Shown: positions 1 through 64,000 of the stretch, piece by piece
How the letters are laid out: each line of letters opens with the position of its first letter
How positions within the stretch are numbered: the first letter of the stretch is position 1
Assembly (NCBI GenBank): GCA_947044365.1
Contig: OX345636.1
Coordinates: 18,764,548 to 18,828,547, forward strand
Source of the DNA: Petrosia ficiformis
Lineage: Eukaryota > Porifera > Demospongiae > Haplosclerida > Petrosiidae
Direction of reading: 5' to 3'
DNA: 64,000 nt
Program-made: the position numbers and the translations under genes
The notes under the pieces: generated by a model
What the model saw: only the letters and a program-made list of their open reading frames with translations
Database searches by the model: none
Told to the model about the DNA's origin: nothing

Positions 1-420
1 GAGCCTACATATGGAAGAAATGTTTGTCTACTGGAGATCAAACACAGGATGAGGAAAATGAAAGCTTGCAGCGAATCAGGATTGAATGAAATGAAAAACT
101 TGTAGTCAACCTTGTTGCTACTGGGGATTAAAACCAAGGTCTAGTTGTTCAGTACCCCTGGGTATAGCAATTAGTTTATTATTACCTGTCTGTGTGATAT
201 TCACTATCTCTACAATGTGTTTCCTAGCTGCAAGAAATCCTCTTAACATTAGTATCTTAAAGTATTGAATACCTACACCACCTATAATTGATAATTGATT
301 TCAAGATAGGTTGTACACACGTACATAGTTAAGGAAGGTGCATCATTTCAGGGGACTCGGTCAATTAATAGATATGGCATGTAATGGTTGCACGCTTGAA
401 CTCTGCACTTACAAGTCACC
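1..420. other. No gene recognised
   Basis: AT-rich sequence with stop codons in all frames. I see no protein motif, no RNA gene and no clear repeat here. Confidence 0.5.
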
Positions 421-548
421 CAGCAGAAAGAAAAAGTTTACATACAAACTGGAACTAATAGCTATTCTATCTGAAATATATCCCTAAAATTTTACAGGAT
501 CCTTTAAAAAAAGTAAGAAGGGTGGATATTATCAAAGTAATAACTATA
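421..548 (+). repeat. Partial copy of dispersed repeat R1
   Basis: This stretch runs from GCAGAAAGAAAAAG through the words GAACTAATAGCTATTCTA and CTGAAATATAT to ATCAAAGTAATAACTATA. The same ordered words occur at 25780-26066 on the plus strand and at 28352-28629 on the minus strand, so this is a shortened third copy. No coding capacity is seen. It is probably a non-autonomous transposon fragment, but I do not see its ends. Confidence 0.6.
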
Positions 549-637
549 CATGTAATAGATTGTAGTCTCTTCTTTAAAATGTTGGTTTCTCACAGACAAC
601 CAAAATTTAAAATTTCAGAATGCCCACTTCGTATTTT

Positions 638-940
638 TTAGGACAAAAACCTTACACTGTTCGACCTATCGAACTTGAAACAGTCCTCTCCTAGTACAGC
701 TTTGCCCTTTTTTGACAATAACAGAATTGGCCTTCTCTTCTTTGCTACAGGAGTATCGGGATCATTGTTTTCTTTGTCTGCCATATTCACCAAGGTGACC
801 TTTCCACATGTCGTCTTATCACATATGCAGCATATGGAGGGCATAAACTCTGCGCATGGTGTTGTATTGCAAATTTCAATGTTTTTTTTCTTTTTATCTG
901 AAGGACTTGTGGTAATATATGAAAAATGCATGGGGGACAA
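638..940 (-). CDS. Hypothetical small cysteine-containing ORF
   Basis: A 100-codon open frame, not recognised. It has a Cys cluster (CCICDKTTC) around residues 37-45 and then a basic stretch (AKKRRP), so a small zinc-binding nuclear protein or one exon of one is possible. Its 3' part (AATGCCCACTTCGTATTTTT, then GGACAAAA) recurs in altered form at about 4245-4280, and a second word (GCATGGTGTTGTATT) recurs at 4288-4302, so the segment belongs to a duplicated sequence. It ends about 50 bp before the TIR of the transposon that starts near 992. Function unknown. Confidence 0.3.
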   Translation of the reverse strand: MSPMHFSYITTSPSDKKKKNIEICNTTPCAEFMPSICCICDKTTCGKVTLVNMADKENNDPDTPVAKKRRPILLLSKKGKAVLGEDCFKFDRSNSVRFLS

Positions 941-991
941 GACTATTAATTAATATATAAGTTCTGGAAATGTATGCCTTTTTGTATAATT

Positions 992-3434
992 GTGTTGTGG
1001 ACTAGGAAAAGGGGTTACTTGGGATGAAAATTAAATTTTGAGATTATGATTTCATAATGACTATTGATGTCTTAAGTTGCTAAATTTGAAATAGCAGCTC
1101 TGTAGTCCAACGTATCACTGAGTTACAAAAATTTTTATTACACCATATCAAGTAGCCATTTCTTTTTTTAGAAATTGGTGGTCATTGTGGAGTCTATGAA
1201 TCACTTTGCAGGTGGTCTTTATATATATAGCCCATGCATATAAGTTATCTTATACAGGTTTACATGTCTTTCATTTTTTACTTCAGTTATAGTTATGTCA
1301 TATTTATTAATTATAGTTATGTGAATAGCAGGTTTAATTTCATCTTCAATGTTCAATCTCTTTAAGTAACTCAGGACAGGTAATCTCTCCTTTACGTGTC
1401 TTTGAGTGTCCTGGATTTCTACAGTGAGAACAAAGACGCCTATATTTCTTTGTGGAGGGGCCTGCACTATCAGATTTTTGGTTAATGGGACGTTTTCGAG
1501 ACGGTTCTGGCCAGGTGATATCTTGGTATTTTTCATCACAAAAAACTCTTATTTCATCATAAAGGTACTGCTTCCTTTGTTCGGACAGGCCTGATGGAGA
1601 AAGTGTATGTGGAAGTGCAGTTGGATCAATGTTAACATCTTGCTTCAAAATATCAATCTTCATAGGATACTCTTGGGAAAAACAAAAATGATGGTATGAA
1701 GTTATTTAAGGTATATGCTTATAATATTTGAAAAGAAATTCAGTCCAGTCATAATAATTAGATGGTGGTTCAGACCCAATTACGAATGCCCTATTCTGTC
1801 CACCTTGTGTTGACTCCTCAACTAATTTGGATATTTCAGCAAGAGAGGACACATCAGTACGCCTATAACTTCTTTTGATAAGGCCGAAAAACCTGTCAGG
1901 ACTAAATTTGGTATGTCCAGGTAACATGAAGCTCAATTCACATGATTTGTAACGACCTGTTGCAACACGCCAAGCAAGGTAGGAGGTCATGATATTATTT
2001 TTGTTTTGGCCAATGCAATTGTCTGCCTGAAGACAAATGTTGTCCTCTCCATGGGAATAATACTCTAAATAGTAGTGAACCATGCTTACGATACTGTTCG
2101 CACCTTTACCACATGACTGAGCTTCATCAATTAAAAAATTTAGTTGTGTGCTATTACCTTCATCACATACTCCAAGCCACACTTACATGGAGTTTTGAAG
2201 TAAAGAGGACCTGGGTTTTGAGGACGACTAGGATAATGGATCTGCTGAGCGTGATCAAAGCTATAGCTGAGAGTGACCGATTTATTACTTGGTTGCTGAT
2301 CTATAGCAGACCTACTAGCAGCTACTTTGTCTTTGTAATAGTATCTTTGTCTCTTTGCAAGCTCAAGGTGTTCTTGAGCCATTAGTAGCCTTTTTGTTTT
2401 CTCATCTTCACTTTGGTTGGCAGACTTCATAATCAATGTTGAATTATTCTGGCATGTGAAACAGAGATCATCAGCAGGTGGCATAGATCTAATGAAGGGT
2501 ACCACTTCAGACCATAACCTGCAAAATTCTCGATAGCCAAAGGTTCGTACTGGTGTGTCACTAGTTTGCTGAAGTTCTTCTGATGATTTCACATAGTCTC
2601 TATGAACTGAAGCTTTAGACACATTTGTCGGGAGAAGCATTATGTTATAGTCATAGAACTTGGGCATTCTACCTGGAAGAGGGAGTGCGTTAGCCTCAGC
2701 AAAATTCTTGATAAAAGTAACAGCTCTTTCTTTATTATGAACTGTAGAAGCATTCCAAGGAAGTTTACGAACATTATCATGTGTTCGAACAGTAACTCCA
2801 TTTAATTGGTATTGCTTCATCAGATTATGAAAACGCTTCTTTCCGACTCCATGGAGAAACATAAATGTCTTAAAACAAATGTTATGAGTTTTGTAATGGA
2901 AATTAGTATACTCTTTCACTCTAATACTTTTTTGACTTTCAGTCCTATGTCCAGCAAGTCTACCAGAAAAATGATGGGCATTAATCTGGCTTAATATTAC
3001 TAAATCCAATTGTTCATTCTTAAGCTCAGCCATAGACATTCTTGCTTCTTCATATTTCTTTTGATCAAAATAGCCACTACAAGGCGCTCCCCCTTTTTTA
3101 GAGCAGCCACAAGCATTATCAACAAAGTTTTTTTTACAGCTTCCACTTCTTCAACATCCACTTCACGAAGTTCCACTCGAGAAATCGCTCCATCATCCGC
3201 CGCCTCTTCTGTGCTCTCACTATCACTAACTGAAGTATCACTCATATTAGTCTCTCTCTCTTCTAATGTGTTACCAAAAAATTCTTCCTCTAGTAGAGAA
3301 AATTCAGTTTCTAAAGTAGAGCCAGTTCCAGGCTCCATTTTTAAGCAAGAGATTCTAAATAACGCACATCTCGAACTTTGACCTTAATTATCTCAATACT
3401 ACTTAATTACCCTTTTCCCAGTCCACTACACATA
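992..3434 (-). mobile_element. TIR transposon of an uncharacterised family, copy 1
   Basis: The left end reads TTGTGGACTAGGAAAAGGGG and the right end is its reverse complement (CCCTTTTCCCAGTCCACTAC), giving ~30-bp terminal inverted repeats. About 10 bp of the inner right TIR is missing compared with copy 2 (33031-35603). The two copies are near-identical over about 2.4 kb, so both are fairly recent. The cargo is one transposase-like gene on the minus strand. Outside the ends, a 14-bp word (TATGCCTTTTTGTA) is present on both sides (about 972 and 3439), but it does not abut the ends, so I do not call it a target-site duplication. Confidence 0.75.
1346..3338 (-). pseudogene. Transposase-like protein (DUF7869-like), frameshifted, copy 1
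   Basis: Read right to left, the coding pieces are 3338-3000 (acidic N-terminus, then a Cys-rich stretch), 3039-2140, 2182-1706 and 1663-1346. The middle piece has a GVGKKRFHNL motif. The third has LQADNCIGQNKNN and GHTKFSPDRFFG, whose Asp residues could be catalytic; this matches my recollection of DUF7869-type proteins. The last piece carries a zinc knuckle (CSHCRNPGHSKTRKGEITCP). An extra A in a poly-A run near 3130 shifts the N-terminus. A second shift lies at the KCGL codons (about 2170), and about 38 bp near 1663 are deleted relative to copy 2. Transposase function is inferred from the TIR setting, not from a proven catalytic site. Confidence 0.6.
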
Positions 3435-3654
3435 TGCTATATGCCTTTTTGTACTATATATAGCCAATCTATGGATACAGTAATTGTTTGATCCAGTAAA
3501 ACTTCTAGTAGAACATCTTTCTCTATAAAACCCTATGGGAGGGTTACTGCTATAATTATAACAATGACAATATAACAATAATGATAAAAAACATATGCAC
3601 ACATGCCACTCTTTGCCAAATTAAGAAAGTATTAAAATTCAAATAAATCATTAC

Positions 3655-3890
3655 ATGAAACCCCGAGTAATAATAGCATTTGTCTTAGCTGAATCCCGAG
3701 TAGTAGTGATAGCATTTGTATCACCAACTGTGCTAGCTGAATCCTGAGTAGTAATGATAGCATTTGTATTACCAACTGTCCTAGCTGAATCCTGAGTAGT
3801 AGTGATAGCGTTTGTACTACCAACTGTGCTAGCTGAATCCCGAGTATTAGTAATAGCGTTTCTTTCACCAACTGTGCTAGCTGTGTGTCA
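3655..3890 (-). repeat. 48-bp tandem repeat, about 4.5 units, coding-compatible
   Basis: The unit includes CTAGCTGAATCCTGAGTAGT and then GATAGCATTTGTA...CCAACTGTG. The 48-bp length is a multiple of three, and on the minus strand one frame is open across all units as a 16-residue repeat (STVG-TNAITTTQDSA). A second minus frame (Leu/Ile-rich) is also open, so the coding frame is not certain. It could be a low-complexity repeat region of a lost gene. Confidence 0.7.
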
Positions 3891-4329
3891 CTGCGTTTTC
3901 TACAACTATTACCTCAGGCTGTACAAATGGAAATTAATAATTGTGTAAGTGAAATCATCTTGTAGCACTGATAGAAAATCAGTGAAGCTCCCACAATGCC
4001 TATGCCTTTGCCTACAATTCAAAATTACAGTTCAAAATAAAGAATTAGCTTGAAATGAATCACATCAAGATGTGAAGTTATGTTAAATCTCCTATTCTTG
4101 TTACATAATCATCAAACTCTCCTGACTCGTATTCTTCTTCAAATGTAGCGTCTTCATCAATGCCTTCTATTATCTACAAGGTCTTCCTTATTTCATTTCT
4201 CTTCTTCATGTGTAGTTCCTTGTTCCTCACAAAAAAAAAAATTCGCAATGGCCACTTTGTATTTATTAGGACAAAAGCCTAAGCTGTGCATGGTGTTGTA
4301 TTACAGAAAAGAGTGATTTCACTTCTTGG

Positions 4330-5055
4330 AATGAGAGACCCAGTGTACATAAGAGATATATCAGCTTGATAATCTTGAACTTCTCCAAAGCTACGTCATC
4401 ACCCAGCCATAATAATGAAAGCTCTTTTCCTTTGACAAACCAACTTAAGCTATGAAGAAAATGAAATGTTAAGTAGGAATACAATGGAACTAGCGAAGGT
4501 CCGAGTATCATCACCACACTGGAATGTTGTGTTCTTATTGTAGAGTCTATCTATGTATTGATACGGTTAGGAATTGCTTCCTCAATTTGTCACAAGTTTC
4601 AGAAAAGTTTAGTGTAAACTTTAATATTACTTTTACTATGTACACATGTATGTCAGAATGATTTTTAAGATGAATGAAATTTTATGATCAGCTGATTGAT
4701 TAAACAATTACCTCAGCTATAAGCAGATATATGGGTTGCTAAGGGTTTTCTGAACAGTACAGCAGCTATGAAGGAAACCATTGGTGTATGCCATTCCAGC
4801 TGTTCATTGAAAACGTATTCATCCATTAAAGGATTAAGAATACATTTGAGCCTTGATCAAGACAGAACAATGTAATTTACCTCAGGTGATGATAATCTAT
4901 TGTAGGCAATATGATGAATGTTCAAGTCTTTATAGCTTCTTTAAATGTGGCTTAGGGGATATCTTTACTGAACCTTGCGATGCACCCCACATGATTTAGT
5001 CAGTATGTTTTCAAGTTTCAGGCTACGAGAATAAAAATTCTGGAATTATTCACAA
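4330..5055. other. No gene recognised
   Basis: AT-rich non-coding DNA. The 83-codon minus-strand ORF around 4266-4517 has no recognisable motif, and part of it is the duplicated sequence shared with 638-940. Confidence 0.4.
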
Positions 5056-5059
5056 CTAA

Positions 5060-5318
5060 TAGCAAATGTTGCATTTGGAATAGCATTGACTGCCCCAATA
5101 TACATACACCAGACTACTTGGAATCATACATTAAAAAGACGGGGAGAGTTGGTAGAAATAGGAGTACAGCTGTTACTCTGTTGGAGACAAAAGGCTGGAA
5201 ACATTATGTTGATGATGGTATGAAAAACTATATAGAATATACTGATCAATCAGTAGGAAAAAATTGTTTTCTGAAATTGTACATAATGCACATTCGTGAA
5301 CGTGCACAAGAATAATTA
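5060..5318 (+). pseudogene. RecQ-like helicase C-terminal scrap
   Basis: The open frame from 5118 starts with ESYIKKTGRVGRNRSTAVTL, which matches the motif VI region of RecQ-family DEAD/DEAH helicases (usually ESYIQETGRAGRDG). Just upstream, a different frame reads ANVAFGI and then DCPN, matching motif V, so there is at least one frameshift near 5090. The rest of the helicase is absent. A retrocopy or transposon-carried fragment is likely; it cannot be functional. Confidence 0.65.
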
Positions 5319-5319
5319 T

Positions 5320-5680
5320 ACATTGTTAAGGAAATGTAAACAAATCCTATATAATACTATGTAAAATTATAAGTATACTGAAACTTTGCATTACTGTAAT
5401 GCAAATTATATAAGTATATGGAAATTCATAGTTAGGTTGATACTGTATAGCTTGGCGGAACAAAACATTGGCAGTTACACGTAGAAACAGGGAAATATAA
5501 AAGTTTACAGTTAATTTTGAATGTTTATCTCACTCTTTTGATGTACTTCAACATGGTGACAATCACATGTGGTTTAGTACCATATTTTCAATTTTAGGGA
5601 TTTAATATTGACAAATTTAAGTTTACACCGCCAAACCACCAAAGTGCCAATATTACGGTAGATGTCTGTCAAAACAACTT
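5320..5680. other. No gene recognised
   Basis: AT-rich spacer between the helicase scrap and the minus-strand MULE-like remnant. No motif seen. Confidence 0.4.
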
Positions 5681-5681
5681 A

Positions 5682-6600
5682 CTATCCACTCTTCCAGACA
5701 TTTTTGTGTAATGACTTTGCCTTAGGCAAACCTAGCCTTGGTGACACTCCAAGACATGATAAGTCCTTGACAACAATATCTCTGTCTTTTTCTGAAGATG
5801 CCCTAAAATGCTTTCCACTTGACATCGTAACATAATTGTCTGAAAAGTATGGGTATAATTGTATCTGTTCTTGTAACACCCTCCAAACTTTTTATCTGAG
5901 TCGAGTGCAGTTATTGCTTCTTTACAAACTCCGTTTAAATGGTCATTATGCAAGTCTGAGGATTATTTCCCTCAGGCACACCTTGAAGATTTACAACAAA
6001 CCTGAACTCAACGAAAGTGTAAACCATACTCTGACAATCCAGTTATAATCCTTTCATTCTTGTCAGAGCCACAAATTTGCAGGTATAACATGGTATAACA
6101 TTTGACAGAGTTTCCTCTAAAAACTTCATTCTAAACTTGGTCCTCCTAATGTAATTATCAATCTGGCATAATGTCCCAGCTCACCGCTGGTGCAAGTTCA
6201 TTTTCACTGTTAGTGTGATTGTCCAATTTTACTCTTAAGACCTTTTCAAAGTGCTTTTGTCTTTGCTGCCTAGACATTTGAAACCATTTACTTTCAGGAA
6301 TTTCTAAGTATTTGTACTCTTCACAAAATTGATATTTCCCAGTTCCTGTAGTAGCTCTTTCCACTTCTCTCTGCTGCTCATCTATTATCTCTTTCAGGTG
6401 AGTAACAAATGAAGGTAACTCATTTTTCGCTTTGGATAAAATTAATGAATTCACTTGCATTGGTTGTAAATATAGCAGGTGGTACTCCATTACCAGCATC
6501 TTCTTGTATGGGTTTTAGCATTCCTGTAATATTGGCTTCAAGTTTGTTGTTACAAAACCACTCGTAAAAGTCAGCACAACATGTAGAATTGTCTTCTTTT
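5682..6600 (-). pseudogene. MULE-like transposase C-terminal fragment
   Basis: On the minus strand, 6600-6440 reads FYEWFCNN...GNGVPPAIFTTNASE. After a frameshift it continues as NSLILSKAKNELPSFVTHLK, EREVERATTG-type text and KWFQMSRQQRQKHFEK down to 6158. This order (GxGxPP-FTTN-SES-N, then a charged helical region) is what I recall from MULE-type transposase proteins of cnidarians and sponges. The part at 5682-5953 is in other frames and shows no SWIM finger. The catalytic DDE part upstream is missing. Confidence 0.5.
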
Positions 6601-7200
6601 CTCGTTTTTCCTCAGGCTTTTGGTATAATACCTCCTCACTTTCGGCATCAACCAGTCCCTCACAAAGGTAGGAGACTCAGAGTCTGTTACCATGATGTAA
6701 GATGATGATTCCACACGTTTATATATTAAAACTGCGTTTAGGGGCGTGGCCAACGTTAGATTATTAACGATGGGAGTGGCGGTCAGTGGCCGGTGGTTTG
6801 ACGATAGGGCGTGGTCACGAGTCCAGTCCAGACACCCCCTTTCTTGAGTGGAAACTGACCAGAAGGCATACTCATGTGCATTCATAGATTGTCTTGCATG
6901 AATTATATCACCAATAAGCCCATGAGTTAATTCTAATCTCAAATTGATGAAGTGTTTAACATGACTACACTGTGATGAGCATCTTTGAAAAGTACATATA
7001 TATATATTAGATAATAATGGAAAAGTGTAAAAAAATTTTTGGATACTTTCAATCTTACATGGTAATATCGTCGAAGCTGATCTCTGTGATTCACACCACC
7101 CATATAAAAATTGTATGATAGTACTGATGCTCATGAAATAATTTGTTTGTACTACCATTTCTTTTGCATGGTACTGTTGTTGTTTCAGAATGTTGTCCAT
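6571..7200 (-). other. Long open frame of unknown status
   Basis: A 209-codon open frame with no recognised domain. Its 5' end runs into the 93-bp tandem repeat at 7187-7410, and its 3' end overlaps the MULE-like fragment in another frame. The composition does not look like a conserved protein, so it may be chance. I would not annotate it as a gene without transcript support. Confidence 0.2.
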
Positions 7201-7410
7201 TTGTTTTATCCAATCACATGACAGCTGTTACTTGAACTTGTTGTCTTATTGCCGATTCTCTTCTGATGTTGTTGTTTCATATGGTTGTCCATTTGTTTTA
7301 TCCAATCATATGACAGCTGTTACTGGAACTCGTTGTCTTATTGCTGATTCTATTCTGATACTGTTGTTATTTCAGAAGGTTGTCCATTTGTTTTATCTAA
7401 TCATATAACA
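7187..7410. repeat. About 93-bp tandem repeat, 2.3 units
   Basis: GTTGTCCATTTGTTTTATCC occurs at about 7192, 7283 and 7379, each followed by AATCA-ATGACAGCTGTTACT in the first two units and truncated in the third. The units differ by a few substitutions, so this is an older local duplication. Confidence 0.7.
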
Positions 7411-8530
7411 ACAGCTATGTAAGTACTCAATATTTAATTGGAGGTTGCAAATATATTCATCGGTTCAAGCATTCTATCTGCGTAATTTTCGGACTCATCA
7501 GCAAACAGACAGGTGTCACGCAAAATCGTTCAAAAGGAAAATTTCCTTGGGCAAGAACAAACTATGGCAACTCAGAGTCTCTGGTTCTTGTACTACAATA
7601 AATACTACATAAGTTAGTGTAACCCGCTTCACACTGACAATTATCAAAATAATGGTGTCAATGGGTGTGGCTAAGAAATTTCGTCCAAATTTAAATACTG
7701 CATCTCGGGGTATTTATTGGTTACTAGTGTTCAATAATCAAGTTCAAAAAAAAAACAAAACAACAAAAGTCCAGTAACATATCTAATAATGTATATATAA
7801 TCAAATCCAGCTGAAAATACCAAAAAATCAAGTTAACAACAATTACAAATAAACTTGAAATCTTTTTGTTTAGCCATGGAAATTTTTATGCCCATGCAAA
7901 TACAGTGGAACCAGGTTTTACAAGCAGAACACTGCACCCAATTTTGTGCCCGAGGGTGAAGGCAACCTTGAAAAACACTTTCCACCTGAGAAATGAAAAT
8001 GTACCGGTACTATGAATGTATAATAAAAATTAATAACATACAATCATGCAAGTGCAATTGCTTACAGTAATAATATTGCTTCCAATAGGACTTGATCAAA
8101 AGTTTAATGCTCAACTACTTCCACAAAATGATAAATAATACTCTAAACTCGTACTTCATGGAAACCATGAATTATTAATAATTTTACAATACAAGTATAA
8201 CAGAGGAATATGTTTCTACATGATAATTTGAAACCAGAAAGCAAACTTTGTATTAATGCCCACTCCTACATGATTGTGGGCATTAATATATATTATTTAT
8301 ATTACACAACAGTAGCTATAGAACTGTTACAATCATCAAACCAAATGTATTTGGAAAATTTCCAACATGTTATTTTTTCTTTCATGAAGTCTGTGGGTGT
8401 GGTACCACAATCATGATTGTAGCTAAGGCTATTTGATTGGTAACACACACATAACAAAAGTATCATAACCCTCCACTTTGTGGTGAGGATTACTAATAAA
8501 CTCACACACAAGGTATTTAGACTGTTTTAC
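7411..8530. other. No gene recognised
   Basis: Non-coding, AT-rich sequence with short ORFs only. A short palindromic stretch around the two ATGATTGTGG/CCACAATCAT words (8270-8420) is the only visible structure. Confidence 0.4.
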
Positions 8531-8539
8531 ATACCTGGT

Positions 8540-8810
8540 TCATCCTGTGTTTTAGATTTCGTTCCATTTACTGTAAAAAAAAAAAGGGCAATCAATAATC
8601 ACATTCTATAGATTCATTTTGTAGTTAGGTTGGGTAAGTTTAGGGTGTGGTGCACATATCACAGGACTAAAGCTCACATACCTGGTTCATCCATTTACTG
8701 TAAAAAAAAAAAAGCCATCATTTAATTTGTGGTTGGGTTTTTGGTAGGTTTAGGGTGTGTTTTAGATTTAGCTTTAGCAGTTCCATTTACTATAAAAAAA
8801 AAAAGACCAT
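8540..8810 (-). repeat. Triplicated mini-exon-like unit
   Basis: On the minus strand, three segments share the form polypyrimidine-ACAG/ATAG, then TAAATGG..., and two then have a GTATGT donor (ACCAG|GTATGT). One segment reads NGTAKAKSKTH in one frame. These look like tandem copies of a small exon with its acceptor. They lie downstream of the Tigger-like remnant at 10058-11170, whose product might have ended here, but this link is inference. Confidence 0.45.
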
Positions 8811-8819
8811 AATTCATTT

Positions 8820-9780
8820 TGTGGAACCACTCAAAGAAGCAGACGTGCAGTATTGTAGCATGATTCATGCAACACTTTTGCTTGCCCTATGATATTTGAA
8901 TTTTCTGTGTACATGTATATACAACTACTATAAACATATTTATACTGTGTGCAAAAAGACATTCTATACCAGTACATGTATTCCCATTTAGGTTAAAAAG
9001 GGTTAATTAATTAAATATACATGTAGACTTAGCATATCAAGTTTGAGCGTCTCTATACTAAAACTCTGAAACCTTTTATATTCACCTCAAAAGTACAAAA
9101 AAAAGTTTAAAAAAAACCCTTAGCATTTTAGCAACCCATTCACACACATGTAATAATTGGTTCAAGCATTTTGCTTATCTTTCCTCGCTTTGACCTCTTT
9201 TTGCATGTGTTTTACAAAAGATATCATGTGACCGAATATTGATCATTGTCCATAAATGCATCATATCTTTTTCTGCAACCCGTTTTGTTTTGGAAACTGT
9301 ACAGTAAAGGCCACTCGGTCTACTCAACCATAGTCTACATTGCTAAATACAAAACAGGTGTGATTTTTTGGTAGAAATAAAAAAAAATTTTTGTTCGCCC
9401 TTGACTATTTCCTCCTCTATATTAGGAACACAAAGAAAATGTTTGTATCAGATAATCTGCTTCTACATCATTTCTGTATAGTAATAACTTGACATATATT
9501 GGAGCTTACATAATTAAAGTGTGATTACTGGATGTGGTTGTAACTTGCTTGATTAATTAGGGAAAACATTTCACCACCGAGTGACCAAGACATGTACATG
9601 TACAATAAATTATAGGGGACAAATATACAGGTTTCAACCACCTGTTAACTGCCATTAACGGTATAGTGTACATTGTGTGTGGAAATAACTAATTTTGGAT
9701 GGTCTACATGCTTTCCTAATACACTCATTTCAGAATAATTATTATAAACATAAACAAATATGAAAACACAAAATTTAATA
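8820..9780. other. No gene recognised
   Basis: AT-rich intergenic or intronic DNA with several ACATGTA words. No coding motif seen. Confidence 0.4.
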
Positions 9781-9784
9781 TACT

Positions 9785-10022
9785 GTCACGTACCTTGGTC
9801 TTTTCTCTCTTGCTTTTTCATCATCTCTTTTTCCTTTCCTTTTTTTCAGCAGCTTTTATTCGCTTTGCTTGAGCTAAAAAAAAAGAACAATAAACTATCA
9901 ACAAGAATGGAAGGCCAAATATACCTTGGTCTTTTCTCTCGCTTTTTCCTCAACTCTTCTTCCTTTTTCATTTCCTTTTCTTCTATTGCTCGATACTTGT
10001 CAAGCCTTTACCTGATATTTTT
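9785..10022 (-). pseudogene. Charged exons of a Tigger-like gene remnant
   Basis: Minus-strand segments encode highly charged helices (KEMKKEEELRKKREKRP and AQAKRIKAAEKKERKK). Each has an AG acceptor before it and a GTATAT or GTACGT donor after it. The composition matches the Lys/Glu tail that follows the DDE domain of the Tigger transposase at 22213-24079. They probably continue the gene whose 5' part is at 10058-11170. Confidence 0.45.
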
Positions 10023-10057
10023 TAGGGTATATCAGGAATCTTCATTTCAGGACCCTT

Positions 10058-11170
10058 TTACAAAATCTTTGAGAGAACTGTGTTTTTAGGAAGAGAAACA
10101 GACGATTGTTTCATGGGCAACCCTTGAATTGTTTCCTCAGGGTGGAAAAAGTAAGGATTAGGCTGAAATTCTTGGCCAGAATAATCTTTGTAAGCTGGAA
10201 GATGACAGCCATACACCATATATGGAACATATGGATATGATGTAATACTCTGACTGTGTGAATAGTACGAATGAAAACACAGATTATCAATGGAGTTATA
10301 TGTCTCGAAAGGCGGAAGGGTAGCAGTAACAGTTGTATTAGACAGAGAAAAAGAATATATGGGGCTAGTTGTATCCCCATGAAAGAAGAGACTACTGCTA
10401 AAAGGAACATTAGCATATGTACAAGAAGATGGCTGCTCTTCTATATCACCATGTCCATTCGTTATATCTTCTATCACTTTGCAGGTCATATTCTTCTTCA
10501 AACCACCTCCGAAACCTAATTTTTTCTTCGTCAGTAAAATTTCATTCTCTACTGCATCTTGTAGGGACTGACTAAGGGAATGAACTTCAGCCCAGTGCGA
10601 TTAGCTAAAGCGCTATCAACTGATTTCTTTGCAACATGTTTAAGGGAAACATCCCTGTGCATCGAAATCTTGCGTGAATATTTTTTATAGTTATAGCACT
10701 TGTCCATGCTTAGTAAATAATTGGGAAAAAGTAAAACGGGTTACCACTTTACCTGGATTTTTCTGTGGCAAACATCCTTCCAAGAAGATTTTAAGGGGCC
10801 AAATGGTCCTTTATCCAGTTGCTGAGTTCGTGGGATGAGTGAGGAGGGAGACAGAAAAGAATAACTTTTTCTTCTGCTTTTCTTATTACAGAAGGAGTGT
10901 AGTGTGATGAATGACCGTCCAAAAGAAGAAGTGGTGGTCGGGCAGAAGGGGCCATATCGTTAAAAATGGTGCAGAAACCATAAATCAAATAGTTTCCTGT
11001 TAATCCAACTGGATTCTGACATTCTATACATGGTTCCTGGCCCACTCCCTCATACATTCTGGTTTCAAACATTTCTGGTCATACACAATAAATGGAGGGA
11101 TGACAAAACCAGCTGCATTACAGCAGGCAAGTACAGTAATTTGGGTTTTGTTTCCTGTAGTAATAGCCTT
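10058..11170 (-). pseudogene. Tigger/pogo-like transposase remnant (DDE_1)
   Basis: At 11072-10791 the minus strand reads ARPPLLLLDGHSSHYTPSVI and then LFCLPPHSSH, the second-Asp block of pogo/Tigger DDE_1 transposases (compare ILLILDGHSSHVS in the copy at 22213). Further on, NPGKVVTRFTFSQLF is visible after a frameshift, and then a Ser/Thr/Pro-rich 147-codon stretch (10501-10058). The HTH and the first Asp are not found, and several stops interrupt the frame. It is a different, older lineage than the 22-kb element. Confidence 0.6.
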
Positions 11171-11179
11171 GCCTTGTTA

Positions 11180-11940
11180 GTCTTGTACAAACACAATTCC
11201 AACATCTAGAAGAAATCATGTTACAAAGTAAAAGGAAATTAAGGATCATAAGGCAAAATATTAGATCTACAGAGTACAGAAGAAACGAAAATGGGACTTA
11301 CATGTGCAGAAAAAAGCAATCCCAAGGTCAGTCAGGTCAATACAGCACATGATTCCTGAGGTCGAAATTTGATAGCCACACCATATATAAATTGTTGCAT
11401 GGAGTTGTTTCGTCACGGAACGCAAGAAGAGTTTTACTTACATATAGTTGTAGTTAACATAGTGTAGAATAATAGTGAATACAGTCTATGTGTAACCTTT
11501 AATTTCCAGAGGAGAACCAAAGAAGGAACGATTTTGCATCATACTCGTTCGTTCCATCATGCGCCCAAAATTATAAAAAATTCGATTATAGCAAAAGATA
11601 AGAAACGGGTTACAAGCTAAAAGTACCAGATGTTTGTGAAGGTTCTTATCTGACGTTACTTCTGAAGTGTGGGGTTGGAAAATTATTATAAGTTAATTTA
11701 TGTAAAAGAAGCGTCCGAATTCTATCTATCCGATTACGTGCAGTTTTATGGGGTGCCGTTTGTATCAAAATTAACTTCCTAAGAGATCTTCCTACTTTTT
11801 TCGATCTTTAGCAGAACAGAACAGATGTTTAGTAAATATCGACGATGCTTAGTATATATCGACAATGTTTAATTTAAGAGATGTTTAGTAAATATCGACG
11901 ATGTTTAGGCTTAACCATGCCCCCTATATTGCTGCAACAT
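11180..11940. other. No gene recognised
   Basis: Non-coding. Near 11825-11910 the words TGTTTAGTAAATATCGACGA and close variants occur three times in short tandem order. Otherwise nothing is seen. Confidence 0.4.
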
Positions 11941-11946
11941 GTTGTC

Positions 11947-12660
11947 ATGTCGACGGCTGAGAAAATCTTTCAGGATGCTTTGACCTGGAGCGTTATCAAA
12001 GGTATTTACTACATTACAGGGTGCAAACAGCCCTAACGGTAGTAGTAGTAGTGGCAATGGCAGTATTGGTAGACCTAATACTAACACAAGGAGCCGACCT
12101 GAGTCAGATTCAGATGAATCAGACAATTTTGTTGAGCTTCAATGTGATCTAAAAGCCAAGAAATGGTATGTATATATAATTATATATATATATATATATA
12201 TATACCATAGTTAACAGGTACATCAAAGATACCGACAGGTAGTATATACGCAATATACAACCTGTTTGCAGTTGTATAAAGATATTCACTAGGTAAAGTA
12301 TATCCATATGATATTCATACACATATTGCACATGCGCACATCACATACTGAAAGGTCATGTCATCATGAAGAGAACACGAGGAGACAGCAAATGTTGCCT
12401 TTCATTGAAAAAAAGGAAACGACAGAAAGAACAGCGCAGCCGAACAACTAGAGTACTTGTCACAGACACGTAAGTCCTCGATCGCTCGATCGTTACTTGT
12501 CAACACATATCCATCCATCAACATACTATCATTATGGTACATCACGTTCAATGTACTTGTTAGCTATAGAATATATTATATACACCATGGCTTCTCGGTG
12601 TATATGGCGAATATACACCAAGAAGCCATGGTATATATATTACATATATATATATATATA

Positions 12661-12713
<53 letters not shown>

Positions 12714-13713
12714 TGCTACCATGGCAACCGTTTGATGTGGTTAGGTTTTATATTTTGTATATAGACCTGTGAATCTTTAATCCACCAGCATACTATATAT
12801 TGTATATAGTACACTTACAGTTCTTATATACCACAATATAAACCCTTGGTTTAGTGTCTTCGGATGTGATATAGCCCTCGCAAGCTCGGGCTATATCACA
12901 TCCTCAGACACTAAACCTCGGGTCTATATTTTGTATATAAGAACTGTAAGTGTACTATATAATATATATATATATGTGTGTACAGGTGTGTCCTGTTAGA
13001 CCATCTATGTTTACACAGAAGAAATCTATGTTTACACGAAAGAAGGCGATTCAAATGAACATAGGAAACCGAATTCAGCGTCAATACATATGATTGTGAA
13101 TTGTGATATTATGTGTTTACCCAAGTGTCCTGCCGACAGAAGTGGATTAGTGAAGATCCCATGGAAAAAAAGTGTTCGTGACTTCCTTGCAAGAAACCAA
13201 CTTATGGGAAAAATACGCCTATCTTCTGACATGAGTGAAAAAAGTATAATGAGGGAAGTGCTATCTGTGTATGAAGTTGCAATGGGTAAAGATAAAGATT
13301 TCCCATTTAAAATATTGCAAAACTCGGGAGGTAGTAGCAGGACTCTAAATACTCCTGCTGTATCATCATCTTTTAAATGGACTGCCAGTGCAGTTTCTGG
13401 AAGAAATGCAAAAGTACTGATTTTTATACTGGCTGATGCTGAATTAAATGTAAGCTGGTAAAATCTGTGACTACAATAGATAATTTTAATATTATACTAG
13501 ATTTCTGATTACTATTCAAACAATAAAGACTTTTCAAATGGTGAAGATTTTTAAGGTGAATGTTCTGACAATTCACGGAGTCCAAGCCTTCCAAAGTTTG
13601 ATGTTGGAGAAAGGAATGATAAAGGTACATGTTTATAATAATTATACTTTTAAGTGTTAACATTATTATGCAGGAATAATAATGGTTGATGAAGGATCTG
13701 CTGATCAATCATT
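11947..13713 (+). CDS. Probable multi-exon gene, HECT-associated-like N-terminal region
   Basis: Candidate exons with GT-AG borders: 11947-12001 (ATG, STAEKIFQDALTWSVIK), 12020-12165 (Ser/Asn-rich, then SDSDESDNFVELQ), about 12352-12469 (basic), 13019-13449, 13556-13624 and 13674-13713. The long exon reads EIYVYTKEGDSNEHRK... and includes the blocks FPFKILQNSGGSSRTL and SSSFKWTASAVSG. I recall similar blocks N-terminal to HECT-type genes in marine invertebrates, but no HECT domain is in the window. Phases between the first three exons do not all agree, so the model is incomplete or the gene is decaying. The intron before the long exon holds foldback DNA. A further exon-like stretch (DYINLISDSDSDSERTP) lies near 14087. 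Confidence 0.45.
12577..12640. repeat. Short inverted repeat around CCATGGCTTCT
   Basis: ACACCATGGCTTCTCGGTGT and its near-complement ACACCAAGAAGCCATGGT face each other across about 10 bp. They form a hairpin with ~26-bp arms inside the intron. Confidence 0.8.
12640..12712. repeat. (TA)n microsatellite
   Basis: A near-pure TA run of about 70 bp. The ORFs across it are artefacts. Confidence 0.9.
12801..12962. repeat. Foldback element, arms about 75 bp
   Basis: The left arm starts TATAGTACACTTACAGTTCT and the right arm ends AGAACTGTAAGTGTACTATA. The centre is AGCCCTCGCAAGCTCGGGCT. The arms match over nearly their whole length, including TTTAGTGTCTTCGGATGTGA against TCACATCCTCAGACACTAAA. It looks like a MITE or foldback element inside an intron. 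Confidence 0.85.
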
Positions 13714-13799
13714 GTGAGTATTATGATTATTACAGCTGTATAATTATAGTGTTATGCATGTATTATACACTTCAGAATCAGTGACCAAAGATTAGCATT

Positions 13800-13924
13800 C
13801 AGTGTTCTGCCCACACTGGTCGGGAATAACCGGTTACCTCTTAGATAAATTAACCACCTGAATAAACAGCACAAAATTCATGTAAAATCCAACCACCACT
13901 CTAAATATCCTGGGCAGAACACTG
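13800..13924. mobile_element. 125-bp MITE, copy 1
   Basis: The ends CAGTGTTCTGCCCA and TGGGCAGAACACTG are perfect 14-bp inverted repeats. AGCATT flanks both sides, a likely target-site duplication. CAGTG ends are typical of hAT-derived MITEs, which usually make 8-bp duplications, so assignment is tentative. A second copy lies in the Helitron at about 20433-20566. Confidence 0.75.
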
Positions 13925-14149
13925 AGCATTGGATTCATTTCCGGAAACCAAGAGGTATTGATACAAATAATATCATTTAATAGGTTCAGTTTTTGAATGT
14001 GTACATGTAGGTCAATAACTAATATAAATACAACATGGGAACAATCCATGTACATGTGAGTAATTTGCAGTATATTATGTCAGGGATTACATCAACTTGA
14101 TAAGTGACAGTGACAGTGACTCTGAGAGGACCCCTAACCTATGTCATTC

Positions 14150-14990
14150 ACCGATTCCAACCTTCTCATTCTCCTATTAGTCAGCAGTATAAAAGTGAAA
14201 AGTAAATGCATATAGTTCCCATGTAATTAGACTTTTAAACTATTAATTATTTAGTGTTGTGGAAAGCGATAATCACAGAACAGAGAATTATGTATCTGCC
14301 TATTGGCAAAGATGAATATACCCGTATTTTTAAGACCTCCTCAATTTTATATATCTAAATAATATTCATAGGTTTTTTTAACTTTTCAGCTACTTTGTAA
14401 ATTACTATACTGAAGTGCACTCAAGTGGGAATGTAGCTTTTGGTAAACTGAATAACTTCAGTATACATACGTATATACTAATAGTTATAACCTAACAGCT
14501 GTCTCTCCTTCACTCGAATGCTGGCTTAAACGTTTGTTTTCCCAAGTCACGCTAATCAAAACCAAGCAAAGAAACAAATTTAAGACTTCAACTGTTGATG
14601 CAAAGCTTACCTTGTTCCTGTGTCACTTACAATCCTGACTCGAGTATATGCAATTGTATCAATGTGGAAATATACAATTCAGACTTAAGAAAGTGAACAA
14701 CACTTGAGTTTATGATGTTTAGAAATAAAAACATTTTGTGTTATGAAAAAAGTTAGAAATCTAAGGTAATTTCTAGGGATATTTGGAACAGAATCAGGGA
14801 ATTTCTACAGTAAAATTCGAAAAAAATTCAAGGATTTCCTGGGGTAATTTGAAACTGGGTCAGGGAATTTCTAGGGCTAAATTTATTCTAATCTAGGGAA
14901 CTACAAGAAATTGTCCCTGGAGACACTGTTATCACCTACAACAATAATTTTAAAAATAATTATAGTTCTGCCTGAACACCTAGAACTGCT
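14150..14990. other. No gene recognised
   Basis: Non-coding. Near 14770-14890 the words AGGGAATTTCTA and GGAAC-CAGGGAATTTCT recur in short degenerate tandem order. No motif. Confidence 0.4.
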
Positions 14991-14995
14991 GAAGC

Positions 14996-16268
14996 ATGAG
15001 TAAACGCCCAAGAAGCTCTGTATGGAACTATTTCCAAAAAGATGATAGCATGGAATATGCTATACGTACGATAGCTGGTTGCAAGACAAAAATTAAACAG
15101 GCATACGGGAATACAAGTAACTTGTTGAAGCACCTGAAAACGAAACATCTAAAAGAACATGAGGAGTGTATTAAGGAGATGAAAGCAAATGAGGAGAAAC
15201 GTAAAAAGTCTACAAATAATCCAACCATGCAAACAACAATTGAACATTCTATAGCTAGATGCCATGTATATCCAAAGGAGTCTACAAAAAGAAATAATAT
15301 TGATGTTACGTTAATACAATAAATTGCAACTGACCTCCAGCCAGTGTCTATTGTTGAGGATCAGGGTTTCAAAAGTTTTGTACATACTCTGGACAGTAGA
15401 TACGAGATTCCCAATCATGAGCAGGCCTACCAGAAACCTACCAATCTGTGAAGAGAAAACTACAAAGGCAACTAAACAACACTACACACATTGCTCTCAC
15501 AACTGATATATGGACCTCTCTCCCGACCAAATCTTACTGCTGCATTATTGCCCACTACATCACAGACACATGGGAGCTAAAAGCTGCAATTTTAGAAACT
15601 TTTGATTTCAATAGTGAGCATACAGCTGATAATATATCATCAGAGCTCCTACGCGTCATAACACAATGAAGTTGAGAGAAGTCCAGCGTCAACTACAACA
15701 TCCTGAACACAAACTGATACAAGAGGTATCAACTAGGTAGAACTACACCTTCCCAATGTTTGAAAGAATTATTGAACAGTTTGAAGCAATAACGACAGCA
15801 CTCTGTTTGGTGAACCATAACCAGCTGTGCTTAACAACTGATGAAAAATCATCAATCTCAGATTCACTTACAGTCCTGAAACCTTTTTTGGAGGCTACCG
15901 AAAACATCTCCGGGGATAAGTTTGTATCGGTTTCCATGATTATTCCTCTTGTGAAGCTACTTCAACAGAGCATGAGATCACACCTATCAATTCCTTTGGC
16001 TGCTGAGCTCTCAAGTGAGCTGACCTATCGTTTTTCTCCAATAGAGGAAGCATACATAACAGCTGTTACAACCCTATTGGATCCACGTTTCAAGAAGCTA
16101 CCATTCTCTACTTCATCTTCAGCTGAACATGCCATCACGGAAAGCTTCCATCAATCAGAGTCTGACCTGCAGGAAAGTACTCCTACTGTTCCTGCTACCC
16201 CAGCACAGCCTACCACCCTCTGGGATGCTTTTGATAAAAGGGTTCACGATTCAACAACGTGTGGATGA
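14996..16268 (+). pseudogene. ZBED-type hAT transposase, decayed
   Basis: The N-terminus (14996-15322) has a BED-finger pattern ending in NTSNLLKHLKTKHLKEHEE, but the first Cys position is Arg (YAIRTIAGC), so the finger is broken. After stops, 15448-15669 reads HIALTTDIWTSLPTKSYCC, the usual first-Asp block of hAT transposases (TTDxWTS). Then 15756-16268 reads FPMFERIIEQFEAI..., LKPFLEATENISGDKFVSVS and ITAVTTLLDPRFKK, matching the ZBED/hAT core. The hATC dimerisation domain with the final Glu is missing. At least three frame breaks are present. Confidence 0.75.
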
Positions 16269-16439
16269 CAGTGTTGCATGTGTTACAAGTGATAGCTTCA
16301 ATGTTATGTCTTGTCATGAGAGGGAATCGTCACTTTCAGCAAGTATACAAGAAGCTCAGCAGGATCACAACTGTCCTGTTCATATGACAGCACAGTAGAT
16401 TTGAGTGGTATAGACAGGAGTATTCTAGAGAGCATGTGG

Positions 16440-16677
16440 GAAAAAGGTACATTCAGAAGGATATATAACTACAATTCCTGGAGATTCAGGGGTTGCTGGA
16501 TTTAGTACTTCAGTACCTCACATAGTTACTCCTGGACAGAAGAGTACTTCAACATTTTGTTGTGATGCTAAATGTCCTACATATGCAGCTTACAGGTTTT
16601 GTAGTCATACACTTGCTGTTGTTGAGGTCAATGGGTGTTTACCAAAAAGTTTAAACATGAAACCCTCCGTATGATCT
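16440..16677 (+). pseudogene. SWIM zinc-finger fragment (MULE-like)
   Basis: One frame reads VAGFSTSVPHIVTPGQKS, then FCCDAKCPTYAAYRFCSHTL and AVVEVNGCLPK. The C-x(3)-C...C-x-H pattern is a SWIM finger, as at the C-terminus of MULE-type transposases. There is no transposase core nearby. It is unlinked to the hAT remnant in reading frame. Confidence 0.55.
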
Positions 16678-16689
16678 TTGCATAGTTCA

Positions 16690-17285
16690 TGGTGAAACTA
16701 GAGACATCATAAACCCACATACAAAAAAGACTATCAAAGTTCCAGTAAATGCACACTATCACCTCACAACGAAATGCATTCAATATGTCGATCCAACATT
16801 CAAACCAGTACATATCATTATACCTGAAAATTTGAAGATAAAAGTAGCAAGTTAAATATACAAAAATCTTTTCAGCCAAGAATTTCAGCTAATATTATAA
16901 CTACTTATAGCTATATATATTAACATTTGTCAATAATAATTCAGCTAGTATTAATCAATTTCAATGATAATTTAGCTAGTATTGTACAACGATAATTGCA
17001 TATTAAACATGTACCTGTGTGACGATTGGCTAGATATATATATATATATAATACTTTATGCTTGCTTTATGCAATATATTAATAGCTATTAGCTAATACT
17101 AGTATGTACCCGAAATATATATATATGTATATATTATATTATAAGTATATGTTATTAACAGTAATTATATAACATGTAAAGGATGTATAATGGAAATTAT
17201 ATACAAAATAAAATAATATACAAAATAAAATAATAAATAATAATAATAAAGTAAGGTTTAGTCAAAGGGTGAATCCCACAATGGA
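16690..17285. other. No gene recognised; TA-rich
   Basis: AT-rich DNA with short TA and TAA microsatellites (17034-17052, 17115-17145, 17225-17255). No coding motif. Confidence 0.5.
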
Positions 17286-17289
17286 TTAT

Positions 17290-18095
17290 CTAGGCTGACG
17301 AGAAAAATAAGTGTAAAATCATTTTAGCATTATAGCTCCATAATTTGACAGAGAGTTGTTGAATTATATTCTTGTCAGCCAATTTCAAAGGTAGACCATT
17401 GTGTACTATAGTTCTAGCCGCTATTTGAGATAGCATTTTTCTTGCAAATGGTGTCCAAAGGCCTAGTGTTTCAACTGCTAAAGGAACAAATTCTCCACCT
17501 GCTTTCTCAACTGTATTGGCATATTTACTGTCCTTACTTTGTTCACCTTGCAAACCCGCTACACCAGCTGAAATTGATGATAAATTGATAATGCCAGGTT
17601 GTAGTGAATTGCGAACAGTGAGATCAAAGTAGGTCGGTTTGCCATTGAGAAAATCAGGATGAAATATATCACCAGGTCGATCTTGTGATGCTCCTGATAA
17701 TCTTTGTTCTCTTCGTACTAAAGGCCCATCTTGATGAAGTGAATGGTAAACAATATCACATAAACTCTCATGCCGACGTATTCGTAATGGGTTATGGCCA
17801 CATCCCAATAGGTGGTCACCATTATGAGATCAATGACTGAGCCACAGAAACAAAGTGAAAGTGGACTAGATGGGAAACAATGAATACCCAACCATATTCT
17901 TAAAGCTATCACAAATTCATTTGGGTGGATGGAGAGTCCAAGGGAAGAAATCGGTGGAGCACTTAGCCAAGCACTTGTATCATTGCTACTAGACAGTGTC
18001 CTCAATCTAGTTTTCCCATATAAATCAATGTTGGAGAGTAATTCATTGAATAAAGACTGATCGAGTGTAACTTGTATATTGTGCTGAGAATTCAT
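17290..18095 (-). pseudogene. Retroelement C-terminus with restriction-like endonuclease pattern
   Basis: Reading 18095-17718, the blocks SNDTSAWLSAPPISSLGLSI, EFVIALRIWLGIHCF and CFCGS appear. After a frameshift, 17808-17290 reads LGCGHNPLRIRRHESLCDIV, then RPGDIFHPDF and FDLTV, and later FVPLAVETLGLWTPFARKM. The CCHC-like knuckle followed by R-PD...D-T fits the restriction-like endonuclease tail of R2-like reverse-transcriptase polyproteins, common in marine invertebrates. The reverse transcriptase itself is not in the window. It lies tail-to-head with the Helitron on the other strand. Confidence 0.5.
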
Positions 18096-18417
18096 TGGGT
18101 CTAAAATTAATTTTTATTAACTAGTATGAAATTTTGCCATGCCCCTTGTAAATTTTAAAATAAAGAATGAAAATAGCTACAAAATTTTCTATAGACAAGA
18201 AGTCATTATTTTATAAGCATACTATTATAATAAATTAAGAAAGAGTTCTATAGTTCTATATTATTAATTGATGTATCAGTTTAATCTATAATCTTCGCAA
18301 CACTGTAGACATCTCTCTTACAGACTTTGTGATCTTTTGGTCATCTTCTTCACTTAATATGTACCTAGATGAAAAACAAGAGTATACATGCTCAAGTGAC
18401 AGGGCCTTAATGCATTT

Positions 18418-18657
18418 ATGAAAATGGTGGCTCTTCCCTCTGGTAAACAGTGTTGCATTCATGGGCCAGCTGTCAATGTACCATCAAAACTTTATACTAT
18501 TTGTACATTATTACCACGATTACCGTCACAGACTGAAGTAATACCATTAAAACTCAAAAGGAAATTGCAATATAAAGGTCATTATATGTATAACTATGTA
18601 AGACCAGACAAAGTAATAATATGGTTGAATGCTAACATTAGTATTAATAATGATTAG
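18418..18657 (+). pseudogene. DUF6570-like segment of Helitron
   Basis: Reads MVALPSGKQCCIHGPAVNVP, then SKLYTICTLLPRLPSQTEVI and LKRKLQYKGHYMYNYVRP. This is the conserved block I associate with DUF6570 at the N-terminus of Helitron proteins. The frame ends at a stop about 150 bp before the OTU piece. Confidence 0.6.
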
Positions 18658-18804
18658 GTACATGATTCATTGGCTAATGACACTGAGTTATTTACTAGCC
18701 TTACACAATAACCTAAGGAAATAGTTAATAAAGAAGAGCTTAATGAAATAGTTACCACTGAACAACCTAATGAAATAGTTACTACAGAAGAGCCTGAACT
18801 GATC

Positions 18805-19425
18805 ATGGAAGTTAGTACTAGTGATCAATTAGACATTATTAGAAATGCTTATAATATGCTTAGTAGTAAAGCTCAAAGAAATGGCTACAATATTCACAAT
18901 GTAGCAGCTGATGGTAATTGCCTTTTTGCTGCAATTGCGTATCAACTACCAGCTATTGGAATACATAATATTGATATACATACTATCAGAAATAATGTAG
19001 TGAGTCATTTTGAAAACAATCCATACGTTAATGATGTACACTATTGTAATTTCCTCTCAGCACCTGTATCAACTAGTATTTCATATAATGCTGATGCTTC
19101 TAGTATATATTGGTGACCCTAATATTCAATCCCAATTACGATGGCAAAAGTATTTGCAAAGATTAAGTGAAGGTGCGCATGGGGAGATAATATAACTCTT
19201 CAGGGTATTTGTGAAATGTTGAATATTACTATAAACATTCCAAGTACTTTGAACCCAAACATGGTAGTAATTACTGGTACTAGTCAGGGCAATGTATATA
19301 TAGCATTGATAGAGCAATATCATTATGTAGCACTAGATAAAATTGAAGTCCCTAGTAACGTTTGTGAATCAGAGAGTGATGAACATACTAGCTGGTGGCC
19401 CACAAGAGAGTATGCTTTCTGTTGA
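18805..19425 (+). pseudogene. OTU-like cysteine protease domain, frameshifted
   Basis: The first piece (18805-19116) carries VAADGNCLFAAIAYQLP, with the DGNC Asp and catalytic Cys of OTU deubiquitinases. After a frameshift, 19216-19425 carries IPSTLNPNMVVI...YIALIEQYHYVAL, placing the usual catalytic His in HYVAL. The fold is therefore complete in outline but cannot be translated as one chain. Its role in OTU-Helitrons is unproven. Confidence 0.7.
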
Positions 19426-20475
19426 AAACCCTGAGGCTGATGATCAGATTTATTCTGTAGCACCAGCTGAAGGACAAAAGCCAATATATATAATGACTGA
19501 TACTAATTTTGAAGAGATGTGTAACCCTGATAAACTCTGTTTTGGCAGTGGTGGGTTTACTGCAGAAAAACCTAGAAAGTTAACTTACAGAAAATATTTT
19601 AATCAATGTATATTAGATGTTGACGGTAGATTTGATAAAGACTTAGACTTCCTTTTTGTAGCTCAGTATGTAGTTGAAGCTAAGCAAATCCTAGATGATG
19701 CAAACAATTTTATATGGGACAAAAATCATAAAGACAATATGGGGGCCAGCCAGTTACTGCTAGTCAGGTAAAAAACCAAGCCCTTGTGAGTGACTATGTG
19801 CGCAATGATAAAGCTTATCGGTTTATGAAAAATGTTAGAAGCTCTCTAGCATATTACCAGCACACATTTGTCAGCTGGGTACACCTACGTGGTTTTTGAC
19901 ATTATCACCAGCTGACATGCGGGCCATGATACAAATCATTGCTAAACAGTATGATGTTATTTACACTGATGACGAAGTTGCTTCTTTGTTTGAAGAAAAA
20001 TCTAATTGGCTCAGGCATAATCCTCTTACTGCAGCTAGACATTTTCAAAATAGACTAAATATATTTTTCCAAGAATTTTTAAAATCCACTGCAAAACCTT
20101 CAGGATAAATAGTTGATTATGCTATTAGAATTGAATTCCAAGCGAGAGGGTCACCACATGCACATACAGTAATATGCCCCTAAGTTTGGTGTAAATGAAG
20201 ATAGTGAAGTGTGTAATTTCATTGACAAGTATATAGCATGTTGTATACCAGAGGAGGAAGGGGTATTAAAAGAGCTTGCGTTGCAACGTCAGCAGCATAA
20301 ACACTCCACTTATTGTAAAAAGGGTAAAACATGCCGTTTTCACTTTCCTCGACCTCCTAGTCCAAAAACATTAATAGCCAAACCTGACTCAAACTCAGAC
20401 ACATTAGTAAATGCGCAAAGTATACTAACCAAAGTGCGGCACTGGTCGGGAATAACCACCACTCAGATGAATTAA
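19426..20475 (+). pseudogene. Helitron_like_N / HUH Rep region, broken
   Basis: Pieces in order: ILDVDGRFDKDLDFLFVAQY (about 19609), LSPADMRAMIQIIAKQYDVI and LTAARHFQNRLNIFFQEFL (19896-20108). After a stop come RIEFQARGSPHAHTVI (the HUH motif, near 20131-20175) and then the zinc-like block HKHSTYCKKGKTCRFHFPRP (20209-20475). These match the Helitron replication-initiator domain. Stops and frameshifts separate all pieces. Confidence 0.75.
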
Positions 20476-20566
20476 CCACTTCTCAGATAATACATATACT
20501 GGATAAACAGCACTAAATGCAATGTAGAATCCAATCACCACTCTAAATATCCTGGGCAGAACACTG
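20433..20566. mobile_element. MITE, copy 2, nested in the Helitron
   Basis: Shares ACTGGTCGGGAATAACC and CTCTAAATATCCTGGGCAGA with the copy at 13800-13924. The right end CAGAACACTG is intact and the left end is reduced. It lies inside the Helitron coding region, so it inserted after the Helitron. Confidence 0.7.
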
Positions 20567-20630
20567 GAACATTATTAATATTTGCAAGCTCTAAGCATTT
20601 CAAATGCAGGTAATGTAGTAGTGTTAAAGC

Positions 20631-21285
20631 ATGAGTGAACCTAATGATGAATGTACAATAAGTAACTATAATGGTCCTGTATTACAAGCATGGCAAGCCA
20701 ACATGGACTTACTATATGTTTTAAATGCTTATGCATGTGTTATGTATGTAGTAGCATACATGATGAAGACAGAGAGACAAATAGGTGAAATACTAAAAAG
20801 AGTAGCTAGTGAGGTTAGAAGTGAAGAATTGATTACTCAGCTCAAAAAAGTAGGTGCAGCTTTCTTAAATCATAGAGAAGTCAGTGCCCAAGAGGCAGTA
20901 TATCGTATGCTCTCTATACCAATGAAGCAATTAAGTAGATCAGTTGTATTTGTTGATACTAATCCCAAGCATGAACGGATTGCTGTACTTAAAAATACTG
21001 CAGCAATTGAGCAACTTGAAGATGATGATGATGTGTTTCAATAGATAGATACCAGCATAGACCACATGATCTAGACTCAATGTGTCTTGCTGACTTGGCT
21101 GCTAACTATGTCACCAGTTATAAACCAAAAGATCAAAGTGACACCTCCCTCAGAATCTGAAACAACGTCATTAAAAATGACACTAACTGATGGTTTTGGC
21201 AAAATGAATAAGTGGAAGAGAGAAGCAGTCATTAGATTTAGAAAATACAATAAAGATACTGACTCAAATAACTATTACCATAGTA
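20631..21285 (+). pseudogene. Helitron Rep-helicase linker region
   Basis: Reads YNGPVLQAWQANMDLLYVLN and ACVMYVVAYMMK (20631-21044). Then, in another frame, LTDGFGKMNKWKREAVIRFR and KYNKDTDSNNYYHSKL (21087-21285) follow. These are the typical blocks between the Rep and helicase parts of Helitron transposases. Coding stops before the Walker A motif of the helicase. Confidence 0.7.
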
Positions 21286-21584
21286 AATTAAATTTAAAAA
21301 ATTTTATAAATCATAAGAAAAATTTGAAACTATTGTTTATTGATAATAATTTAATACATGCATGAATAAGGCAATACATAAACAGGCTGCTAATTAGTAC
21401 ATAATATACAAGTAAAATACTAGGTAGATATAGTAAACAATTCCATTGGTGGGTAATAATGTTTCATATCTTACTGCAATAAAATATAATCTTTATTTTC
21501 ATTGGTCAATTTGATATTGATCTTCAAAAGTGATCCTACCTTCCAGTATAAAAACAGCACAATTTCTGCGCTACAAGGTATAGA

Positions 21585-21770
21585 ATGTCTCAATTTGAAG
21601 ACTTAGAAGGCATGGATCTTGAAGCAACTCTACGCCCGAGTCCACTGTCTCCAATCAGACCTCCACCTCCAGTTGGAGCTCCTCCACCAAAGAAAGGGAG
21701 AAAAAGAAGGAGGAAACAAAAGGGGAGGGGGGAGTCAAAGATTATAACTATAATAATAATAATTATATAG
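21585..21770 (+). CDS. Short Pro/basic ORF cut by the Tigger element
   Basis: Starts with ATG about 40 bp after a TATAAAA box (21547). It encodes MSQFEDLEGMDLEAT, a Pro-rich stretch (PIRPPPPVGAPPPKKG) and a Lys/Arg tract (RKRRRKQKGRG). The frame runs exactly into the Tigger left end at 21770. It could be the 5' end of a gene disrupted by the element, or chance. Not recognised. Confidence 0.3.
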   Translation: MSQFEDLEGMDLEATLRPSPLSPIRPPPPVGAPPPKKGRKRRRKQKGRGESKIITIIIIII

Positions 21771-24689
21771 CTAACCGGGGCTATTCCGTTTCCTATACAA
21801 ACTCAATTGACAAAGTTGAAAGAGACACGGAATAGCCCCGCCTACCTCATCTTACTAAACGCTTTATAACTCCAAAACTGTGTGAGATATAGGTCTCAGA
21901 CCTCCACCAATGGATCCGGGATAGATTTAGCAAAATACAGATACCAAAAAAGCAGAGCTTGTGAGCGTAGCGCGCTAAAAAAAACGCGCTAAAAAAAATC
22001 ATTTCATTAGCAGAAGCAATAAAATTACTCATATTGCACATGTTTTGTTCTCTCTAAATTCTCTCCCAGTGATCTCTGTTTCTTTCTAATTTCCTCCAGG
22101 CAAGTAGTATAGTAATTTCATTAATGTTATAATATAATATGAAATAAATATATTAATTTTTTTAACAATAAATATTATTTATTTATATAATACTTTATTA
22201 CTAATAAATAGAATGGTATGTCACTACAAAAAAAAGGAAAAGACTATGAAATGGTCTGAAGAAGATATGGAGAAAGCTATAGATTATGCACGCACACACA
22301 AAAACATCACAGCAGCAGCAAAACAATTTAAAATACCCGTAAGTACGTTGAAGGACCATATCCGTGGAAAATCATGCAAAGGTAAGAAACCAGGCCATCC
22401 CACTGTTCTTACTATGCAACAAGAGCAAGAGATTGTTGATACTTGTACAGTCTTTGCTGAATGGGACTTTGGTCTAGGAAGAAGGGAGATTGAATCGATC
22501 ATTCAAAATTACTTGAAATCAACAAAACAACCACACCCATTTCACAACAGTGTACCAGGAGAAGGGTGGTGGAGTGGGTTTATGAGACGACATAATGGTC
22601 TATGCAAACGAAAACCACAGCATTTACAAATGGTGAGAGCTAAGGCGACCACAAAACCAGTAATAGACCACTGGTTTAACAACTGCTTAAAGCAATCATT
22701 AGAAGATCTAGATTTATTTAACAAACCAGAGCAGATTTTCAATGTCAATGAATCTGGTTTTCCATTAGGTTGGACACCTAAAACCATATTGGCAAAACGT
22801 GGTCAAAAATCTCCTCAGGCTTTGCTTGCTGGATCAGGACGAGAAAATATCACTGTCCAGATGTGTGTATCTGCTACTGGTAAATTACTTCCACCATACA
22901 TTGTGTATAAAGGTGAACGTCTTATGTCTGACTGTACATATGGTGGCCCCCTTGCAACACGATTTGCTGTGTCACACAATGGCTGGATGACCGAGGAAAC
23001 CTTCATTGACTGGATGCGCTCTCTATTCATTCCTTCTCTTCCAGATGAACGTCCAATTCTTCTTATCTTAGATGGTCATAGTTCCCATGTTTCATATGAA
23101 ATTCGTGTACTAGCCATAGAAAATCAAATTCATCTTCTTAAACTTCCTCCACATACCACACATGCTCTTCAACCACTTGATGTTGGTGTACTTAACCACC
23201 TGAAAGGTATTTGGCAAAAAATTGTTGGAGATTTTACTCGTCGAGAAAGGCGAATTATTACAAAACGAGATTTTCCATCTTTGTTAGATGGAGTATGGAA
23301 ACAATACAAACCACAGTGGGCTAAAGGTGGATTTTGTAAGTGTGGTATTGTTCCATTCAAGCCAGAAAGTGTTCCCGATTCTCTGTTTTCATACTCAGAC
23401 CCATTTTCCACTTCTCAAGTATCTGACAAGTCTCCTACAGCTTCAGATGAAAACAGTTTAGTAGCAGTTTTGCAATCTGAAACCGAGAATGATGAAATAA
23501 CATCAGGTGTACAAATAGTGCAAATAGTACCATCAACAACCAATTTATCTACTCCTACACCACCATCACTACAATCACCTTTCAACAACCAATTTATCTA
23601 CTCCTACACCACCATCACTACAATCACCTTTGCCAATATCAACACATCTGTCTTCTCCACCAACACCGCCATCTTTACAATCACTACAATCATCTCCACC
23701 ACCAGCATCAACAGCAATACCATCAACTCTATCATCATCTACAACACAATTCTCTAGACCACCATCTTTACCAATGTCAACACCAATACTATCACCAACA
23801 ACACAATCTTCTCCACCACCACCAGTATCAACATCAATAACATCATCTTCTAACTCACTTCGAGACTTTTTTGTAGACCTGCTGAAGTCAAAAACCCCTA
23901 CAAGGAAAAGGTTGACAGGTCTTGGGGAAAGTTTGACTTCAAATGAAGCTATTGAAAGAGTGAGAATGGCTCAAGAAGAAAAGGAACAGAAAGAAAGAGA
24001 AAAAATAGAAAGAGCACAAGAACGTAAAAGGAAGAAGGAAGAGAAAGAGAAAGAAAAACAGGAAAAAACAGAAAAATAAACAGAAAGTGACAGGTAAATC
24101 CAACAAAAAAAAACCCGAGACCAAATAAATCGCCCACCCCACCCAGCACTAGCAATACTAAAACGTGTCCTACCTGTGGTGCACCGTACGATGAGGACGA
24201 TGAACTCTGGCTTCAATGTGAGCAGTGCGATGCATGGAGTCATATGAATTGTGCTGGATATTCAGGATGGTCTGAAGAAGATTTAGCTTCAGAAGTTTAT
24301 GTGTGTGAAATTTGCACTCTATAATAACAAATAGTTGTTTTCCATGATTGATTAAACTTGTAGCAGGACAATAAAACCAGTGTGAATCAATTAGCTACTA
24401 ATCCGTAAATGTCCGTTAATTGTCCAAATATTCCGTAAACGTCTCTGTATATTACCTGTTGGAATAGCCCCGGTGCAACGGAAATAGCCCCGGTAACAGG
24501 ACTTCACAAAATTTGAAACAATTTCGAAATAGTTTATGGTAGTCTTGTAGTAAAGTTTTTACCATCATACGCAAAATTGAACGTAAATTTCAAAAATGTG
24601 AGTTACAAATTATTATTTTGTTCGTACAAGAAGTTATGCGCTTATGAATATTCAGAACGACCAAATGCAACGGAATAGCCCCGGTTGAC
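21770..24689 (+). mobile_element. Tigger/pogo transposon, complete ends
   Basis: Left end GCTAACCGGGGCTATTCCGT and right end ACGGAATAGCCCCGGTTGAC form 21-bp inverted repeats with two mismatches, flanked on both sides by TA, the target site of Tc1/mariner/pogo elements. Sub-terminal copies of the GGAATAGCCCC word lie at 21829-21839 and twice near 24465-24495, so the ends carry repeated binding-site-like motifs. It carries one transposase gene on the plus strand. Confidence 0.9.
22213..24324 (+). pseudogene. Tigger transposase: HTH_psq, CENP-B HTH, DDE_1, coiled coil, PHD
   Basis: The first frame (22213-23757) has a psq HTH at residues ~14-55 (WSEEDMEKAIDYARTHKNIT), a CENP-B-type HTH (GEGWWSGFMRRHNGLCKRKP) and the DDE_1 core. 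The first Asp block reads FNVNESGFPLGW, where pogo enzymes have an Asp before Glu, so the catalytic Asp is Asn. The second block is ILLILDGHSSH and the third is PPHTTHALQPLDVGV. A 49-bp tandem duplication (23534-23582 and 23583-23631) shifts the frame to 23630-24079, which encodes Pro/Ser-rich and Glu/Lys coiled-coil parts. After further shifts, 24163-24324 encodes a PHD finger (CPTCG...CEQC..WSHMNC...CEIC). Confidence 0.9.
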
Positions 24690-24830
24690 TATATATAATA
24701 ATTATTCTGTTTTATGTTTATACAGATTCAAGTAACCACAAATGGTGGTGTGATAATAAAAAAAACATTATAACATTATCATTAAATTATATAATTATAT
24801 AATTATTATATATATATTATATTATTTTAA

Positions 24831-25061
24831 AAGTTTCATTTAAATTATATATATAATTATTAGCAAATATCAGCAGAAATTCCAGTAGCTAAAACTTTCA
24901 CTTACTCTCCTCTGCATGTGCTGTTTAAGCTTGCATTAGATTGTCTTACATGCTACAGAGTGATCTCTGCCTTGCAGTAGTAGTAGTCTAAATTAATCTT
25001 TGTTGTTTCTATCCTTTGTGCTCTAATCCTTCTCTGTATTTCTGCTTGAGCAGTAGTAATC
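24831..25061. repeat. 231-bp direct repeat, left copy
   Basis: Begins AAGTTTCATTTAAATTATAT and ends CTTGAGCAGTAGTAATC. The copy at 25386-25616 appears identical base for base. On the minus strand it is open as a Lys/Arg/Gln-rich peptide (QRRIRAQRIETTKINLD). The pair frames a transposase fragment. Confidence 0.9.
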
Positions 25062-25385
25062 ATTAGAAGATCTAGATTTATTTAACAAACCAGAGCAGAT
25101 TTTCAATGTCAATGAATCTGGTTTTCCATTAGGTTGGACACCTAAAACCATATTGGCAAAACGTGGTCAAAAATCTCCTCAGGCTTTGCTTGCTGGATCA
25201 GGACGAGAAAATATCACTGTCCAGATGTGTGTATCTGCTACTGGTAAATTACTTCCACCATACATTGTGTATAAAGGTGAACGTCTTATGTCTGACTGTA
25301 CATATGGTGGCCCCCTTGCAACACGATTTGCTGTGTCACACAATGGCTGGATGACCGAGGAAACCTTCATTGACTGGATGCGCTT
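25062..25385 (+). pseudogene. Duplicated 323-bp piece of the Tigger transposase
   Basis: Identical, as far as I can read, to 22698-23020 of the Tigger element, including the FNVNESGF block with the same Asn. It lacks both ends and any start, and runs directly into the 231-bp repeats on each side. AATC precedes the match at both loci, so a 4-bp microhomology may have been used. Confidence 0.9.
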
Positions 25386-25616
25386 AAGTTTCATTTAAAT
25401 TATATATATAATTATTAGCAAATATCAGCAGAAATTCCAGTAGCTAAAACTTTCACTTACTCTCCTCTGCATGTGCTGTTTAAGCTTGCATTAGATTGTC
25501 TTACATGCTACAGAGTGATCTCTGCCTTGCAGTAGTAGTAGTCTAAATTAATCTTTGTTGTTTCTATCCTTTGTGCTCTAATCCTTCTCTGTATTTCTGC
25601 TTGAGCAGTAGTAATC
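25386..25616. repeat. 231-bp direct repeat, right copy
   Basis: Same as 24831-25061. Unlike the left copy, it continues on its right side into unique sequence that extends the minus-strand open frame (to 25717, MSKKSAISKHWQAEIQ at its start). This is therefore probably the parental copy. Confidence 0.9.
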
Positions 25617-25779
25617 TTCTTAATCTGTGGTGTTTCAATCCTTTGTGCTCTATGCCTGTTCTCAGTGTTCTGTATTTCAGCTTGCCAGTGCTTGCTTATC
25701 GCAGATTTCTTTGACATTCTCGTGCTCTACTTCATGCGCATGCTCAGTATTATGCGTGACCTTTGAACACGTGCGATCA

Positions 25780-26066
25780 AGCTCTCCACACCAGCAGAAA
25801 GAAAGATGTGTAGCTTACGTAGAAACTGGAAGTAATAGCTAGCTATTCTGCCTGAAATATATTCCTAAAGTTCTACAAGATCCTTTGAAAGGTCAGGAGA
25901 GTAGATAATCAAAATAATAACTATAATAAGCTGTTGTCTTCCATCATGTGCTTGATGAAGTCAGCCATGATTACTGAATGCTGGACACCACAAAGCAGTC
26001 ATAAGGATACTTTTATCTTCACTTAAACTTGTAAAGCAATCATAGGGATGTTTTTTTCTCTATATA
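25780..26066 (+). repeat. Dispersed repeat R1, full copy A
   Basis: Runs from CCAGCAGAAAGAAAG through TCTACAAGATCCTTTGAAAG to CATAGGGATGTTTTTTTCTC. It matches 28352-28629 in reverse orientation over about 280 bp and 421-548 in part. No coding potential. Confidence 0.75.
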
Positions 26067-26069
26067 TCT

Positions 26070-26445
26070 TGTTTTTCTTTTGCTAATACTCCTACAAGGT
26101 CACATAATCTTTCTTTATTATGTAAGAAGTCCCGAATTAATTCATTTAGATATCCTTTTTTTATAAATTCAGCGTTTATTTGGAACTCTCTTCCTTGAGC
26201 AATATTGTAAATTGTTTGTCATATTGTTCTTTTAAACACAGTCTTAGTTTATTTTTGTTATAATTTAATTTGTTGTAGATTTTGCTTATATAATTACTAT
26301 TTCCCATGTTTGTATTTTTTTTTAACTTAATTTATTTCATTCTAGTTAATGTAATTACTGTATCTTAATTTATTTTGCATTATATATGTATTACCTCTGT
26401 GCTCATCCTTTCCTTGTTTTTGGATAAAATTAAAAAATCAAAAAT
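26070..26445. other. No gene recognised
   Basis: Very AT-rich, ending in a run of AAATCAAA words near 26436-26455, like the tail of a non-LTR insertion. There is no open frame that would support one. Confidence 0.35.
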
Positions 26446-26449
26446 CAAA

Positions 26450-27050
26450 TCAAATCGATGAAGTAAAATCAATTATATATAATAAGGCAATGTTCATGGT
26501 ACAATTATCAGATTTTTTTTTAAAGTCAACAAAAGGACACATTCTCATCATCAATGCACACATAGGGTAAGGGGATAGAGGAGGTGCAACTTCCTGTAGT
26601 TGAAGATATGGTATGATAGTATTTCTTTCCACAAAATTTGGATAGGACCTACTCGATCCCGGTTTAAATGGTACTCTTGGGATAACCAGGGATTGGTTAT
26701 CCCTAACCAGCTGTTGTTGGAAGGCTTCTGAGATTGTAGTGGTAACTTTCTTTTCCTGACTGCTTTGCTTCATGAAGATATTTTGCTCGTTTCTGACTGT
26801 CCTTGAGCCCGTGAACCACGTTCAAATGTATGATTTCCTGTATTTTTCAAAAAATCTGACCGATCTTCCTCCTAGGATATTCCACTCTCTCTTCCTCCTC
26901 CCCCTCCCCCTCGTCTTCTAATTCTTGTAATGTGACTTTTGGTTTTGCTGCATATTTTAATTCATTTAAAATTGACATGAACAGCAAAGTTATTTTTCTA
27001 TACCTTGTCACAGAAATGGGAGTTCCAAATCTCTCATTCCGTAATCCCAA
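26450..27050 (-). other. Two unrecognised minus-strand open frames
   Basis: 26773-26450 encodes 107 residues with VTTTISEAFQQQLVRDN and PRVPFKPGSSRS. 27050-26847 encodes 67 residues with an acidic run (DEGEGEEEERVE). They may be exons of one gene, since both have codon-like composition, but I see no conserved domain and no certain splice pairing. Confidence 0.25.
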
Positions 27051-27389
27051 ACAACCTCATTGCCTTTGGGATTTCTTGTGTGGCCAAGAATCCAAGCCTA
27101 TACTTCCTCCTTACAAACCAAGGTGGTACTGCTTTCGCATTTGGCATGACACTATGATTCATATAACGTCCAAATCAAAAAAAAAAAAACTTAATCATAC
27201 TTATGTTAATTCATTTTTTATGGGTTTGATTACCAGGAGTGGAGTCTGCAAAATTATTGTATAAAATATTTTATTTTTCACCGAAAGTTTGATTCCATCC
27301 TGACTATAATAAGTCTTATAAAATTTAGTAGTCAAATGTCTTTTACATGTTTCATAGGCAAATTCTCAAACATATTCAATAGCATCCTG

Positions 27390-28095
27390 CATGCTTTTTC
27401 CTTCCATGCATCATTTGAATGGCTGTAATGGTTTTTTATAAAACCATATATGAATTAGAATCCAGTAGACACAACTTGCTGTCTATGTATTATGTATTGT
27501 CACCCTCTTTCCACTGTTGGTCTTTATCTTTTGAACAACCAAATCAGGGCGATCGGATTTTTGCATTGATGGCATCTATTCTGCAGGTGTCCAAGACCCT
27601 ACCAGATGATCATGATGTCCACAAATGGGTTGCAGAGGATTTGGAATCATTAGTTGTTACAATAATTATATTTATATTAGGGATAGGAGAAAGACTACAA
27701 AAGTATTTTATATGTTTCGTCTGGAAAATAGAACAAAGATTTGCTCATTGTGTATATACCCCAGAGGTATGATTTCCACTGATTGTGATTGGTACAATGT
27801 TATCATTCTGCAAATATAGCTCTATGATTACTGGTAAAGAGGAATAAGTATTGCCGGATACACGAGACAACGACACCTGCACTTAACTCTTTGAAATTTC
27901 ACTTTGAATTTAGCTGCCTTTCGCATAGTTGTAATAGTTGTATTTGTGGGCAGTGGAACATCCTCTGTCCACTGTTGGTCTTCATCTTCGGGTTCGCCTA
28001 TGTAATTTAAAAGATTTACCTTGGAGGTTTGCAATCGTCCATTTTGCTGCTTTAATTCATGTCGACACATAAAATGTGTGTGTTCACACTGTATT
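27390..28095. other. Unrecognised short coding-like segments
   Basis: Plus-strand 27419-27660 reads GDRIFALMASILQVSKTLPD and then DHDVHKWVAEDLESL. Minus-strand 28232-27828 reads NYIGEPEDEDQQWTEDVPLP. Both include the word CCACTGTTGGTCTT, at about 27510 and 27968, so part of the sequence is duplicated here. No domain assigned. Confidence 0.25.
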
Positions 28096-28351
28096 ATAGT
28101 TATTGGGGTGAGCCTGAGAGAGCCCCACACTAGTCGTGTAAACAAGATTCCGTCGAGATATATATATATATACATACGACTTCTTACCGTTAAAACTCTT
28201 ATAATAATTATGAAAATAAAATAAATGAGCATGTGACTTGCACATTATCTGTACACACGTGTTCAAAATGGCTGATTCGATTTCAATGAGAGCGAAGAGA
28301 ACATGACAAGAAGAAACTCCTGAACAGCGCCAAGAGCGACTGAAACAAGTG

Positions 28352-28629
28352 TATATAGAGAAAAAAACATCCCTATGATTGCTTTACAAATTTAAGTGAA
28401 GAACAAAGTAGACCTATGACTGCTTTGTGGTGTCCAGTATTCAGTAGCTATCTTTATGATGCCTGAAACACATCAGGCTTTATAGTTATTATTTTGATTA
28501 TCTACTCTGTTTACCTTTTAAAGAACCTTGTAGAACGTTAAGAATATATTTCAGGTAGAATAGCTAGCTATTAGTTCTAGTTTCTACGTTTACTACACAG
28601 CTTTTCTTTCTGCTGGTCTGTAGAGCTTG
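28352..28629 (-). repeat. Dispersed repeat R1, copy B (inverted)
   Basis: Reverse complement of 25780-26066, beginning GAGAAAAAAACATCCCTATG and ending TTTCTTTCTGCTGG. It interrupts the MADSIS gene head in the left arm of the 28102-30372 inverted repeat. Confidence 0.75.
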
Positions 28630-29700
28630 AGCGCGCGTTCTTTTACGCACCACGCCCATTTATTGACCGAGCCCCCCGGAATGACGCAACTTCCTTAACT
28701 ACGTATACAACGCATACTCACGCAAGTGATATATATATATATTATATATATACATTAAACTACTATCAAGTAATAAAGTGAAAATGTAAAAATTGTTAAA
28801 AGGATGTTTTTGTCAGACTGCATGCATAATTATGATAGGCGTAGCTCACCACATGACTTTTGGTGGGCGTGGCTAAGTCGCCCGATGCTGTGATCGTTCT
28901 TTTCAGTTGATCCATAATATGTATGTACATGTAAATGCACAATCCTTCACTCACTATATAATTGATGTTTACAGGGAATAGACTAACCTTCTCCTCTTTC
29001 ATACTATAGTAACACTTTGAATATTGCATTAATAGATCAGTCTATTTATAGATAATTGTCAGGAATTTTAATTATTATAGATAATTCATTATTATGTGCT
29101 GTGTGCATGTCATGATTGATTAGTGCATTCCTTGTCTCCCAATATCATGATTATATAGCATAACATGTTTGAGCATTGAGTTAATAAAAAATAGTTTATT
29201 AGCAACAATGAAGAATACAATGCATACACCCAAAAATATAATATAATTAAATGGTTCAACATAAAAACAAAGTCAGCAATTTAGTTCCTGATTGATAAAT
29301 TTAACCTCTACATGTCCGTAAAAAATAATTTATGTAAAATAATTTAATCATAATTGTTACTCGTTTCATATTGTAATACATATAAACAGCGGTACTGAAT
29401 ATTTGAAAACAATATAAAAATTATTTATGGTAACGAATATTTGAAAAAAATGAATGAAAAATGAAAAAAGTGTCAGTAAACAGGGAAAATAAAGAAATGT
29501 GATGTAGCTACTTGGTGTTGCTATATGTTAAGTCTTGTCTATAATGAATGTTGTACATCTACCTACTGGAGAGGAAAAAAAAAGACATCATTATAACCAG
29601 AAGAATGTAGAAACATTGTGGGGGCGAGCCTTCACGAGTTTATACGCATGCGCATTGCTACATATATACACATTTAGTTGCCAATGAGTTCGTGGCAAGT
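28630..29700. other. No gene recognised; includes an 82-bp repeat
   Basis: AT-rich. The segment 28836-28917 (GGCGTAGCTCACCACATGAC ... CAGTTGATCC) recurs as a direct repeat at 31701-31782 on the far side of the Merlin gene. No coding motif otherwise. Confidence 0.5.
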
Positions 29701-29739
29701 AGAACATGCAGAAGATAAACTCAGATTCGCCAAATCAGC

Positions 29740-30243
29740 ATGGTATTTTTCTATCTTCTGACTGTGTACGCAATGTCTTGTTTGTTGGTGTCTGTCTCTG
29801 TCAAGCTGCAGTCTACGTTGTCTTTCTTCTGGTGTTTCTAAAGACATTCTTTCCTGTCGATTATGACTTAGCTGAGCTAGTCTGGCAGCTGTCTGGTCGT
29901 CACTTTCAGTAGACAGTCTTTGTCGTTGATTATGACTTAGCTGAGCTAGTCTGACTGCTCTCTGGTCGTCAGTTTCAGTAGATAGTCTTTGTTGCTGATT
30001 ATGACTTTATGCTGCTCTCTGGTCGTCTGTTTCAGAAGGTTTCCTTTGTTCACGATAGGCCTTTTGATGGTCAAGCCTAGCATGACGTTTTTCAGGAGTT
30101 TCTGATTCTCTATGCCGTCTATCTGAGATCATGCGTTTTTTCAGTCGCTCTTGGCGCTGTTCAGTAGTTTCTTCTTGTCGGGTTCTTATTTTAGTTGAAA
30201 TCGAATCAGCCATTTTGAACACGTGTGTACAGATAATGTGCAA
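29740..30243 (-). pseudogene. Charged repeat protein N-terminus (Helitron/PIF1-associated-like)
   Basis: From the ATG in the right arm of the inverted repeat, the minus strand encodes MADSISTKIRTRQEETTEQR, then RRHRESETPEKRHARLDHQK. After a stop come repeats of the form RLSTETDDQRA-RLAQLSHNQ. Such Arg/Gln/Glu 20-22-residue repeats occur, to my knowledge, in N-terminal parts of Helitron or PIF1-like helicase proteins of marine invertebrates. No helicase follows. The assignment is weak. Confidence 0.4.
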
Positions 30244-30697
30244 GTCACATGCTGATTTATTTTATCTTCATATTATAAGAGTTTTAACGGTAAGAAGTCG
30301 TATCTATATATAATTATATATATACCTCGACGGAATCTCATTTACACGACTAGTGTGGGGCTCACCCCAATAACAGAAACTAAATGAATATAATTCTACA
30401 CGGTTTATCATCGATCCTGCGTTTTTATGGCCCATAGCGCCATCCCTATGATTGCTTTCCACGGGGTTTAATGTATTAAATGAAATTTAAATGAAATTGC
30501 AGGGATTAAATTAATAGTAAACAACCTAAGCTATATTAAGGGAATGATATTGCAGTACATGAAGCCTTACATGCACGAGTTATGTAAAACATTGTTGTAA
30601 AGGTGATTTTGTCAGGCTCAGTCTCAATAATACATTAAAATAAGGAACTGAATAGAAGTATAAATAGTTATTCTTGTAACACAGGTGTGGTACTCAG

Positions 30698-31459
30698 ATG
30701 GAGTTCAAAACTAAGAGTACAGAAGGGTCCAGTGATGGGTTTACATTTAGATGTCCGGATTGTAAGACCATGAAATCAATCAGACACAATAGTTTTTTCA
30801 CCAAGTCACGGTTGACCTTACAGAAGTGGCTATTAATGATGCAAATGTGGACTAGAGAAAGGCCAGTTGGAGATGCTGCTGACGAAGCATAGATTTCTGA
30901 ATGCACTGCTATTGATATATATATCAGTGGTTCAGAGAAGTTTGCTCAACAAAACTACTCAGTGAAACACAAGCCAATCCAAATGCTGTCAAACTAGGAG
31001 GACCAGGAGTGGTTGTTCAGATTGACGAGTCAATGTTTTCGCACAAGCCTAAAAACCACCGTGGTCGGCCAGCAAGATCTCAAAACTGGGTGTTTGGAAT
31101 GGTAGACAAATCACGTAATCCAGCTCTTGGAGTGATGAGACTAGTTCCCAGAAGAGATGCAGCCACACTCTTGCCAATTATAAGAGATTGGTGCTTGAGC
31201 GGCACCATTATTTACTCCGATGAATGGGCCAGCTTACAGTAGAATCAACACACTACCTAATATTACTCAACATCAACATGTCAATCACTCCCTACACTTT
31301 GTAGACCCAGCAACTGGAGTACATACTCAAAACATCGAGAGTTATTGGAATAATGTAAAAACTAAATTAAAAAGAAGGCGGGGATGTCATTTAGAATCCT
31401 ACCTCGATGAGCACATGTGGAGGGAGAGGTATGGGTCAACACATCGACAAGCTTTCTAA
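30698..31459 (+). pseudogene. Merlin (ISXO2-like) transposase, frameshifted
   Basis: 30698-30892 has a zinc-ribbon half (FRCPDCKTMKSIRHNSFFTK) and SRLTLQKWLLMMQMW. 31009-31242 has VVVQIDESMFSHKPKNHRGR (first Asp) and [10 protein letters not shown] (second Asp). After a frameshift near 31240, 31220-31459 has [20 protein letters not shown] (catalytic Glu) and [20 protein letters not shown]. This is the DDE order of the IS1016/ISXO2-like transposases of Merlin elements. There is a stop before 30892 and a frame change between the first two pieces. I did not find the short TIRs. Confidence 0.85.
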
Positions 31460-31700
31460 GGTCTCTGTCAATGTATTGCTGAAATATACCCAGTGTAGTG
31501 TAATATATCCAGTCTCTACCTTGTACAGTTGCAATTCCGTGCAAGTAACTGTTTTTGTTTACCAGCTTTTTTAAAAGCTTCTTTTCTTTATATCTTTTCT
31601 TTGTTCTCCTTCAAAGGTTTTTATAAAAACCACCAACTCACAAAAGATCTGTCACCTTCACCTTGAAGAAAGTTGAACCGCGCCCACCGGAAGTTACATA

Positions 31701-31782
31701 ATAGGCGTGGCTCACCACATGACTTTTGGTGGGCGTGGCTAAGTCGCCCGATGCTGTGATTGTTCTTTTCAGTTGATCCCAT
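31701..31782. repeat. 82-bp direct repeat, second copy
   Basis: GGCGTGGCTCACCACATGAC through CCGATGCTGTGATTGTTC to TTTTCAGTTGATCC, matching 28836-28917 with few changes. The pair brackets the region holding the right inverted-repeat arm and the Merlin gene. Confidence 0.85.
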
Positions 31783-31784
31783 AT

Positions 31785-32430
31785 TATTAGACTATTATAT
31801 CTCAATCTGAAGTGGAGAGCGAAGAGGTAAGACATTTACATTTCCAGTAATATTTTTTATCATTTCACTACACCAACTCATGAAATAGGGCAAAGACATG
31901 GAAGTAAGATTAATGTATTTGATTATGCACATAATATTTGTACTACTTTCTTGTACCCCTAGTACCCATTAAAAAGAAAAAAAAATCTTCTATCTCTTTG
32001 TATGTATCTGAAAAGAACAGTTTACTCAAATAGTGTAAATGAAGTCAACTTAATCAATTCCGCTGGAAGGTGGTCTACATGTGGCCACACTCCGGCATGT
32101 TTAATATACATGTGGTCACTGTATCCCTTGTCATTGCTGTATGATTTTATACATATGGGGCATGTTGGAGTGTGACTGCTGATTGTATTTAAAACATGCT
32201 TTGCCCACCCCCTAATTGATTTGATCTGTTAACAGAGAAAACGTGAAGGATATGAATATGAACATAATCCACCAACTTTTTTCTTGTGTTGATCAAAGTA
32301 TTGTTGAACATTGTTTTCCTGGGAAGGATGATTAATATATCAAATCATACAATGTTTAATTCTAATGCTTACTTTTGGTGGTTCTTTACCAGTCTATATT
32401 GACACAAAATGAAAATCACCCAAATAATTG
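31785..32430. other. No gene recognised
   Basis: AT-rich non-coding DNA downstream of the minus-strand zinc-finger gene. No motif seen. Confidence 0.4.
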
Positions 32431-32436
32431 TATTGA

Positions 32437-35400
32437 TTAATGTACATGTACATCTACTCTCTTCTGTCTATCCTCGCTCGTTTCATCCTCGTCGTCCTCG
32501 GTTGTTTCTATTGAACAGAATTAGAACTATCTATACACATACTGACACTTGAAAAATGATTTGCATGGTAATTATGGGTGATAGTGCACTGTTATTTATA
32601 TCATACAATCAGTGCTTACCTGCTTGTCTCCTCTGTTTATGATGTAATCACATCAAAAAGAGAACAATAAATTATGTAACAACGAAGTATATACATATGG
32701 TAATAGGTACATATGAATGACCATATGAAGTGTAAAGTAACTGCTAACATAATAAAATGTTTATCATACCATTGCTGACTGTTTATCATCCAGTTTTAAC
32801 TGCATGCAATTAAAAATGAAACTAGACAGACTAAATAAAATAGCTGTGAATAAAAAAAAAAGAGTGAATTACATGCACACAGAATGAATTTATATTTACT
32901 CACATTAATTTCCGTCAGCAATCTATTCTTTTCCTACAATACATATAAAGAAACAGTAAACCCTTTTTTCCGATTAGCTAACGGCTGTTAACTTATGACT
33001 ATTTTGTTGCAATTCTGGAATAAAAATATATGTGTTGTGGACTAGGAAAAGGGGTCACTTGGGATGGAAATTAAATTTTGAGATTATGATTTCATAATGA
33101 CTATTGATGTCTTAAGTTGCTAAATTTGAAATAGCAGCTCTGTAGTCCAACGTATCACTGAGTTACAAACATTTTTATTACACCATATCAAGTAGCCATT
33201 TCTTTTTTAGAAATGGGTGGTCATTGTGGTGTCTATGAATCACTTTGCAGGTGGTCTTTATATAGCCCATTAGTTGATATAACCAATTATCTTATACAGG
33301 TTTACACGTCTTTCATTTTTTACTTCAGTTATAGTTATGTAATAGTTATTTTACCAAAACAGTGTTTACTTTATAGTTATGTCATATTTATTATTTATAG
33401 TTATTGTGAATAGCAGGTTTAATGTCATCTTCAATCTTCAATCTCTTTAAGTAACTCAGGACAGGTAATCTCTCCTTTACGTGTCTTTGAGTGTCCTGGA
33501 TTTCTACAGTGGGAACAAAGACGCCTATATTTCTTTGTAGAGGGGCCTGCACTGTCAGATTTTTGGTTAATGGGACGTTTTCGAGACGGTTCTGTGCAGG
33601 TGATATCTTGGTATTTTTCATCACAAAAAACTCTTATTTCATCATAAAGGTACTGCTTCCTTTGTTCGGACAGGCCTGATGGAGAAAGTGTATGTGGAAG
33701 TGCAGTTGGATCAATGTTAACATCTTGCTTCCAAAATATCAATCTTCATTTCTTCCATGTCAGCAAACTGTCGTAATGCTACCATTCCAGGATAATCTTG
33801 GGGAAAAACAAAAATGATGGTATGAAGTTATTTGAGGTATATGCTTATAATATTTGAAAAGAAATTCAGTCCAGTCATAATAATAGAAATGCTTAGATGG
33901 TGGTTCAGACCCAATTACGAATGCCCTATTCTGTCCACCTTGTGTTAACTCCTCAACTAATTTGGATATTTCAGCAAGAGAGGACACATCAGTATGCCTA
34001 TAACTTCTGTTGACTCCTCATCTATTTTGGATATTTCAGCAAGAGAGGACACATCAGTATGCCTATAACTTCTTTTGATAAGGCTGAGACTAAATTTGGT
34101 ATGTCCAGGTAACATGAAGCTCAATTCACATGATTTGTTACGGCCTGTTGCAACACGCCAAGCAAGGTAGGAAGTCATGATATTATTTTTGTTTTGACCA
34201 ATGCAATTGTCTGCCTGAAGACAAATGTTGTCCTCTCCATGGGAATAATACTCTAAATAGTAGTGAACCATGCTTACGATACTGTTTGCACCTTTACCAC
34301 ATGACTGAGCTTCATCAATTAAAAAATTTAGTTGTGTGCTATTACCTTCATCACATACTCCAAGCCACACTTACGTGGAGTTTTGAAGTAAAGAGGACCT
34401 GGGTTTTGAGGACGACTAGGATAATGGATCTGCTGAGCGTGATCAAAGCTATAGCTGAGAGTGACCGATTTATTACTTGGTTGCTGATCTATAGCAGACT
34501 TACTAGCAGCTACTTTGTCTTTGTAATAGTATCTTTGTCTCTTTGCAAGCTCAAGGTGTTCTTGAGCCATTAGTAGCCTTTTTGTTTTCTCATCTTCACT
34601 TAGGTTGGCGGACTTCATAATCAATGTTGAATTATTCTGGCATGTGAAACAGAGATCATCAGCAGGTGGCATAGATCTAATGAAGGGTACCACTTCAGAC
34701 CATAACCTGCAAAATTCTCGATAGCCAAAGGTTCGTACTGGCGTGTCACTAGTTTGCTGAAGTTCTTCTGACGATTTCACATAGTCTCTATGAACTGAAG
34801 CTTTAGACACATTTGTGGGGAGAAGCATTATGTTATAGTCATAGAACTTGGGCATTCTACCTGGAAGAGGGAGTGTGTTAGCCTCAGCAAAATTCTTGAT
34901 AAAAGTAACAGCTCTTTCTTTATCATGAATCGTAGAAGCATTCCAAGGAAGTTTACGAACATTAACTCCATTTAATTGGTAGTGCTTCATCAGATTATGA
35001 AAATGCTTCTTTCCGACTCCATGGAGAAACATAAATGTCTTAAGACAAATGTTATGAGTTTTGTAATGGAAATTAGTATACTCTTTCACTCTAATACTTT
35101 TTTGACTTTCAGTCCTATGTCCAGCAAGTCTACCAGAAAAATGATGGGCATTAATCTGGCTTAATATTACTAAATCCAATTGGTCATTCTCAAGCTCAGC
35201 AATAGACATTCTTGCTTCTTCATATTCCTTTTTGATCAAAATAGCCACTACAAGGCGCTCCCCTTTTTTTAGAGCAGCCACAAGCATTATCAACAAAGTT
35301 TTTTACAGCTTCCAGTTCTTCAACATCTACTTCACGAAGTTCCATTCGAGAAATCACTCCATCATCCTCTTCTGTGCTCTCACTATCACTAACTGAAGTA

Positions 35401-37973
35401 TCACTCATATTAGTCTCTCTTCTAATGTGTTACCAAAAAATTCTTCCTCTAGTAGAGAAAATTCAGTTTCTAAAGTAGAGCCAGTTCCAGGCTCCATTTT
35501 TAAGCAAGAGATTCTAAATAACGCACATCTTGAACTTTGACCTTAATTATCTCAATACTACTTAATTACCCAAGTGACCCCTTTTCCTAGTCCACTACAC
35601 ATATATAGATGATAAAAGCATATTAGAAAAAAAAATCTACTGTACTTACATTACAGACAACACTTCCCCCATAGCCCTCCTCGTCACCAGTTACTCCACA
35701 TATGGCATGGCAGATGCTGTTGCATTTGGAGCACTGGTGAGCTCCTGTAGCTTCACCTTTACATACACAACACTACAAACATGATAAACAAGTAAATACT
35801 CAGTTATTTGCAATGGACTTACATGTACATCATTAGTCATCTGACTGAGAGAACAATTAGTAATAAACTTGCTTAGGGCTCTAAATACTATTAGTTAGTA
35901 CTCAACACTTTACCGTTTGGTGTTTAAATTTAAATTAGGATAAGAATAATGAGTCTAAACTAACTACATCCTCTGCCGATAGCCAAGGAGATAGGATTAG
36001 ATGTGTTGAACCACTTTTACTATCATCATTTTCGTTGATTTATTTAATATTAAATTCATTACACCTAACAAAGTAAATAAACATTAATTGTTCAAAAGTG
36101 TATGAAAAATGTATTTGAAACTATTTTGCTGAATTTGAAATACTTTTAACAATGTATTTAATAAAACATCAAACTATAAACATCAAACTATAAACTATTT
36201 TGCTAAATTTGAAATACTTTAACGATGTATTTAATAAAACAATTATAATGTATCTGTTGATTTTGTTCCATTGATATAATAGATTAGATGTTTGAAAAAA
36301 CGTTGTATATCTTCAGCGATCCTTAAGGGAATACAATAGTGTATTGAGTTGATAAAACTTAATTGGACCCATGAATTCGTCACTAAACATCTTGTTCTCA
36401 CATGTGCCCAAAAACATTCTCACATCTAAGCTTTTGCTTTAAAGTTAAACCAATTATTTTTGGTGATTCACCTCTAGCTAATTGCCCCAACATTGCCACA
36501 ACCTGGGCTATTGATGCATCCACAAAATTTTCAGTCAAAATGAAATCTGGTGTGGAATTATATTCCATGATTTCACACTCAAAAGAGATACTTACAGACG
36601 ACTGGATTGCAGATGATTTCGTTCGGCCTTGTGGCGTATGCAACCCGGCAAGTTGGCCAATATATGTTAAAAGGCTTGCCATCATCTGGCATCCACCTTG
36701 ATCTAAAACTTTAGATGAATTATCTAATTGTTGTAGTTCAATTAATAAATCTTTAAACTGGTTATTATAATTACACCTATTACTTTGCAAATTTGTGTGG
36801 CCAACACACACGCACTCGATGGGGAAAGTAGTTTTGCAATACTGCTTTGCTTTCTCCCAGTATGTGCGGGAGAGATTTGTAAAGGACTCCCTTCCATAAA
36901 GCGATTATTTCCCTCTCATGAATATACTTTTTGGTGTACAAGGCAGTTTGTTCCCTGCTTTTGAAATACAGGGTCACATGGTTCAACATCAGCTGTATGA
37001 TATCAGCTTCATACAGAGTAATGACCTCTTGGATATGTTCGGGTGGACTATCGTATTCCCAATTTAACCACATCCTTAACAGGGGCGGATCTAGAATTTT
37101 ATTTTTGGGTGGGCAGAGTTAATTAAAAGGTGTGGCATTAAGTTATTCATAATTATAAATGTAATTAATAACTGTGTGCTTAGTATTTTCAGTGCAAAGC
37201 AATTCGCCTGTTGAGGCAAACTTGTCAACAACTTCATTACAGTCAACTTTCTCTGCTATCTCTCTCTCTATGTCAAAGCTGAGAGACGGTCTTCCACTAT
37301 CCTACTTCTGTGGTGAGTCTTAATCAATTCGTTTAATAAGAGCAGAGGAGGATCAACAGTTCACTTTCTGCACTAGTGACTGCTATTGTCAGGGATATGT
37401 GTGCTAGCTGGTAAAGTGTATTGTATGCTGGTTGACACGAGTAAAGATACTTCCAGAAGGTTACCAAAGAGTCAAGTGTTTTTGTTAATTAAGCCTAGCT
37501 GCTTGACCAAGTTCACCTCCACTTCCAGACTTGTTCCTGCTATACCAGTGTCATCACTTGAACTCTTATTAGTACTTTTACCTACTATGTATTTTTGTTT
37601 TAAATTTTAAAAATTACATTTAATAGACCTATGTGCACTTCCACAGTCAAACAAATTTAAGCTGTTTTCAAGTGTTTTGCCTTTGAAGTCTTTGTACATA
37701 GAGATAGCCAAAAGTTAACAGCTGGTGCTTTTGTTCTATACAAACAAGTCGAGTTGACATAATGATGTGCGTGGCCATAAACCCATGATTGTTGACAATT
37801 TCAAATTTCAATTGTTATTATAATTGTCAAAATGGCGTCTTGCATAATTTTAGGGTGGGCTTCAAGATTCTGCTCTTACATATACCTGGGAAGTAAAATA
37901 AAATAACACAATAATCAGTAAAAAATAAATCTGAACTCACTTCATCAGGAGAAAAGGCTTCTTTGGATGCCAT
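32437..37973 (-). CDS. Small five-exon zinc-finger gene, 89 aa, transposon in intron
   Basis: Exons in transcript order: 37973-37941 (ATG, MASKEAFSPDE), 35772-35650, 32933-32904, 32632-32620 and 32507-32437 (stop). Every border is GT-AG and all phases fit, giving one 89-residue frame with no stop. The second exon encodes a Cys/His cluster (CCVCKGEATGAHQCSKCNSI, then CHAICG, then EEGYGGSVVC). This resembles the small zinc domain seen in some invertebrate transposase-derived proteins. The last exon is acidic (ETTEDDEDETSED). Intron 2 holds transposon copy 2 (33031-35603). The exon assignment across the 2.2-kb first intron is the least certain step. No function is assigned. Confidence 0.55.
33031..35603 (-). 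mobile_element. TIR transposon of the same uncharacterised family, copy 2
   Basis: Left end TTGTGGACTAGGAAAAGGGG + TCACTTGGG and right end CCCAAGTGACCCCTTTTCCT + AGTCCACTAC form ~30-bp TIRs, more complete than in copy 1. ATATGTG on the left and CACATAT on the right continue the inverted symmetry. Internal sequence is about 95% or more the same as 992-3434 by eye. It sits in an intron of the 89-aa zinc-finger gene. Confidence 0.8.
33431..35500 (-). pseudogene. Transposase-like protein (DUF7869-like), frameshifted, copy 2
   Basis: Same domain order as the copy at 1346-3338: acidic N-terminus (35408-35220, with ACGCSKKRGAPCSGYFD), the 322-codon core (35296-34328), the ADNCIGQNKNN block (34370-33957) and the zinc knuckle (33742-33431). 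It has its own frameshift at the AAAAAGG run near 35232, a local duplication of a ~60-bp AEISKL segment (33950-34075), and it lacks the PDRFF residues present in copy 1. It shares with copy 1 the frame break at KCGL (about 34360). Confidence 0.65.
35780..36390. other. No gene recognised (intron 1 of the zinc-finger gene)
   Basis: AT-rich, with a local duplication of AAACTATTTTGCT-AATTTGAAATACTTT near 36117 and 36193. Confidence 0.4.
36398..37073 (-). pseudogene. Unrecognised two-frame minus-strand remnant
   Basis: 37073-36780 (MWLNWEYDSPPEHIQEVITL...) and 36811-36398 (FKDLLIELQQLDNSSKVLDQ...) overlap and read on in adjacent frames, so they are probably one gene with a frameshift near 36800. 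Neither has a motif I recognise. It lies in the long first intron of the zinc-finger gene on the same strand. Confidence 0.3.
37078..37880. other. Possible hAT-MITE end; otherwise no gene
   Basis: CAGGGGCGGATCTAGAATTT at 37079 has the look of a hAT/MITE terminus (CAGGGGCGGATC-AG type). A matching right end is not clear, so the element is truncated or very degenerate. The 74-codon ORF inside is not recognised. Confidence 0.3.
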
Positions 37974-37984
37974 TAAGAGAGAGA

Positions 37985-38360
37985 GATACTATGATAAGAA
38001 TGGGGTAATGATAATATCAACACACACACACAAGTGACTGCGAGAAAATAAACCGAAAGAGAGAGACAGAGAGAAAGAGGGACAGAGAGAGAGACACACA
38101 CACAGAGAGAGAGAGAGACACACACACACACACAGAGAAAGACTCACCAAAAAGAAAGTTAACAGCTCTGGATAAGAAACTGGATTACTGAAGGAACTTG
38201 AACAGCTGACAGCCTTATAAAAGAATGGGGTAATGATAATATCAACACACACACACACAAGTGACTGCGAGAAAATATAGCGAAAGAGAGAGACAGAGAG
38301 AAAGAGGGACACAGAGAGAGAGACACACACAGAGAGAAAGACTCACCAAAAAGAAAATTA
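37985..38360. repeat. GA/CA microsatellite with a ~190-bp tandem duplication
   Basis: Blocks of AGAGAGAGAC and CACACACA occur twice (37990-38165 and 38228-38365), each preceded by GAATGGGGTAATGATAATAT and followed by AAAGACTCACCAAAAAGAAA. This is therefore a duplicated segment. The Leu/Ser/Cys-rich ORFs here are microsatellite artefacts. Confidence 0.85.
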
Positions 38361-38365
38361 ACAGC

Positions 38366-38680
38366 TCTTTGAACTCCTTGTACCTGTTGTACCTTAGGGG
38401 TAAAGGGTGCAAGAGGTACAAGGGGTACACAGCCACAATCTATATCAGGGTTACAAGATGTGCAAGGGGTACAACAGGTACAAGGGATACGGGAGGTACA
38501 AGTGGTAAAGGTTGTACATGTGGTATAAGAAATAGTATAAGAGGTACAGGGGTATAAGAGGTACAAGGGGTACAAAAAGTACAAAGGGTACAACTGGCAT
38601 CAGGTACAAGAAGGGGTACAAGGAGTATCCTGTAGCCATGCCTCTTGTAGTTGTACCCCTTGTACCACTTGTAGCAGACC
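38366..38680. repeat. TTGTACCCC-type minisatellite (array 1)
   Basis: Irregular tandem units of about 10 bp (AGGGGTACAA / TTGTACCCCT). The edge AAAAAGTACAAAGGGTACAA, then GTATCCTGTAGCCATGCCTC, is repeated near 61965-62020. Coding ORFs across it are ignored. Confidence 0.85.
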
Positions 38681-38713
38681 CCTTGTGCCTCTTTTTATTC
38701 TGTGTACATGTAA

Positions 38714-40554
38714 TTATTGTATATCGCTCTTTTCTTTCAGAAACTCAATCATTATTATAATTATGAACAAAATTAAGAGAAAGATACAAATGTCTGACAC
38801 TAGAATAATGAATAATATTCCACAACTCAATGCAACGAACAAAATTACATTTTTAAGTTTCTCTATTAATTCATCCAGAGGTACTGCATCAATGTCATCA
38901 ACAGGGTAGCATTGAAGAAATTTAGACTCCTGCAGTATTTTGAGAATACTGAACACATCATGAATCTTTTTTCTTGGTTTGTCAGCGAAAGCGTCCTTGT
39001 GTCTTTCAGACATTGATGCATGGTTGTAAACTTTAGGATAATTGACATTTTCTTTGTCACATAAATCAAAATCTATCAAGTATGCTTCATCCTTCATATC
39101 ATCAAACAATATGTTGTTTTTTCGCACATCACTATGCACATAAACATGACTATGAAGTGACTTTAACGTCTCCAGTAGCATTATTGCTTGATTTTTGGAG
39201 TGATGCAATTCCTCAGACTGTTCTATATATCGGCATTTAACACGTGCGAACCGTTTACAATTTGAGAGAGACTCCAATGCTAAATCCAGACTATTATATT
39301 TAGGTAACTCTTTCATCAATTTCACGAGGTCATTAAGTTTTTCATAGGTACATGTAACTATCTCAGTTTCGCAGTCATAATACTTGTAAACATAATTATT
39401 TTTTACACAATATACAACTTTTGCCTGACGTACAACATTTCCTGAATCTGAATCAAGTATATTATCATGTAACATACGATGATCACCATCACAACAACAA
39501 TGCAAAGTACAGTCTCTTCAGGATTTGTTCTCATCTCTTCAATGGCATATTTCATAACTCTGAGGAGTTTACCAATAGTAACCTCCGTACCAACACAAAA
39601 TCCTTCGCATGCAGATGTTTGTTGCATGGACAATACAAAAACAACTTATAATGATTTGCTGTACCAGTGAGACCCAAAAAAACACAAACAGGGTTTTGTT
39701 GATATTTACCCTCAAAAATAGTCAGTGTATATCCGTGTGTTTCTATGCAAGCAATTTCAAATTCAGATTTTTTCCAATCACCAACCAGTAGTGTTTTGTC
39801 AGGACGACTATTTTGTGTTGTAGAAATGTATATATCAGGTGCCTCTCCACTACCAAGTTTAGGCTGCTTTCTTGAACAAAGTTGGTGAAAAACAGCACCT
39901 TTCGTGAATATATCATCCGGGAAAAAAAACGATCAAATGCCCTAGCTAATATAGCTGTTGAATAAATTTCCATTTTGGTTTCAGGGTTCACTGTTGAGTC
40001 ATCAAGGGACAAAAGAAATAAACTTTGAATAGAAGACTGGCAAATTTGAAGACTTTCGTCCGTTATTACACCTGTTTATGGAACTTTTTGTAAAGTTCCA
40101 TTGCAAAATTATGTGTGTATATTGGTTGAAACACAATTTTCTTTAAAACTGCTTTACCACCACCTTCTCTAGCACTAGTCGACAGGCTATCCTTTAAGGT
40201 TGATGCCATAAAATCAGTATCTGAAAGAAATAAGAGTCAGTTCACACATAAAATCCTTAAATAGGATTTGTACACTTATAATGTTGAAATTCTATGAAAA
40301 ACATGAACTCACTTAGACATGTGGATTGCGTATAATTTCAGAAAAGTGCAATACACTATGCAAACTCACCGTAGATTAGCCTTGGTTTCTTAAACAGCAC
40401 AACTTTGCCAACGTTAACTGTGATAAAGTACTTCTCAGAAAGCATGTATACATATACATGTACATGTATATGAGATACTGTACACTGTACATATCATCAT
40501 TATCATCATCAGGTTCCATTTTTCTTTTAGATCTGGTAATACGACCTGTAGTCA
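38714..40554 (-). CDS. Crinkler-like (CR) effector: nuclease-fold plus kinase, partly broken
   Basis: Suggested exons: start near 40554 (basic, RITRSKRKM), 40417-40370 (NVGKVVLFKKPRLIY) and 40220 downwards, with GT-AG borders and matching phase between the last two. The N-terminal part has APDIYISTTQN and LLVGDWKKSEFEIACIETHG, a pattern like the PD-(D/E)XK nuclease fold that precedes kinases in CR proteins. The 263-codon C-terminal frame (39505-38714) has a kinase catalytic loop (VHSDVRKNNILF) and a DFG-like LIDFDL. A hydrophobic segment follows (FVALSCGILFIILVSDICIF). At least three frameshifts lie between 39500 and 40090. Family assignment rests on recalled CR architecture. Confidence 0.55.
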
Positions 40555-40559
40555 TTTAG

Positions 40560-41215
40560 TTGCTTCCTGTACACAAATGGCAGAATATTGCACATTGGGT
40601 TTCATTAGTATGTTATGTATGTTACAAAGTATGGTGTGGGATCATGTGTCTTGCTTGCACTGGGAGGCAAGCAAGACAATTAAACAAACAGAATTGGAAG
40701 CTTATTCGTCTTAAAATAGACAATACCAGATTGGTCACAACCCATACGAATTACCCAATTTTTCTGAAAAAAAATATGCACAATCCAAGCAATTGAACAA
40801 AATAAATAAATAAATAAAAGAACACACCGAGACGACACTACAAAAATGGGGATCACCTGTAAAGAATGATCATAGAAATTTACAGTGGTTTTTATTCATG
40901 TTTAATCACAAGTGATGTGTTCGTACTTTTAGTACAGTTACTCTAAGTGTTCAAACTAACTGTATTAAATGTACATATACATCACTTGTGCTTATTTTTA
41001 AACACTTCATACATTAGTTATATACATGTAAAGGTGAAAAAACCACCCAACCAAAACTGATTACTCAACTACATAAAGAAACAATAACTGATTCATCATT
41101 ATCATAACTCACCAGCAGCTGTAACAAGGAGAATCATTAGAGCTCAACAAAAAAAATGGACGACTCAATAAAGCCGGTCACGTGCATTAATTAATGAACT
41201 AATTCATGTGGTTTC
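40560..41215. other. No gene recognised
   Basis: AT-rich upstream region of the CR gene. ATACATGTACATGTATAT near 40450 and the shared word CATCACTTG near 40982 are the only visible features. Confidence 0.4.
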
Positions 41216-41217
41216 AA

Positions 41218-42265
41218 TGAGTGAGGTAACAGGTACACAACCATTGTAACAGGTACATAACCATTGTAACAGGTACATAACCATTGTAACAGGTACATAC
41301 ATAATCATAAAAGGTATATACTGACTGAGGTACAGAGGTACAACTTGTACAAATGGTACAAGGGGTATAAGAGGTATAATGAGTACAAGAGATATGTGGT
41401 ACAAGCCGTGCAAGGGGAACAATTTGTACAAGAGGGAACAAGGGATAAAACAAGTACAAGAGGTTTACATCAAGTACAAAGGGTAGCCGTTGTACCCCAT
41501 TTGTACCTGTTTTATCGCTTGTTCCCCCTTGTACAAATTGTAACCCTTGCACCTCTTGTACCAAACCGAATTGTACCTTTTGCACCTCTTGTACCCCCTT
41601 GTACCTCTGACTCTTACCCTGACCCTATCCCTTTTACCTGTTGTACCCTATGTACAAATTGTACCACTTGCACCTTTTGTACCCCTTCTACCTCTCCCAT
41701 GTACCCATTGTACCCCTTCTACCTCTCCCATGTACCCATTGTACCCCTTGTAGCCGTTGTACCCCACCGGTTGTATCCCTTGCAAATCTACCCACTGGTA
41801 CCACTTCTACCGCGTTGTATCCCTTCTCCCAGTTGTACCCCATGGACCTGTATCCAAGGTACATTAGGAAGGTAAGGTTCATCAATAAGGTGAAAAGTAC
41901 ATTAGTCAATAAAATAAGTAATGTAGTAGTGTAACAGGTACATTAGTAAGTTAGCAGGTACATTATTAGTAAGGTAACAGGTAGGTACATTAGTAGTGTA
42001 ACAGGTACTTTTATAGGAAAACAGGTACATTATTAGTGTTACATTACTAATGTATATACTGATGTACCTGTTACACTAATGATGTACCTGTTTCACTACT
42101 GATGTACCTGTTACCCTACTAATGTACCGTTATACTACTAATGTACCTGTTACCCTACTAATGTACCTAATGTACCTGTTACCTACTAATGTACCTGTTA
42201 CAAATACTAATGTACCTGTTACACTACTAATGTATCGTTACACTAATGATGTACCTGTTACCCTT
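41218..42265. repeat. Mixed minisatellites (GTACCTGTTAC and TTGTACCCC types)
   Basis: 41222-41300 has GGTACATAACCATTGTAACA-type units. 41330-41870 has the 10-bp TTGTACCCC family in both orientations (GTACAAGGGG then CCCCTTGTAC). 41930-42050 has TAGTAGTGTAACAGGTACAT units, and 42055-42260 its complement TACTAATGTACCTGTTACAC. Long hairpins are therefore possible. Confidence 0.9.
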
Positions 42266-42416
42266 TTACATAAGCTACAGAGTAATTCAATAAATACAAA
42301 TACATGCATACTAATTATTGCTTTTTTTTTTAATTAGCTGTAGAATACCATCTCAGTGCATCATAGTGTAAGTTCATGTTCATACAACATGGTCTCTTAT
42401 GAATGCTTTTTTGTAG

Positions 42417-42860
42417 GTCTGAACCATCGTCAGAAACAAAATCGGAGTGAGTTGATGTGTAATCGTGTTGGTTTGAATTTATTTATGTTCCTTTGTAGAC
42501 ACCCTCCTACTCCCCAATCTGAGTAAGTTGATGTGCTTAATATGGAATTTCATTTATGTTCCTTATAGACAACCTCCAGCGATGATGATACACGATCAGT
42601 TTCCATGTTTGGCAGTTCTAAGCCTGACCTTATGATATTTCGTAAGAATAACCCTGAAGTAGGGGTAGTTATGCAGAATGAGAATGTGAGCATTGAAGAG
42701 GAAGAGTCTATGGAAACAGGAGAAGAGGAGAACACCATTACTCTTAGCGGTGTGGCTTGTGAAAATAAATTAGGGCCTAAATATTGTTTGGCCCAACTCT
42801 TAGGCAATATGGAAAAAGTTGCTGGTGAGATGGCAAAGGCGTTTATGACTAATGTACCTG
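42417..42860 (+). pseudogene. CR-like nuclease-fold exon with small upstream exons
   Basis: The main exon begins at 42569 after TTATAG. It encodes SMFGSSKPDLMIFRKNNP, an acidic stretch, then LSGVACENKLGPKYCLAQLL and GNMEKVAGEMAKAF. PDLMIF...ACENK is a PD...E-x-K nuclease pattern, and the Q-L-NM block is usual in CR kinase-associated nucleases as I recall them. Two small exon-like units (42417-42446 and 42500-42523) share GAGT-AGTTGATGTG donors and look like duplicates. Their phases do not link cleanly. The frame runs into the minisatellite at 42846. Confidence 0.45.
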
Positions 42861-42965
42861 TTACACTACTAATGTACCTGTTACCCTACTAATGTACCTG
42901 TTACACTACTAATGTTTGAAATGGTTCAACATATTGAACCGTGATTATCCTGTTATATTTTTTCA

Positions 42966-43185
42966 TAGCCATTCATCTTTGCAGTGTTGCTAAAATCTTT
43001 ATTGAAGTAAGTAATATTTAGTGTATATTGGCTAAGTACAATACAACTTACTAATATTTTTTTCTTAGCCATTCAAGGCCAGTGTTGCCGAAATCTTTAT
43101 TGAAGTAAGTAATATTTAGTGTATATTGTTGGCTAAGTAGCAATACAACTTACTAATATTTTTTATAGCTATTCATCTTAAGTAA
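42966..43185 (+). repeat. Exon-intron tandem unit, cluster 1 (about 2 units)
   Basis: Two units of about 102 bp: TTTTTTCATAG or TTTTTTCTTAG acceptor, CCATTCA...AGTGTTGC, TTTATTGAA, then a perfect GTAAGTAATATTT donor. A third, reduced start is at 43170. The exon can read IHLCKKASVAEIFIE in full copies. Confidence 0.85.
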
Positions 43186-43208
43186 TCCCACGTGCCGTTT
43201 GCATCCTA

Positions 43209-44592
43209 ATGGAGGAGGAGAGTGAAACGATGCAGACTCAGGTGAGTTTATTTGTGTATTTATTGGCTAAGTAGCAATACAACTGTAGTGTAACAGGTAC
43301 ATTAGTACTACTTTGAACACTACAATAACTGTATTAAGTGTATGTATGTACTCATCACTTGAGGTTAATTTTGAGTAGTTTGCTAGTGTTGGTTACACTA
43401 CTGATGTACCTAACAGGTACATTAGTAGTGTAACAGGTACATTAGTAGTGTAACAGGTACGTTAGTAGGATAACAGGTACATTAGTAGATAACAGGTACA
43501 TCATTAGTAGTGTAACAGGTACATTAGTTGTGTAAAAGGTACACCAGTTACACTACTAATGTACCTGTTACTGTTACCCTACATTATGTACCGCTCGCAA
43601 TGCCTGCGCATCAGGTACATTAGTATGGTAACAGGTACATAACGACTGCATCAGGTATTTGAAATTGTTTTTTATTGATTACAAAATTAACCGTATCCAT
43701 GACGACGTGTCACTGTCATATCATGGCTGAAGTGAGTTCACTGTGTGGCGTATCTAATCCATAAATGAACTTTTTTTACAGAAAATTACAGCCACAATTA
43801 ATAGAGGGCGTCGTTATGGAGAGAAAGCTGTAGAAAAAGTAGACGAGAATGTGTACAGATCATTAACACCATCCTGCTCCATTATTCGTAGCAAAGGAAA
43901 ATTTACTTTAGGTATGCAGCCATTCGAAAACTTTTTAAATGTGTTCAAAATTGATTATAAAATAGTTTCAATTTTATTTACAGATACTGATGAAGACTTA
44001 CAACAAGAACTTATTGTGAGTTAATAATTACATACCCTTCAATTAATTAATTTTCATTATGTGCACGTGTAATAGGTAGGTAGGTAGTCAATTAGCCAAG
44101 GAAGTTACTGTGAGTAAATAATTACAGAAATTCGCTACACCCTATTAATTTTCATTCTGTTCACATGTAATTATTGTATATTGCTCTTTTCTTTTCAGAA
44201 ACACAAAGAGGAGAAAGTCAATTATCTGAGGAAGTTACTGTAATTACAGAAATTCACCACACCAAGATCAATGAAGCTGTAAGTACCCCCTTTTTTACCA
44301 GCAATAATATAATGACACTGTACCTTTCCAGAAACTGCAAAAATATTATGACGAAAGAAGGATTGTTGGTAGATTTTGTTCAAATTGATATTTTTTATGT
44401 TTTCTCTGTTGACAGATAACATCAATAAGGGGGTGGGCCAAGCATGTTCTTCATACTCTTGAGCTCCCATCTGCAACATGTTTTTGCTCAAGAAGATATT
44501 CAAACGATAGAGGCTATGCAAACCACTTTACTACAAAACACCCAAGCATTGATGTTAGTATTCACTGTTTCCCAACCGAACTAATTGAGTAA
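43209..44592 (+). CDS. Compact five-exon gene with a frame-switching cassette exon
   Basis: Exons: 43209-43241 (MEEESETMQTQ), 43782-43911 (KITATINRGRRYGEKAVEKV...), 43984-44015 (32 nt), 44199-44278 and 44416-44592, all with GT-AG borders. Skipping the 32-nt exon joins phases exactly and gives a 139-aa frame ending in a C2H2-like cluster (CFCSRRYSNDRGYANHFTTK, then H). Including it shifts exon 4, giving a stop at 44241 and a 79-aa product. Exons 1 and 2 are basic and lack a known domain. No homolog recalled. It lies between CR-gene pieces and satellite arrays. Confidence 0.5.
43284..43660. repeat. GTACCTGTTAC minisatellite inside intron 1
   Basis: TAGTGTAACAGGTACATTAG units run from 43290 to about 43535 and then invert to ACTACTAATGTACCTGTTAC at 43550-43600. 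This lies in intron 1 of the five-exon gene, so its transcript could form a long hairpin. Confidence 0.85.
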
Positions 44593-44774
44593 GTTGAGTT
44601 GTTCATTTACACAAGTTGATAATAAACTGTTCTTTCCAGGTATATTTCAAACAAATAATCACTTGTCAAAATTCGTTATAATTTTATTAAATAATTTCAT
44701 GTCTCAACTGTTCTTTCCAGGTATATCTTGTCAAAATTCGTTTAAATAATTTCATGTCTTAACTATTTTAATAG

Positions 44775-45142
44775 GTCAGTGTTGCCGAAATCTTTATTGA
44801 AGTAAGTAATATTTAGTGTATATTGGCTAAGTAGCAATACAACTTACTAATATTATTATAGCCATTCATCTTTGTAAAAAAGGCTAGTGTTGCCAAAATC
44901 TTTATTGAAGTAAGTAATATTTAGTGTATATTGGCTAAGTAGCAATACAACTTACTAATATTTTTTATAGCCATTCATCTTTGTAAAAAGGCCAGTGTTG
45001 CCGAAATCTTTATTGAAGTAATATATTTAGTGTATATTGGCTAAGTAGCAATACAACTTACTAATATTTTTTATAGCCATTCACCTTTGTAAAAAGGCCA
45101 GTGTTGCCGAAATCTTTATTGAAGTAAGTAATATTAATATAG
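44775..45142 (+). repeat. Exon-intron tandem unit, cluster 2 (4 units)
   Basis: Four units of about 105 bp. Each has a TTTTTTATAG-type acceptor, a 47-nt exon-like core (CCATTCATCTTTGTAAAAAG, then GCCAGTGTTGCCGAAATC and TTTATTGAA), a GTAAGTAATATTTAGTGTAT donor, and GGCTAAGTAGCAATACAACT before the next acceptor. One unit has lost the GTAAGT donor (GTAATATATT). Reverse-strand copies lie at 47770-47860 and 49447-49580. Confidence 0.9.
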
Positions 45143-45355
45143 TTTGTCATGTAATATGCAATCAAATAATTAATTAAATGTTATAACAGCAGGTTTATGA
45201 AGTCTCATCGCTTTCATCACAAAACATTTTCTTAATAAAAGAATTCAAAAATAATTATTATATAAACTATGTAACATGAAATAAACTGTTTTAATTTGTT
45301 CATTTTCTTAATAAAAGAAATGAAATAATTATTATAAATGTTGTAACAGCAGGTT

Positions 45356-45838
45356 TATAGAGTCTCATCACTTTCATCACCATTTTTATCACCACTTTCA
45401 TTGCTTTGCATTTGGGCTTGAGGCTCTAACGAGTTGTTATCACTACTCTTTTGAAGCTCTGTTGATCGTAGTTTGTCTGGAAAGTCAATTACCGCAATGA
45501 GTAAAAGCTTATTTTCTTCTTAACGGAATATTTTTTGCCTGATTTTGCTTTGAAGGTTTCCACCTTTGCATCTGGCATTACAAAAATGAAATTCCATAAT
45601 TTTTGTTGAGGAAAAATGTTTCTAACTAATGTTAAACCTTTGGTATTAACACCTTGTTCCTTTGCTGACGTTATTTGGATTAAATGAGGTGGATACACCA
45701 CATCAATAGCTGGAAAGTTACTCTCTAACGGGATGTAAACTTTTTGTGAGTTGATTTGAGATACTCTACTATTTCCACAAAAAACTTCGACCTCAGTTGG
45801 GAAAGGTATATCAATTGTCATCTTACTCTGTACAAAAA
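45356..45838 (-). CDS. CR/RHS-type nuclease C-terminal domain, two exons
   Basis: After an AG acceptor at 45838, the minus strand encodes FPTEVEVFCGNSRV, then VYIPLESNFPAIDVVYPPHL and IQITSAKEQGVNTKGLTLV, then LWNFIFVMPDAKVETFKAK. The order Y-P-NF-AID-P...QIT...GL...FV-PD is the restriction-endonuclease-fold C-terminus of Crinkler/RHS proteins as I recall it. A second exon (about 45481-45356) gives an acidic tail ending DESDETL and a stop; the boundary near 45490 is uncertain. The upstream NTPase part is probably the minus-strand piece at 47061-47685. Confidence 0.6.
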
Positions 45839-45904
45839 AGTTTGCCTATACTATTTGAAAATTATGAGGCTATAAAGATGCTGAATTTTACCTATTGAAC
45901 AAGT

Positions 45905-46410
45905 ATATATTTGTAGTGTAACAGAAAGGTGACAGGTACATTACATTAATAAAGTAACAGGTACATAAATAAGGGAACAGGTACATTAATAAAGTAACAG
46001 GTACATCAATAAGGTAACAGGTACATTAGAATCTTATTGATGTACCTTACCTTCCTAATGTACCTGTTACTTTACCTTACCTACTAATGTACCTGTTACA
46101 TTACCTAACAACTTCTAAATGATCATTAATCATGTATATTGGACACTTGTGAACTTCTCTCAATAATGATCATTTATATTGGACACTTGTGAACTTCTCT
46201 CAACTGATGATGTGAACTAAATATACATAAATGTACTTGTTACACTACTAATGTACCTGTTAAACTTGTAATGTACCTGTTGTACCTGTTACACTACTAA
46301 TGTACCTGTTACTCTATTAATGTCCCTGTTACAATACTAACCTGTACCTGCTAACTTACTAAGGGTACCTGTTACCATTCTACTGTACCTGTTACCTTAT
46401 TGATGTACCT
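45905..46410. repeat. GTACCTGTTAC minisatellite
   Basis: AGTAACAGGTACATTAATAA units to 46025, then the complement to 46410. Inside is a 49-bp tandem duplication of TATTGGACACTTGTGAACTT (46136 and 46172). Confidence 0.9.
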
Positions 46411-46950
46411 GTTTTTAAAAGCAAAGAAGAAAAAAGTGGTTGTAGAGACGGTGGGCAATAGAAATATCTTATTTGACGGGGAATCGGAAAATGCAGATCC
46501 TGATATAAAAACATGTTTAAGTGATTGTGAAGTAATTTTTCTATGCGACCCAAGAGAAAGTTGTAATACCATTTTTGAGCAAGCAGTAGCAGTGTTGATT
46601 TTGTTTGTTTCACCTTCAGATGCAAAGTGGAAAAGTTTTGGTTTCGAACGTCTTCATTACTTTGCATTTTATATGCCCCCGTGGGATAAAGACGAATTAT
46701 CTCAGTGTATAGAAAGATGCTACCCGACATTTCCAATAATTTTTCTGATTTATAATTACTATAAGTGGGGTTGGTGGCCAGGTACATTACAGAAACAAAA
46801 GGTATCTCTGTTAGAGTAAACACGAACATTATTGAAAGTAATCTCGCGGCTCTCTTGGTGAGTTCTCCCATCAGAACGAAACACTTGAAAACATTTTTGT
46901 TGTGTTACGTGTGTGAACACTGCACTTTCATACAATTCACCCGATACTAG
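46411..46950 (+). pseudogene. CR/RHS NTPase fragment, plus strand
   Basis: The frame at 46400-46819 reads AVLILFVSPSDAKWKSFGFE, then FAFYMPPWDKDELSQCIERC. After a frameshift near 46770, GVARYITETKGISVRVNTNI follows to 46950. SP...W...F-MP-W---EL...KWGG-R is the C-terminal half of the P-loop NTPase of RHS/Crinkler proteins. There is no Walker A in this piece. It is inverted relative to the CR pieces on both sides and starts directly at the minisatellite edge. Confidence 0.6.
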
Positions 46951-46999
46951 AGAATTTCCTGACAAAGTTGATTTTTATTTCACCGACAGTAAGGCTAAC

Positions 47000-47685
47000 A
47001 ATTCCTTATGATTCAAAACTTCACGAAGCGATTTTTCCATAAATGAGTCTCTGAGAGAATCTAACATAACTCCGCCCACTTTTCGTAACGCTTTTGGTCA
47101 AAAGGTTGTTCCAGAACTTTGTAACATTCGGTCATCTCTTCTTCAGACCATAGAGGCATATACAATGTCAGCAGATTCTTCAGGTGGTATGGTTCAATAT
47201 TATTAATCGTTGGTGAGGTAAAAAAAAAAACAGCAAATGCATTGTGTTCACAAAGATAGAATGGATCTTTTGAAGGGTCAATCAAATGTACAACTCTAAA
47301 ATCAGTAAGCAGCATTTTACATAAACTATCGAAATCTCGCTCAATGAAACCTTAGTCAGAGTGATTACAAACGAATGTTGTTTTCCTTCAATATTTTTTG
47401 CAAAAAAACTGACTTCCCAATCCTGGGTGTCCCTGTTATTCGAACACCGAGCCCATAATGATCTGTCACATCAAGTGCTTGTTCACGAGTACTCAAAATT
47501 ATATCTGTAAGCTTTACATAATCAGGTCGTATATAATACTTTCTTTCAGACTAAGGACTGGTGAACACTAGAAAATTAAAGGACAGTTAGTATTGTATAC
47601 TCATTGAGGTACTGTACTTACCTTTTGGTTCTGCCATATTGGGTTTCTTTGACAAACTTTGCTCTAAGGAACTTGACCTTTTCAT
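47000..47685 (-). pseudogene. CR/RHS NTPase N-terminal half with Walker A, minus strand
   Basis: Exon 1 (47685-47621) reads MKRSSSLEQSLSKKPNMAEP with a GTAAGT donor. Exon 2 begins about 47568 after TTTCTAG and reads SERKYYIRPDYVKLTDIILS (an in-frame TAG lies just before it), then YGLGVRITGTPRIGKSVFL, a clear P-loop (GTPRIGKS). After a frameshift come DPFYLCEHNAFAVFFFTSPT, LLTLYMPLWSEEEMTECYKV and RYEKW. This matches the N-terminal NTPase of Crinkler/RHS proteins. It is broken by at least one stop and two frameshifts. Confidence 0.65.
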
Positions 47686-47764
47686 GAACTATAACAATTC
47701 AAAATCAAAACTTAACAACTGGGCCAGAGTAAATCAAAATTAACAAGTAAAAATGTATAGCAGT

Positions 47765-47862
47765 GCTACTTAGCCAATATACACTAAATATTACATACCT
47801 CAATAAAGATTTCGGCAACACTGGCCTCTTTACAAAGATGAATGGCTATAAAAAATATTTAT
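47765..47862 (-). repeat. Inverted copy of the exon-intron unit
   Basis: TACTTAGCCAATATACACTA, then CTCAATAAAGATTTCGGCAA and AGATGAATGGCTATAAAAAA, is the reverse complement of one unit at 44775-45142. It lies 80 bp upstream of the minus-strand NTPase start. The donor is altered (ATACCTC instead of CTTAC). Confidence 0.85.
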
Positions 47863-47869
47863 TACAACA

Positions 47870-48220
47870 GGACAATTACAGTTCAATATGTTGAACCATT
47901 TCAAACTGCACATGTCCAACACACATAAACATGTTGCAATCACATTTGACACTCATGAAATCAAATGGTATTATTAATAAGCTTTGAGATAAACTTTAAG
48001 CCTGTTTTTCTCAACATTTTGAAATACAGACTTAGGGAGTTTTTTTGCACTAAGAACCACTTCTACCCTACCCCACTTAAAATAAAACTTACATCCTTTC
48101 TCAAAGAACACTATCTGTCACGTGACAGCCTAGCAATCATATAAACAGGAAAGGGTGTGAGCAGAATAATTAATTTTCAATTAATGACATGTGCAGATTG
48201 ACAACATAATGAACAAATAT
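47870..48220. other. No gene recognised
   Basis: AT-rich spacer. The word CAATATGTTGAACC...TTTCAAAC (47886-47907) is a complement of a stretch near 42917-42945. Confidence 0.4.
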
Positions 48221-48284
48221 TTATAGCCAGCCATTCATCTTTGTCTTTGTAAAAAGGCCAGTGTTGCAGAATAATTAATTTGCA

Positions 48285-49170
48285 ATTACTAATGTACCTG
48301 CTACACTCATACTGTACCTGTTACACTACTAATCTACCTAATGTACCTGTTACACTTAATCTACCTATTGTACCTGTTGTGCACCTGTTACTCTACTAAT
48401 GTACCTGTTACTATACTAATGTACCTGTTACTATACTAATGTACCTGTTACCTTTCTGTTACGCTATTACCTGTACCTGTTACAATACTAATGTACCTGT
48501 TACCGTACATTATGTACCTGTTAAACTACAAATGTAATGTACCTGTTGCACTTTAGGTACTAACAGGTACATAACGACTGCATCAGGTACATTAATATGA
48601 AAGGTAACATTAGTAAGTTAGCAGGTACATTACTAAGGTAACAGGTACATTAGTAGTGTAACAGGACAGGTACAGTTGTAGGGTAACAGGTACATTAGCA
48701 GGATAACACATACATTAGTAGTGTAACAGGTACGTTGATAGTGTAACTTAATAAGGTAACAAGTACTTTAGTAGTGTAACAGGTACATTAGTAGGTAACA
48801 GGTACATTATTAAGTTAGCAGGTAAATTAGTAATGTAACAGGTACATTAGTATTATAACAGGTACATTAGTATTGTAACAGGTACGTTGGTAGCATAACC
48901 GAAAGGTAACAGGTACATTAATAAAGTAACAGGTACATCAATAATGTAACAGGTACAGATAATAGCGTAACAGAAAGGTAACAGATACATTAGTAGAGTA
49001 ACAGGTACTAATATACCCCTAAACCCTACAAATGTACCTGTTACACTACTAATGTACCTGTTACCTCACTACTAAAGTACCTGTTCCCCTACACTACTAG
49101 TGTACCTACCTGTTACCTTACTAATGTACCTGCTAAACTACCAATGTCCAACTAATGTATCTGTTACACT
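48285..49170. repeat. GTACCTGTTAC minisatellite, largest inverted block
   Basis: Plus-orientation units (TACTAATGTACCTGTTACAC) run to about 48560, then reverse units (GTGTAACAGGTACATTAGTA) to about 49010, then plus units again. Unit length is about 20 bp, with many one-base variants and 1-4-bp indels. Confidence 0.95.
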
Positions 49171-49446
49171 ACTTATGTGTGAATATATGTCTCAATTATT
49201 TAAGCTAGGGAATACCCCTACACCATCACTATGACAATTCTCTTTCATACAATAATTACATGTCATGTGCACAGAATGAAAATAGTTAAATACTAATTAT
49301 GGTAATTATGGAAATATTTACAAACACAATTAAACCTGACCATGTGACAGCACTGAATGTTGTCCCACAGCCCCTAAAGCTGTTGAAAGAAGCCTTTTTT
49401 ACTATAAATACAAGTCTGCATTGTTTCACTCTCCTCCTCCATTAGA

Positions 49447-49585
49447 CACTTCTATAAAAAAATATTAGTAAGTTGTATTGCTACTTGTATTGCTACTTAC
49501 TTCAATAAAGATTTCGGTAACATTGGCCTTTAAAAAAAAAGATGAATGGCTACAAAAAAATATTAGTAAGTTGTATTGCTACAAG
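49447..49585 (-). repeat. Degenerate inverted exon-intron units
   Basis: TTACTTCAATAAAGATTTCG, then AACATTGGCC and GATGAATGGCTACAAAAAA, framed by two copies of ATATTAGTAAGTTGTATTGC. These are reverse copies of the 44.8-45.1 kb unit. Confidence 0.8.
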
Positions 49586-49619
49586 GCTGGATGATTCAAA
49601 TGACGATAAATTCAAAGCA

Positions 49620-50945
49620 CAATGACATATGTACCTGTTTCATTAATAATGAAAGGTACATTAGGGTTTAGGAGTGTAACAGGTACATCAGTAGTGTTAC
49701 AGGTACATTAGTAGGTAAGATAAAGTAACAGGTACATTAGGAAGGTACATTAATAAAGTAACATGTACGTCAATAAGGTAACAGGTACATTAGAATGGTA
49801 ACAGGTACCTTAGTAGGTTTGAAAATGTAAGGGTACATCTAAAAAGGATAAGTGTAAGAGTAACAAGTACATTAGTAGTGTAAAAGGTACAACAGGTACA
49901 TTAGAAGGGTGGGTAACAGGTACATTAGTAGTGTAACAGGTAGAAGGATAACCTTAACCCTAACCCCAACCCTAAACCCTAACTCCAACCCTAACTCTAA
50001 TGTACCTGTTACACTTCTAATGTACCAGTTACCTTACTAATCAAATGTACCTGTTACACTTCTCATGTACCAGTTACCTTACTAATCAAAGGTACCTGTT
50101 ATGCTACTAATGTACCTGTTACCCTGCTAATGTACCTTTACACTACTTATGTAAAAGGGTAACAGGTACATCATTAGTGTAACAGGTACATTAGCAGGGT
50201 AACAGGTACATTAGTAGGGCAACAGGTACATCAGTAGTGTAACAGGCACATCAGTATATACATTAGTAATGTAACACTAATAATGTACCTGTTTTCCTAT
50301 AAAAGTACCTGTTACACTACTAATGTACCTACCTGTTTGTTACCTTACTAATAATGTACCTGCTAACTTACTAATGTACCTGTTACACTACTAAATTACT
50401 TATTTTATTGACTAATGTACTTTTCACCTTATTGATGAACCTTACCTTCCTAATTTACCTGTTACTTTACCTTACCTACTAATGTACGTGTTACACTACT
50501 GATGTACCTGTTACACTACTAATGTACCTGTTACCCTTCTAATGTACCTGTTACTTTACTAATGTACCTGTTTGTTACCTTACTAATAATGTACCTGCTA
50601 ACTTACTAATGTACCTGTTACACTACTAATGTACCTGTTACCCTTCTAATGTACCTGTTACTTTACTAATGTACCTGTTACCTTTCGGTTACGCTACCAA
50701 CGGGTTAGGGTTAAGGTTATTCTTCTACCTGTTACCCTACTAATGTACCTGTTACCCTTCTAATGTACCTGTTGTACCTTTTGTACCTTTTACACTACTA
50801 ATGTACTTGTTACTCTTATACTTATCCTTTTTAGATGTACCCTTAAATTTTCAAACCTACTAAGGTACCTGTTACCATTCTGATGTACCTGTTACCTTAT
50901 GGACGTACATGTTACTTTATTAATGTACCTTCCTAATTTAAAATG
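49620..50945. repeat. GTACCTGTTAC minisatellite with telomere-like patch
   Basis: Arrays in both orientations as above. At about 49950-50000 the sequence becomes AACCCTAACCCCAACCCTAA with close variants of CCCTAA (the TTAGGG complement), then returns to the 20-bp unit. TTAGGGTTAAGG occurs near 50704. Confidence 0.9.
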
Positions 50946-51215
50946 CATTACATTTCATTAATTTGATGTGGTTTGAACTTGTTACATGGTGTTTACGTGC
51001 AATCATTTATTTTGAGTATCCACGTCACAAGTTTGAAGCAATAATTACTGAAGAATGAAAAACCCATCCAGCAGGTGATGTACCTGCTGGATGGGTTTCT
51101 AATTAGTACACTACTAATGTACCTGTTGTACCTGTTACACTACTAATGTACTTGTTACTCTACTAATGCACCTGTTACCACCAAATGTATAGGCATGTAT
51201 TAGACTATTAGTACT
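50945..51215. other. Mostly non-coding; a short palindrome and a few satellite units
   Basis: AAACCCATCCAGCAGGTGAT and GTACCTGCTGGATGGGTTTC (51060-51098) form an 18-bp hairpin. It is followed by a few GTACCTGTTAC units. Confidence 0.6.
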
Positions 51216-51217
51216 TA

Positions 51218-51276
51218 CATGGTATGGTTCAATATTATTAATCGTTGGTGGGGTAAAAAAACACCAAATGCATTGT
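51218..51276 (-). pseudogene. 58-bp scrap of the CR NTPase in satellite DNA
   Basis: GGTATGGTTCAATATTATTA through TCGTTGGTGGGGTAAAAAAA to AAATGCATTGTGTT matches 47187-47250 in the same orientation. A small piece of the NTPase gene has been copied into the array. Confidence 0.75.
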
Positions 51277-51279
51277 GTT

Positions 51280-52970
51280 GAATCCCTTTGTGCAAATTAT
51301 ACCCCTTGCACCTCTTGTACTTTTTATACCCCTTGTACAACAGGTACAAGCAAGAGGTAAAACAGGTACATGGATACAGGGTCAGGGTTAGGGTACAATT
51401 GGTACAACAACAGGTGCAAAAGGTACAAGAGTTACAAACGAGGTACAACAGCTACAACGGCTACAAGGGGCACAACAGGTAGATGGGGTACAATAGGTAC
51501 AACACAACAACAGGTGCAATAGGTACAAGAGGTACATGGGGTACAAGAGGTACATGGGGTACAACAATTGTACCCCCTATACCTGCTGTACCCTCTTGCT
51601 TGTACCCCTTCCTTTTGCTGCTGTTGTACCTCTTGTACTCCTGGTACCTGTTGTACCCGTTGTACCCATTGTACCTCTTGTACCCCTAACTCTAACCCTA
51701 ACCCTACCCCAACCCTGGCCGCAATTCAAGCTACTTACTCGTACTTGTTGTACCCTTTGTACCTTTTGTACCTGTTGTACTCCTTGTACCCCTAAGGGGC
51801 ACAAGGGGTACAAGAGTTGCAAGGGATACAACAGGTACAAACGGGGTACAATGGCTACAAGGGGTAGATTTGCAAGTGAAAACCAGCAAGAAATGTTACA
51901 ACGCACTCTACAAGAGCTTCATGCTTCTGGCTATGTACACAAAGCCCTAGCCCTACCTGTAGTACCTCTTGTACCTCTTGTGCCGCCAGTTGTACTCTCT
52001 GTACCTGCAGTACCCCTTGTAGCCGTTTTACAGATTGTACCTGTTGTACATCTTGTACTCCTTGTAACTGTTGCACCCCTTTGTACCTGTGCAACTCTTG
52101 TACCCCTTGTGCCCCCTAGGGGTACAAGAGGGAGGTACAAGGGGTAACAGGTACAGTAGGAGGGTAACAGAAAAGATTGTTACACTACTGATGTACCTGT
52201 TACACTAATGATGTACCTGTTACATTACTGATGTACCTGTGTTACACTACTAATGTAGTAATCTACAGGTAAAGTAATACATAGTAATAAGTTAAATTGT
52301 AGTGTGACGGGTAAATTAGTAAGGTAACTTGTACATCAGGAGTGTAACAGGTACATACATTAGTAGCGTAACAGGTACATGCATTCTGAATGTAACAGGT
52401 ACTACCTTTTTGTTACACTACAAACGTACTTGTTACACTACCAATGTACCTGTTAAACTTATCCCCATGTACCTCATTGTACCCGTTACACCTCTTGTAC
52501 CCATTGTACCTCTTTGTACCACTTGCACCTCCTGTATCCCACCTCTTATAACCCTTGTACCTGTTGTACCCCTTGTACTTGTACCTCTTGTACCCCCGTT
52601 GTACCACTTGTACCCCTTGTATAAATTGTACCCCTTGCAGCTCTGGTACCGATGGGCTACCCTTTGTACTTGATGTACACCTCTTGTACCAGTTGTACCC
52701 TTTGTACCTCTTGTACCCTTGTACCTCTTATACCCCTTGTACCAGTTGTAACTCCTGTATATCTATTGTACCCCTTGCACAAATTGTACCCCTGTTGTAC
52801 CTACCTCTTGTACCTCCATGGGGTACAAGGGGTATATAACAGTTGTACCCCCTGTACCTGAGGTACAAGAGGTACATACAACAGGGGTAGAAGGGGTACA
52901 AGAGTGGCAAGTTTGCGTACCTCTTGTACACCTTGTACCTCTTGTGCCCCTTGTACCAGTTGTACACCTT
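51280..52970. repeat. TTGTACCCC-type minisatellite (array 2) with GTACCTGTTAC insert
   Basis: About 10-bp units in both orientations at 51290-52145 and 52460-52968. The 20-bp type runs at 52150-52455. CCCTAACTCTAACCCTAACC at about 51685 is telomere-like. Many V/P/L/Y-rich or G/T/R-rich open frames across it reflect unit composition. The piggyBac element sits inside this array. Confidence 0.95.
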
Positions 52971-53180
52971 AACCCTTTGCTTCAGTGACCATACGAAAAT
53001 AACAATTTAAAGTGCACAATTTAAAAAAATATTTATCTTCATACTTGGTAGATTTTTTGACCTTAATTAAAAATTACTTTCCTTATTACTCATGAATGAC
53101 ATCATCATTTGATTGCATCATTTGATTGCATCATAATGTGTTAAATTAGAAAAGAAAAATTTTCTTTCGATTTTCAAAAC

Positions 53181-54250
53181 ATGGCTCAGAAACGTGTGTA
53201 CAGTGTAACCGAAGTTTTGGAATTTTTTAGCGGTGAAAAAGACTTTCCTCAGTTTCCTGACTATTCTGAGGATGTTCTTGAGCAGCCTGCAGCAGATTCT
53301 TCAAGTTCAGAAATAGATATTCCTGATGACAACGAAGTGTTTGAGTCTGACAGTGAATGAAATGGAACGAAGTCCTAAAAGGAAGAGGTTAGATGACAGG
53401 ATAGATGATAATGAGAAGAACAATGATTGTGGAAACAGTAGTAATAGTGATGGGAGTGAAGATAGTGATGAAAGTGATGACAGTGATGAAAGTGACATGA
53501 GCAACAGAGGTCGTGAAAACAGTAGTGATGTGAGCAACAATGATGGTGGAAACAGTAGTTAAAGTGATGACAGCGATGAAAGTAACAGAGGTCGTGGACA
53601 AAGAAGAAGTCGTAGACAAATGAGAAGATGTGGACGAACGAGAGGTCGTGGACAAATGAGAGCTGTTGGACAAAGAGGAGATACTCAGTGCTCTAGAAGT
53701 GGTGGCAGAGGAAGTCGTAACCTCACAGGTTGTGGAGGTAAAAGGTTGCGAAGTATCACAGCAGTCTTACCCAGTAATGCTGTAAATATAACTGTATCAG
53801 ATAATGAGTTCTGTTCTGCTTTTACTGCTGATGACTTTTGTCCACTTTGTGATCCAGGACCACACCTTCCATGTGATGCAGTAATAGATCCGCTAGCATT
53901 GTTTGAGCTTTATTTTGATGATTGAAAGAATTATAGAGAGCACACTAGCATATGCTTACCATAACAAGGATGACCTAATGGGTTCCTACTGTAAATTTAT
54001 AAACGGACAGTTTACAAAAGCCGAGTTGTTTTGCTACTTTGGGGCTTTGATTCTTTTGGGTATTCATGGAGTTCGCAATCATAGATATGCTTGGAGTATG
54101 AAGAAAGCCCAGCATTTGGTTCGCCTCAGTGAGCTACTTACATATGAGAGGTATGAAATAATTGGTAAATTCCTTCATCTAGTAATACCAGATGAAGAAG
54201 CAGGTTTGTCTGGAAATAAATTGAACAAGATTTTGCCCATTCACAATCAA
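53181..54250 (+). pseudogene. piggyBac transposase, N-terminal half
   Basis: The start at 53181 (MAQKRVYSVTEVLEFFSGEK) leads to an acidic region ending ESDSE at a stop (53358). Later frames carry an Asp/Ser-rich stretch (53326-53562), an Arg/Gly-rich stretch (53620-53925) and then the transposase core start (53903-54250: FCYFGALILLGIHGVRNHRY, WSMKKAQHLVRLSELLTYER, KLNKILPIH). At least three frameshifts or stops are present, independent of the insertion. The chain stops at 54250, where the palindrome of the insert begins. Confidence 0.8.
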
Positions 54251-54346
54251 CAGGACCTTAATCAATGCATCAACACTGGTCTAATCAACATTACCTCCGG
54301 AGGTAATGTTGATTAGACCAGTGTTGATGCATTGATTAAGGTCCTG
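54251..54346. repeat. 96-bp perfect terminal palindrome, left
   Basis: Starts CAGGACCTTAATCAATGCAT, has its centre at ACCTCC|GGAGGT (54298/54299) and ends ATGCATTGATTAAGGTCCTG. All 48 base pairs match. It can fold into a hairpin, as expected for a self-priming viral telomere. Confidence 0.98.
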
Positions 54347-54550
54347 TGTTTATACAGCATATTCACATCAATGTATATATATATATTCATAGTAATAATG
54401 TTATAATTGTGATTAACAATGTGATTTAAACAGTGATTAAACACTTAAATGTATGTGATTAAGAATGTGATTAACAATGTGATTAAGCATTAAATAAGTA
54501 TGCGATTAACAATGTGATTTAGAATGTGATTAAGCATTTAATTAGTTGTG
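54347..54550. repeat. Inner TIR, left, with repeated TGTGATTAA words
   Basis: Contains TGTGATTAA or near variants (TGTGATTTA, GCGATTAAC) about eight times between 54417 and 54535, spaced by 10-25 bp. The mirror copies lie at 59575-59705. They are candidates for Rep-binding iterons; binding is not shown. Confidence 0.8.
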
Positions 54551-54604
54551 ACCTTTAGGTAATTGACCTTTAATAATTGACCTTTAGGTTAAAAAAAAAG
54601 CTTA

Positions 54605-54743
54605 ATCAAATTCTTGTTCACTTTCTTATATATTATATATTACTATATATATACTCTATATATTACTTATATACTCTATGTATTACTTATATACTATATA
54701 TATTACTATATATATATATATTACATATATATTATATTATTAC

Positions 54744-54774
<31 letters not shown>

Positions 54775-54870
54775 AATAGTAATAATATTAATAATAGTAA
54801 TAATATAATATATATGTAATATATATATAGTATATATATATAGTATATATAAGTAATAAATTAGAATAAG
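54605..54870. repeat. TA/TTA-rich inverted repeat inside the virus-like element
   Basis: TTACATATATATTATATTAT on the left mirrors ATAATATATATGTAATATAT on the right across a TTATTATT/AATAATAGT centre near 54770. It lies between the TIR and the 267-aa ORF and is a possible promoter-side hairpin. ORFs in it are artefacts. Confidence 0.75.
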
Positions 54871-54932
54871 AAATGTGATTTAAAAAGTGATTAAGGTTTG
54901 TTTTTTTTTTGTTATGATTATCATATAACAAA

Positions 54933-55736
54933 ATGTCTACCAAAAAAGGTCTTACTACTAAAGCACTTGCTAAAGCTACCAAACGTCTATTAGATGATAT
55001 ACCTGGTGGTACAACTAAGAAGAGGAAGAGTGATGAAAACGTTTTGTCTAAAAAGGCTACTACTAGCTTAATCAATTTACACGAGCAGGTTTTGAAAGAT
55101 AATAAGGCTTTGAGTAGGAAGATTAATAGTCTACAGAAAGTAATTGATGATCAGCAAATCAAAATTACTACTATGGGTACTGACAAGAGTGTAAGTGATC
55201 CAATATCAACGAAAGAAACTTCACCTGAAGAAGAAGAAGTTGATGAATCTCCTGTTAATATTCCTAAATCTTATTCATTATTCAGTGGAATGGAAGGTAA
55301 TGGAACAATAGAATATGAGTCTGCTATGTTGGAACCTGAAGATGAAGGTGTGTTTGAATCAATTGATGAATTTGTTGGTAAAAACAAAATTAAAATACAG
55401 AGTGAAGCTATGCAATCAACATACACAATAGATTTGTGTTTCTTTGGGGATAAACCACAGCCTTTAAATAAACAGAAATTTCGTAATTATATGGAGAAGT
55501 TTGAGGTGAATGATTATCAAATACCAGATTTACCAGTTACTGCTAAAAGTTTAGATGGTGAAAGTGTTCTCACTGTACCAATGCTTACTCATTTCAAAGT
55601 AACAAATACAATTGAACACAAAGCCAATTTCCAAATGCATAACATTGATAGTTTAGTTAATTTTGGGTTTCATGAAAGTTTGTCTACTTTAAACGTGTTA
55701 TTCAACACAAATAATTTTGGCATCACAACCTATTGA
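54933..55736 (+). CDS. 267-aa unrecognised protein of the virus-like element
   Basis: An intact frame starting ATG-TCT-ACC about 380 bp inside the left TIR. The N-terminus is basic (KKGLTTKALAKATKRLL; KKRKSDE could be a nuclear signal). A likely coiled coil spans residues ~48-75 (HEQVLKDNKALSRKINSLQK), an acidic run lies around residue 95 (PEEEEVDE), and a mixed, beta-like C-terminal half follows. I do not recognise it. It could be structural or non-structural. The frame being intact while Rep is broken is notable. Confidence 0.7.
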   Translation: MSTKKGLTTKALAKATKRLLDDIPGGTTKKRKSDENVLSKKATTSLINLHEQVLKDNKALSRKINSLQKVIDDQQIKITTMGTDKSVSDPISTKETSPEEEEVDESPVNIPKSYSLFSGMEGNGTIEYESAMLEPEDEGVFESIDEFVGKNKIKIQSEAMQSTYTIDLCFFGDKPQPLNKQKFRNYMEKFEVNDYQIPDLPVTAKSLDGESVLTVPMLTHFKVTNTIEHKANFQMHNIDSLVNFGFHESLSTLNVLFNTNNFGITTY

Positions 55737-55755
55737 GTTAGGAGAGTTAGCCATT

Positions 55756-56064
55756 TTACTTTCTTGGGCTTTTTGTGAAACAGTGGTGTATTTTACCGCT
55801 GATTTTCCCTTCCTTTTGTTTGATAAAATCTTCATACTTGATTTGAAGGACATTATTAATGCCTATCGGATAAGTCTGGTATAAGATGATTGTAAATTGA
55901 TTGTTTCCTCTACGAAAGCGTAATTTAAGGTTGTCTTTCACACAGACGTTTGTGATTTCCTCTATTACACAGTTAGAGAAACGAAATTGACTTGTTACTT
56001 CAACTTTCAAATCGTCACAGTTACCTTCAAACGTGCAAAAACTTTGCATAATTGAAAAATGCAA
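55756..56064 (-). CDS. 102-aa minus-strand ORF of the virus-like element
   Basis: An open frame between the 267-aa ORF and Rep, on the opposite strand. It has alternating hydrophobic/polar stretches (LKVEVTSQFRFSNCVIEEIT, RFRRGNNQFTIILYQTYP) that suggest beta strands. No homolog recalled. Coding status is uncertain but composition is protein-like. Confidence 0.45.
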   Translation of the reverse strand: MHFSIMQSFCTFEGNCDDLKVEVTSQFRFSNCVIEEITNVCVKDNLKLRFRRGNNQFTIILYQTYPIGINNVLQIKYEDFIKQKEGKISGKIHHCFTKSPRK

Positions 56065-56152
56065 GCAATTTTCTTTATATAATCAATAGTGGGTGTGGTT
56101 AATTTTATTATTATATGAGGAGTTCATTTAAAATTTTATTTCATTTTTAGCT

Positions 56153-57894
56153 ATGGCTAAGCGTATTCGTGATGATGATGATGGTCAGCAAGCTAGTTCA
56201 AATAAAGTTAGCAGACTTGATCTAGAAGAAGATGATGATTTAAGTGATCATGACATTGAGATTGATCATTTACCAATTTTAACAGAGAGACAGAGGGAGT
56301 TTGCTGACCAATTTCTAAATAATGATTTTGTTGAGCAAACATTACCAGAAGACTATGTTGAGCCTCACGAAAAGCTGAAATGGCTTGAAAGTGATGAAGA
56401 TTTAGAGTATGAAGAAGAACAAGAAGGAGAAGAAGTTGAAGAAGAAGAAGACCAAGAAGAAGACCAAGAAGAAGTACAAAATGAAGAAGACAACAACTTT
56501 GATGGTGAGAGTACACAAGCTTTACTTGAAATTGTGTATGGGGAACATATAATTGACCCTTTCGCAGAATATAATATTAAACCTAATTCGAAGTTCCCTG
56601 ATTGGATAAACGCTTTGATAAAAGCGAGGCATTGGGATACTAACCTCATTAAAGAAGAATTCTACAAAGGGTATGAGCTTGAAAAGCATACTGCTTTCAG
56701 CGATAAATGGCCAGGTTTGAAGAAGTATACTATTATTATAGATAATGGCAGTACCAGGAAAAGATCTTTTGAGCAAAGCTCAATGCTCATTAAGCCAATT
56801 ACAGTTGATCAAATATATCAATTTTTTAATCAACTCATAGGTTTGGTTGATTTTGTAGTTTGTAGGTGCGACAAAACAGAGAGAGGGTGTGTTGAGTATC
56901 AACACTTTCACTGCATTTTAGTATCTTCCAAAGAATACCAAGCTCATCGTTTTAGGAGTATTTTTAATAAATATTTCGGTTGTGAAGACGAATACATTAA
57001 GAAAAATGTCAGGAAAGTTTTTTACAGAAAGATGAATTTTGCAGTAATTTGCGGTAATATGTCTCCTTGGTGTGGCATGACTAATTATATAGCTGTTGGG
57101 GCTTTGGCTAGGCCTGATTATGCTTCAGGGTACAAGGATGAGCTTAATCCTATATGCAAAAAGGATATCATGTCTTACAAAAAAAACAGTGATTCATTAT
57201 ACAGTTGTATATTTTATGAGCATCCAGATTAGTACATAGCATTGAAACACAGGCTAACAAAAAATCATATTAACTGTTTTCAACAGAGAACAGTCATACA
57301 CTCAAAATCAACTTCACCTTTCATGAAGATTTACTCCTTTTTTTCAAAATATGGCTGTGTAGATGCAAGTACTGTGCATATTAAATTAACTAAAAAAGAT
57401 TACGAACAATTTGCTTCAGGTGGTATGGCAAAACAATGGAACAGGGCTTTAGAGAGATGGGTACATGACAAAATACAACAGTGGGACTGGAAAAACTTTC
57501 ACAATACACTTGCACCAAAGCAAAATAATGAATATTCTAATTCAGCAGATTCTTATATAGTCTTCTCAAATTCCAAGAATTCTCAGATGATGATATTAGG
57601 TATTTCTGTTCAGCCTTCTACGAAATCATTAACAAAACTTCAGGAAAGAAAAACTGCATATATATATGGGGTGCAAGTTCAAGTGGGAAAACTCTCTTAT
57701 TGAATGTGGTGGAAAGATTGCTTGTTAGGTTTGGCTCATACACAGAGCAAAGTGCATTTAGCGAAGCTTCTTACAGGACTTGCTTTCTTTTCGAAGATGT
57801 ATCTACCATACCTATTCCTTCCTTGTCTACTATTACCCAATTACTGGTACTTTTGAATAATTTTTTTTTTTTGTTTTGTAGAATGTATGAATAA
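56153..57894 (+). pseudogene. Rep-like replication protein: HUH-like endonuclease plus SF3 helicase, broken
   Basis: Starts at ATG 56153. It has an Asp/Glu-rich region (residues ~85-122), then an HUH-like motif (QHFHCILV, His at residues ~251 and 253) with a downstream Tyr/Lys-rich block. An in-frame TAG lies at 57230-57232 and the same frame continues to about 57560. A frame change between about 57560 and 57580 leads to the P-loop (WGASSSGKTLL, 57667-57699) and a Walker B-like CFLFEDVS (57781-57804). The frame ends at 57894 before a Walker C or Arg finger can be seen. Parvoviral and bidnaviral NS1 have this domain order. Three lesions mean no functional Rep from this copy. Confidence 0.7.
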
Positions 57895-57899
57895 ACTAA

Positions 57900-58300
57900 C
57901 AAGATTAATTAGTGTAAGGCAACTAATGTTAAGATATATAGAACAGAAAATACATAATTTAGCCAAAAAATTATAATTTTTTTTTTTTTTGCAGTTATAA
58001 CAATGAGGAACTTATTTTTGTTTATATATATTATTAAATATTGTTTAGGATAATTTTTTTTTCATTACAGGAAATGAAGTATACACTTTTTTTTAAATCT
58101 TACATTGTGTTTACAAACATATTGTAATGATGTATAGGTTTATTTTTCTTTATATTAATTATTATTTTTTAATTAATACAAACCTAAAGACACTAAAATA
58201 GTGAAATTACCAAAATTAATATGATAACCAAAAGAAAAGCCTAACAAAACAGCAATTAAAGAAATTCCTATTAATACCAATGTCAAAAGAAAAATAACTA
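57900..58300. other. No gene recognised in the virus-like element
   Basis: Very AT-rich with poly-T runs. The 3' end of the SF3 helicase should lie here but is not recognisable. It separates the convergent Rep-like and 427-aa genes, so polyadenylation signals for both would be expected here. Confidence 0.5.
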
Positions 58301-58304
58301 CTAG

Positions 58305-59588
58305 TCAATTTTTAGTGTCAAGAAGAACATAAGCTCCATCAACGTCAGGTACAACATCATCACTTCCTCCACCACTGATAGTTGGAAAATAAACCCTAAG
58401 CCTAGGTTTATCATCTACTTTCAAGACTTCAATATCTATTGCTTCTTGCCTATCAGTGGTATATGTTGTAATAGAATCAGCTTGTTGAATATACGTAGCA
58501 TAATCAATAGCATTAATTGTAGGCCATCCTGCTTTTCTCCATTTATTAGACCTAGTTTGATCTGTAAAATGCTGAGCTTTAGGATCTTGTGGTTTATCTT
58601 GAGAAATTGGAATTATACTAAATACATTCTTTGGGTCATTATCAATTACACCTCTTTGAACGCAAACAATATACCTATAGTTACCAACTGGCTCATCTAT
58701 ATTAAGCTCTTGTTTTCGCCAATCTCCACCAAGTTCCTTTTCTTCTTTATGTAATTGGAAATCAAGGAATTCCCTAATTGAACCTCTAAGCCTAAATACT
58801 TCAGTTTGTGTCATCTTTCCATCCTTTTCACACTTAGACTTATAAAATTCAACTCCAGCTTTAATTGTTGTCTCTGAATCTAAATCAATAGGTGCACCAT
58901 CTGTACCTTCAACTTCGCTCCCGAATACTTGTTTGGAATAAATTGGCCATAATTGCTCTTGTAATCCAAAGATTAGGTTAGAATACTCAGCATTATAAGT
59001 GTAAGGAAAAGATTCCATCCATGTGTTATGGTATACATTTCTACTATTGAAAAACATTTCGAAAACTAGATCTTGTATATGTTGACATCCACTTTCTATT
59101 GCCAACTCTCTTAGTCGTCTAGGTATAGCCATATATGATAGTTTCATAAGAGTGCTAGTGTGTTTGTCTCCAAGTTGTCTTTCAAAAGGATCACCACTTA
59201 TTTCACGTACAGCTTTATCAAATACACACATCACAAACTCAGGCACAAAAGAAATGCCATATGTTTGTAAATATGCAAGGAAAACTGCAATATGAATAAC
59301 AGGAGTAAAGGTAGAAGTAAAATTACTCATGATTTCAACGAATGATCCTAGGTAATCGAACAACACTTGGAGAGTTGTATTTATTCCTGGTAGAGGTTCG
59401 ATTGGTACAGGTTCATCAGTAGATGATTGTTTCGAATAACTTCTAGCCAAACTAGCTGGTGGAAGTGATTGGGTTACTTCCATTGCTTCCCTTCTGCTCG
59501 TCTTTACAATTCTTGAAAATGAATATACTGAAATATACTGAAATATACTAAAGGTCAATACATCACAACTAATTAAATGCTTAATCAC
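58305..59588 (-). CDS. 427-aa minus-strand protein, possible capsid
   Basis: The longest intact frame of the element. The first 35 codons overlap the TIR, so the Met at about 59483 (MEVTQSLPPASLARSYSKQ) is a more likely start, giving ~392 residues. It has a hydrophobic segment (VIHIAVFLAYLQTYGISFVP), a central Trp/Tyr/Phe-rich part and a Gly-Gly-Gly loop near the C-terminus (SGGGSDDVVPDVDG). In ambisense densovirus-like genomes the structural gene opposes Rep, so capsid is the natural guess. I see no phospholipase A2 motif and no recognisable jelly-roll signature, so this is inference only. Confidence 0.6.
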   Translation of the reverse strand: MIKHLISCDVLTFSIFQYISVYSFSRIVKTSRREAMEVTQSLPPASLARSYSKQSSTDEPVPIEPLPGINTTLQVLFDYLGSFVEIMSNFTSTFTPVIHIAVFLAYLQTYGISFVPEFVMCVFDKAVREISGDPFERQLGDKHTSTLMKLSYMAIPRRLRELAIESGCQHIQDLVFEMFFNSRNVYHNTWMESFPYTYNAEYSNLIFGLQEQLWPIYSKQVFGSEVEGTDGAPIDLDSETTIKAGVEFYKSKCEKDGKMTQTEVFRLRGSIREFLDFQLHKEEKELGGDWRKQELNIDEPVGNYRYIVCVQRGVIDNDPKNVFSIIPISQDKPQDPKAQHFTDQTRSNKWRKAGWPTINAIDYATYIQQADSITTYTTDRQEAIDIEVLKVDDKPRLRVYFPTISGGGSDDVVPDVDGAYVLLDTKN

Positions 59589-59775
59589 ATTCTAAATCAC
59601 ATTGTTAATCACATACTTATTTAATGCTTAATCACATTGTTAATCACATTCTTAATCACATACATTTAAGTGTTTAATCACTGTTTAAATCACATTGTTA
59701 ATCACAATTATAAATATATTACATTATTACTATGAATATATATATATACATTGATGTGAATATGCTGTATAAACA
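59564..59775. repeat. Inner TIR, right
   Basis: Reverse complement of 54347-54550, with TTAATCACA words repeated. It has about 8 extra bases (ATATATT) near 59711 relative to the left arm and a T for C at one iteron. Confidence 0.9.
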
Positions 59776-59871
59776 CAGGACCTTAATCAATGCATCAACA
59801 CTGGTCTAATCAACATTACCTCCGGAGGTAATATTGATTAGACCAGTGTTGATGCATTGATTAAGGTCCTG
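59776..59871. repeat. 96-bp terminal palindrome, right (one mismatch)
   Basis: Same sequence as 54251-54346 except one base (GGTAATATTG for GGTAATGTTG), so 47 of 48 pairs match. Confidence 0.97.
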
Positions 59872-61018
59872 TAGCCATCTCGTAGTTTGAGTATTGATGA
59901 ACGCATGGTGAACAGTAAAGCAAGAACACACTTCCGGCAGAACATACGTAATAAGCCAACCAAATGGGGCTTCAAATATTGGGTGTTGGCAGATGTCACA
60001 GGATATACAATTGATTTTGATTTATATCTTGGAAAAGCCACTCAAATCTCAGGTAATGGGCTTGGATTTGATGTAGTCATGAAGCTGATCTAGCCATATT
60101 GTCATCAGGGGTATGAAGTGTACTTTGATAACTTTTATACCAGTCCAGTCCTTTTGGAAGAACTTCTTCGTAATGAAGTTGTTGCTACTGGGACATTGAA
60201 CGTTACCAGAAAAGGAGTCCGAAAAGATGTCGACAAACTTTCTCGAGGTTCTGGTTATTATTTTTGATCACCTAATTCCAAAGTAACCTACTGTTCATGG
60301 CATGACACTAAAACAGTTACATTAGTGTCAACAGCTTATCCTGCTCATTCAAAGAACACTGTATCCAGGCGAGTGAAAGACCCACTTACGAATATATCAA
60401 CAACTATGAATGTACCATGCCCAGTTATGCTTGAGAAATATAATAAGTCAATGGAGGGGTGGATAAGAGCGATCAACTCATCAGTTATCACAAGCTTTTG
60501 AGAAAAATGGTCACGGCCTTTTTCCACCTCATCGATGTAGCAATTGTAAATGCCCATATTCTTTACAACTGGTTTCAGTTACAGAATGCTGAGAAACCCA
60601 TCACAGAGAATCAGTTCCGTGATTTGTTGGTCCTCAAAATCGTCTCTACTTATGGCAAACAAAGATGTCTCATCTCTAGTAACTATCGAAAACTTCCTTC
60701 GTTCAAAATACATCATGGCAGCAAGATTTATCCCTTAGAGGAAAAATCTATATGTGTGTATTGTAAGCTACACAATTCCAGAAGTGCAACACAGCGTAAA
60801 TGTCCTGACTGTCCTTTGAATCCAGCACTCTGTCAAACTGTCGAAAAAGATTGTCATTCAGAATGGCATAGCGATGCCTTCTCAATGATACGAAAACTTT
60901 GGTATGAAAAACACCTAAAACCAGTAACTGAAACAGAAAAACCACCTTCATCTGGACGTGGCTGCCCGAAAGGAAGCATCAATCAACGTAAACGTCGTGG
61001 AAACTATCGCACTAAATA
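59872..61018 (+). pseudogene. piggyBac transposase, C-terminal half
   Basis: Immediately after the insert, CCA-TCT-CGT reads PSRSLSIDERMVNSKARTH (first catalytic Asp), then PTKWGFKYWVLADVTGYTID. After a stop near 60092 comes YEVYFDNFYTSPVLLEELL (second Asp). After another stop and a frameshift near 60455 come VDKSDQLISYHKLLRKM (third Asp region) and a Cys/His-rich C-terminus (CVYCKLHNSRSATQRKCPDC, then CHSEWH). All the usual catalytic Asp positions can be seen, but the frame is broken at least three times. Confidence 0.85.
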
Positions 61019-61020
61019 AA

Positions 61021-61348
61021 ACTGATATAACTTCACTTTCCTTTGACCTTTTTTTGATGAAATTATATATCAATGTAATGTGCACACCACAAGGATTTCA
61101 CTGCTACTTCAGTTGTATTTCTAGCATATATAGTATTAAAGATAAATATTAAAAACAAATTTCAATTTAAGAAATTTTAATAAAAAAACATTTTTTTATT
61201 CAAGAATAAATTTTGATGAAAAATAATTACATCACATGATGCAGCAATTTTTGCTGAATCAGCTAATATATGATGTTGACGTTTTAGTGTAAGAGTAGCT
61301 TGCTATAACGAATAAACGGAAGGTAAGTATTTTTTGGAAAAATTGCCA
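61021..61348. other. piggyBac 3' non-coding end
   Basis: AT-rich sequence between the transposase stop (61018) and the right terminal repeat. AATAAA-like words near 61130-61190 could serve as polyadenylation signals. Confidence 0.5.
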
Positions 61349-61366
61349 ACTGAAGCAAAGGGTTAA

Positions 61367-61675
61367 GGGGCACAAGGGTTACAACAGGTGCTAGCGGCAT
61401 GACAGGTACAACTAGTACAAGGGGTACAACTGGTACAAGGGGCCACAGCAGGTACAACAGGTAAAACCCGTTTTACCCTTTGTACCTGTTGTACCCCTTG
61501 TACCTCCCTCTTGTACCCCAAGGGGGGGCACAAGGGGTACAAGAGGTGCAAGGGGTACAAGAGTTGCACAGGTACAAAGGGGTGCAACGGTTACAAGGAG
61601 TACAATATGTACAACAGGTACAATCTGTAAAACGGCTACAAGGGGTACTGCAGGTACAGGGAGTACAAGAGGTAG
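61367..61675. repeat. TTGTACCCC-type minisatellite (array 3)
   Basis: Continuation of array 2 on the other side of the piggyBac insertion: GGGGCACAAGGGTTACAACA, then units in both orientations, ending GGAGTACAAGAGGTAGC. Confidence 0.95.
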
Positions 61676-61990
61676 CTGCATCAAAAGATACTCTAATAAA
61701 TGATGATAGCAGTTAATTTTCATCAGATGTAATAATGTATTACCACAATAAATCTGTTATGAACACACTGAACAGCAACTAATGCATTAACTCTAGTACT
61801 GCTATGATTATGTGTAGGTACATTCTTGGGGGGGGGGGGGGGGGGCACTGATCCAGTGAAGATACACGTATGGGACAGCATTAGCAAACAGGCAGTAAGG
61901 ATTTGTTTTTTAATTCCCTCCCTCCCCCCTTTCCATGAAAACCTGACAGGGTAGACAAGGGGTACAAAAAGTACAAAGGGTACAACTGGT
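61676..61990. other. No gene; poly-G tract and satellite edge
   Basis: Contains a G homopolymer of about 18 at 61829-61846 and, near 61950-62000, a few GGTACAA units matching the edge of array 1 (GTCCTGTAGCCATGCCTC). Confidence 0.6.
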
Positions 61991-62034
61991 ACAAGGAGTG
62001 TCCTGTAGCCATGCCTCTTGTAGTTATCCATCAC

Positions 62035-62535
62035 TCCTCCTGTTATTCCTGAGGAACTGAGAGATATTACTCTCACAAGCTATGTACATCTCTCTGAACG
62101 AATTATTTCATTGAATTGCTATAGTGATTTCCACCACTTGAAGAGAATCACAACATGGATCCTCAGATTTGTTAACAACTGTCGACACTCCAAGAGTGAC
62201 ACCCAACAAGTTAACAAGTCATCGATACTATCAGTCAAAGAATTGGAATTAGCTGAGTAATACTGGATCAAGCTGGTACAAGAGACACACTTCACCAAAG
62301 AAATTAACTTGATTAAGAGGAACTAAACTCTACCCAAAAGGAGTTGTTTGATTACTTTACATCCTTTCATTGATAATGAAGGAACTTTATGCCTCAGTGG
62401 CAGGATTGGTCATTCTAATCTCCCATACAAACAACTTCACCCAATTATACTCCATGGTAATCACCAAATCACCAAGATGATTATAAAAGCAGAGCATTTA
62501 CGTCTATTACATGTTGGACCGACGATGTTAGCATC
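62035..62535 (+). pseudogene. BEL/Pao retrotransposon fragment (pre-integrase and integrase zinc region)
   Basis: One reading has VIPEELRDITLTSYV, FHHLKRITTWILRFVNNCR, LSVKELELAE and, after stops, LHPFIDNEGTLCLSGRIGHS and HPIILHGNHQITKMIIKAEH, then LRLLHVGPTML. These are the ordered blocks between the RNase H and integrase domains of BEL/Pao polyproteins. The Cys pair of the integrase zinc finger and the catalytic core are absent because the sequence jumps to a different retroelement. Confidence 0.75.
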
Positions 62536-63148
62536 GATCACCACTGCACCATACCATCCCGCTAGTAATGGACTAGCCGAAAGAGCAGTACAGATCCTCA
62601 AGGAAGGCCTTAGAAAGATGGTGGATGGTGACATGGATACTAGACTAGCTAGAATATTGTATAGATATCGAATGATGCCACATACCACTACAGGTGTATC
62701 ACCTGCGGAACTGTTAATGGGAAGAAAGCTTAGGTCTCATCTTGATGTATTGCAACCGGATATGTCTTCACATGTTATGATCAAGCAAGCAGCTCAAAAG
62801 TCAGGATTTGATAAAAGCAGTAAGGAGCGAACCTTTAAGATTGGGGATCCAGTTTATGTTCATAACTTTTCACAAGGTAAAAAGTGGTTATCAGGAATCA
62901 TCATTAAAATGCATGGATTACGAACATTTGAAGTTAAGTTGAGTGATGATCGTGTCGTACGAAGACATCTTGATCACATTCGTTACCAAACCACTGACCA
63001 AGCTGAGGAGATACAAGAGGATCTGCCACTCGATCTTCTACCTGTTCCAGAGAAGGTTTCTCAAGAAACACCACCACCAATGATGGAACTTCGACGTTCA
63101 AGTCGTGCTCATTGTCCTCCAGATCGCTATACCCCTGATATTAACTAA
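62536..63148 (+). pseudogene. Ty3/gypsy integrase C-terminus fused to the BEL/Pao piece
   Basis: In the same open frame as the BEL/Pao part (62348-63148) the protein continues with ITTAPYHPASNGLAERAVQI (the catalytic Glu block of gypsy integrases is in AERAV), then PHTTTGVSPAELLMGRKLRS, the DKSSKERTFKIGDPVYVHNF basic/SH3-like part and RRSSRAHCPPDRY. The frame ends 12 bp before the LTR. Reverse transcriptase, RNase H and protease of this element are absent. Confidence 0.85.
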
Positions 63149-63160
63149 GGATGGAGGAAA

Positions 63161-63420
63161 TGTGGTGTATGAGGTTTATACTGTTCCTTAGATCTGACAG
63201 TGTTAATAACTGTTAATAGACTTGTTACTGAGATATATATATAATCCAGCTCTTTGTTCTTTGTTATGTATCAGTGTACTTTTGTTACTGGCCAGAGGCC
63301 TGCTCTTATTTATGTATACTATAAAAGTGGTCATTTATTGTATTTAGACCAGTATGTTCATTTGAGTTAAATAAACCAAGTTAGTAATTACATATATACC
63401 AAGAACACTACAATACTACA
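63161..63420 (+). repeat. Ty3/gypsy 3' LTR
   Basis: Begins TGTGGTGTATGAGG directly after a purine tract (AAGGATGGAGGAAA, the likely polypurine tract) and ends near AATACTACA. It has a TATAAAA box (about 63320) and an AATAAA (63370). The TG...CA borders, the length of about 260 bp and its position after the integrase support a 3' LTR. A 5' LTR is not in the window. Confidence 0.75.
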
Positions 63421-63860
63421 ACCAATGAAGAAGATGATGAACAACAACAACAAGGTACAGTTAATGGGCCTCCCCAATTAGAAAGTTCAGTAGTTAGGAC
63501 AGACTTTAACATGCCTAACATGGAAGCTGTTGACATCATTCATAATGGAGATTTCAATTATCCAGTTATAAGACTACCAGCCTATTAGTTTGTTTACTGA
63601 TGCTAAAGCAGAGGGAAATGACATTTCCCTGTTTGTTTCGAAATTGTGTCAATGATTTTCTAACAGCCCGTGATCCAGCAATAAGTATTATGGACTATAT
63701 TCAAATCCGTTTATTTAATGCTGATAATAGATGGGCTAGTAACATTCCCATTTATTGTGGTCATGTAATCTCCTTGAGCAACACAGACTGCGTGATGCAG
63801 TTTGCATTGCAATGAGAATCCGATCCTCTTCGGGGGTAGATGACCTAGAAACCATTTAGA
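63421..63860 (+). pseudogene. Helitron N-terminal fragment
   Basis: In successive frames: VRTDFNMPNMEAVDIIHNGD, YPVIRLPAYQ-type text with ISLFTDAKAE, then MTFPCLFRN, NDFLTARDPAISIMDYIQIR and LFNADNRWASNIP, then LEQHRLRDAVCIAMRIRSSS. This is the region before the Helitron_like_N domain. At least two frameshifts are present. The LTR retroelement joins directly to its 5' side, so the retroelement probably inserted into this Helitron. Confidence 0.6.
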
Positions 63861-64000
63861 ACGTCTCCTATCCCTATCTAGCCTTCTTCTCTTTTCCCTG
63901 GTTGATTCCAGTATGCATACATATACACGTGGTTGATCTCCCTATCTTAACCAGACCCTCCCCTTGTTTGCAGTTGAAGGGTCTGCCTAGCGAGACTACA
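63861..64000. other. No gene recognised
   Basis: Short terminal stretch without a recognisable motif. Confidence 0.4.

What the first reader, a model, noticed from the sequence alone, without database searches (positions are those of the whole stretch)
54251..59871. A 5.6-kb ssDNA-virus-like genome with intact terminal palindromes, integrated in the host
The insert has both ends preserved (300-bp TIRs with 96-bp outer palindromes), a Rep-like gene with HUH-like and SF3 P-loop motifs, and three further ORFs in an ambisense layout. Known parvo- and bidnaviruses combine terminal hairpins with this type of Rep. The 267-, 427- and 102-aa products match nothing I recognise, and no phospholipase A2 or PolB is visible. 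It could represent a new lineage infecting an early-branching animal.
Basis: partly seen in the sequence, partly recalled or inferred. Interest (0 to 1): 0.93.

Follow-up and report, generated by a model that had tools for sequence, protein, structure and literature searches.

The report
Endogenous parvovirus-like element with intact hairpins
A deleted copy of an unusual, parvovirus-like DNA virus, with both hairpin ends intact, sits in a host genome that holds at least six related copies; together they point to a lineage with a larger genome and mostly unknown genes.

Summary
Two paralogues show the empty site; 29 bp of target are missing. A related copy (B) has a 30-31-bp target duplication. 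This fits host end-joining, not a transposase. Rep relatives match Parvo_NS1 and Rep40/Rep68; an HxH motif is conserved. It is not a complete genome: a ~3.4-kb internal deletion removed the rest of the 267-aa gene, a further gene and most of two overlapping genes; Rep is broken. At least six more copies lie in the assembly. Copy B (~8.4 kb) gives the order TIR-VP?(+)-g2(+)-ORF2/Zn(-)-Rep(+)-P427(-)-TIR, beyond the 3.6-6.2 kb of Parvoviridae (PMC10267136, passage). Palindromes of copies A and D differ at 10 of 49 pairs, all compensatory. In the searches made, no gene but Rep had a known relative; no capsid was identified. Best reading: a deleted, endogenous member of an undescribed lineage of linear, hairpin-ended, parvovirus-like viruses. 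Host identity was not tested.

The parts
53903..54249 (+). 5' part of a piggyBac-like transposase gene interrupted by the insert
   Evidence: PF13843 DDE_Tnp_1_7 E 4.6e-9; 2 of 2 paralogues found are uninterrupted here
54250..54347 (.). left terminal palindrome, 98 nt, perfect
54250..54551 (.). left terminal inverted repeat; inner part has GTGATTAA-type repeats and starts with GTTTATACA
   Evidence: GTGATTAA 6 in 213 nt here, 7 in 221 nt at the right, 1 in 4993 nt of the middle, 1 in 58377 nt of the rest of the window; GTTTATACA at 7 of 7 palindromic ends examined
54933..55736 (+). capsid-candidate gene (VP?), 5' part; truncated by a frame change and then the internal deletion
   Evidence: 69% identical to the 343-codon piece in copy B
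55755..55768 (.). junction of the internal deletion (about 3.4 kb missing relative to copy B)
   Evidence: tblastn map and subtraction of its coordinates
55756..56064 (-). remnant of the overlapping minus-strand genes (150-aa Cys/His ORF and 336-aa ORF2 of copy B), cut by the deletion
   Evidence: 54% identity over query residues 9-102 of the Zn-like ORF of copy B; 41% over 49 residues of ORF2 of copy C
56153..57232 (+). Rep/NS1-like gene, 5' part with acidic region and HxH motif
   Evidence: 13 proteins matched
57233..57703 (+). Rep/NS1-like gene, middle piece, after an in-frame stop
57541..57894 (+). Rep/NS1-like gene, helicase piece with P-loop, in another frame; C-terminal part missing
   Evidence: PF01057 E 1.4e-6
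58305..59588 (-). P427, intact ORF of unknown function (likely start is the Met at residue 36)
   Evidence: 5 proteins matched, 70-84% identity; low-confidence model
59563..59872 (.). right terminal inverted repeat
59775..59872 (.). right terminal palindrome, 98 nt, one pair broken
59873..60172 (+). continuation of the piggyBac-like gene; 29 bp of target are missing between 54249 and 59873. An open frame at 60447-61019 probably is its 3' part (by eye; no DDE match)
   Evidence: empty site in 2 of 2 paralogues

Best explanation
The insert is an endogenous viral element: an internally deleted copy of a linear, hairpin-ended DNA virus with a parvovirus-type Rep, joined to host DNA by host break repair. 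Proposed mechanism of the source virus: Rep binds the GTGATTAA repeats in the inner TIR, its HUH domain nicks next to the terminal palindrome (candidate site: the invariant GTTTATACA just inside it), the hairpin primes copying of the ends, and the SF3 domain unwinds the strand, as in parvovirus rolling-hairpin replication. Shown here: palindromes, repeats, conserved flanking motif, Rep homology, deletion, empty site, copy number. Inferred: Rep binding, nicking, the replication mode, a single-stranded packaged genome, and that the 267-aa family is part of the capsid.
For: Rep: relatives match PF01057 (E down to 1.2e-15) and, among solved chains, Rep40/Rep68 (1.2e-9) before Replication protein E1 (2.8e-6) and Non-structural protein 1 (8.2e-6) (that these are AAV, papillomavirus and parvovirus proteins is recalled). 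HxH is present in 10 of 12 rows of the alignment; P0007 and P0011 leave the frame at or before it. Ends: the 98-nt palindromes of A and D differ at 10 of 49 pairs, all 10 changed on both sides and complementary, none on one side, as hairpin copying would produce; GTTTATACA inside 7 of 7 ends. Integration: 29-bp target deletion at the window copy, 30-31-bp duplication at copy B with trimmed palindromes, viral end of copy C directly against retroelement DNA. Virus-like evolution: Rep pS 0.67-0.94 with pN 0.04-0.23 in 20 rows (10 copy pairs, two Rep pieces each); A and G differ at pS 0.24 in P427 but 0.71 in the Rep helicase piece, which suggests recombination between lineages. Copy B shows a fuller, ordered gene set.
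Against: No capsid protein was recognised by any search. The HUH fold is not shown: model pLDDT 46, no PDB match at E <= 0.001; the 11 viral-library hits at E <= 0.001 include two parvoviral NS proteins but have TM 0.24-0.33 and seven are unnamed. The candidate Tyr lacks the usual Lys four residues on (family knowledge, recalled). PPV_E1_C scores nearly as well as Parvo_NS1, so the helicase does not single out parvoviruses. No relative in IMG/VR in 4 scans (Zn-like, ORF2 and g2 were not scanned). Gene g2 is known from copy B alone. Other palindrome comparisons are less clean: C against E has 2 compensatory and 2 one-sided changes, C against B left 1 and 1. The pS contrast could also reflect gene conversion between integrated copies or unequal synonymous constraint. 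Several of the matched proteins come from the same host species by eye (P0014 equals the ORF of copy C), so their number does not count independent lineages.
Confidence: 0.82

Rival explanations
1. It belongs to a host-resident mobile element (HUH-type or TIR transposon) that spreads within the genome.
For: Seven places in one genome, long TIRs, intact ends.
Against: Target handling differs at the two sites where both flanks could be judged: 29-bp deletion versus 30-31-bp duplication with trimmed ends. No transposase or integrase domain in the ORFs scanned. Copies are 53-92% identical in protein with near-saturated Rep synonymous sites, not a recent burst.
Confidence: 0.07
2. It derives from a capsid-less linear hairpin replicon (selfish linear plasmid) rather than a virus.
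For: No capsid homologue was found; only Rep is recognisable.
Against: Five further genes by my count, one of 523 codons in copy B with a single stop inside; the SF3 helicase is closest to Rep40/Rep68 and E1 among solved chains. Capsids are often unrecognisable by sequence.
Confidence: 0.11
3. It is an ordinary parvovirus of a known subfamily (for example an ambisense densovirus) that has merely diverged. This is a narrower case of the best explanation, not exclusive of it.
For: Ambisense layout, hairpin ITRs and NS1-type Rep, as in Junonia coenia densovirus (6,032 nt, 547-nt ITRs; PMC5978394 passages).
Against: Copy B alone is ~8.4 kb against 3.6-6.2 kb for the family (PMC10267136 passage). 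Rep lies internally between minus-strand genes. No parvoviral VP or PLA2 Pfam match.
Confidence: 0.15

Closest known systems
Parvoviridae (especially ambisense Densovirinae such as Junonia coenia densovirus)
   Same: Terminal palindromes inside TIRs; Rep with HxH motif plus SF3 helicase; genes on both strands.
   Different: Larger (copy B ~8.4 kb); extra genes g2, ORF2, Zn-like and P427 without relatives found; Rep internal; no recognised VP or PLA2.
Bidnaviridae (Bombyx mori bidensovirus)
   Same: SF3 helicase of parvoviral type, inverted terminal repeats, several extra genes.
   Different: Bidnaviruses lack the endonuclease domain and hairpin termini and encode PolB (PMC4061559 passages); here an HxH motif and hairpin-forming ends are present and no PolB scored above cut-off.
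Endogenous parvo-like elements of anemone and starfish (PMC6085071)
   Same: Parvovirus-related sequences in marine invertebrates, several judged endogenous there.
   Different: The passages name four contigs from starfish and one from anemone, none from the sponge sampled, two with near-complete NS1/VP1 genomes of 5.8 and 6.5 kb.
Teratorn-type composites of piggyBac and virus (PMC10175614, start of abstract seen)
   Same: Virus-like sequence together with a piggyBac gene.
   Different: Two uninterrupted paralogues show that the virus-like DNA was inserted into the transposase gene with loss of 29 bp.

Membership tests
Parvoviridae | Rep/NS1 with SF3 helicase of parvoviral type | tested here: met
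   PF01057 in relatives and in the window's own piece; Rep40/Rep68 in PDB; PPV_E1_C scores almost as well, so the class rather than the family is shown
Parvoviridae | HUH endonuclease domain | tested here: inconclusive
   HxH in 10 of 12 rows; fold model weak
Parvoviridae | Terminal palindromes able to form hairpins | tested here: met
Parvoviridae | Monopartite genome of 3.6-6.2 kb | tested here: inconclusive
   Window copy 5.6 kb but deleted; copy B spans ~8.4 kb, a duplicated terminal stretch included; true genome size and number of segments unknown
Parvoviridae | Jelly-roll VP, usually with PLA2 | tested here: inconclusive
   No VP or PLA2 family match; PDB sequence searches gave nothing convincing; VP candidate not folded
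Parvoviridae | Single-stranded packaged genome | not testable with these tools
   needs particles
Bidnaviridae | Protein-primed PolB | tested here: not met
   no PolB above cut-off in the ORFs scanned; one sub-threshold hit, DNA_pol_B_exo1 E 0.036 in ORF2 of copy C, absent from the longer ORF2 of copy B; a second segment cannot be excluded
Bidnaviridae | No HUH motif, non-hairpin termini | tested here: not met
   HxH motif and hairpin-forming palindromes present
DNA transposon | Constant target-site duplication | tested here: not met
   29-bp deletion versus 30-31-bp duplication, 2 of 7 places judged on both sides
DNA transposon | Transposase or integrase encoded | tested here: not met
   none above cut-off in Pfam scans of the element's ORFs

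The most novel reading that the evidence does not exclude
A family-level new lineage of linear, hairpin-ended, parvovirus-like viruses with a genome of about 8.4-9 kb and at least six genes, most of them without known relatives, that repeatedly entered the genome of one host species and recombined among themselves.
Probability: 0.55. Interest if true: 0.8.

Novelty: new variant of a known kind. Interest (0 to 1): 0.7.

Why it matters
Parvoviruses are limited to about 6 kb. A hairpin-ended relative with a larger, mostly unknown gene set would show that this kind of replication supports bigger, multi-gene genomes and would bear on the gap between parvoviruses and bidnaviruses. Palindromes that diverge by compensatory changes, an empty site and a target duplication also make the end-replication and integration steps directly testable.

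Tried and rejected

Papers (search): no listed title or abstract start described such an element; most subscription journals are not held. Passages only were seen of PMC6085071, PMC5013282, PMC4061559, PMC7532657, PMC6195793, PMC5978394, PMC6950620, PMC10267136 and PMC8363768; of all others the listing.
Full report
Observation. The insert spans 54250-59872. Each end is a 98-nt palindrome, perfect at the left and with one broken pair at the right, inside TIRs of ~302/310 nt that differ by two mismatches and one 8-nt indel. The left palindrome folds as a simple hairpin (-55.6 kcal/mol, z -21.7). The inner TIRs hold 6 and 7 GTGATTAA motifs against 1 in the 4993-nt middle and 1 in 58377 nt of the rest of the window.

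Integration. The flanks belong to a piggyBac-like gene (PF13843 in the left part). Two paralogues, 95% and 89% identical over the left flank, are uninterrupted at this point, and both carry 29 nt that are missing at the window site. Copy B, in contrast, is flanked by a 31-nt exact repeat, of which a base may be shared with the element, and both its palindromes are trimmed. Copy C ends exactly at the palindrome and continues into retroelement DNA (gypsy-like by eye) that is 99.5% identical to two other copies over the first 187-234 nt and 88-100% over longer or other segments (hits of 200 nt or more). Different target outcomes at clean or trimmed ends point to host repair of staggered breaks (inference from two sites).

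Copies. Searches of the 191.2-Mb assembly gave further places by palindrome, Rep and the 267-aa protein: copies A (window), B (23.93 Mb), C (24.15), D (30.30), E (54.85), F (21.94) and G (24.34), numbers being lower bounds. Rep is found in A, B, C, F and G; the 267-aa family in A, B, D and E; among fetched loci P427 in A, B, C and G and, at the very edge of the fetched stretch, its C-terminus in F. A genome-wide P427 search did not complete.

Gene order. Copy B reads: TIR, 343 codons of the 267-aa family, a stop, 180 more codons in the same frame, a 117-codon ORF, g2 (ORFs of 118 and 285 codons), then on the other strand ORF2 (336 aa) overlapping a 150-aa ORF with a Cys/His pattern, then Rep, then P427 on the other strand. 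Zn-like ORF, Rep and P427 keep this order in A, B, C and F, and Rep and P427 in G. The window copy joins codon 276 of the 343-codon piece to codon 102 of the Zn-like ORF within 13 nt, where copy B has about 3.4 kb (my subtraction). Copy B itself lacks parts of Rep and P427 but has a duplicated terminal stretch, so the size of a complete virus, perhaps 8.4-9 kb, is an estimate. g2 has one match in the genome, so it is no repeat family, but its place in the virus rests on copy B alone.

Rep. The 359-aa piece has no significant Pfam match itself, but 13 proteins were matched, three of them with PF01057, and the window's own helicase piece matches it at 1.4e-6. A longer relative matches Rep40/Rep68 at 1.2e-9, E1 at 2.8e-6 and Non-structural protein 1 at 8.2e-6. 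HxH is present in 10 of 12 rows; a Tyr-containing motif follows, without the usual Lys (recalled family knowledge). A model of this region is weak (mean pLDDT 46, core blocks up to 77); its 11 viral-library matches at E <= 0.001 include two parvoviral NS proteins and one ssDNA Rep, seven being unnamed. The HUH fold is therefore likely but not shown. In the window Rep has an in-frame stop, a frame change and a lost C-terminal part.

Other genes. P427 matched 5 proteins, the 267-aa family 7; neither matches Pfam, PHROGs or PDB sequences convincingly. The AlphaFold model of P427 is unusable (pLDDT 37). The capsid role of the 267-aa family is a guess from size, position and elimination.

Evolution. 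Among copies, Rep synonymous differences are near saturation (pS 0.67-0.94 in 20 rows, that is 10 pairs by two pieces) while pN is 0.04-0.23, so selection on the protein acted for a long time, most simply in a replicating virus. Other genes are less extreme: P427 pS 0.24-0.52 (6 pairs), 267-aa family 0.21-0.71 (6 pairs), Zn-like ORF 0.44-0.77 (6 pairs). A and G differ at 0.24 in P427 but 0.71 in the Rep helicase piece, and A and B shift from 0.17-0.25 to 0.51-0.66 within P427. Recombination between virus lineages explains this best; gene conversion or unequal constraint remain possible. Palindromes of A and D differ at 10 of 49 pairs, always on both sides; within the B/C/E group differences are few and mixed.

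Comparison. Hairpin ends plus an HxH-and-SF3 Rep are the parvovirus plan. Size, gene content and internal Rep are not (3.6-6.2 kb for the family: PMC10267136 passage). Bidnaviruses lack the endonuclease and hairpins and have PolB (PMC4061559 passages). I therefore call it parvovirus-like and not a member of either family. Sponge viromes have been reported to hold Parvoviridae- and Bidnaviridae-like reads (PMC6195793 passage; PMC7532657 passage, Bidnaviridae only), but whether this host is a sponge was not tested.

Noticed in passing
G000 contig C1, 18.8-54.9 Mb: All seven places found lie on C1, a third of the assembly (chance about 4e-4 if independent), four of them within 21.9-24.4 Mb; a retroelement query did return other contigs, so the search is not limited to C1.
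   Followed up: partly
G000:C1:24148134-24153268 (copy C): Sits in retroelement DNA that is 88-100% identical to other copies over segments of 200 nt or more. Its Rep has stops and frame changes and a Tc1/mariner-like ORF (recognised by eye) lies beside it, while its P427 is open.
   Followed up: partly
L008, G000:C1:23929122-23929223: Copy B has a second, slightly altered palindrome and repeat just inside one end, like a tandem terminal duplication.
   Followed up: no
L038 155-1358: The 150-aa Cys/His ORF and the 336-aa ORF2 overlap by about 260 nt in different frames, and both frames are open and alike in copy C (76% over 159 residues; 64% over 157).
   Followed up: partly
window 22138-23757: Open 539-codon frame that looks by eye like a pogo/jerky-type transposase.
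   Followed up: no
window 2140-3150 and 34328-35302: Two open copies of the same unknown ORF family on the minus strand, over 300 codons each.
   Followed up: no
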